This document shows, piece after piece, positions 1 to 33,966 of a stretch of DNA of 33,966 nucleotides. The notes under the pieces are model-generated. The model saw only the letters and a program-made list of their open reading frames with translations. It was not told the origin of the DNA and searched no databases. How positions within the stretch are numbered: the stretch's first letter is position 1; the number at the start of each line of letters is the position of its first letter. The translations under genes were made by a program, and so were the position numbers. This DNA comes from Sulfurimonas sp. (GTDB lineage: Bacteria > Campylobacterota > Campylobacteria > Campylobacterales > Sulfurimonadaceae). The stretch lies in NCBI RefSeq assembly GCF_026991475.1, contig NZ_JALXBK010000118.1:1-33966 (forward strand), written 5' to 3'.

Positions 1-537
1 AGTAAAATTACAGGGGTTACAAAAATAGAAGGTGATAATGTACTTCTTATCCTTGACCTTGAGAGTGTTGTTCAGGAATTAGGTTTATATGAACCTGAAA
101 CAGATGTTGAACCAGATAAAATAGAGACTTTTTCTGGTTTAGCTATGGTTCTTGATGATAGTACAACAGCTAGAAAAATAGTAAAAGATGCTTTGCAAAA
201 GATGGGATTTCATGTTGTTGAGGCGATGGATGGTGTAGAAGGATTATCTAAACTTAATGATTTGTATGAGACTTATGGAGATGACCTTCCAAATAAACTC
301 AAAATTATTATTTCAGATGTTGAAATGCCAAAAATGGATGGTTTTCACTTTGCCGCAAAAGTAAAAGAGGATGAGAGACTCTCTAGCATCCCAATAGTTT
401 TTAACTCTTCAATTAGTGATCACTTTAGTGAAGGAAGAGGTGAAGAAGCTGGAGGTGAGGCTTACTTGGTTAAGTTTCAGGCAAGTTCATTTTATGATGA
501 AGTATCGCGTGTAGTGAATGCACATATGAAAAAATAG
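1..537 (+). CDS. cheV: Chemotaxis coupling protein CheV (5' partial)
   Basis: CheV joins a CheW-like coupling domain to a response-regulator receiver domain and sits in chemoreceptor arrays with CheA. The reading frame is open from base 1, so the start lies before the window. The first ~35 codons are the tail of the CheW-like domain (LLILDLESVVQELG). The receiver domain follows, with acidic pocket LDDSTTARK, phospho-acceptor Asp in IISDVEMPKMDG, the Ser pair in VFNSSIS and a Lys in YLVKF. An internal ATG at base 145 lies inside the receiver domain and is not the real start. The first residue of the acidic-pocket motif is Leu where Val is more usual. cheA follows after 10 bp with AGGAG upstream, so the two are probably co-transcribed. 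Confidence 0.9.
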   Translation, partial: SKITGVTKIEGDNVLLILDLESVVQELGLYEPETDVEPDKIETFSGLAMVLDDSTTARKIVKDALQKMGFHVVEAMDGVEGLSKLNDLYETYGDDLPNKLKIIISDVEMPKMDGFHFAAKVKEDERLSSIPIVFNSSISDHFSEGRGEEAGGEAYLVKFQASSFYDEVSRVVNAHMKK

Positions 538-547
538 GAGTATAAAT

Positions 548-2929
548 ATGGATGAATTTCAAGAAATATTACAAGATTTTTTAGTTGAATCATTTGAACT
601 TGTAGAGAAGTTAGATGAAGATTTAGTGGAACTAGAATCAAATCCTGAAGATTTGGAACTACTTAATGGAATCTTCCGTGTAGCACATACTGTAAAGGGT
701 GCTTCATCATTTTTAAATTTTGACACATTAACACATCTTACACACCATATGGAAGATGTTCTCAATAAAGCAAGACATGGAGATCTTGTAATTACTCCAG
801 ATATTATGGATGTAATTTTAGAGTCAATTGATCTTATGAAAGCACTTTTAGAGACAATCCGTGATACGAGTGCAGATGAAGGCATTGATGTATCAGCGTG
901 TGTGGCAAGACTTGACAAGATAAGTAATGGAGAAGCTCCTTCTGCTGCTGTAGAACCAGAAGTAGAAGATGTTGTTGAAGAGACACCTGCTGAGGAAGAA
1001 GAGTTAGACTATGACAATATGGATCCTGATGAAATTGAGGCAGAAATAGAGCGACTTTTAGCACAGCGCCAGTCTGAAGATAAGGCAAAAAGAGAAGCTA
1101 AAATTGCCGCTGGTGAAGATGTTCCAACTATGCCAGAGGTAGACGAGGAACAAGAAAAAGAAGAGCCAAAAGCTGAGAAAAAAGAGGAAAAAGTAGAGGT
1201 GAAAAAAGCTTCTGTACCTGTAAAAAAAGAGCAAAAATCTACTAAAGAAAAGCCAAAAGCAGCAGCGCCTACAAAACGTGCAGCTACAACAGTTGAACAG
1301 ACAATTCGTGTAGATGTAAAAAGACTTGACCATCTTATGAATCTTATTGGTGAGCTTGTTCTTGCTAAAAATAGACTTATGAAAATTAATGAAGATGTGG
1401 AAGAGCGTTATGAGGGTGAAGAGTTTTTAGAAGAACTTACTCAAGTTGTTTCTATTGTTTCTCTTGTAACTACAGATTTACAAATTGCTGTAATGAAAAC
1501 GCGTATGCTTCCAATTGGAAAAGTATTTAATAAATTTCCAAGAATGATTCGTGATTTGTCTCGTGAACTAAACAAAAAAATAGAGCTTGTTTTAGCTGGT
1601 GAAGATACAGAACTTGATAAATCATTAGTTGAAGAGATTGGTGATCCTCTTGTGCATATTATTCGAAATTCATGTGATCATGGAATTGAAACTCCTGAGG
1701 AGAGAGTTGCAAAAGGTAAACCAGAGGGTGGTACAATTAGTCTAAAAGCTTACAATGAAGGAAATCAAATCGTCATACAAATTGATGATGATGGTAAAGG
1801 TCTTGACCCTGAAATGCTCAAAGAGAAATCTTTTGAAAAAGGTATTATCACTGAAAAAGAGATGGATACTATGAGTGATAAAGAGGCTTACTCTCTTATC
1901 TTTAGACCAGGATTTTCAACAGCTGCAGCAGTAACAAGTGTTTCTGGTCGTGGCGTTGGAATGGATGTTGTAAAAACAAATATTGAAAAACTTAATGGAA
2001 TGATAGATATTGAAAGTGAAGTAAATGTTGGAACAACAATTAAGCTAAAAATTCCTCTTACACTTGCTATTATTCAAGCACTATTAGTTGGTGTTCAAGA
2101 GGAACATTATGCTATTCCTTTAGCTTCTGTTTTAGAGACTGTAAGAATTTCTAAAGATGAGATTTATACAGTAGAGGGTAAAAGTGTTATGCGACTTCGT
2201 GATGATGTTCTCTCTTTAGTACACATTGGAGATATTTTTGAGGTTGAGCGTATTTTAGATGCTAGTGAACATGCTTATGTTGTTGTTTTAGGTTTGGGTA
2301 CAAGTAAACTTGGGCTTATTGTAGATACACTTGTTGGACAAGAGGAGATTGTTATTAAATCTCTTGGTGATTATCTAAAAGGCATAGAGGGTGTTGCTGG
2401 TGCTACAATTCGTGGTGATGGTGGTGTTACTCTTATTGTTGATGTAGCTGCTTTAATGACTATGGCAAAAGATGTGAAAACTACGGCATTAACAACTCCA
2501 GAAGAGGGTAATTCAGCACTTAAAGAGAAAACTAAGCCTAGTGATTATACTGTAATGATAGTTGATGATTCTAAAACAGATAGAACTATTATGCGTAAAG
2601 CACTTGAACCAATGGGGTTAACTCTAGTGGAAGCTGCTGATGGTCAAGAGGCTTTAAACATCTTAAAATCAGGTGACTATAATTTTGATGCAATGCTTGT
2701 AGATATTGAGATGCCAAGAATGGATGGATATACTTTAGCAACAGAGATAAAAAAATACAATAGATATAAAAATTTACCTCTTATTGCAGTAACATCAAGA
2801 ACAAGTAAATCTGATAGAATGCGTGGGGTTGAATCTGGAATGGTAGAGTATATTACAAAACCATATTCAGCAGATTATTTAGCGAGTGTAGTACAAAGAA
2901 ATGTGAATTTTAAAGCGGAGTTTTTATAA
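548..2929 (+). CDS. cheA: Chemotaxis histidine kinase CheA with C-terminal receiver domain
   Basis: Central kinase of chemotaxis; it passes phosphate to CheY and other receivers under receptor control. The 793 residues show an Hpt domain with His47 in VAHTVKGASS, a Glu/Lys-rich low-complexity linker at about 140-245, the dimerisation region, an ATPase domain (N-box HIIRNSCDHG, G-box DDDGKGLD, SVSGRGVGMD), a CheW-like regulatory domain, and a C-terminal receiver domain at about 668-790 (MIVDDSKTDR, LVDIEMPRMDG, ITKPY). The CheA-receiver fusion is typical of Campylobacterota. The receiver often acts as a phosphate sink there (family knowledge, not shown here). The stop TAA overlaps the cheW ATG by one base. 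The frame is intact and all key motifs are present. Confidence 0.97.
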   Translation: MDEFQEILQDFLVESFELVEKLDEDLVELESNPEDLELLNGIFRVAHTVKGASSFLNFDTLTHLTHHMEDVLNKARHGDLVITPDIMDVILESIDLMKALLETIRDTSADEGIDVSACVARLDKISNGEAPSAAVEPEVEDVVEETPAEEEELDYDNMDPDEIEAEIERLLAQRQSEDKAKREAKIAAGEDVPTMPEVDEEQEKEEPKAEKKEEKVEVKKASVPVKKEQKSTKEKPKAAAPTKRAATTVEQTIRVDVKRLDHLMNLIGELVLAKNRLMKINEDVEERYEGEEFLEELTQVVSIVSLVTTDLQIAVMKTRMLPIGKVFNKFPRMIRDLSRELNKKIELVLAGEDTELDKSLVEEIGDPLVHIIRNSCDHGIETPEERVAKGKPEGGTISLKAYNEGNQIVIQIDDDGKGLDPEMLKEKSFEKGIITEKEMDTMSDKEAYSLIFRPGFSTAAAVTSVSGRGVGMDVVKTNIEKLNGMIDIESEVNVGTTIKLKIPLTLAIIQALLVGVQEEHYAIPLASVLETVRISKDEIYTVEGKSVMRLRDDVLSLVHIGDIFEVERILDASEHAYVVVLGLGTSKLGLIVDTLVGQEEIVIKSLGDYLKGIEGVAGATIRGDGGVTLIVDVAALMTMAKDVKTTALTTPEEGNSALKEKTKPSDYTVMIVDDSKTDRTIMRKALEPMGLTLVEAADGQEALNILKSGDYNFDAMLVDIEMPRMDGYTLATEIKKYNRYKNLPLIAVTSRTSKSDRMRGVESGMVEYITKPYSADYLASVVQRNVNFKAEFL

Positions 2930-3423
2930 TGAGTGATAAATTAAAACAGATTATTGACAAACAAAGTGAGCAAAAAGATAGTATAGTTGAGCAACTTGAT
3001 GATGTCGTGCAACTTGTTGGTTTTATGATAGGTGATGAAGAGTATGCAGTGCCTATCTTAGCTATTCAAGAGATTATTAAACCTTTTTCTTGGACGCGTG
3101 TTCCACAGGTACCTAATTATGTTTTAGGTGTTTTTAATCTTCGTGGTGCAGTTATTCCTCTACTTGATTTGCGTATGAAATTTGGTCTTCCTCCGAAAAA
3201 ACAGGGAGAAGATACTCGTTTTATTGTTATGCGTCATGGTGATGATGTTGCAGGTTTTGTTATTGATAGACTTACTATGGCTATTAGACTTAAAAAAGAG
3301 AATATTGGGGCGGCACCTGATGCTGTTGCTGGAGATGATAGTGCTATTGAAGGTGTTGGAAAGCAGGCTGATAAAATTATTACTATTCTTAAAGTAAATA
3401 AACTTTTAGAGAGAACTTTTTAA
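2929..3423 (+). CDS. cheW: Chemotaxis adaptor protein CheW
   Basis: CheW bridges chemoreceptors and CheA in the signalling array. The 164-residue protein has a polar ~25-residue N-terminal extension, then one CheW domain: QLVGFMIGDEEYAVPI, IQEIIKPFSWTRVP, YVLGVFNLRGAVIPLLDLR, and a C-terminal part ending in ITILKVNKLL. The NLRG-x-VIP-LDLR core is diagnostic. It is coupled to cheA by a one-base overlap (TAATG). The STAS-MlaE gene begins 8 bp after its stop, so the chemotaxis and lipid-transport genes may share a transcript. The length is normal for the family. Confidence 0.95.
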   Translation: MSDKLKQIIDKQSEQKDSIVEQLDDVVQLVGFMIGDEEYAVPILAIQEIIKPFSWTRVPQVPNYVLGVFNLRGAVIPLLDLRMKFGLPPKKQGEDTRFIVMRHGDDVAGFVIDRLTMAIRLKKENIGAAPDAVAGDDSAIEGVGKQADKIITILKVNKLLERTF

Positions 3424-3431
3424 GTAGATTT

Positions 3432-4544
3432 ATGAAAAAAGTTTTTAGCATAGAGAGTATTGATGAAAATCTTCTTCTTAAATTTGAGGGGAAGATGAGT
3501 CTCTATGAAGTGTCAAAATATGAAAAGAAACTTGCTACAGTACAAACAACTAGTATAAAAAATATTACCATCGACCTTACAAATTTGGATGAACTCGATA
3601 CTACGGCTGCTATTTTTATTTATAATATTCAAAAAGAATTTGCTTCTAAAAAAGTCACTTTAGAGTGTCATAATGAAAAACTCCTTAGCACTTTAGAATT
3701 AGTTCAAGAAAATATGTCTCATTATAGTGAAAATATAAAACCAAAAAAACTCTCTTTTTTGCAAAAATTAGGAAAAATATTTTATGATTATTATGATGGA
3801 TTCAGTGCTTTTATAGAATTTTTTGGACAACTTTTTGCCTCTAATTTGCGTTATTTAACCTCATTAAAAAATATAAGATATAAAGAGATTGCTTTTGAAA
3901 TAAATGAGAGTGCCATAAAAGCTTTGCCCATTGTAGCGCTTACAAGTTTTTTAATAGGTCTTGTTATAGCCTATCAGTCTGCTTATCAGTTGAAAATTTA
4001 TGGAGCAAATATTTACATTGTAGATATGCTTGGTATCTCTATTTTTAGAGAATTAGCGCCTGTTATTACTGCTATTGTTATTGCAGGACGGAGTGGCTCT
4101 GCTTTTACTGCGCAAATTGGTTCTATGAAAATCACGCAAGAACTTGATGCTATGAAGACTATGGGCTTTGAACCTTTTGCATTTTTAGTGCTACCTCGCA
4201 TAATCGCTTTGATGATAACGATGCCAATTCTGATTTTTGTGGCCGATATTATGGCGATTCTTGGAGGTATGATAGTTGCAAATGTAGATTTATCAATATC
4301 TCCAGAACTCTTTATTGACCGACTATCGCGCGTTGTTGCCGCAAAACATTTTTTTGTAGGTATTATTAAAGGACCATTTTTTGCATTTTTAATTGCTACT
4401 ATTGGTATTTATAGAGGCTTAATAGTAAAAGATGACACACAAAGTATAGGTTTTAATACAACTAAAAGTGTTGTTGAAGCTATTTTTGCTGTAATCGTGT
4501 GCGATGCAATTTTTTCCATAGCTTTTACAAATTTGGGGATATAA
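3432..4544 (+). CDS. mlaE: MlaE-family ABC permease with fused N-terminal STAS domain
   Basis: Permease of an Mla/MCE-type ABC transporter that moves phospholipid between outer and inner membranes. Residues 1 to ~95 are not membrane-like and resemble a STAS (MlaB-like) domain (ITIDLTNLDELDTTAAIFI). From about residue 150 it is a typical MlaE permease: ALPIVALTSFLIGLVIAYQ, FRELAPVITAIVIAGRSGSA, QIGSMKITQELDAMKTMG and further hydrophobic helices. In E. coli MlaB is a separate STAS subunit; here the two are one chain. The MlaF ATPase starts immediately after the stop. No mlaC-like periplasmic carrier is visible in the cluster. Confidence 0.9.
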   Translation: MKKVFSIESIDENLLLKFEGKMSLYEVSKYEKKLATVQTTSIKNITIDLTNLDELDTTAAIFIYNIQKEFASKKVTLECHNEKLLSTLELVQENMSHYSENIKPKKLSFLQKLGKIFYDYYDGFSAFIEFFGQLFASNLRYLTSLKNIRYKEIAFEINESAIKALPIVALTSFLIGLVIAYQSAYQLKIYGANIYIVDMLGISIFRELAPVITAIVIAGRSGSAFTAQIGSMKITQELDAMKTMGFEPFAFLVLPRIIALMITMPILIFVADIMAILGGMIVANVDLSISPELFIDRLSRVVAAKHFFVGIIKGPFFAFLIATIGIYRGLIVKDDTQSIGFNTTKSVVEAIFAVIVCDAIFSIAFTNLGI

Positions 4545-5279
4545 ATGCAGATGATTAAGGTTGAAAATGTAGTGACTGCGTTTGGCAATAGAGTCATTCA
4601 TGATGGACTTAATTTTACAATTAAAGAGGGTGAAATCTACGGGCTTTTAGGACCTAGTGGATGTGGAAAAACTACGCTTCTTCGTGAAATGGTTATGTTG
4701 GAAAAAGTTACAAGTGGGAAAATAGAAATTTTAGGTAAAAATGTAGCAGATATACGTCAAAGGGATGCTCAAAATCTTCGTAGGCAATGGGGTGTGCTTT
4801 TTCAGTTTGGTGCGCTTTTTTCTTCTCTTACGCTTGCTGAAAATATTGCACTCCCTTTAGGAGAATACACAAGATTATCTAAAAGGATGATAGATGAAAT
4901 TGTTGCGTTTAAGTTAAGTATTGTAGGTTTAAAACAGAGTGATGCTTACCTTTACCCCTCAGAAATAAGTGGTGGAATGAGAAAAAAAGCAGGATTAGCG
5001 CGTGCATTGGCAATGGATCCAAAACTTCTGTTTTTAGATGAACCTACCAGCGGACTTGATCCAATCTCTGCGAGAGAGTTTGATGCACTTATCTTAAAAC
5101 TGCGTGCTATGCTTGGACTTACTGTCGTTATGGTAACGCATGATTTACGTTCCATATATGATACTTTGGATAGAGTTGCTATAATAGATAACAAACAAAT
5201 TGCTTATGAGGGCACTTTAGATGATATTGCATCAGTAAAAAGCGAATTTATACAAACTTTTTTTAGAGAGAAACTATGA
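4545..5279 (+). CDS. mlaF: MlaF-type ABC transporter ATPase
   Basis: ATP-hydrolysing subunit of the Mla lipid transporter. The 244 residues show Walker A GPSGCGKTT, a Q-loop in LFQFGALFSSLTLAENIALP, signature ISGGMRKKAGLARALA, Walker B LLFLDEPTSGLDP and H-loop VTHD. The GALF-SLT-ENI-P stretch and the GGMRKK form of the signature are characteristic of MlaF-like ATPases. The ATG follows directly on the mlaE stop codon, and its own stop overlaps the mlaD start (ATGA), so translation is probably coupled. A second ATG two codons in is an alternative start. Confidence 0.93.
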   Translation: MQMIKVENVVTAFGNRVIHDGLNFTIKEGEIYGLLGPSGCGKTTLLREMVMLEKVTSGKIEILGKNVADIRQRDAQNLRRQWGVLFQFGALFSSLTLAENIALPLGEYTRLSKRMIDEIVAFKLSIVGLKQSDAYLYPSEISGGMRKKAGLARALAMDPKLLFLDEPTSGLDPISAREFDALILKLRAMLGLTVVMVTHDLRSIYDTLDRVAIIDNKQIAYEGTLDDIASVKSEFIQTFFREKL

Positions 5280-6238
5280 ATAATAAGGTAAATTACAAAT
5301 TAATAGGATTTTTGGTTTTAGTTGGTTTTGTGATGATTTTAGGTTTTAGTTATTGGCTTTTAAAACCTTCATCAAAAGATGAAATGAAAAAGTATATTAT
5401 CTACTTTAATGAATCAGTTGCAGGACTAAATATTAATGCTCCTGTAAAATACAGAGGTATTAGTGTAGGAAAAGTTATAGATTTGCGTATTAATCCATCA
5501 AATATAGAACAGGTTGAAGCAACAGTAGATATTTTAAAAACAACGCCTATTAAAGAGACTACCGTTGCTAAATTAACAGCGCAGGGAATAACAGGGCTTA
5601 CCTATGTAAATCTTAGTTTGGGTGCAAATTCTGCTCCTCTTTTGCACCTTAAAAAAGGGGAGAAATACCCTGTAATTAGATCTGTTCCATCGCTATTTAA
5701 AGATGTTGAAAAGTCTTTGGGTGGACTCTCTGAACAACTCTCAGATACTCTGCAAAAAACAAATAGATTTTTAGATGAATCAAATAGAAATGAGGTGCAT
5801 AAAATGCTCAAGCATACAGCGGCTGTTTTAGAGCATGTTGATATGTTGTTAAATGAAAAAACGATAAATAAATTGCAAAAAAGTATTGATAATTTGGCAC
5901 TTTTTAGTGCGCAGTTGACACAACTTACTCCAAAAGTGGATAGTTTCATTACCAATAGTGTTACGTGGGAAGATAAAATGAGTAACTCCTTCTCTTCAAT
6001 TCAAGAGACCTATACTAGTATGGGAGTAACGATGAATAATATGGCACTCTCTTTTTCCAATGTTGAAAAAGATGTTAAAGATGTCTCCATAAATCTTGTT
6101 CCAACACTTGATGCAAGCCTTTTACAGATGCAATCGACAATGATCGAGTTTAATGAGCTTCTTCGTGAGTATAAACGCAGTCCAAGTGATATTTTATTTA
6201 AAAAGACAAAAGTAAAAAGGGGACCTGGTGAAAAGTAA
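5276..6238 (+). CDS. mlaD: MlaD-type MCE-domain protein
   Basis: Membrane-anchored MCE protein that forms the periplasmic lipid-binding ring on MlaFE complexes. The 320 residues contain one N-terminal transmembrane anchor (about 9-29, LIGFLVLVGFVMILGFSYWL), one MCE domain (about 38-115) with YFNESVAGLNINAPVKYRGI and LTAQGITGLTYVNLSLG, then a long helical C-terminal region (about 145-300). The long tail is more than a minimal MlaD has and may span periplasm. The start overlaps mlaF by 4 bp and the end overlaps the lipoprotein gene by 11 bp. It contains one AAACGCAG word at 6173-6180. Confidence 0.92.
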   Translation: MNNKVNYKLIGFLVLVGFVMILGFSYWLLKPSSKDEMKKYIIYFNESVAGLNINAPVKYRGISVGKVIDLRINPSNIEQVEATVDILKTTPIKETTVAKLTAQGITGLTYVNLSLGANSAPLLHLKKGEKYPVIRSVPSLFKDVEKSLGGLSEQLSDTLQKTNRFLDESNRNEVHKMLKHTAAVLEHVDMLLNEKTINKLQKSIDNLALFSAQLTQLTPKVDSFITNSVTWEDKMSNSFSSIQETYTSMGVTMNNMALSFSNVEKDVKDVSINLVPTLDASLLQMQSTMIEFNELLREYKRSPSDILFKKTKVKRGPGEK

Positions 6239-6827
6239 ACTTTTAATAGCGGCATTGACATTTTTGTTTGGAGCATGTAGCTCTCCTAAACCAGCCTTGC
6301 AGGAGTATATTGTAACTCCAAAGGTTTCAGTTGTGCAGAGTAAAATGAGTAAATATAAAGAAAAAATAGTAAAAGTTACCAATGTTTATGCAGCAAAAGA
6401 TTTACACTCTCGTAGTATGTTTTATGTAGAAGATGGCATGAAAAAATTTGCTTATGCTTCCTCAGAGTGGGCTGAGTCACCACAACAATTTGTGCATAAA
6501 GAGGTGATGCAAATGTTGGCACAAACGAAGGTCTTTGGTTTTGTGCAACTACCTAGTTCTAAAGTAGAGAGTGATTTTATTTTAGAGACAAGATTAAATG
6601 ACTTTACGCAGTATTTTGAAGAGAATGATAAAAAATCTTATGCTGTAGTTTCTGTAACTTTTACACTCGTCAATAGCAAAAAACATACAATAGTAGCAAA
6701 TAAAACTTTTTCTTCAAAAATAGATGTAAGCTCATTAAACGCAGTAGGTGGGGTAAAAGCGCTCTCTATTGCATTAAAAGAAGTATTGAGTGATGCTTCT
6801 GTGTGGATAGTGAAGGTTGCTCAATGA
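6228..6827 (+). CDS. ABC-type transport auxiliary lipoprotein
   Basis: Probable outer-membrane or periplasmic lipoprotein partner of the upstream MCE transporter, of the PqiC/ABC_trans_aux kind. It starts with GTG (6228), preceded by a purine-rich AAAAGGGG. The N-terminus KSKLLIAALTFLFGACSS is a lipoprotein signal with lipobox FGAC and Cys17. The mature part (YIVTPKVSV, YVEDGMKKFAYASSEWAESP, VESDFILETRLNDFTQYF) matches the expected pattern of this family: a peptide-display strand, then 'W...P' and 'YRLE..L..F' segments. The family assignment rests on pattern and operon position. It overlaps mlaD by 11 bp and pepP by 4 bp. It carries one AAACGCAG word (6737-6744). Confidence 0.8.
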   Translation: MKSKLLIAALTFLFGACSSPKPALQEYIVTPKVSVVQSKMSKYKEKIVKVTNVYAAKDLHSRSMFYVEDGMKKFAYASSEWAESPQQFVHKEVMQMLAQTKVFGFVQLPSSKVESDFILETRLNDFTQYFEENDKKSYAVVSVTFTLVNSKKHTIVANKTFSSKIDVSSLNAVGGVKALSIALKEVLSDASVWIVKVAQ

Positions 6828-8110
6828 TTAGCCAAAAAGAGTATATTAAACGCAGAGAACGGCTGGCAAAGAGTTTACAAATCAACTCTATGACACTGCT
6901 TTTAAGTGCTACACAAAAAACGCGTTCTCACGATACAGAATTTCCTTATAGACAAAATAGCAACTTCTATTATTTGAGTGGTTTTAAAGAGGATAGTGCA
7001 GCCCTGCTTATTGTTAAAACAAAAGAGTCCATAAAAGAGTACTTTTTTGTGGCAAAAAAAGAGCCTCAGATGGAGTTGTGGACAGGTAAAAGGCTTGGAG
7101 TAGAAAAGGCAAAAGAGATTTTCAGTTTTGATGATGTTTTTGAATTTACGCAACTACAGGAAAAAATCGCTGCGTTTAGTGTGGGTATAGACTCTTTTTA
7201 CTATGATTTTGAGGAGAGCGAAGCGCGATTAACATCTCTAAAATCGGAGTTAAAAAGCGTAGAGTGCTTTTATAATGTTGCCTCCATCATTGGATCACTG
7301 CGTTTGGTGAAGTCAGTTGCAGAGATTAACATTATAAAAGAGGCAATAAACATTACAAAAAAGGCACATCACCGTGCGATGCAAGTGAGCAGTAAACTTA
7401 CTTATGAGTATCAGCTTCAAGCTGAAATAGAGTATGTTTTTAAGAAAAATGGGGCATATAGCGATGCTTATACTTCCATCGTAGCTTGTGGTAATGGAGC
7501 TAACACTCTTCATTATATTTCTAATGATAAAGCCCTAGAAAAAAATAGCCTTATCCTAATAGATGCAGGGTGTGAATATAATTACTATGCAAGTGACATT
7601 ACCCGTACAATTCCTGTAAGTGGAGCGTTTAGTGATGCTCAAAAAGAGCTTTATGAACTTGTATTAAGTGTCAATAAAGCAATTATTAAAATGATACGCC
7701 CAAAAGTTTTGCGCAGTAAATTACAGAGTAAATCAGAAGAGCTGCTTTGTCAAGGAATGTTAGAGTTAGGAATTTTACATGGAAGTTTTCAAGAGCTTTT
7801 AGATGCAAAAGCACACAAAAAATATTATCCTCACGGCATAGGTCATTGGATGGGTTTAGATGTGCATGACGCTTGTCCATATAAAGATAAAAATGGTAAG
7901 GAAATTCCACTAAAGGCAGGAATGGTTCTTACCATAGAACCAGGAATTTATCTTGATGCAGATGATAAAAGTGTTCCAAAAAAGTATAGAGGTATTGGGA
8001 TTAGAATTGAAGATGATATTTTAGTGACAAAAGAGGGCTATGAAAACCTATCGGAGCAAATTGTTAAAGAGATAGAGGATATTACTCGTAAGAGTAACTC
8101 CAACCTGTAA
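6824..8110 (+). CDS. pepP: Xaa-Pro aminopeptidase (M24B)
   Basis: Metallo-aminopeptidase that removes N-terminal residues before proline. The start is set at the ATG at 6824, which overlaps the previous stop (ATGA); a GTG seven codons earlier (6803) is possible. An aminopeptidase P N-terminal domain (RQNSNFYYLSGFKEDSAALL) precedes the M24 'pita-bread' domain. The five metal ligands are visible in LILIDAGCEY (Asp), ASDITRT (Asp), HGIGHWMGLDVHD (His), MVLTIEPGIY (Glu) and IRIEDDILV (Glu). The length of 428 residues is close to E. coli PepP. It is the last gene of the long + strand run. Its 3' end overlaps the convergent gene at 8082-8513 by 29 bp. It carries three AAACGCAG/CTGCGTTT words (6848, 7170, 7298). 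Confidence 0.9.
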   Translation: MISQKEYIKRRERLAKSLQINSMTLLLSATQKTRSHDTEFPYRQNSNFYYLSGFKEDSAALLIVKTKESIKEYFFVAKKEPQMELWTGKRLGVEKAKEIFSFDDVFEFTQLQEKIAAFSVGIDSFYYDFEESEARLTSLKSELKSVECFYNVASIIGSLRLVKSVAEINIIKEAINITKKAHHRAMQVSSKLTYEYQLQAEIEYVFKKNGAYSDAYTSIVACGNGANTLHYISNDKALEKNSLILIDAGCEYNYYASDITRTIPVSGAFSDAQKELYELVLSVNKAIIKMIRPKVLRSKLQSKSEELLCQGMLELGILHGSFQELLDAKAHKKYYPHGIGHWMGLDVHDACPYKDKNGKEIPLKAGMVLTIEPGIYLDADDKSVPKKYRGIGIRIEDDILVTKEGYENLSEQIVKEIEDITRKSNSNL

Positions 8111-8513
8111 GGCTCTTCTTCTTTGCTTCATCAAACGCAGTAGAGTCTGCTAAAAAGTCCATGACATGCATAACAGCATATGGGATGCTTTTTTGATCTT
8201 CTGGCTTTACTAAAAGCATAGGCATTGGGGTCTCTTGCTCTTTACTAAGGGCAAATCCAACAGGCATAAGCTGACTCATTAGCTCTGCTGGTTTTGAAAT
8301 ACTATTTTCTTCCAAAAACTTCTCTAAAACAGCTTCTTGAACATCTTTTGGAAGCTGCTCAGCTGTATTTAAAAAAATAGTAAAGTGAATGGGTGTCTCT
8401 TTAAAATGCTCTGGTGCAGGGGCAGCCATAATGATATACTCTACTTTTTCTAGGTGCTTTTTTATCTTATCATTTGTCAAATATTGTTCTGTTTTAATAG
8501 CTTTTTCTTGCAT
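8082..8513 (-). CDS. Conserved protein of unknown function
   Basis: A 143-residue acidic, soluble protein that I cannot assign. The ATG at 8513 is chosen because AAGAGAGA precedes it; an upstream ATG at 8549 has no ribosome-binding site and would add MLKFLKHFKRET. No signal peptide or membrane segment is visible. Recognisable stretches are VEYIIMAAPAPEHF, HFTIFLNTAEQLPKDVQ, MPMLLVKPEDQKSIPYAVMH and FDEAKKKSLTGWSYSYE. The well-formed frame and normal codon use argue that it is real. It converges on pepP with a 29-bp overlap of coding ends and has no obvious operon partner. Confidence 0.7.
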   Translation of the reverse strand: MQEKAIKTEQYLTNDKIKKHLEKVEYIIMAAPAPEHFKETPIHFTIFLNTAEQLPKDVQEAVLEKFLEENSISKPAELMSQLMPVGFALSKEQETPMPMLLVKPEDQKSIPYAVMHVMDFLADSTAFDEAKKKSLTGWSYSYE

Positions 8514-8603
8514 AGTTTCTCTCTTAAAATGTTTCAAGAATTTTAGCATAAAACATTATGAATATGGTACAAATTATGCTTTATAAATGCAATAAGGATA
8601 ATT

Positions 8604-9851
8604 ATGCAATTTATAGAGGCTTTGAGACTTAGAAGTAAATTATTTATACTATTTATGCTCATCGCTGGTGGACTTTTTTCTGTTGGAATTATGGGAACAA
8701 GTTATATTAATGCTATGAAAAAAAATATTGATTCTCTCTATTTTGGTTCACTTATTCCAATCACAGAACTTAATAATGTTTTAGAAGTGTATCATAATGG
8801 ACTTGGAAATACAGTCTATAGACTCTCAAGAAGTGCCATTCCTAAAAATGAAGCCCAAGAAGATATTGAAAACTCTTTAAGAAGTGTAAATAGAAATTGG
8901 CAAAGTTATATGTCGCATTTTAAAACTGAGGATGAGTTACTTTATGTAAATTATGCAAATTCTGAAATTATTTCTATTAATAATTATTTCAAAAAGATAT
9001 TAAACGCAGTCGAAGATGATAAACTCAAATCTCATAAAATATCTGTTGTAACACTCGAGAGGCGTTTGTCTGTTATTCATCAGGTTTTGCAAAAGCTTAT
9101 TAGTTACGAAATAAAAGTGGCAAACTATGAGAGAAAGACATTTTTAACGACTTATGACTCTATGGTTTTTCAACTTGGGGCGATTTTAGGATTCATTATT
9201 TTAGCTATTCTTTCAATATCTTTGTATGTATTTAGAAGTATTCAAAATGATCAAACTAGGCTTGAAATCACCTCTAAGAAGCTCAAAATTGCAAACAAAA
9301 AACTTGAAAGCGCTTCCTATACAGACTCGCTAACTACACTTCATAACAGACGATATTTTAATTTTATATATGAAAAAGAGTTGAAACGCACGAAACGTAA
9401 TAAAAATTACATTACCTTTATGATGATAGATATTGACTTTTTTAAACAGTATAACGATACCTATGGGCATGTTGAGGGAGATTATGCACTAAAATCTGTT
9501 GCTAAAGTTTTAAAAGATAGTTTGAGACGACCAAGTGATTATGTATTTAGACTTGGCGGGGAGGAGTTTGGGGTACTGTTAAGTGAAACAGATGAGTCAC
9601 ATAGTGCTAGACTTGCTCGTGACATATGTAATGCCGTTCGTGAGAGAGAGATCAAGCATGAAGGTTCAAAAGTGAATGAGTATTTGACTATTTCTATAGG
9701 TGTTATATGCTGTAAGGCTGATGATAATCTTGATGGAAATGTACTTATCTCTCGTGCAGATGAGATGCTTTATAGAGCCAAAGAGAGTGGAAGAGATAGA
9801 TACATCATTACAACAAAATTAAAAGAAATAGATGTAAAAAAAAGCGCGTAA
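8604..9851 (+). CDS. Membrane diguanylate cyclase (GGDEF)
   Basis: Makes the second messenger c-di-GMP from two GTP. The 415 residues have transmembrane helix 1 at about 13-34, a ~150-residue mainly helical periplasmic sensor that resembles a four-helix-bundle chemoreceptor-type domain, transmembrane helix 2 at about 189-211, a short coiled coil, and a GGDEF domain from about 238. The active-site motif is GGEEF (318-322), intact and preceded by an inhibitory-site motif RPSD (309-312), so product inhibition is expected. MMIDIDFFKQYNDTYGH carries the metal Asp residues. AAGGATAATT precedes the ATG. There is no EAL domain. It lies alone between genes of opposite strand. Confidence 0.93.
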   Translation: MQFIEALRLRSKLFILFMLIAGGLFSVGIMGTSYINAMKKNIDSLYFGSLIPITELNNVLEVYHNGLGNTVYRLSRSAIPKNEAQEDIENSLRSVNRNWQSYMSHFKTEDELLYVNYANSEIISINNYFKKILNAVEDDKLKSHKISVVTLERRLSVIHQVLQKLISYEIKVANYERKTFLTTYDSMVFQLGAILGFIILAILSISLYVFRSIQNDQTRLEITSKKLKIANKKLESASYTDSLTTLHNRRYFNFIYEKELKRTKRNKNYITFMMIDIDFFKQYNDTYGHVEGDYALKSVAKVLKDSLRRPSDYVFRLGGEEFGVLLSETDESHSARLARDICNAVREREIKHEGSKVNEYLTISIGVICCKADDNLDGNVLISRADEMLYRAKESGRDRYIITTKLKEIDVKKSA

Positions 9852-9857
9852 AAATAT

Positions 9858-10196
9858 CTATTTTTTAAAACGAAAATTCTCTTTTAAAAGTAGATCACGC
9901 AGTTTGTCTTGCATCTCTCCTTGAAATTCCATCCAGTTATCTTTATAGCTTCCACCACAGCCAAGCTTTTTTTTGATGCGTTTAAGCACTGCGTTTGCAT
10001 CCTCTTTTTTGAGGTGAAATTCCCCAACAAGAGTGACAACTTTGCCTCTTCGTTTTTCTCTTTTAAAGAGTAAAAAATGTTTGGATGGTTCTTCTATACT
10101 TGAAGATGCTTTGGCTTTTTTTGGTGTTTGAATCTCTGCCCACTCATCTTTTATATCTGCACCAATAAAAAGATCAAGCTTTTTGCCTCTAGCCAT
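9858..10196 (-). CDS. SUI1/YciH-family translation factor-like protein
   Basis: A small basic protein (112 residues) of the eIF1/SUI1 family, whose bacterial members (YciH) are linked to translation-initiation fidelity. The diagnostic part is in the C-terminal half: REKRRGKVVTLVGEF, LKRIKKKLGCGGSYKDNWMEFQG and DKLRDLLL. The GCGG motif before the conserved hydrophobic strand is typical. The N-terminal ~35 residues are a variable charged tail. It begins one base after the stop of the 10197-11045 gene, so the two are probably co-transcribed, perhaps with the ABC-F gene 2 bp further upstream. It contains one CTGCGTTT word at 9989. Confidence 0.85.
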   Translation of the reverse strand: MARGKKLDLFIGADIKDEWAEIQTPKKAKASSSIEEPSKHFLLFKREKRRGKVVTLVGEFHLKKEDANAVLKRIKKKLGCGGSYKDNWMEFQGEMQDKLRDLLLKENFRFKK

Positions 10197-11045
10197 TTAG
10201 AGGACTTTTTGTGCCAACACACTCATAGCAGGCTGTTCATACTCGTTTGTTTTTAAAGCTGTTTCAATCTCTTGGAGTTCATATCTATTGTGATTATAAA
10301 CGACAACAAGCACTTCATCCCCACTTTGTAAAAAGGTACTCTCTCCATAAGGAGTGTATCTTGTCGCACCGATACTTATAATGAGATTTTTAGGATTATT
10401 ACACGCTTTTATGTATGCTTTAACATCTTCGAGTGGTCCAAAATCATCTTGGGTATTAATTTGATTAATAATCCAATCAAGCAGTTTTTGGTGGAAGTAA
10501 CTGTAGCCTTTAAGTGCCACATTTTCACCATAAGCTTCTAGTTTGTCATCACGACGCAGGTAACTACAAATGGAGTAATTCTCCATCATACCGCCATCTT
10601 CAAAAACATCAAGAGGTAGAAGCTCTTTTGCCAAACCTTTTGTGTTTTTGCCCCAGTTCTTTTTATCACTAATCTTTTGTGCTCCTGCTACGCGGATCGA
10701 AGCATCATTATATGCACCAAAATATTGTGGTGCGATGAAAACGAGTTTGTCTTTTTCATAAGTGAGTTCACATACAAGTGCAACTTCTGGTTCTGCTTGA
10801 ACATTGTCTGCTGCGTTTGGAAGTTCAAGAGTGTCACAAGAGAGTGGAAATATAGAGAGCATTTCACGAGGACGCTCACTATTATCTTGCTTTTTGCAAG
10901 GAAGATAAAAAGGAAAGATGCCTTTTGGTGCTGCTTCATCTTCTGTAATGACATCTTTAAACTCTTCAAGCTCACCAGCTTGTGCTAAATGTAGAGCAAA
11001 GTTGCCAGCAATTCCAAGTCCTAAATACTCTTTATAATCATTCAT
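10197..11045 (-). CDS. Conserved protein, possibly DUF5718 family
   Basis: A 282-residue soluble protein with no signal peptide. From memory the opening MNDYKEYLGLGIAGNFALHLAQAGE and the later SLRR/LEAYGENVALKGYSYFHQKLLDWI stretch resemble a protein annotated as DUF5718 in Campylobacterota. A distant likeness to the fumarylacetoacetate-hydrolase fold is possible; I could not check either. No catalytic motif is obvious. It sits between the ABC-F gene (2 bp upstream) and the SUI1-like gene (directly downstream) on the same strand, which suggests one operon linked to translation. That is inference from context only. Confidence 0.75.
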   Translation of the reverse strand: MNDYKEYLGLGIAGNFALHLAQAGELEEFKDVITEDEAAPKGIFPFYLPCKKQDNSERPREMLSIFPLSCDTLELPNAADNVQAEPEVALVCELTYEKDKLVFIAPQYFGAYNDASIRVAGAQKISDKKNWGKNTKGLAKELLPLDVFEDGGMMENYSICSYLRRDDKLEAYGENVALKGYSYFHQKLLDWIINQINTQDDFGPLEDVKAYIKACNNPKNLIISIGATRYTPYGESTFLQSGDEVLVVVYNHNRYELQEIETALKTNEYEQPAMSVLAQKVL

Positions 11046-11047
11046 GA

Positions 11048-12655
11048 TTAAATCTCTCCTGCTGCTCTAGCTGCTGCAAACTCTTCATAAGAGCCAGGAA
11101 AGTCAATATAAGTATGGTCTTCATGTAATTCAATAACACGCGTAGCAAAGGCATCAAGTAACTCACGGTCATGAGATACACAAATAACATTGCCCTTAAA
11201 TTCATGAAGTGCTTCACCAAGTGCAACAATCGCTTCAAGGTCAAGGTGGTTGGTAGGTTCATCAAGCACTAAAAAGTTTCCACCTTCAAGCATCATTTTA
11301 CTTAGCATCATACGGTGTTTCTCTCCACCTGAAATGCTTACTACTGATTTTTCTTGCTGCTCACCATTAAAAAGCATACGACCAAGACAGTTTCTTATTT
11401 CAGCAATTTCACGCTTAGGATCATAAGCACGGAGCCAATCATAAAGTGTTCCATCTCCTTCAATTATGTCTGCCGTATCTTGTGGAAAGTAGGAGTTTTC
11501 AATTGTAGCTCCCCATGTGACTTTTCCACCACAGCTAGGTTTTATCTCTTCCATTAGTATTTTTACAAGTGTTGATTTACCAACACCATTTGCACCAATT
11601 ATGGCAATTTTCTCACCTGGATTTACCTTGAAATCTACATCTTTTAGAACTTCATTATCGCCATAAGAGTGGCAGATATGCTCAACATTTAAGGCTTCAT
11701 CACCCATAGCACGTTTTGCTTTGAAAACGATGGAAGGGTCACGGCGAGAAGATGGTTTTATCTCATCTATTTGAAGCTTGTCGAGTTGCTTTTGTCTTGA
11801 AGTTGCCTGTTTGGCTTTTGAAGCATTTGCGCTAAAACGTCGAACAAAGGCTTCTAGTTGCTCTTTCTCTTTTTGTTTTTTAGCATTGTCAAGTTCCATC
11901 TGTTTTGCCATAACATTTGCAGCGATGTACCAGTCATCGTAATTTCCAGTAAATTCACGGATTTTTTGGTAATCTACATCAAGAATATTTGTAACAACAG
12001 AGTTTAGAAAGTGTCTATCGTGAGAGATGACAACCATTGTTCCCTGATGTCTTTGAAGTTCATTTTCAAGCCATGTAATTGTCTCTATATCTTGGTTATT
12101 GGTAGGTTCATCGAGAAAGAGAACATCAGGTTTTGGGTAGAGAACTTGTGCAAGTAAAACTTTGAACTTGTCAGCAGAGTCAAGTGTACTCATAAGTTCA
12201 TTGTGCTGCTCAGCCGGAATCCCGACATTTTCAAGAATTTTTGCGATGTTTACATCATATTCATAAGTAGGGTCTTCTTCTACACAGATAGTTTCAAGCT
12301 CTGCAAGACGGTTATTGACGGCATCATCTTCAAAATCACCCGTCATATAAATCTCTTCTTTTTCTTTGATTGCATCATAGAGACGCTTGTTTCCATACAA
12401 AACAGCATCCATAATAGTGTAATCTTCAAAAGCATATTGATTTTGTCCTAAAACACCGACTTTATTTTGCTTAGGGATGATGATCTCTCCATCGTATTCA
12501 TTGATTTGACCAGAGAGAATTTTTAAAAAAGTTGTTTTACCTGCACCATTGGCACCGATAAGACCATATCTTTTGTGACGGTCAAGTTTGAGGTTTATCT
12601 CTTGAAATAGAACTCTATTTCCATAACGCATAGTTAAATTTTGTACTGTTACCAT
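11048..12655 (-). CDS. ABC-F family ATPase (YbiT-like)
   Basis: Soluble tandem-ATPase protein of the ABC-F family, which acts on ribosomes and not as a membrane transporter. The 535 residues hold two nucleotide-binding domains: Walker A GANGAGKTT and GANGVGKST, Walker B VLFLDEPTNNQD and FLVLDEPTNHLD, and a clear second signature VSISGGEKHRMML; the first signature is degenerate (LLAQVLYPKP). The inter-domain linker (about 250-300) is Lys/Gln-rich (RRFSANASKAKQATSRQKQL). No membrane segments are present. Length and EPTNNQD in the first domain favour the YbiT subgroup over EttA or Uup. No AAACGCAG word occurs in this 1.6-kb gene. It heads a three-gene minus-strand set. Confidence 0.9.
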   Translation of the reverse strand: MVTVQNLTMRYGNRVLFQEINLKLDRHKRYGLIGANGAGKTTFLKILSGQINEYDGEIIIPKQNKVGVLGQNQYAFEDYTIMDAVLYGNKRLYDAIKEKEEIYMTGDFEDDAVNNRLAELETICVEEDPTYEYDVNIAKILENVGIPAEQHNELMSTLDSADKFKVLLAQVLYPKPDVLFLDEPTNNQDIETITWLENELQRHQGTMVVISHDRHFLNSVVTNILDVDYQKIREFTGNYDDWYIAANVMAKQMELDNAKKQKEKEQLEAFVRRFSANASKAKQATSRQKQLDKLQIDEIKPSSRRDPSIVFKAKRAMGDEALNVEHICHSYGDNEVLKDVDFKVNPGEKIAIIGANGVGKSTLVKILMEEIKPSCGGKVTWGATIENSYFPQDTADIIEGDGTLYDWLRAYDPKREIAEIRNCLGRMLFNGEQQEKSVVSISGGEKHRMMLSKMMLEGGNFLVLDEPTNHLDLEAIVALGEALHEFKGNVICVSHDRELLDAFATRVIELHEDHTYIDFPGSYEEFAAARAAGEI

Positions 12656-12737
12656 ATATTTATTGCCTGTGATAATATTTTTCGCGATTGTATCTAATTT
12701 ATGCTAAATTGGCAGTAAATTTATTGTAAAATGGCGT

Positions 12738-13172
12738 ATGCAAATAAGAGAATTAGATTTAAAAGAGTTACAAACGGCATGGGAAGTGGTTTCGCAGTTG
12801 CGGACAAAAATAGAGTACAAAGAGTTTGAAGATTTAGTGTATGATATGCGTGAAAGTAATTACACAATGGTTGGAATTTTTGAAAAATCAAAACTTATCA
12901 CTTACGCAGGGATAACTATTAGTACAAATCTTTACCATAAACGCCATCTTTTTATTCATGAACTTGTGACAGATATGCACTACCGCTCACAGGGTTATGG
13001 TAAGATGATGCTTGAGTATTTAAGTGATTATGCAAAGGTGGGTGCGTGTGAAAATATTGTACTCTCTAGTGGCTTGCAAAGAGAAGAAGCACATACTTTT
13101 TATGAAAAAAATGAGTTTACTAAAGCGAGTTATGTTTTTGTAAAAGCACTTAGTTCATGCAACACTTTTTAA
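12738..13172 (+). CDS. GNAT-family N-acetyltransferase
   Basis: A 144-residue acetyl-CoA-dependent acyltransferase of unknown substrate. The GNAT fold is seen in the strand-rich middle (YTMVGIFEKSKLITYAGI), the LFIHELVTDMHYRSQGYGKMMLEYL segment (acetyl-CoA loop RSQGYG, of the R-x-x-G-x-G type), and the C-terminal FYEKNEFTKASYVFVK. The first ATG (12731) is in another frame; 12738 gives the full domain. No strong ribosome-binding site is seen. The 3' end overlaps the convergent SEC-C gene by 23 bp. Confidence 0.88.
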   Translation: MQIRELDLKELQTAWEVVSQLRTKIEYKEFEDLVYDMRESNYTMVGIFEKSKLITYAGITISTNLYHKRHLFIHELVTDMHYRSQGYGKMMLEYLSDYAKVGACENIVLSSGLQREEAHTFYEKNEFTKASYVFVKALSSCNTF

Positions 13173-13497
13173 ATTTTTTGCCACTTCCACAGGGACAACT
13201 TTCATTGCATTGTACCTTTGTAGGGTAGAGTTCCCCATCTTTATATTTCCAAACGCCATCTTCTTGGACAAAATTACTCTTTTCGTGTAAAACACCAACA
13301 CCATCTTTATCACGATAGTAAGCCTTAAACTCCACTTGTGAACCCACTGCGTTTAGAACATCAAGTTTTAGCCACTCTAACTCTGGCATCAGCTCTAACT
13401 CTTCTACACTCTGGTTTGTTGCTGTTTTTGCTAAGTAGTTCCAATCTTTTTTCACAAAAGCCTCATATCGGCTTATCATTAACTCTTTTGGTGACAT
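13150..13497 (-). CDS. YchJ-like protein with C-terminal SEC-C zinc motif
   Basis: A 115-residue YchJ-family protein. The C-terminus CPCGSGKKFKKCC is a SEC-C metal-binding motif of the type also found at the end of SecA. The N-terminal part (SPKELMISRYEAFVKKDWNYLAKT, FKAYYRDKDGVGVLHEKSNFV, GVWKYKDGELYP) is the NTF2-like domain typical of YchJ. The inner ATG (13497) is chosen because it gives the usual YchJ start and has GGATGG upstream; the outer ATG (13539) has no ribosome-binding site. Function is not established in the family. It converges on the GNAT gene with a 23-bp overlap. Confidence 0.85.
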   Translation of the reverse strand: MSPKELMISRYEAFVKKDWNYLAKTATNQSVEELELMPELEWLKLDVLNAVGSQVEFKAYYRDKDGVGVLHEKSNFVQEDGVWKYKDGELYPTKVQCNESCPCGSGKKFKKCCMN

Positions 13498-13570
13498 AAG
13501 TATCCATCCATAAATCAATTTTTTGATAGAATTATACACAAGACTTTATAAAGGTGGGTAGGTAAAACTA

Positions 13571-15652
13571 ATGAAAATAAATTCTCTCTATATCTCGGCA
13601 AAAGAGTTTAATGCTGGTTCTCTTTTCGTATCAATGGGAATGATGGAAATTTTAAAGCAAAACTTACCACGAGTGGCTTTTTTTCGTCCTGTTATTTTTA
13701 GTAAAAATATGCAAGACAATGACATACTTTTTATGCTTGAGCATTATAAATTAGATATGAAATATGAGGATGCTTATGGTGTTGATGTTGCATATGTTGA
13801 GAGTATGCTTGCTGAAAATAAAGAGGATGCACTTATTAGTGAACTCTTAGAGAAGTTTAAAAAACTTGAAAAAGAGTATGATTTTGTACTCTGTGAGGGG
13901 ATTCGCCTCTCATTTTTAAATAGTATTCATTTTGATATAAACCTCAAACTTGCACAAAATTTTGGTGCATCTTACATAAATATCATCTCTGCAAAAGACA
14001 AAAGTGCAAAAGAGGTTTATGAAAACATTCTTATAGATAAAAAAGAGATTCAAACGCAGGGGTGTAGCCATTTTGCAAGCTTTGTAAATCGGGCGAGCGC
14101 TAAGACGCAAGAGGCACTAAAAAGTCGGCTAAAAGATGAAAAAGAGGCAATATTTTATCTTAATGAAATTGAAGAGTTAAGCCTTTGTACTGTGCAAGAT
14201 GTGATGGAATCTCTTGATGCTAAGGCTCTTTTTCTTACAAAAGAGGATCATACCAGAACTATTCGCTCCATAAAAGTAGCGGCACTCTCTCTTGATAACT
14301 TTTTGCAAAAGATAGAAGAGGGTGATCTTGTAGTTGTTCCAGCAGATCGTTCTGAGATTATACTTGGACTTTTCGCTTCTTTGTACTCAAAAAATTATCC
14401 AAATATTTCAGCAATCGTATTTCCTTTTTCAATGCAGGCACACCCAAATATTCAAAAACTAATAGATGGATTAAGTGGTTTTGGTATTCCTATTTTGAGT
14501 GTGAATGGAGACACTTATGAGACGGCAAAAAAACTGATGCATGTTCATGGGCGAATCCGAGTCAACTCTACACGTAAAATTGCTTTAGCAATGGGGCTTT
14601 TTAGAGAGAGTGTTAATATTGACTTTATAGAGCAGCGAATAAAGAGCCAGCAGAGTGATGTGATGACACCCCTAATGTTTCAGTATAAACTTTTTGAAAT
14701 GGCTGCATCAAATCTTAAAAGAGTAGTGCTTCCAGAAGCTGAAGATGAGAGAATTTTACGAGCTGCTGAGATTATTTTACATAGAAAAGTGGCAGATATT
14801 ATTTTGCTAGGCGATGAAGAAGAGGTAAAGGCCAACTACCTGCGTTTAGGACTTGATCTCTCAAACGCAGTGATAATAAATCCGCATACTTCACCACTTA
14901 TGGAGCAGTTTGTAGAGAGCTTTTATGAGTTGAGACGCTCAAAAGGTTTGAGTAAAAGTGCAGCTCAAGATGCGATGACACATTTTAACTATTTTGCAAC
15001 AATGATGGTGCAGTTAGGCTACGCAGATGCTATGGTAAGTGGTGCTATCCACCCTACAGCAGACACTATACGACCTGCACTACAAATCATAAAAACAAAG
15101 CCAGATTATGACATAGTCTCTAGTATATTTTTTATGTGTTTAAATACAAAAGTGCTGGTATATGGTGATTGTGCCATCGTTCAAGACCCTGATGCTAAAG
15201 AGCTTGCACAGATTGCCATCGCCTCAGCACGAAGTGCAAAGATGTTTGGCATTACTCCTCGTGTGGCAATGCTCTCTTATGCAACAGGGGAGAGTGGACA
15301 TGGAAGTGATGTAGATAAAGTAAGAGAAGCGACACAAATAGTTAAAGAAAAAAATACAGATATTTTAGTAGAGGGACCTATTCAGTATGATGCAGCTATT
15401 GATGCCAAGGTGGCAAAAATAAAACTGCCAAACTCTCAAGTGGCTGGGCGTGCGACTGTCTTTGTATTCCCTGATTTAAACACGGGAAACAATACCTATA
15501 AAGCAGTGCAACGCTCAAGTGGAGCCATTGCCATTGGACCTGTTTTACAGGGACTTAAAAAACCTGTAAATGATTTGAGCCGTGGTTGTTTGGTGGAAGA
15601 TATTGTAAATACCATTGCCATTACGGCAATTCAAGCAGGAGAAGATGGATGA
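13571..15652 (+). CDS. pta: Phosphate acetyltransferase
   Basis: Interconverts acetyl-CoA plus phosphate and acetyl phosphate plus CoA. At 693 residues it is the long (E. coli-like) form: an N-terminal P-loop-like BioD-type domain with degenerate nucleotide loop (SAKEFNAGSLFVSMG), a DRTGG-like middle domain (about 215-330), and the catalytic PTA domain from about 370 (RVVLPEAEDERILRAA, GYADAMVSGAIHPTADTIRP, VEGPIQYDAAID, AGRATVFVFPDLNTGN). Its stop overlaps the ackA start (ATGA). Together they form the Pta-AckA pathway for acetate activation or overflow. Three octamer words lie inside (14052, 14840, 14863), the last two facing each other. Confidence 0.96.
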   Translation: MKINSLYISAKEFNAGSLFVSMGMMEILKQNLPRVAFFRPVIFSKNMQDNDILFMLEHYKLDMKYEDAYGVDVAYVESMLAENKEDALISELLEKFKKLEKEYDFVLCEGIRLSFLNSIHFDINLKLAQNFGASYINIISAKDKSAKEVYENILIDKKEIQTQGCSHFASFVNRASAKTQEALKSRLKDEKEAIFYLNEIEELSLCTVQDVMESLDAKALFLTKEDHTRTIRSIKVAALSLDNFLQKIEEGDLVVVPADRSEIILGLFASLYSKNYPNISAIVFPFSMQAHPNIQKLIDGLSGFGIPILSVNGDTYETAKKLMHVHGRIRVNSTRKIALAMGLFRESVNIDFIEQRIKSQQSDVMTPLMFQYKLFEMAASNLKRVVLPEAEDERILRAAEIILHRKVADIILLGDEEEVKANYLRLGLDLSNAVIINPHTSPLMEQFVESFYELRRSKGLSKSAAQDAMTHFNYFATMMVQLGYADAMVSGAIHPTADTIRPALQIIKTKPDYDIVSSIFFMCLNTKVLVYGDCAIVQDPDAKELAQIAIASARSAKMFGITPRVAMLSYATGESGHGSDVDKVREATQIVKEKNTDILVEGPIQYDAAIDAKVAKIKLPNSQVAGRATVFVFPDLNTGNNTYKAVQRSSGAIAIGPVLQGLKKPVNDLSRGCLVEDIVNTIAITAIQAGEDG

Positions 15653-16668
15653 GAGTAGCAGTCATAAACAGTGGAAGTTCTACACTAAAATTTAAACTTT
15701 TTGAGATGCCGAGTGCTAAAGTGTTGCATGAGCAACTGTTGGAATTTAAAGCAGGTGATACTATTTTGCAAGAGATAGAAAAACTTGATGTGGATTTTTC
15801 TAAAGTTGATGTGATTGGGCATAGAGTGGTGCATGGTGGCGAGCAGTTTGTGCAACCTGTGATAATTGATGATGCGGTTATAAACGCAGTTGAAGCACTC
15901 ATTCCTCTAGCTCCTCTGCATAACAGAGCAAATTTGGCAGGAATTAAAAGCATACAAAAGAAATTTGCTCACATTCCACAAGTAGCAGTTTTTGACACTG
16001 CGTTTCATGCTTCTTTAAAAAAGGAGGCATACCTTTACGCTTTGCCATATGATTTGTATGAAAAAGAGCAGATACGCCGTTATGGATTTCATGGAAGCTC
16101 TCACTCTTATTTGTTAAAAGCTGCAGCAAAAAAGCTTGCTAAAGAGCCACAAAAAACAAATATAATCACTTTGCATTTAGGTAATGGTGCATCTGTTTGT
16201 GCCATAAAAAATGGAAAAAGTATTGATACCTCTATGGGATTTACTCCACTTGAAGGGCTTGTTATGGGAACACGAAGTGGAGACCTTGATCCTGCCATAG
16301 TGACTTATTTAGAGAGAGAACTTGGATATAGCTATGATGAAATAGATACTATACTAAATAAAAAGTCAGGTCTTTTTGGTTTATGTGGTGAAAGTGATGT
16401 TCGCACTATTTTAAACGCAGCGGATGAAAAATCAAAACTTGCCATTGACATTATGGTCAGACGTATTCAAAAGTATATTGGTGCGTATATGATTTTACTT
16501 GAAGATGTTGATGCCATTGTATTTAGCGGTGGAATAGGGGAACATTCTGAGTATATAAGAGAACGAGTGATGGATAATAAAATTATTAAAAATATAAAAG
16601 CATTAGTTATTGAAACTGATGAAGAGTTAGAAATTGCAAATGAATGTTTAAGAGTTTTGAAAAGTTAG
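15649..16668 (+). CDS. ackA: Acetate kinase, compact form
   Basis: Transfers phosphate between ATP and acetate. The ATG at 15649 overlaps the pta stop and gives MRVAVINSGSSTLKF, the standard AckA start; longer upstream readings run into pta. Catalytic and binding residues are present: Asn7, the Arg in GHRVVHGG, Asp in VFDTAFH, His in ITLHLGNGAS, Arg in MGTRSGD, GGIGEHSEYIRE and the Glu in ETDEELEIA. The protein is only 339 residues against about 395-400 in most AckA. The missing parts are a segment of the N-terminal domain before GHRVVHGG and a segment between IRERV and TDEELEIA. Three octamer words occur (15882, 15998, 16413). Confidence 0.94.
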   Translation: MRVAVINSGSSTLKFKLFEMPSAKVLHEQLLEFKAGDTILQEIEKLDVDFSKVDVIGHRVVHGGEQFVQPVIIDDAVINAVEALIPLAPLHNRANLAGIKSIQKKFAHIPQVAVFDTAFHASLKKEAYLYALPYDLYEKEQIRRYGFHGSSHSYLLKAAAKKLAKEPQKTNIITLHLGNGASVCAIKNGKSIDTSMGFTPLEGLVMGTRSGDLDPAIVTYLERELGYSYDEIDTILNKKSGLFGLCGESDVRTILNAADEKSKLAIDIMVRRIQKYIGAYMILLEDVDAIVFSGGIGEHSEYIRERVMDNKIIKNIKALVIETDEELEIANECLRVLKS

Positions 16669-16684
16669 AAATTTAGAAAAAAGT

Positions 16685-16707
16685 TATATAGGCAAGATGC
16701 CTATATA
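16685..16707 (-). terminator. Hairpin terminator between ackA and csp
   Basis: A perfect 10-bp stem (TATATAGGCA with TGCCTATATA, loop AGA). On the minus strand it is followed by ACTTTTTTCT, so it is best placed to end the cold-shock gene 18 bp upstream on that strand. On the plus strand only an A-run follows the stem, so termination of ackA there is less certain. Confidence 0.65.
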
Positions 16708-16725
16708 AAAAGTGTGGAGTAACTA

Positions 16726-16944
16726 CTAAAGAGGAGTTACGTTCTCAGCTTGTGGGCCTTTTTGACCTTCACCAACTTCGAATGTTACTCTTTGACCTTC
16801 TGCTAAAGAAACTCTACCACCATTTGGATTATTTACTTGACGGAAATGTACGAATACATCTTTTCCACCATTATCTTGTTGAATAAAACCATAACCTTTT
16901 TCATCATTGAACCATTTAACTGATCCGTCCATTAATTCTGCCAT
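16726..16944 (-). CDS. Cold-shock domain protein (CspA family)
   Basis: Single-stranded nucleic-acid-binding protein of 72 residues, an RNA chaperone by family. RNP1 is KGYGFIQQ and RNP2 is VFVHFRQV, both intact, with the usual start [11 protein letters not shown] and end [15 protein letters not shown] lies upstream of the ATG. A consensus promoter at 17067-17095 implies an unusually long 5' leader of about 115 nt, a common feature of cold-inducible csp mRNAs. A terminator follows at 16685-16707. The gene is a single-gene transcription unit. Confidence 0.95.
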
Positions 16945-17066
16945 TGTCTAGCCTTTGTATAAAAATTGTGTCAAAATATCGGGAGAGTCTTTAGGAGGTC
17001 GTAACGCTTATAGAGCATATCGCACACTAAAGATGAATTCACACCTCATCTCTTTCACTAAGCAGC

Positions 17067-17095
17067 AGTATATCAGAATAATTTGTAATATCCAA
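17067..17095 (-). promoter_or_regulatory. Sigma70-type promoter of the cold-shock gene
   Basis: On the minus strand: -35 TTGGAT (17090-17095), 17-bp spacer, -10 TATACT (17067-17072). The expected transcription start near 17060 leaves a leader of about 115 nt (16945-17060). That leader contains CCTCCT, complementary to a Shine-Dalgarno core, about 45 nt before the start codon. Confidence 0.6.
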
Positions 17096-17164
17096 CATTT
17101 ATACACTTTTTATACAAATTCTTTTTAAATGACCGATATTACGCCTATACAAAAGGAGAAGATT

Positions 17165-17458
17165 ATGCAAATTGCATCAGGTTCTAGTGTAATACAAAAT
17201 TTATATATGCATAAGTTGAGTGGCGATGAGGTCAAAAAGATAAAGCAACAAATAGTTGATAATGCGAACAAATATACCTTTACAGATTTTTCAAAGTTTA
17301 AGAATGAAGATGAAAATCTTTCAGTTGGAGAGAAAATCCAAAAAAATATACAGGAGTTTCAGGAATTTCTCTACTCTAATGGTATAGATGGAAAAAGTGT
17401 AAAACGGGTATCCGAGCTTAATTTAACTCAAGCCTCTTTTTTTGATGTGAAGGTTTAG
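17165..17458 (+). CDS. Small protein of unknown function
   Basis: A 97-residue soluble protein with no recognised domain. The start at 17165 is chosen because AAAAGGAGAAG lies just upstream; an ATG at 17129 has no such site. It is polar and probably helical, with Lys/Asp-rich stretches (GDEVKKIKQQIVDNANKY, FKNEDENLSVGEKIQKNIQ) and ends in LTQASFFDVKV. There is no signal peptide or membrane segment. It is divergent from the csp gene and precedes the sugar-phosphate mutase by 87 bp. CCGATAT 12-18 bp before the ribosome-binding region resembles a FliA (sigma28) -10, which would suggest a motility link; this is weak. Confidence 0.65.
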   Translation: MQIASGSSVIQNLYMHKLSGDEVKKIKQQIVDNANKYTFTDFSKFKNEDENLSVGEKIQKNIQEFQEFLYSNGIDGKSVKRVSELNLTQASFFDVKV

Positions 17459-17545
17459 TTAGTTTATGTTAGGAGATAAGTCATAAAAGCTAAAATAAAC
17501 AAAATGTTGTGTAAAATTACTCCATTAAAACAAAAGGTTGGGTAA

Positions 17546-18904
17546 GTGAGCATCTACAGAGAGTACGACATACGCGGGATATTTGAAAAAGAGTTAAATG
17601 AAGAGAGTGTAACGAAAATTGGCTATGCTTTAGCTTCTAAAATATCTGGGGAGTATGTATCAGTTGGTTATGATGCACGTTCACATTCACCTATTTTATT
17701 TGAATATTTGGTTGCAGGTTTAAACGCAGGTGGTAAAAAAGTGCTTGGGATGGGGCTTGTACCTACACCTGTAAACTACTTTACAAATTATCAAGAGTGG
17801 GATGGCATTACACCATCGGCTTCTGTTATGATTACAGGTTCACATAATCCTAGTGAGTATAATGGTTTTAAAATTACGGTAGATAAAGCACCATTTTTTG
17901 GAGAAGATATTTATGCGCTCGGGTCTGAATGCGAAGCTATGGATATGCCAAACGCAGTAGAGCGTGATGTAACAGAAATAGATGCAAACAGTAGATATAT
18001 TGACTTTATTGTAAATGAATTTCAACACTTAAAAGCGATGCCTACAAAGATTGTCTATGATTGTGGCAATGGTGTTGCTGGCGTTGTCCTTCCTGAGATT
18101 TTTGAAAAATTAGAACTTCATACAAAAGGAATTTATGTAGACCCTGATGGAACATTTCCAAACCACCATCCAGACCCTTCTGTTGAGAAAAATCTTGTAG
18201 ATGTAAAAGCTCTTTTAGAAAAAGAGGGTGATATTGCCTTCGCTTATGATGGGGATGCCGATAGAATTGCAGTGCTCACGCATAAAAACAATATAAAGGG
18301 CGATATGATGGCTCTCTTATATAGTATGAATATGGATAAACCTACTGTTGTTGGTGAGGTAAAATGTTCTCAAGTTATGTATGATGAGCTTGAACGCCGA
18401 GGGGCAACAGCCGTAATGTATAAAACAGGACACTCAAATCTTAAAGTAAAAATGAAAGAGATTGATGCAGATTTAGCATGTGAAGTGAGTGGACATGTCT
18501 TTTTCAAAAACCGTTACTTTGGGTATGATGATGCCATTTATGCTACATTTAGAATGTTAGAACTTATTTATGAGGGAATAGACCTTGACGCTGAACTTGC
18601 AAAACTGCCACAGGTTTTCTCAACCGAAGAGATAAAAGTGGAAACTACAGAGGCTCAGAAATTTAAAATTATAGATAGAGTTAAAGAACTTTTACAAAAT
18701 CCTCCTGCTGATTTCCCTGCTATAAAAGATATGATTTTTGTAGATGGTGTGCGTATCAATTTTGAAAAAGGATGGGGACTTGTTCGTGCAAGTAATACTA
18801 CTCCAGTTTTAGTAACTCGTTTTGAATCAACTGATGAACAAGAGGCAAAACATTATGAAGATGCAGTAAATAGCCTTATAACAATGGCAAAAGAGTCTCT
18901 TTAG
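17546..18904 (+). CDS. Phosphomannomutase/phosphoglucomutase
   Basis: Alpha-D-phosphohexomutase that interconverts hexose 1- and 6-phosphates for cell-surface sugar synthesis. It starts with GTG (17546), with AAAGG 14 bp upstream, giving the typical opening SIYREYDIRGIFEKEL. Key sites are the phosphoserine loop VMITGSHNPSEYNGFK, the metal loop AYDGDADRIAVL, the sugar-specificity loop CEVSGHVFFKNRYFGYDDA and the phosphate-binding VRASNTTPVLVTRFE. The GHVFFK...GYDDA form matches the dual PMM/PGM (AlgC/ManB-like) group. The length of 452 residues is normal. It carries two octamer words (17722, 17950), both read as Asn-Ala. Confidence 0.93.
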   Translation: MSIYREYDIRGIFEKELNEESVTKIGYALASKISGEYVSVGYDARSHSPILFEYLVAGLNAGGKKVLGMGLVPTPVNYFTNYQEWDGITPSASVMITGSHNPSEYNGFKITVDKAPFFGEDIYALGSECEAMDMPNAVERDVTEIDANSRYIDFIVNEFQHLKAMPTKIVYDCGNGVAGVVLPEIFEKLELHTKGIYVDPDGTFPNHHPDPSVEKNLVDVKALLEKEGDIAFAYDGDADRIAVLTHKNNIKGDMMALLYSMNMDKPTVVGEVKCSQVMYDELERRGATAVMYKTGHSNLKVKMKEIDADLACEVSGHVFFKNRYFGYDDAIYATFRMLELIYEGIDLDAELAKLPQVFSTEEIKVETTEAQKFKIIDRVKELLQNPPADFPAIKDMIFVDGVRINFEKGWGLVRASNTTPVLVTRFESTDEQEAKHYEDAVNSLITMAKESL

Positions 18905-18911
18905 GAAGGAA

Positions 18912-19550
18912 ATGGTTTTGGTGAAGTCTTTATATATACTAATTTTTTTATTTATTATAGTTGCGTTTAGTGCTTGTGGTGAAGAGAGTGGTAACAGACA
19001 TGTCTCTCTCTTGGGTGCAGATACTACAAAAGTAAATCCAAACTCTATGGCATACTTGTCTATAGATAAAAATGAAGATAGAAAAAACAAGATTGAACTC
19101 TCCAAAATAGAGGCAGACGCAAAAATAGAAATAGCAAAAATTCAGTCAAATAGCCAAGTACATATAGCGAAAGTAAATGCTCAAACGCAGCAAGAGATAG
19201 CTAAGTCAGATTCTGTTACAAAAATAAAAACTTCACAACTTGATGCAAGTACAAAAAAAGAGACTATGCAATACACTGTTTACATTGTTATAGCCGTTGT
19301 ATTTTTCTTCATAATTGCTCTGATTTTACTCTATCTCAATAGTAAAAAAAATCGAGAACTCAAAAAAGCGCTACAAGAGGCACAATTTATACATGAGAGA
19401 GATTTACGAGAGAAAGAGTTTGAAGAGAGACGAATACATAAAATTTTAGATTTGGTATCGGAGGGGAAACTTCCTGCTTCTGTTAAAAAAGAGGTGATTC
19501 TTTCTCTCTCTTCACCTAAAACTAATGTTATTGAAAATATAGAGGTTTAA
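18912..19550 (+). CDS. Lipoprotein with coiled coil and internal transmembrane helix (unknown function)
   Basis: A 212-residue envelope protein. The N-terminus SLYILIFLFIIVAFSACGEE is a lipoprotein signal with lipobox FSAC. An Ala/Ile/Lys-rich region (about 58-115) repeats KIE-A-AKI-like units and is predicted by eye to be a long helix or coiled coil. A strong transmembrane helix lies at about 120-142, followed by a charged cytoplasmic-type tail with LREKEFEERRIHKILDLVSEGKLP. A lipobox plus a later membrane helix is unusual. If the lipobox is not used, the protein is a two-pass membrane protein. AGGAAGGA precedes the start; the GTG at 18921 is an alternative. It begins 7 bp after the mutase. 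Confidence 0.75.
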   Translation: MVLVKSLYILIFLFIIVAFSACGEESGNRHVSLLGADTTKVNPNSMAYLSIDKNEDRKNKIELSKIEADAKIEIAKIQSNSQVHIAKVNAQTQQEIAKSDSVTKIKTSQLDASTKKETMQYTVYIVIAVVFFFIIALILLYLNSKKNRELKKALQEAQFIHERDLREKEFEERRIHKILDLVSEGKLPASVKKEVILSLSSPKTNVIENIEV

Positions 19551-19613
19551 TTATAATAAGAACTTAACATTATTATAGATACAATTGCCAAAATTTAATT
19601 TTAGGAATGTTCT

Positions 19614-19955
19614 ATGGTCTTTTATGTGACACTCTTTTTGGCTTTTTTATACTTTAAAATTGCGCGTGTTTATAAAAAAGAGGAGAAATCCAATGCAAAC
19701 TTTTGGGTTTTAAACTCGATAGTAGCTCTTGCTATTGCTGCACTGATAGTTTATGGTTTTATGAATGAAACTTGGTATATTTTTCTTATAGTAAGTTATC
19801 TCTTTTTTATTGCTGCTTCTCTTATTGTTTCTGCTGTACAGCTTGGTGTTTTCATAGATGGTAAGCCTTTTGTAAAAATCAGTCATCTCTTTCAAAGTTT
19901 GGCAATAATTGGGATGTTTATCTCTTTTGCTGATTTATATTTATGGGGTATTTAG
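19614..19955 (+). CDS. Small multi-pass membrane protein (unknown)
   Basis: A 113-residue hydrophobic protein with four likely membrane helices (about 1-16, 29-48, 54-77, 92-112) and a short basic loop (RVYKKEEKSN) after the first. No family is recognised. TTTAGGA precedes the ATG. It stands between the lipoprotein gene and the pyrC promoter, 63 bp from the former. There are no charged catalytic motifs. Confidence 0.7.
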   Translation: MVFYVTLFLAFLYFKIARVYKKEEKSNANFWVLNSIVALAIAALIVYGFMNETWYIFLIVSYLFFIAASLIVSAVQLGVFIDGKPFVKISHLFQSLAIIGMFISFADLYLWGI

Positions 19956-19966
19956 CAGCAATTCGC

Positions 19967-19972
19967 TATAAT
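19967..19972 (+). promoter_or_regulatory. -10 element upstream of pyrC
   Basis: A perfect TATAAT, 30 bp before the pyrC ATG. No good TTGACA-like -35 is seen at the right distance; weak -35 elements are usual in Campylobacterota. A ribosome-binding site AAGGAA follows. Confidence 0.5.
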
Positions 19973-20001
19973 CGCACCATAGAACATATAAGGAATTTTT
20001 A

Positions 20002-21009
20002 ATGAAAACTCATACACTTTTAATGCCACTAGATATGCACTTACATCTTCGTGATGGAGTAATGCTAGAGAATATTGCACCACTGACTGCGTTTACGTAT
20101 AGCGGTGCACTTATAATGCCAAATCTTGTACCTCCAGTAGATACTCTTGCCGCTGTAAGATCTTATAAAGAGAGAATCATATCTGCTGTACCAAATGATT
20201 ACTTTGAACCATTCATGACGCTTTTTTATAAAAACTACGATAAAGCATTTTTGGAGAGTGTTGTAGATGAAATTACAGCTATAAAACTCTATCCCGCTGG
20301 AATTACGACAAACTCTGAGGGTGGCGTTGAATCATTTAATATTGAAGAGATGCGTACTACGTTGGAGGCAATGAGTGATTTAGAAATTCCTCTTTGTGTT
20401 CATGGTGAAACTGATGGTTTTGTGATGGATAGAGAGGCAGAGTTTATGAGTATTTATGAACTTTTAGCACAAAACTTCCCTAATCTAAAAATTGTTATGG
20501 AACACATTACGACAAAAGCAGCAGTAGATATGCTAGATAAATATCCAAATCTTTATGCAACTATTACTGTGCATCATCTACTTTTAACGCTTGATGATGT
20601 CATTGGTGGAATGATGATGCCACACCACTTTTGTAAACCTATAGCAAAAAGGCCAGAAGATTTAGATGCACTTTTAAGTGTAGCGCTTGAAGCGCATCCA
20701 AAAGTGATGTTTGGTTCAGACTCTGCACCACATCCACAACATAAAAAAGAGTCATGTGGTTGTGCTGCTGGAGTCTTTACTGCACCTATATCTTTACAGC
20801 TTTTAACAGAAATCTTTGAGCAGTTTGATAAGCTCGATAATCTACAGGCATTTGTAAGTGACAATGCACAAAATATATATGGAATTTGCCCTGAATTTAA
20901 AGAAATAACATTAGAAAAACGACCTTTTGTTGTTCCTCAAAACTATTCGGGTGTTGTTCCTATGTATGCTGGTGAAACTATTGGCTGGGCTATAGAGAGT
21001 GTCGATTAA
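20002..21009 (+). CDS. pyrC: Dihydroorotase
   Basis: Cyclises carbamoyl aspartate to dihydroorotate in pyrimidine synthesis. The 335 residues match the short E. coli-type enzyme. Zinc ligands are visible: MHLHLRDG (two His), the Lys in TAIKLYPAG that is carbamylated in the family, the His in LCVHGE, the His in VMEHITTKAA and the Asp in MFGSDSAPHP. The substrate-loop region is HHLLLTLDDVIGGMMMPHHFCKP. The 3' end overlaps the response-regulator start by 11 bp, tying a biosynthetic gene to a two-component system. It holds one CTGCGTTT word at 20087. Confidence 0.95.
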   Translation: MKTHTLLMPLDMHLHLRDGVMLENIAPLTAFTYSGALIMPNLVPPVDTLAAVRSYKERIISAVPNDYFEPFMTLFYKNYDKAFLESVVDEITAIKLYPAGITTNSEGGVESFNIEEMRTTLEAMSDLEIPLCVHGETDGFVMDREAEFMSIYELLAQNFPNLKIVMEHITTKAAVDMLDKYPNLYATITVHHLLLTLDDVIGGMMMPHHFCKPIAKRPEDLDALLSVALEAHPKVMFGSDSAPHPQHKKESCGCAAGVFTAPISLQLLTEIFEQFDKLDNLQAFVSDNAQNIYGICPEFKEITLEKRPFVVPQNYSGVVPMYAGETIGWAIESVD

Positions 21010-21658
21010 AATACTTTTTTTAGAAGATGATGCCCTCTTTGCTGAGACAATCGTTGATTTACTTGAAGATGAGGGGTATGAGGTTTGTCACTCTCCAAAT
21101 GGACAAGATGCGCTTGATGCCACCTACAAAGAGAAGTTTGATCTTTATCTGCTTGATATAAATGTTCCTCTTATTGACGGAGTCTCTCTTTTGGGAGACT
21201 TGCGTAAAGCAGAAGATGAAACCCCTGCTATTTTTTTGACATCACATAGTGACAAAGAGATACTGCAACGCGGCTTTTTAAGCGGAGCTGATGATTTCAT
21301 TACCAAACCTTTTGACACTACTGAGTTTTTACTGCGTTTAGCCGCCTTACTAAGAAGAACGAAACGCAAACAGGCAGAGTGTGTTGGCCTGTTATGCCAT
21401 GATCAGATGCATCAGTCTGTACTTTATGATGGAGTAGCGTTAGAGCTTTCAAAAAAAGAGTATGAGTTGCTTGTTTTGTTGATGGATCACGCAAATACTC
21501 CTGTTCCTAAAGAACTTATTTATGATGAGTTGTGGAGTAGTGCAGATAAAGGGGGGAGTGATGGCGCAATTCGTGTCTATATAAATAGACTTAAACAGCT
21601 TCTCCCTGCTGTAAATTTTGAAAATATTCGTGGGTTTGGATATAAGCTTGTTCCGTAA
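20999..21658 (+). CDS. OmpR-family response regulator
   Basis: A 219-residue two-component transcription factor. The receiver domain has KILFLEDDALF, phospho-acceptor Asp53 in YLLDINVPLIDG, Thr/Ser in IFLTSHSD and Lys in FITKPFD. The C-terminal winged helix (about 125-219) has LSKKEYELLVLLM, ELIYDELWSSADKGG, GAIRVYINRLKQLL and the final IRGFGYKL. It starts with GTG inside pyrC (11-bp overlap) and overlaps the kinase by 11 bp if the TTG start at 21648 is used. The regulon is unknown. Confidence 0.92.
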   Translation: MSIKILFLEDDALFAETIVDLLEDEGYEVCHSPNGQDALDATYKEKFDLYLLDINVPLIDGVSLLGDLRKAEDETPAIFLTSHSDKEILQRGFLSGADDFITKPFDTTEFLLRLAALLRRTKRKQAECVGLLCHDQMHQSVLYDGVALELSKKEYELLVLLMDHANTPVPKELIYDELWSSADKGGSDGAIRVYINRLKQLLPAVNFENIRGFGYKLVP

Positions 21659-22472
21659 TCTACGCATAAATATTTTCATATATTATTTGCTAACTGTTAT
21701 TGGCTTTGCCTCTCTTGTTTATTATTTTATTGCTATTTTAAAAATTGAAAATATTGCGGTTTTTGCGCTTATTGTTCTTAGTGTTGTTACTCTTTCGGCT
21801 GTTTTTATTGCTAAGTTGGCAGTTGATCCTCTTGCTGATTATGTACATCATCTTCAGGAACTCTCAAAAGAGACACTCCACGAGCTCAATCTTCCTATTA
21901 GCACCATTACAACAAATACACAGATGCTTGCTAAAAATATAGAAGATGCTAAAACCCTCAAACGCATTAGTCGTATAAATAATGCTTGTAATATGCTAAA
22001 AGAGAGATATAATGAGCTTGATTATCTTATAAAAATGCAGAGTGAACAAAATGTAAAAGAGCTCTTTCGTGTAGATGAACTCCTAAACGCAAGAGTACAA
22101 TTTTTGCAAAAACTTTATCCACATATAGAATTTCATCTGCAATTAGATGCCATGGAGATTTTGGGAGATAAAACGGGACTTAGTAAAGTCATTGACAACT
22201 TAATTGATAATGGTGTAAAATACTCAAACGATTCAAAAAATATTGATATTCGCTTGAAAGATGGTTTGCTTTGTATTGAAGATTACGGCATAGGGATGGA
22301 TGAGGTGGAACTTGTCCATATTTTTGATAAATATTACCAAACAAACAGAGATATGCAGGGTTTTGGCATAGGACTCAGCCTTGTGAAAAGATTTTGTGAT
22401 AAAAATAACATTGAGTTAAATTTGGAATCATCTAAAAATGTTGGAACAAAAGTTAAATTAAAATTAAAATAG
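21648..22472 (+). CDS. Sensor histidine kinase with minimal sensor region
   Basis: Partner kinase of the preceding regulator. No ATG is available near the start; TTG at 21648 (after GGATATAAGC) is preferred, with TTG 21618 or GTG 21630 as alternatives. It is about 274 residues: two close transmembrane helices (about 7-27 and 31-57) with almost no periplasmic loop, a dimerisation/His region (LSKETLHELNLPISTITTN), and an ATPase domain (VIDNLIDNGVKYSND, EDYGIGMD, GFGIGLSLVKRF). It lacks a recognisable periplasmic or PAS sensor, so the signal is probably sensed in the membrane or through a partner. Confidence 0.88.
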   Translation: MFRNLRINIFIYYLLTVIGFASLVYYFIAILKIENIAVFALIVLSVVTLSAVFIAKLAVDPLADYVHHLQELSKETLHELNLPISTITTNTQMLAKNIEDAKTLKRISRINNACNMLKERYNELDYLIKMQSEQNVKELFRVDELLNARVQFLQKLYPHIEFHLQLDAMEILGDKTGLSKVIDNLIDNGVKYSNDSKNIDIRLKDGLLCIEDYGIGMDEVELVHIFDKYYQTNRDMQGFGIGLSLVKRFCDKNNIELNLESSKNVGTKVKLKLK

Positions 22473-22480
22473 GATTTATA

Positions 22481-22933
22481 ATGCAGATGAACGGATTTTT
22501 GGCGTATGCAGAAAATGCACTTGATTATGGTGTAATGGGAACTTTGATACTTATGAGTGTCGTGACACTTTGGCTCTTTATAGAGAGAATGATGTTTTAT
22601 AAAAGTGTACGTATTGAAGATTATGAACATCGTGATAATTTGGAACTCGATTTGACTGATAACATTAATATTATTTCTGCTATTGGTACAAATGCACCTT
22701 ATATCGGGCTGCTTGGAACTGTTGTTGGAATTATGATTACATTTTATACTTTGGGTGACATTGGTGCAGTAGATACAAAAAAAGTGATGATAGGTTTGGC
22801 ACTAGCTCTTAAAGCAACGGCAATGGGCTTGGTTGTTGCAATGCCAGCCATTGTTGCATATACCATTGCTTTGCGTAAAATTGAGCGTATTCTTACAAAA
22901 TTTGATGTGGCACACGAGAGTGAGAGCAACTAA
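22481..22933 (+). CDS. exbB: ExbB/TolQ-family proton channel subunit
   Basis: Inner-membrane subunit of a proton-driven motor that energises a TonB- or TolA-like protein. The 150 residues are short for the family: helix 1 (about 17-34, MGTLILMSVVTLWLFIERM), then the conserved pair of helices TNAPYIGLLGTVVGIMITFY and LALALKATAMGLVVAMPAIVAYTIAL. The GLLGTV-GI and KAT--GL-VA-PA motifs are diagnostic. It starts 8 bp after the kinase gene and overlaps exbD by one base. No tonB gene is adjacent. Confidence 0.92.
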   Translation: MQMNGFLAYAENALDYGVMGTLILMSVVTLWLFIERMMFYKSVRIEDYEHRDNLELDLTDNINIISAIGTNAPYIGLLGTVVGIMITFYTLGDIGAVDTKKVMIGLALALKATAMGLVVAMPAIVAYTIALRKIERILTKFDVAHESESN

Positions 22934-23328
22934 TGTCAAAATGTAAACGAAAAAACTTTAAGCGCTTTGATCAAATAAATGTCATTCCTTTTATTGACAT
23001 TATGCTTGTTTTGCTTGTAATGGTTTTGACAACTGCAACTTTTATAAAGCAGGGGGTCATTCCTGTAAATCTACCTCAGGCTAAAGCAACAGATAAGCAA
23101 GATACAAAAAAAGAGGTTACGGTGTATGTAAACGCAAAAGGGGAGCTTTTTTTTGAAAAAAATAGAGTAAATCTAAAACAACTCGAAGCAAAACTTGCAA
23201 CTATTTCAAAGAGCCAGACAGTTGTCCTTAGAAGCGATAAAGAGTCGAAATTCCAAGACTTTGTAAATGTTATGGATATTCTAAAAAAACTTGGACACGA
23301 ACAACTCTACATCGTAACTAAAAAATAG
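22933..23328 (+). CDS. exbD: ExbD/TolR-family protein
   Basis: Proton-motor partner of ExbB. The 131 residues have an N-terminal basic stretch, one transmembrane helix with the essential Asp (INVIPFIDIMLVLLVMVLTT), a proline-rich joint (IPVNLPQAKA) and a periplasmic domain (EVTVYVNAKGELFFEKNRV, TVVLRSDKESKFQDFVNVMDIL). All key features are intact. The coding end is followed after 1 bp by a CTGCGTTT word that overlaps the stop codon of the convergent gene. Confidence 0.92.
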   Translation: MSKCKRKNFKRFDQINVIPFIDIMLVLLVMVLTTATFIKQGVIPVNLPQAKATDKQDTKKEVTVYVNAKGELFFEKNRVNLKQLEAKLATISKSQTVVLRSDKESKFQDFVNVMDILKKLGHEQLYIVTKK

Positions 23329-23335
23329 ACTGCGT

Positions 23336-23581
23336 TTAATAAGCTTTATTTAAAAGCTTAAAACGTGGTTTTTCTTTCTCTTTTTTTTCTGCTGCCTCTG
23401 TTTTTTTCTGCTCTTTTATAAGAGTAGTATTGACATCAAAAGATTTTTTCTCTATCTGTTTTTTATCATTTTCAAACAGCGTGGTCGCAAGAAAAAATAG
23501 CACTACAATAACGATAACACTTGCATAAAATAAAATATAATTTTTTATATGCCCTGATTCAAAAGGATTTTCAATCTTCAT
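23336..23581 (-). CDS. Small single-pass membrane protein
   Basis: An 81-residue protein of unknown function: short cytoplasmic start (KIENPFESGHIKN), one transmembrane helix at about 15-36 (YILFYASVIVIVVLFFLATT), then a charged Lys/Glu-rich tail (about 55-75) ending KPRFKLLNKAY. The topology is like a truncated TonB or LptC-type anchor, but no TonB motif is present. Its ATG directly follows the TAG of the upstream gene, so the two are co-translated. It converges on exbBD with only 7 bp between stops. Confidence 0.7.
   Translation of the reverse strand: MKIENPFESGHIKNYILFYASVIVIVVLFFLATTLFENDKKQIEKKSFDVNTTLIKEQKKTEAAEKKEKEKPRFKLLNKAY
23340..23360. terminator. Palindromic hairpin between exbD and the convergent gene
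   Basis: Arms TAAGCTTT and AAAGCTTA with a 5-base loop. It lies in the last codons of the minus-strand gene and just past the exbD stop, so it could act on exbBD transcripts. There is no long T-run after it, so its strength is uncertain. Confidence 0.35.
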
Positions 23582-24031
23582 CTAAGCTAGATTTCCAATA
23601 ATCTTAAGTCGTTCATTCTCATTACTTACTTTTTCAATTTTTTGTGCAAGCTCTTTGTCTAAAAGCATAGGTGAATGCTGCTGTACAAGTGCAATAATAT
23701 CCTCATAAGCGCTTAAATCCACTGTTTGCTTATGTAGTGACGCATGTGCTATAAAAGAGGCTATATCATCTTCCTTAAGGCTGGCTAGTGATGCTAAAAT
23801 ATTTTGTGCCATCATCTGTGTAATATGTGGACTGTTTTGTAGGCTTGCTTCTATTTTACTTGTAGCAATATTTCGTTCAAGACCTTTGTTATAAAGTTTT
23901 TGAGCTGATTTTTGGACAACTCGATTTGTGTTTTTAGTATTTGTTAATTTAATTGTATTTGGAAGAGATAAAACTGCTCCAAACGCGATGTTACTTATGA
24001 AAACGGTAATAAAAAGTATTTTGTTATTCAT
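23582..24031 (-). CDS. Secreted or periplasmic protein of unknown function
   Basis: A 149-residue protein with a likely Sec signal peptide (NKILFITVFISNIAFGAVLS). The mature part is helical and Ala/Leu-rich (KSAQKLYNKGLERNIATSKI, MMAQNILASLASLKEDDIAS, PMLLDKELAQKIEKVSNENE). There are no cysteines and no known motif. It is probably an operon partner of the small membrane protein directly downstream and may work with it in the periplasm (inference). The patatin gene ends 45 bp upstream. Confidence 0.7.
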   Translation of the reverse strand: MNNKILFITVFISNIAFGAVLSLPNTIKLTNTKNTNRVVQKSAQKLYNKGLERNIATSKIEASLQNSPHITQMMAQNILASLASLKEDDIASFIAHASLHKQTVDLSAYEDIIALVQQHSPMLLDKELAQKIEKVSNENERLKIIGNLA

Positions 24032-24076
24032 TGAAATTTCCTTTGTTTCTAAGTGTAGTCATATTTAGCAAACGGA

Positions 24077-24928
24077 TTATAAATCATCTCTATTTTTACA
24101 TAAGTTATAGCCGTATTCTATAAGTTGTGTGGCTTTATTGAACTCGAAAGTTCCACATAAATTTCGTGCTACATTTATCTCTACATCTGAGGGGTATGCT
24201 GAGAGTTTCATTCTTGCAAGTGCTCCTTGCATTGTTTCAAAAGATTTGTTTGCTATGACATACATTCCATCCTCTTTACTTATAGAGTCTGGGAGGGAGA
24301 TATTTTGCATGTACTCTTGTATTTTTTTAGAAAGCGGTTTGTTGAGTTTTTCTTTTTTAATGGGAAAAAGAGAGGATGGCTCTCCTCCTAAATTGACTGA
24401 AATAGTTATGTCTGTGTCGTCATGGAAACTTGGAGCAATAGGGACGGGATTGAGCACCCCTCCATCTACTAAACGATCACCACTAGATGTCATAAAGGGT
24501 GTAAAAAACATTGGAAGAGATATGGATGCTCGCATTGCGTTTAGTAAAGAACCGCTGTTTATCCAAACCTCTTTTTCTGTGTCAATATTTGTAGCAACGG
24601 CCGTGAATTTAATCTCTAACTCTTCAATATTTACATCGCCAAGTAGTTTGCCGAGTTTATTCATTAGTTTCTCTCCAGATACCAATCCACCAGAGCCTTT
24701 AAAGTCTAGAAGTTTAAGCATATCAATAACATCTACGCCTTCAAGCCACCTTGCATAATCATCGAGCTTACCTGCAGCATAAAAACCACCTACAAGGGCA
24801 CCCATTGAACAGCCTGAGATGGATTTTATTTTGTAGTTATGTTCTTCAAGATAGCGTATGATTCCAATATGCACAAGCCCTCTGGCACCACCGCTTCCTA
24901 GCACTAAAGATACTGTTTTTTTGTTCAT
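24077..24928 (-). CDS. Patatin-like phospholipase (RssA/NTE type)
   Basis: Serine lipid acyl hydrolase with a Ser-Asp dyad. The 283 residues show the oxyanion loop GSGGARGLVH (11-20), nucleophile Ser41 in GCSMG, and Asp155 in DGGVLNPVP. The compact one-domain form resembles bacterial RssA/YchK. There is no signal peptide or membrane helix. Substrate unknown. It lies on the minus strand, separated from groEL by a strong terminator. Confidence 0.9.
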   Translation of the reverse strand: MNKKTVSLVLGSGGARGLVHIGIIRYLEEHNYKIKSISGCSMGALVGGFYAAGKLDDYARWLEGVDVIDMLKLLDFKGSGGLVSGEKLMNKLGKLLGDVNIEELEIKFTAVATNIDTEKEVWINSGSLLNAMRASISLPMFFTPFMTSSGDRLVDGGVLNPVPIAPSFHDDTDITISVNLGGEPSSLFPIKKEKLNKPLSKKIQEYMQNISLPDSISKEDGMYVIANKSFETMQGALARMKLSAYPSDVEINVARNLCGTFEFNKATQLIEYGYNLCKNRDDL

Positions 24929-25022
24929 ATTTTTGCTTCTTATTAATAGTTGATTAGTTGTATTTTAGCGAAATTTAGTGGGGAGTTTAGTTAAAGAGAT
25001 GGGGGACTACGTTTGTGGTTCC

Positions 25023-25064
25023 GACCCTAAAAACGAGAAGAAATTCTCGTTTTTTTTACGGGTC
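25023..25064. terminator. Strong bidirectional terminator after groEL
   Basis: The inner stem AAAAACGAGAA/TTCTCGTTTTT (25029-25039, 25044-25054; loop GAAA) has T-runs on both strands. It is enclosed by an outer GACCC/GGGTC pair (25023-25027, 25060-25064). It directly abuts the groEL stop codon. Confidence 0.85.
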
Positions 25065-26708
25065 TCACATCATACCTGGCATTCCGCCCATTTGTGGAGG
25101 CATTCCACCCATGTCTGGTGTGGCAGTTTCTTCTTTTGGTATTTCATAGATTGCAGCTTCAGTTGTAAGAAGTAGGCTTGAAACTGATGTTGCATTTGTA
25201 AGTGCTACACGCTCAACTTTTAGTGGGTCGATAATGCCTGCTTCAAACATATCTACATACTCACCAGTTGCAGCATCAAAACCAATAGTTTCACTTTGTG
25301 CGTTTTCTATTGCGTTTACAACTACACCTGTGTCAAAACCTGCGTTTTCTGCTATTTGTTTTACTGGAGCTTTTACAGCACGAAGAATGATTTCAGCACC
25401 GATTTTTTGATCACCCTCTAAATCATCAGTAGAAACTTTTGCAGCAGCGCGAACAAGTGCAGCTCCACCACCGATGACAATTCCCTCTTCAACAGCGGCT
25501 TTTGTTGCACTAAGTGCATCATCAACACGGTCTTTTTTCTCTTTCATTTCAGTCTCAGTTGCAGCACCAACTTTAATGACAGCTACACCACCACTAAGTT
25601 TTGCAAGACGCTCTTGAAGTTTTTCTTTATCATATTCACTTGTAGTTGCTTCTATTTGTGTTTTTATTTCAGAAATTCTTGCTTTTACCGTATCTTCAGT
25701 TCCTGCACCGTTTACAATAACAGTGTTGTCTTTGTCGATTACTACACGAGAAGCTTGTCCGAGCATAGCTATTTCAGCTGCTTCAAGTGTATGTCCTGTC
25801 TCTTCAGATATAACAATACCAGCAGTTAAAATTGCGATGTCTTGAAGCATTGCTTTTCTTCTGTCACCAAAACCTGGAGCTTTTACAGCAGAGATGTTAA
25901 GAACGCCACGAAGCTTGTTTACAACAAGAGTAGAAAGAGCTTCACCCTCAACATCTTCAGCAATGATAAGTAAAGGACGGTTTGTCTTTTGTACTTGTTC
26001 TAATACTGGAAGTAAATCTTTAAGAGAGTTGATTTTACTATCTACTAAAAGAATCCAAGGATTTTCAATTTCAGCAGTCATTTTTTCTGTATTTGTAATG
26101 AAGTAAGGGCTTAAGTAACCACGATCAAATTGCATACCTTCAACAACATCAAGTTCATCAGCAATACCTTTTGCTTCTTCAACAGTAATAACACCATCTT
26201 GACCAACTTTTTCCATAGCTTCTGCTATCATATTTCCAATTTCAGCGTCAGAGTTTGCAGAAATAGTCGCAACCTGTGCTATCTCATTTTTATCTTTGAT
26301 TGCTTTAGAAGCTGCTTTTAGATTGGCTTGTATAATCTCACATGCTTTGTCCATACCGCGTTTTACTTCAACAGGATTTGCTCCAGCAGTAATATTTCTA
26401 AGACCTTCACTAAAAATTGCATTTGCAAGAACAGTTGCTGTTGTAGTACCATCACCTGCCTCATCAGCAGTATTTGATGCAACTTCTTTTACGAGTTGTG
26501 CTCCCATATCTTCTAGCTTGTCTGAAAGTTCAATTTCGCGAGCAACAGAAACACCATCTTTTGTAATGACAGGTGCACCGTAACTTTTTTGTATGAGTAC
26601 ATTACGACCACGAGGTCCCATTGTTACTTTTACTGCATCTGTAAGTTTTTCAACTCCTCGTGCCAATTTATTTCTAGCATTATCTGAAAAAATTATCTCT
26701 TTTGCCAT
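25065..26708 (-). CDS. groEL: Chaperonin GroEL (60 kDa)
   Basis: Large subunit of the GroE chaperonin, an ATP-driven folding chamber. The 547 residues are full length, with the N-terminal [24 protein letters not shown] motif [41 protein letters not shown] and the Gly/Met-rich C-terminal tail ([14 protein letters not shown]). AGGAG lies upstream of the ATG. groES is 29 bp upstream on the same strand, the standard groESL order. One CTGCGTTT word (25340) and several one-base variants of it are present. Confidence 0.98.
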
Positions 26709-26737
26709 ATTTATTCTCCTAATTTATATCTATTTTA

Positions 26738-26998
26738 TTACGCTATGATTCCAAAAACATCATCAGTATCTAGTACTATGTAGGTTTCACCATTAAGTGT
26801 AACTTCATTTCCTGAGTATTTCCCAAAAAGTACTTCATCCCCCTCTTTTAGTTCAGTAACTTCCGAACTAACTGCTACAACTGTAGCACGAGAAGGTTTC
26901 TCTTTTGCATTATCTGGAATAATAATCCCCGAACTAGTAGTATTAGTCTCTTCAACACGTTTTACCAATACTCTTTTTCCTAAAGGTGTAAAATTCAT
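26738..26998 (-). CDS. groES: Co-chaperonin GroES (10 kDa)
   Basis: Lid of the GroEL chamber. The ATG at 26998 is used because AAGGAGATATA precedes it and it gives [17 protein letters not shown]; an ATG five codons earlier overlaps that ribosome-binding site. The 86 residues include the mobile loop [19 protein letters not shown] and the core [20 protein letters not shown] consensus promoter lies at 27036-27064. Confidence 0.97.
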
Positions 26999-27035
26999 TA
27001 TATCTCCTTGCAAATATTATTAATTTATGGATTGA

Positions 27036-27064
27036 ATAATACAGAAAAAAAGTAAAGATGTCAA
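27036..27064 (-). promoter_or_regulatory. Consensus sigma70 promoter of groESL
   Basis: On the minus strand: -35 TTGACA (27059-27064, perfect), 17-bp spacer, -10 TATTAT (27036-27041). The distance to the groES start (26998) leaves a leader of about 30 nt. This is the best-matching promoter in the window. Confidence 0.8.
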
Positions 27065-27068
27065 TAAC

Positions 27069-27087
27069 TTTAGCCACTTTGACTAAA
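27069..27087. promoter_or_regulatory. Candidate heat-shock operator upstream of groESL
   Basis: Inverted repeat TTTAG-N9-CTAAA, 4 bp upstream of the -35 box. The 9-bp spacer is that of the CIRCE element bound by HrcA, but the arms are much shorter and lack GCACTC. It may be a decayed CIRCE or a site for another repressor such as HspR. Confidence 0.3.
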
Positions 27088-27176
27088 CTAATCTTACTTT
27101 TTTTTGTAAACTATTCTTAGATATGTAAATTTATAAAAACTTTGTCTATTTTAGTAAAAATAAAGCTTTATATATG

Positions 27177-27182
27177 TATAAT
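27177..27182 (+). promoter_or_regulatory. -10 element of the tRNA operon
   Basis: TATAAT, 19 bp before the first base of tRNA-Met, in an AT-rich context without a clear -35. It probably drives both tRNA genes. Confidence 0.5.
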
Positions 27183-27200
27183 TCCACCCTCTTAAAAGAT

Positions 27201-27277
27201 GTCAGGGTAGCTCAGCTGGTTAGAGCACTGGTCTCATAAGCCGGGGGTCGGGGGTTCAAGTCCCCCCTCTGACACCA
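27201..27277 (+). tRNA. tRNA-Met (CAT)
   Basis: 77 nt with encoded CCA. Acceptor stem GTCAGGG/CTCTGAC, D-arm GCTC...GAGC, anticodon loop CTCATAA with anticodon CAT, T-arm GGGGGTTCAAGTCCCCC. A paired G1-C72 rules out an initiator tRNA. It is elongator Met, or less likely the lysidine-type Ile tRNA, which shares the CAT anticodon in DNA. Confidence 0.92.
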
Positions 27278-27297
27278 TCAAAGAGAACTTTTTATAT

Positions 27298-27355
<58 letters not shown>

Positions 27356-27372
<17 letters not shown>

Positions 27373-27489
27373 CAACACTTATAACCCCTTAAATACGGAC
27401 TTTTCAACTAATTTATTTAGCTACCGTGCCCATATTGTGCACAAGTGTGTCACTAAATATTTCCTAAATAAGAGGCTTTTTTTACATTC
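27356..27489 (+). repeat. Left direct repeat (attL-like, tRNA-Asn 3' end plus integrase 3' end)
   Basis: 134 bp, aligned without gaps to 30336-30469 with 11 mismatches (about 92% identity). It covers the last 17 bases of tRNA-Asn, an intergenic stretch and the last 12 codons of the integrase fragment. Confidence 0.92.
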
Positions 27490-27791
27490 TCCCTTTTTCT
27501 ATACTTAACATACATTTGAAGTGTCATAGATGAATCACTATGCCCTAACATATTTGAAACCCAAAGTATATCTTCTTTATTCTCTATCATTACAGTAGCA
27601 AATGTATGCCTCATCTGATAGATAGTTCTATACTCAATTTCACATTCTTTGAGTAGTTTTTTCCACTTTGAATCTCTAATGCGTTTAATGTCATAGTAAT
27701 GCTCATCATCTTTGTTTAAAAATACGTAGCTGTTATGTTTCCCAGTAAGTTTGTATTGCTCTTGTAAGTAAGGAAAGAGATTATCTAGCAT
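27453..27791 (-). pseudogene. C-terminal fragment of tyrosine-recombinase integrase
   Basis: The 112-residue open frame is the C-terminal third of a phage-type integrase. RTIYQMRHTFATVMIENKED holds the box II Arg, LGHSDSSMTLQMYVKY has the GH pair and the nucleophile Tyr. The first catalytic Arg and the whole N-terminal arm- and core-binding region are missing: the frame closes at a TGA two codons before the apparent ATG (27791), where IS-related sequence begins. A complete enzyme would have about 350-420 residues. The gene reads towards tRNA-Asn, as usual for tRNA-targeted integrases, and its 3' end lies inside the left repeat. Confidence 0.85.
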
Positions 27792-27804
27792 ATGTCAACG
27801 GCGG

Positions 27805-28313
27805 ATAAGGGGTTACTACAGTAGCAAAGAGCTACAGCAAAAACGAAAAAGATAAAAAATGCAAAATTCTCTAAAAATCAATTTATCTATTCAGATAAAA
27901 CAGCAAATAAGCAGATGTATAGATGGGAGCATGAAAACCTTATAAATGAGTACACAACAAAGATGGCTACACAAGAAGCCAAAGCAATAGTTAAAAAGCG
28001 AGGTTCAATAGTAGAACATCCATTTGGAACCATAAAAAGAACCTTAGGCTGGGATCATTTTCTTATGAGAACAAAAAAGAAAGTTCTCGGAGAGAACGCT
28101 CTCATTATGTTTACCTATAATTTTAAAAGATTACTTAACCTCATAGGGATAGCTCTGTTTAAAAAACTCTGCAAGGCTATAAAAGAGAATGATTTAACCC
28201 AAATAAGAGAAGAAATAGCAGTTTATATCTTGGCGTTTGGAGTGAATTTAGGCTGTTTTTTAGAAAGATTTTTGTTTTTACGAAATATCCCAAAAAAGAT
28301 AAGATATTTATAA
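27805..28313 (+). pseudogene. IS1182-family transposase fragment with frameshift
   Basis: The frame from ATG 27915 to 28313 encodes the C-terminal end of an IS1182-type DDE transposase: MYRWEHENLINEY, RGSIVEHPFGTIKRTLGWDH, LGENALIMFTYNFKRL. EHPFGTIKR carries the last catalytic Glu. Just upstream, a different frame (codons from about 27805 to 27900) reads NAKFSKNQFIYSDK, which fits the region expected next in this family, so one base has been lost near 27898-27901. The N-terminal part is absent. No clear terminal inverted repeats were found. The fragment cuts into the integrase remnant. Confidence 0.8.
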
Positions 28314-28413
28314 AATCAAGGTGAGAATTTAGCCTAAATTACGAGGTTTTTAGACTAAGTTCACAGTCTCAAGGGCTTGTTATGATGTCTTACTTTTGAT
28401 GTTTTTTAAAGTT

Positions 28414-28437
28414 ACAACTGAAGTCAGTTGTGTTTTT
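28414..28437 (+). terminator. Rho-independent terminator downstream of the transposase fragment
   Basis: Stem ACAACTG/CAGTTGT with loop AAGT followed by GTTTTT on the plus strand. Confidence 0.5.
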
Positions 28438-28734
28438 AAGCTTTTCTAACTTGCTACTTTTTGTTACTCTTTTGGCTTTTTTTGAGAAGGTTCTTTAATT
28501 TCTTTTCCTCTTTGAATTATCGGCTTTTTCTTTTTTAAAGCTTTTGATTTTTGTAAAAAAAAGCTAACTCTAAGCAAGGTACTTATGCTAGGCTTATAAC
28601 AGTTGAGTATAAAAATATATTATCCATCTTTGCACTCTTTTATGTTTGGCAACGGTAGCTAAATTTTTAAATATTTCAAATTGTTAGATTTCTGTGTCTT
28701 AGGAGTTGTTTTTTAAAGTTGTAGCAGTTTAGGT

Positions 28735-28757
28735 GTTACCAAGTAGAACTTGGTAAC
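28735..28757 (-). terminator. Hairpin at the end of the cargo operon
   Basis: A perfect 10-bp stem (GTTACCAAGT with ACTTGGTAAC, 3-base loop), 13 bp past the stop codon of the proline-rich gene. No T-run follows directly on the minus strand, so it may end transcription weakly or protect the mRNA 3' end. Confidence 0.5.
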
Positions 28758-28770
28758 GAGCAAACAACCA

Positions 28771-29034
28771 TCAAGAAAGAGGTGCTTTTTTTTCAATCAG
28801 TGAAGGAGGTCTTACTCCTTCCTGCGGAGGTGGAACTTGTCCCTGCGGTGGCGGAGGTGGAACTTGTCCCTGCGGTGGTGGAGGTGGAATCTGTCCCTGC
28901 GGTGCGATAGATTTCTGACTATACTCTGAACTTACAAGTGCTTTGTTTATCGGTGTTTTTTCTTGTGCATTTACTACACCTATTCCTTCTACTAACAATA
29001 ATAACAATATGGCACTCAGTCTAATTTTACACAT
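28771..29034 (-). CDS. Secreted proline-rich repeat protein
   Basis: An 87-residue protein with a Sec-type signal peptide (IRLSAILLLLLVEGIGVVNA, cleavage after NA likely) and a short mature part. The centre is built of PPPPPQGQV units (three, the last broken) flanked by SIAPQGQI and PPPQEGVRPPSL. It has no folded-domain features; a flexible periplasmic or surface tether is plausible (inference). AAGGAG lies within the end of the upstream lipoprotein gene, which it overlaps by 8 bp. GC content is locally far above the neighbourhood because of Pro/Gly codons. Confidence 0.75.
   Translation of the reverse strand: MCKIRLSAILLLLLVEGIGVVNAQEKTPINKALVSSEYSQKSIAPQGQIPPPPPQGQVPPPPPQGQVPPPQEGVRPPSLIEKKAPLS
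28823..28903. repeat. Three tandem 27-bp repeats coding PPPPPQGQV
   Basis: Units at 28823-28849, 28850-28876 and 28877-28903, differing from one another at only one to three bases. The period is nine codons, so gain or loss of units keeps the frame and would change the length of the proline-rich tether. Confidence 0.85.
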
Positions 29035-29338
29035 TTTTTTCTCCTTGATTTCTATTTTTTATATTTTGTATCTCTTTTTCTAGAGATTGAATTTTTGCTT
29101 CCATATCGGATAGCTCATTTCCAGAATGTTTACCTATTGATGGTATGTCATCTTTTTGCCTTATGGAAAAGAATATATATATGACAAATATAATAAAACC
29201 AAACAATATTAAACTATCCCCTCTGGAACCCATCACAGGTTCAATTGGATCTATAAAACCACATCCAGACAACAGTAGACCCACTGTCATCAAACTGCCA
29301 AATACTACATATTTGTAAATACTTTTTATGTTTTGCAT
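29027..29338 (-). CDS. Small lipoprotein with transmembrane helix and coiled coil
   Basis: A 103-residue protein. The start at 29338 is chosen for its AAAGGAGATAA site; an ATG 16 codons upstream has none. A lipoprotein signal (YVVFGSLMTVGLLLSGCGF) with lipobox LSGC is followed by a short stretch, a second hydrophobic helix (LILFGFIIFVIYIFFSI), and a charged C-terminal coiled coil (MEAKIQSLEKEIQNIKNRN). If lipidated, it would be anchored at two points. Function unknown. It is the middle gene of the island operon, 31 bp after the XRE gene and overlapping the proline-rich gene. Confidence 0.75.
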   Translation of the reverse strand: MQNIKSIYKYVVFGSLMTVGLLLSGCGFIDPIEPVMGSRGDSLILFGFIIFVIYIFFSIRQKDDIPSIGKHSGNELSDMEAKIQSLEKEIQNIKNRNQGEKNV

Positions 29339-29369
29339 TTTATCTCCTTTTACTGATAATAATCCCCTC

Positions 29370-29894
29370 TCAAAAATCTCTTCCAAGCCTTTTTTCTATC
29401 TGTTTTTTTTCCCATTCCGGAGTCATATAGTCAAAAGGTTTGAATAGCTTAACAGCATGTATAACTATGCCGATAGTCCAACCAAACATAAGCCAAATAA
29501 TCCAAAGTAGATGTGGGGGAACAACAAGATCATGCGGAGGAACAATAAGTTTTATAGTCAGCAACACAATAACAACAGCAATGAATATGGTAAGATGAAT
29601 ATAAAATTCTTTGAGTGTTTTGACATATTCCATTGCTTCTCTTTCGTCATCAGCAATATGTATATGTGTAGTTTCCATCTTTTCTTTACTGCTTGCCCCG
29701 CTTCCCTCGTGCAGAATTTCTTCTTGTAGTACCTGAGCATCTATATTGAAAGCTTCTGCCAATAGTCTGATAGACTCAAGCCCCGGTTTTTCTCCTTTTT
29801 CAATACGCTGTATCGTTCTTGTACTTAAGCCTGTTAATTCCGCAAGATGTTCTTGCGACCATGATTTTTGTAATCTAAGTTTTCGAACTAGCAT
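29370..29894 (-). CDS. XRE-family regulator with C-terminal 2TM domain
   Basis: A 174-residue membrane-attached regulator. The start at 29894 follows AAAGGAG; an upstream ATG (29957) lies before the promoter -10 and is rejected. Residues about 3-58 form an XRE helix-turn-helix (VRKLRLQKSWSQEHLAELTG, LSTRTIQRIEKGEKPGLESI). A linker follows, then two transmembrane helices (about 98-115 and 125-145) in a 2TM-type domain ending DYMTPEWEKKQIEKRLGRDF. This arrangement holds a DNA-binding domain at the inner membrane. It has its own promoter and a nearby inverted repeat, so it probably controls its own operon. Confidence 0.85.
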   Translation of the reverse strand: MLVRKLRLQKSWSQEHLAELTGLSTRTIQRIEKGEKPGLESIRLLAEAFNIDAQVLQEEILHEGSGASSKEKMETTHIHIADDEREAMEYVKTLKEFYIHLTIFIAVVIVLLTIKLIVPPHDLVVPPHLLWIIWLMFGWTIGIVIHAVKLFKPFDYMTPEWEKKQIEKRLGRDF

Positions 29895-29922
29895 TTTTTC
29901 TCCTTTGTTGCTGACTATGAAT

Positions 29923-29951
29923 ATTATAGCACTTTTTGTAATGTGTGATAA
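29923..29951 (-). promoter_or_regulatory. Promoter of the island cargo operon
   Basis: On the minus strand: -35 TTATCA (29946-29951), 17-bp spacer, -10 TATAAT (29923-29928, perfect), 28 bp before the XRE start codon. Confidence 0.6.
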
Positions 29952-29952
29952 C

Positions 29953-29980
29953 GACAAATAGCTGACATAATATATTTGTC
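29953..29980. promoter_or_regulatory. Candidate operator for the XRE regulator
   Basis: Perfect 8-bp inverted repeat GACAAATA-N12-TATTTGTC, one base upstream of the -35 box of the cargo promoter. Half-site spacing of about two helical turns suits a dimeric helix-turn-helix protein. Confidence 0.45.
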
Positions 29981-30335
29981 ATAGGATTTTCGTGTAATTG
30001 ACGAGAATAGGTATCAGTGATTCATCGTTTTTTATGTTCTTACAGTTACAAGGTAAGTCAGTTGAGTTTGTAAGGGTCTTTTGCTTACGACTGACTATTT
30101 TATTAACACACATTTTATGTAGAAAATCCAGAAAAGTCAATATTAACACATTATATTTTTGTGTGTTAATTAGAAGATTTGGGCAATAACACACATAATA
30201 TTACTTAAAGATATTGTAGGAGAGATGAATCAAATAGCTACTCAGTAGCTAAATATATGTCTTTTAATGTCTTATTTTAATAGATTAGAGTCTCAAAATT
30301 GGCTATTTTAGGGCTTCTATATTTTTTTAAGATTC
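29981..30335. other. Non-coding right part of the island
   Basis: 355 bp, AT-rich, with no credible gene. TATTAACACA is present at 30101-30110 and 30141-30150, and TGTGTTAAT at 30162-30170 forms a 9-bp stem with the second copy (11-base loop). Short open frames on both strands lack ribosome-binding sites. Confidence 0.55.
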
Positions 30336-30469
30336 TCCAGCATCCGGAGCCACAACACTTATAACCTCTTAAATACGGATTTTCCAACTGATTTATTTAG
30401 CTACTGTGCCCATATTGTGCCTAAATGTGTCACTAAATATTTCCTAAAAAAGAAGCTCTTTTTACATTC
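30336..30469 (+). repeat. Right direct repeat (attR-like)
   Basis: 134-bp copy of 27356-27489 with 11 substitutions and no gaps. It carries the last 17 bases of tRNA-Asn and, on the minus strand, the last codons of a second integrase ([11 protein letters not shown] against NVKKASYLGNI in the left copy). It ends where the radical SAM gene's stop codon begins. Confidence 0.92.
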
Positions 30470-31418
30470 AAAGCTCTTGTGGCTTGATTCGCTTTCTTTT
30501 GAGATTATTTTTTGGTATATAAAATTCTAAATTTCCTACTCTATTTACGATCACTGCGTTTGACTCAAGTAATTCTTGAAGATTTAGCTTACTCTTTTCA
30601 TCAAAAAGCAGATTTATATCTTCCATAGTGAGTGGGCGTTTATCGAGTGTATTGAGTATTTCTTCTTTTGTGTGGTAACTGTTGTTTGGTTCAGCATGTA
30701 GGCGTGAAGCGATGTGTATTGGTAGCTCTTTATCAAACATAAGGGCTATGTTATGAAGCTCTTTGTAACTTACTCCTACAACAGGATAAGCGGGGGGTCT
30801 ATCGATTGTCCCGATGTCCACTCTTACTGCGTTTATCTCTTTAAGGGCTGCGTTTAGCTTTGCTATTTCCTCTTTTGTATCATTTAAACCATGCACAAAA
30901 AGTACTTCGATGTAGAGCTTTCCTTTATAAAGATGAGAAAACTCTTTTACTTTTTGCACAATATTTTCTATGTTTATGCTCTCATGCGGTCTATCTATTT
31001 TGTTAAAGACTTCACTTGAGACTGCATCAAGTGAGAGTTTTACTTCATCAAGTTTTAAAAGTGTATGAAAGACATTATTATCAACCAAAGTAGCACTATT
31101 TGTCAAAATAAGTGTTGCAGTATTGCCTTTGATTTTGTCTATAGCATCTATGAGCTCATTGAGGTAGGGGTAGAGCGTGGGCTCACCATTCGCTGTCAGT
31201 GTGATGGCGTCTATTTTATCATGGAGGTGTTTTGTAAGCTCTTGTATGATTGTATCTACGCTTACACTCTCTTTTTGTTTGGAAACTGTTGCACTTGGTG
31301 CTAGTTCGCAGTAGAGACAGTCAAAGTTACACTGCTTAAACGCAGGGGAGAGGTCTATGCCCAGACTCATGCCAAAACGGCGTGAGTTTATGGGACCAAA
31401 TATAATGTTATTTTCCAC
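30468..31418 (-). CDS. Radical SAM protein (COG0731-like)
   Basis: A 316-residue iron-sulfur enzyme. The cluster motif CNFDCLYCE (Cys-x3-Cys-x2-Cys) follows a typical opening [41 protein letters not shown] is the SAM-binding Gly/Glu-Pro-Thr region, and [16 protein letters not shown] is a family signature. COG0731 includes the wybutosine-type tRNA enzymes, but the substrate of this bacterial branch is unknown. It overlaps hemE by 11 bp and is probably co-transcribed with it. Its TGA stop spans the edge of the tRNA island: two of its bases belong to the repeat. Four octamer words lie in the gene (30554, 30827, 30848, 31338). Confidence 0.9.
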
Positions 31419-32439
31419 TTACTCTATGACACTCATTGATGAAATGTTTTGCATTTTCTACTGGCACATCAGGAAGAATTCCATGACCAAGATTGAAGAT
31501 ATGGCGTTTTCCTTGCATAGTCTCCTGAATTGCTTCTACACATTTTGTAGTTGCCTCTTTGGAATAGAGACGGCATGGTTCCATATTTCCCTGAAGAATA
31601 TATTTGTCTCCAAGACGCTCTTTTGCAAATGACATAGGTGTTGACCAATCTACACCAAATACATCAAAGTTTCCATAAACTTTGTCTAAAAATGCAGGAA
31701 TTCCTTTAGGAAACATAATAATAGGAATATGAGGATATTTTTCTTTCAAATACTCTGCAATTTCTACCATATATTTCCAAGAAAATTCATCATATTTACC
31801 TGGTTCAATAGCTGATGCCCATGAGTCGAAAATCTGTACAACATCTATTCCAGCTTGAATCTGTTTCTCCATGTAGAGTTTGACTACATCAGTTACTTTT
31901 CTAAGAATTTTATGAAGCAGCTCAGGGTTTGAATACATCATTTTCTTACAAACATTGTAGGTCTTTGTTCCTTGTCCTTCTATCATATATGTTGCAAGTG
32001 TCCATGGTGCACCAGTAAAACCAATGAGGGCTTTGTCATCTGCAAGTTTTGTTTTTATAAGCTCTATAGTCTCATAAACATAAGTGAGTTTGCTTGCTGC
32101 CTCTTCACCGCCTATAAGTTTCTCTAAATCAGCTTCATTTTTTATAGGGTCAGAGAACTTTGGACCTTCTCCTTTTACAAATGATAAGTCCATTCCCATC
32201 TCATCAGGAATAACAAGAATATCACTAAACATAATAGCCGCATCAACACCGACAATATCAACAGGCTGTAGAGAAACTTCGCATGCCATTTCTGGGTTGT
32301 GGCAAAGATTTAGAAAGTCACCTGCTTGTGCACGAACAGCCATATACTCTGGCAGATAGCGACCAGCTTGTCTCATCATCCATACTGGAGTATAAGGCGT
32401 CTCTTTTCCAAAACATGCATCTACAAATATTTTACTCAT
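31408..32439 (-). CDS. hemE: Uroporphyrinogen decarboxylase
   Basis: Removes four carboxyl groups from uroporphyrinogen III to give coproporphyrinogen in heme synthesis. The 343 residues are normal in length. Diagnostic sites are [15 protein letters not shown] (active-site Arg), [16 protein letters not shown] (catalytic Asp), [30 protein letters not shown] and [12 protein letters not shown]. There is no signal peptide. The 3' end overlaps the radical SAM gene. The YqhA-family gene ends 38 bp upstream. No AAACGCAG word is present. Confidence 0.97.
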
Positions 32440-32477
32440 ATTATTTTCCTCTTTAAAATTTTCACTCTTAGAGTGTT

Positions 32478-32993
32478 TTAGTGATGTCCAACTTTACTTA
32501 AAAAGTAGAGACCAACTGATATTGCTGTGATTGAAAGAGCTAAATATAACAGCTCTAAAGGTGAGTTATATGTGGCTAAGCCGACTTTTTTGAAAAAACC
32601 AACGACAAGTACCATAACAATTACTTTTGATATTTTATCTTTGAGTTGGTCGAGTGAGTGGATAGCAAGAATTTTTGTTTGTCTGTTTTCATCTTCTCGT
32701 GCTGCGTCAATATCAGAGATAAAGAGTTCATATAAACCAAATGAGAACAGAAGCATAACAACACCTATTAGGTAGAGGTCAACTGCCCCAATGATGCCAC
32801 CAACTACAAGCTCATGAAAATGTTCGGGGTGGTGATGGTTTACATAAGTATTAATCACCAATATTGCTGTATTATAAATATCAAAAGAGGCAACAATAAA
32901 AAGGACTATTGCGCCGATAATACCAAAAAGTACTGCCATAAGCACCATAAAACGCGAGCCCCAAAGTCCACTCTCAAATAATTTTTCAATCAT
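32478..32993 (-). CDS. YqhA-family (UPF0114) membrane protein
   Basis: A 171-residue inner-membrane protein with four likely helices (about 13-35, 66-88, 126-142, 147-165). The family signature is seen in [48 protein letters not shown] and the conserved IDAAREDE loop. Function is not established. The start codon overlaps the asd stop by one base, so it is probably translated from the asd transcript. Confidence 0.88.
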
Positions 32994-33966
32994 TATGCTT
33001 CATTCTCCATCTCTACCCATTTTTGAGCAATACGTACTGCATTTGTAGCCGCACCAACTCTTAGGTTGTCCGCAACTATGAAAAGGTGTAGCATATTGTT
33101 TGCAAAAAGGTCTTCTCTTACGCGTCCAACAAAAGTTTCATTAGAATCAACACAATCTTTTGGCATTGGATAGAGCTCTTCATCAGGATTATCAACAAGT
33201 ACAATATTTGGTGCTTTACTCAAAATTGCTTTTGCTTCATCTGCGTTTACCTGAGAATCAAATGTAAGTGTTAAGGCTTCTGCATGTCCACGAAGTACAG
33301 GAACACGAACACAAGTAGCACTTAAAGGAATCTCTTTATGCATGATTTTAGTCGTTTCATTGACCATTTTCATCTCTTCTTTTGTGTAGTTGTTTGGAGT
33401 GAATACATCAATTTGAGGAATGACATTAAGTGCTATTTGTTGGTTAAATGCTTCTACTTTTGCTTCATCTAGTGTAAAAGCAAAAAATGCTTGCATTTGG
33501 TCAACAAGCTCTTTCATTGCAGTTTTTCCTGCGCCACTTGTTGCTTGGTATGTTGCAACATCAACGCGTACCAAATCATAAGCTTCATCTAGTGGTTTCA
33601 GTGTTTGCACCATTTGAATTGTAGAACAGTTGGGATTTGCAATTATTCCTGTCTCTTTGTACTTTGCAATATCTTGAGGATTTACTTCTGGAACGACTAA
33701 AGGAACATTTTCATCCATTCTGTAGTGAGATGTGTTGTCAATAACTACTGCACCAGCTTTTACAGCATGAGGTGCATATTTCGCACTAACGCTTCCTCCA
33801 GCCGAAAAGAGTGCTATCTCTACCGCCTCTTTTTCAAAAACATCTTCTGTGAGTTCTATGATGTCTAAGTTTTTACCATTAAATTCTACCTGTTTTCCAA
33901 CACTTCTTGCACTTGCTAGTGGCACAAGTTTTGCCAAAGGAAAGTCAATCTCTTCTAACACTCTTA
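32993..33966 (-). CDS. asd: Aspartate-semialdehyde dehydrogenase (5' partial)
   Basis: NADPH-dependent reduction of aspartyl phosphate to the semialdehyde, the branch point to lysine, threonine, methionine and diaminopimelate. The open frame runs off the window at 33966, so the first residues (including the NADP Gly-rich loop) are outside; the internal ATG at 33961 is not the start. About 324 residues are visible. VIDNTSHYRMDENVPLVVPE, the catalytic Cys in IIANPNCSTIQMV, QATSGAGKTAMKEL and VPVLRGHAEALTL are diagnostic. A CTGCGTTT word lies at 33241. Confidence 0.95.
   Translation of the reverse strand, partial: RVLEEIDFPLAKLVPLASARSVGKQVEFNGKNLDIIELTEDVFEKEAVEIALFSAGGSVSAKYAPHAVKAGAVVIDNTSHYRMDENVPLVVPEVNPQDIAKYKETGIIANPNCSTIQMVQTLKPLDEAYDLVRVDVATYQATSGAGKTAMKELVDQMQAFFAFTLDEAKVEAFNQQIALNVIPQIDVFTPNNYTKEEMKMVNETTKIMHKEIPLSATCVRVPVLRGHAEALTLTFDSQVNADEAKAILSKAPNIVLVDNPDEELYPMPKDCVDSNETFVGRVREDLFANNMLHLFIVADNLRVGAATNAVRIAQKWVEMENEA

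Follow-up and report, generated by a model that had tools for sequence, protein, structure and literature searches.

Membrane-bound regulators and integron cassettes

In the one-component regulators of the ToxR/CadC type a DNA-binding domain is fixed to the inner membrane, and these proteins are characterised by a winged helix and a periplasmic sensor domain. The locus considered here lies in a stretch of 33,966 nucleotides from Sulfurimonas sp. (contig NZ_JALXBK010000118.1 of assembly GCF_026991475.1), the whole of which is referred to as the window, and is headed by the gene for a regulator, P1, whose DNA-binding domain is likewise predicted to be held at the inner membrane, but which differs in having an XRE/Cro helix-turn-helix (HTH), an anchor of two helices at the C-terminus and phased direct repeats. 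The closest counterparts are proteins that combine the HTH_3 domain with 2TM (PF13239). P1 is like these in both domains and in the invariant motif WEKKQxEKRL, and the window shares with the genes of such regulators the 11-bp TGTCR direct repeats defined here, in the form of two boxes; however, P1 heads a three-gene operon, whereas most of the relatives seen are single genes. A further counterpart is the pair formed by an HTH-2TM regulator and a DUF6622 protein, in which the regulator is alike but DUF6622 stands where the window has two other genes, P2 and P3. An operator of HTH-2TM genes was not described in the open-access literature searched, and in passages of PMC11237479, PMC12542790 and PMC7688217 the term "2TM" is used in other senses.

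The setting of the operon is best compared with a cassette of a sedentary chromosomal integron. There is an attI-like leader with a Pc promoter, the units run in one direction, an attC-like site lies behind the last gene and gene-less cassettes are adjacent, but the window differs in having no intI in cis, no foldable attC downstream and no recognisable attC upstream.

Layout and expression signals of the operon

The operon and its control region comprise the following features, given from upstream to downstream:
29952 to 29967, minus strand: candidate operator TGTCA-N6-TGTCG (TGTCAGCTATTTGTCG), a pair of boxes at an 11-bp step, of a kind conserved ahead of HTH-2TM genes
29923 to 29951, minus strand: operon promoter TTATCA-17-TATAAT, from a scan for sigma-70-like sites, its -35 abutting the operator
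29370 to 29894, minus strand: P1 gene, HTH_3 plus 2TM regulator, 174 aa (open reading frame, Pfam)
29027 to 29338, minus strand: P2 gene, lipoprotein-like, 103 aa from ATG (sequence, ribosome site, codon test)
28771 to 29034, minus strand: P3 gene, secreted-type with PPPPPQGQ repeats, 87 aa (sequence, codon test)

P1, P2 and P3 are real genes that form a compact, promoter-led operon. An earlier note, made from the letters of the window, had described three open reading frames on the minus strand with a 31-bp gap between P1 and P2, an 8-bp overlap between P2 and P3 and a promoter of their own, and this description holds in each respect, the promoter being TTATCA-17-TATAAT at 29951-29923. Every one of the three genes is preceded by a ribosome site of the AGGAG type, and codon use is better in the coding frame than in the other frames, with equal scores reached by 0 of 500 shuffles for P1, 3 of 500 for P2 and 0 of 500 for P3. 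The promoter has a TG ahead of its -10 and is among the two top-scoring of 11 sigma-70-like sites in the scanned region (28500-30500), shuffled versions of which hold 7.4 such sites on average, so that the count of 11 is no proof of promoters.

P1 and its relatives

The reading of P1 as an HTH protein with a 2TM domain is borne out by Pfam, in which both domains score above their cut-offs (HTH_3, E 3.9e-13 and 49.7 bits against a cut-off of 23; 2TM, E 1e-21 and 77.2 bits against 24.8). A structure model built from 15 sequences (mean pLDDT 76) places the HTH helices at residues 2-62, followed by a low-confidence stretch at 65-77, two long helices at 82-117 and 127-151 and a C-terminal helix at 159-170. 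The C-terminal WEKKQxEKRL shows no variation in P1 and 14 aligned relatives. A search with the structure gave nothing at E <=0.001 (best 3.3e-3), and among the 50 matches listed of 471 the titles were mainly those of HTH repressors and controllers. P1 fits 13 PADLOC models (HTH_VI, capH, RmrA, Control_protein and others), all inside residues 3-101, and antitoxin models for P1 in Pfam and NCBIfam fell below cut-off.

A scan of genome contigs yielded 21 relatives of P1, the full-length ones chiefly from Gammaproteobacteria, with one from a Campylobacteraceae bin (L014) and one from a Treponema bin (L019); partial and Flavobacteriaceae matches were also obtained. Full-length relatives were absent from the 134 other genomes of the genus, two of which had short HTH-only matches. 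In the sample of the order one of 148 other genomes (G028) had a full-length relative and two more had short matches, and in the sample of the phylum 3 of 396 other genomes gave matches at 1e-10, none spanning the whole length. Nothing was found in phage records at 1e-5. Regulators of the P1 type are rare in Campylobacterota and are mostly lone genes of Gammaproteobacteria. A query with the HTH-2TM protein of L016 also matched 47 Lactococcus plasmid records in the plasmid collection, and in a Flavobacteriaceae bin (L033) 2TM is also joined to a histidine kinase.

The neighbours of the relatives at L015-L033 are common to close groups only (two Enterovibrio loci; L021 and L025; the Kangiella loci L028-L030) and differ elsewhere, one locus (L020) having a tandem of two HTH-2TM genes. 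The earlier note had suggested that the three genes could be an envelope-stress or surface module and had staked that view on their being found together elsewhere; they were not, within the genomes, plasmids, phages and viral contigs searched, the genes behind P1 relatives being different ones and P2 or P3 lying behind none of the relatives whose neighbours were inspected. Since most relatives of P1 stand alone, P2 and P3 need not be its partners. At two loci (L002 and L014) the regulator is directly followed by a membrane protein some 165 aa long; that of L014 is a DUF6622 protein (Pfam E 2.3e-17), which that of L002 resembles by eye, and DUF6622 is annotated behind the HTH-2TM regulator at L111 and L112. 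An HTH-2TM gene followed by a DUF6622 or DUF6622-like membrane protein occurs in both Campylobacterota and Enterobacterales at these four loci.

A conserved candidate operator upstream of HTH-2TM genes

The candidate operator (29967-29952) directly adjoins the -35 element from which the operon would be transcribed. Upstream regions of 150 nt, taken from P1 and 18 relatives (the window, L002 and L014-L030), were compared with control windows from the same loci. GTC-N8-GTC, a step of 11 bp or one helical turn, was present ahead of 15 of the 19 HTH-2TM genes, whereas 1.7% of the control windows (30 of 1717) contained it. Among spacings of 5 to 24, that of 11 (15/19) and its double, 22 (10/19), stand out, the next being 14 (3/19). 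The four genes that lack an exact 11-bp pair are those of the Kangiella loci, in which the boxes are weakened. Relatives added later, seven of whose loci were hand-picked from the listed matches, have at least three boxes in 10 of 11 cases (four of four for the first four); the exception (L108) has an annotated IS110 transposase that ends 113 nt ahead of the regulator start, and the ten include an HTH gene of Leuconostoc whose product has hydrophobic stretches but no Pfam 2TM match.

The pattern TGTCR-N6-TGTCG occurs 36 times in 726,431 bases, some of the loci overlapping, and 30 of the occurrences precede listed HTH-2TM starts, whilst three GTC boxes in step were found 18 times before such starts and twice elsewhere in the same bases; the loci have HTH-2TM genes at their centre, and since many of the loci are related these counts are not independent trials. 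Four of the other six two-box matches precede genes for HTH-membrane proteins (L088, L089, L027 at 635 and L031, a broken copy), and the remaining two (L024 at 1434 and L020 at 3881) do not. The pattern occurs once in the window, as compared with a mean of 0.07 in shuffled versions, 7 of 100 of which had one. In the genome as a whole there are two matches (the window and contig C52) and the reversed control pattern gives four; with one other match to set against four for the control, there is no sign of a regulon. The presence of the operator upstream of HTH-2TM genes, and the position of the window copy against the -35, point to autoregulation, and from its domains and this operator P1 is most likely a membrane-tethered autoregulator. 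One candidate assignment in the same place, in which GTCGTTATCA (29955-29944) was the R' box belonging to an attC upstream, was dropped, the sequence being that of the conserved operator.

P2 and P3

Judged from their sequences P2 and P3 are of the envelope type, as had been supposed. P2 contains LLSGC, which resembles a lipobox, together with a further hydrophobic helix and a helix at its C-terminus, and a single-sequence model (mean pLDDT 70) has helices at 3-27, 38-64 and 73-102; the P2 queries, that for the model included, started at 29341 and comprised 104 residues, with one extra K ahead of the ATG. P3 has a signal-peptide-like start followed by PPPPPQGQ repeats that are encoded by a 27-nt DNA repeat, and on account of its low complexity it was compared with family libraries only. 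There was no match to P2 in the 134 other genomes of the genus, in plasmids, in phages or in viral contigs. Matches at E 0.001-0.007 in eight genomes of the order were set aside after inspection of their open reading frames, being partial hits on a membrane or coiled-coil segment of some other protein, or lying within or opposite longer open reading frames. Family matches of P2 to TIGR04561 (E 0.003, 17.7 bits against a cut-off of 30) and RIC3 (E 0.069) were below every cut-off, and neither P2 nor P3 has a family above cut-off in Pfam or NCBIfam. In PADLOC and PHROGs there was no match for P3 and the matches for P2 were weak at best, no PADLOC model being assigned to either.

The absence of toxin, nuclease and transporter motifs from all three products, remarked on at the outset, was also found in four family libraries, none of which gave such a family above cut-off for P1, P2 or P3. 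A type II toxin-antitoxin arrangement was looked for and no toxin family was found in P2 or P3 beside the XRE-type P1. Likewise, no member of the phage-shock (Psp) families of envelope stress (PspA, PspB, PspC, PspF) was listed for any of the three in Pfam or NCBIfam.

The operon in a decayed integron

The flanks of the operon contain the following features of integron type:
30094 to 30211, minus strand: integron leader with intI promoter, Pc and attI-like region (matches in G149, G177 and G174)
30112 to 30140, minus strand: Pc-like promoter TTGACT-17-TAAAAT, 10 of 12 positions in the site scan
30018 to 30092, minus strand: gene-less cassette copy 1, internally shortened, 77-88% identical to arrays L057 and L058
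28594 to 28714, minus strand: long-type attC behind the operon, with its 3' half kept and its pairing arm lost (attC model R2)
28376 to 28594, minus strand: gene-less cassette copy 2, 68-82% identical to stretches of arrays L057 and L058
28368 to 28387, minus strand: 5' part of the next attC (R'' and the start of L''), cut by an IS1182-type end

Read along the minus strand, the order is leader with Pc, shortened gene-less cassette, operator and operon, and decayed attC, after which come a gene-less cassette, an attC cut by an insertion sequence (IS), an integrase remnant and tRNA-Asn. The leader is 78-83% identical over 54-121 nt to copies in genomes G149, G177 and G174, in the last of which the counterpart of 30142-30208 lies between intI and its array, and the leader of L082 has TTGCTA-17-TAAAAT at a position that is equivalent, by eye, to that of Pc. 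No match was found in the leaders of the genome's own intI (L078) or of those in G179 (L079) and G159 (L057). The stretches 28376-28685 and 30018-30092 match arrays beside the intI of G159 (L057) and in G177 (L058), the latter having no adjacent intI, with pieces of intI only, on contig C50. When the whole 34-kb window was compared by BLAST with five integron stretches (E 0.01), the only matches were 28005-28685, of which 28005-28383 is IS, and 30018-30208. The real flanks scored 98 bits as against 40 for the best of 200 random look-alikes.

The downstream attC was recognised with a model (R2) of nine long-type sites from which the window copy was left out, the match at 28594-28714 reaching 51.9 bits (E 6.8e-8) and the second in the window 15 bits; a short-type model (R1) gave 12 bits at the same place. 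No stable fold was found for this site (z -0.1 and -0.3, as compared with -4.2 to -4.9 for three intact sites), and the region of an upstream attC (30017-29944) matched neither R1 nor R2 and had an unremarkable fold (z -0.6). The genome itself possesses an intact integron integrase, not in cis and located on contig G000:C13 (408 bits, cut-off 265), together with seven attC-model matches on seven contigs, one of them beside intI, which do not include 28594-28714. Within the genus an integron integrase above cut-off was present in 52 of 135 genomes.

That the operon sits in an integron remnant is well supported by these sequence comparisons. It is likely that the three genes were once a single mobile cassette, a reading that falls short of proof because the upstream attC is missing. 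Such cargo would fit what is described of integrons elsewhere, cassette products being commonly secreted or transmembrane proteins (PMC12444791) and gene-less cassettes in Vibrio being able to serve as promoters (PMC11014356).

Comparable remnants were seen at other places. The same genome has two more leader-like copies lacking intI, one (L064, G000:C63, 8146-8840) followed by a YCII protein gene and an attC start cut by an IS, the other (L065, G000:C107, 6175-6895) by a CopG-type antitoxin gene and a weak attC-model match of 25 bits. In G179 (L085, about 6390-6660) the start of intI, which covers profile positions 2-39 and includes a stop, precedes the palindromic stretch that lies at 30233-30312 in the window, which suggests how the window may have lost its intI.

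Beyond the integron features the remnant is bounded by those of a tRNA island:
27298 to 27372, plus strand: tRNA-Asn, the island attachment gene
27356 to 27489, plus strand: left island direct repeat, 134 nt, 92% identical to the right copy
30336 to 30469, plus strand: right island direct repeat, 134 nt
27453 to 27791, minus strand: tRNA-targeting tyrosine recombinase, C-terminal remnant (Phage_integrase, E 3.7e-12)
27915 to 28367, plus strand: IS1182-family remnant, with the last 132 aa of the transposase plus the IS end (NF033551, E 3.5e-16)

The NF033551 match is partial and so falls below its cut-off, and the IS remnant is 90.8% identical to L082 over 380 nt. Gene-less cassette copy 2 ends in TCATAACAAG, where it is cut by the IS1182-type end. 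The junction of TAACAAnnCnnnGAG with ACTGTGAAC lies at one position of the attC arm in all four copies inspected (the window at 28368-28387, L064 at about 8122, L078 at about 13300 and L082 at about 383), and the IS1182-family element seems to target attC sites. In another genome (G158; L050, 5061-5237 and 9021-9197) a tRNA-Met/tRNA-Asn pair occurs twice, about 4 kb apart, and the island repeat is matched at each of the two.

A proposed self-regulated cassette and its alternatives

The reading we favour, and consider reasonably probable, is that of a self-regulated envelope module which a dying integron has left behind as cargo. P1 would be held at the inner membrane and would bind the TGTCR boxes, thereby probably repressing its own operon, activation being the less likely outcome. 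P2 would have a lipid anchor outside, one more membrane helix and a helix in the cytoplasm, and either a change in the membrane or contact of P1 with P2 might shift the binding of P1, and the levels of P2 and of P3, the exported proline-rich protein, would change with it; both proteins would have their role in the envelope. Integron recombination is the probable route by which the genes arrived, and they appear now to be frozen in place, the downstream attC having lost the stem needed for recombination.

The chief alternative, which we regard as unlikely but worth serious consideration, is that P1 is an autoregulator of the ordinary selfish or housekeeping kind, with P2 and P3 as unrelated small genes that are co-transcribed with it by chance and form no module. 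The relatives of P1 are mostly lone genes, P2 has no convincing relative and cassette arrays do place unrelated genes together, all of which such a view would accommodate. It accords poorly, however, with the close spacing of the genes (31-bp gap, 8-bp overlap), the one promoter and the three good ribosome sites, and with the membrane protein DUF6622 that stands behind P1 relatives in two phyla.

Some integron cassettes carry defence genes, and the same genome keeps its CopG-type antitoxin gene in a similar remnant. It might therefore be asked whether the operon serves in anti-phage defence or superinfection exclusion, as a cassette whose membrane sensor, lipoprotein and secreted effector would block entry or kill the cell. 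Transmembrane and secreted proteins are common in integron cassettes (PMC12444791), but PADLOC matches P1 alone, within residues 3-101 as expected of its HTH, P1 and P2 are unmatched in phages and there is no toxin or nuclease domain above cut-off, so that this explanation is improbable. It is likewise improbable that the genes are a decaying island set with no present function, intact only through recent arrival, for although the integrase, the IS, the attC and gene-less cassette copy 1 around them are broken and the leader lacks intI, three frames, their ribosome sites, the promoter and the operator are all intact amid these decayed neighbours.

A broader form of the favoured reading, that of a self-regulated envelope module, can be put forward tentatively. 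The HTH-2TM proteins could be an undescribed, cross-phylum group of membrane-tethered autoregulators that bind 11-bp TGTCR repeats and whose output gene is exchangeable, P2 and P3 being a new pair of envelope effectors acquired through the integron. If so, several P1-type monomers would sit side by side at the membrane along the same face of the DNA, the gene behind an HTH-2TM regulator would be absent, DUF6622 or P2-P3, and the integron would have picked up one self-contained, self-regulated unit.

What is new here is the conserved operator upstream of HTH-2TM genes and the decayed integron array as the setting of an operon, neither of which the earlier note had recognised. A widespread family of regulators, for which no study was found in the open-access literature, gains a concrete candidate for its DNA target, one that is conserved from Campylobacterota to Gammaproteobacteria and that also precedes, in one case, a related HTH-membrane gene in Leuconostoc. 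The locus also suggests that integron remnants can hold multi-gene cargo with a regulator of its own, and it may show the gain, and then the fixation, of an accessory envelope module.
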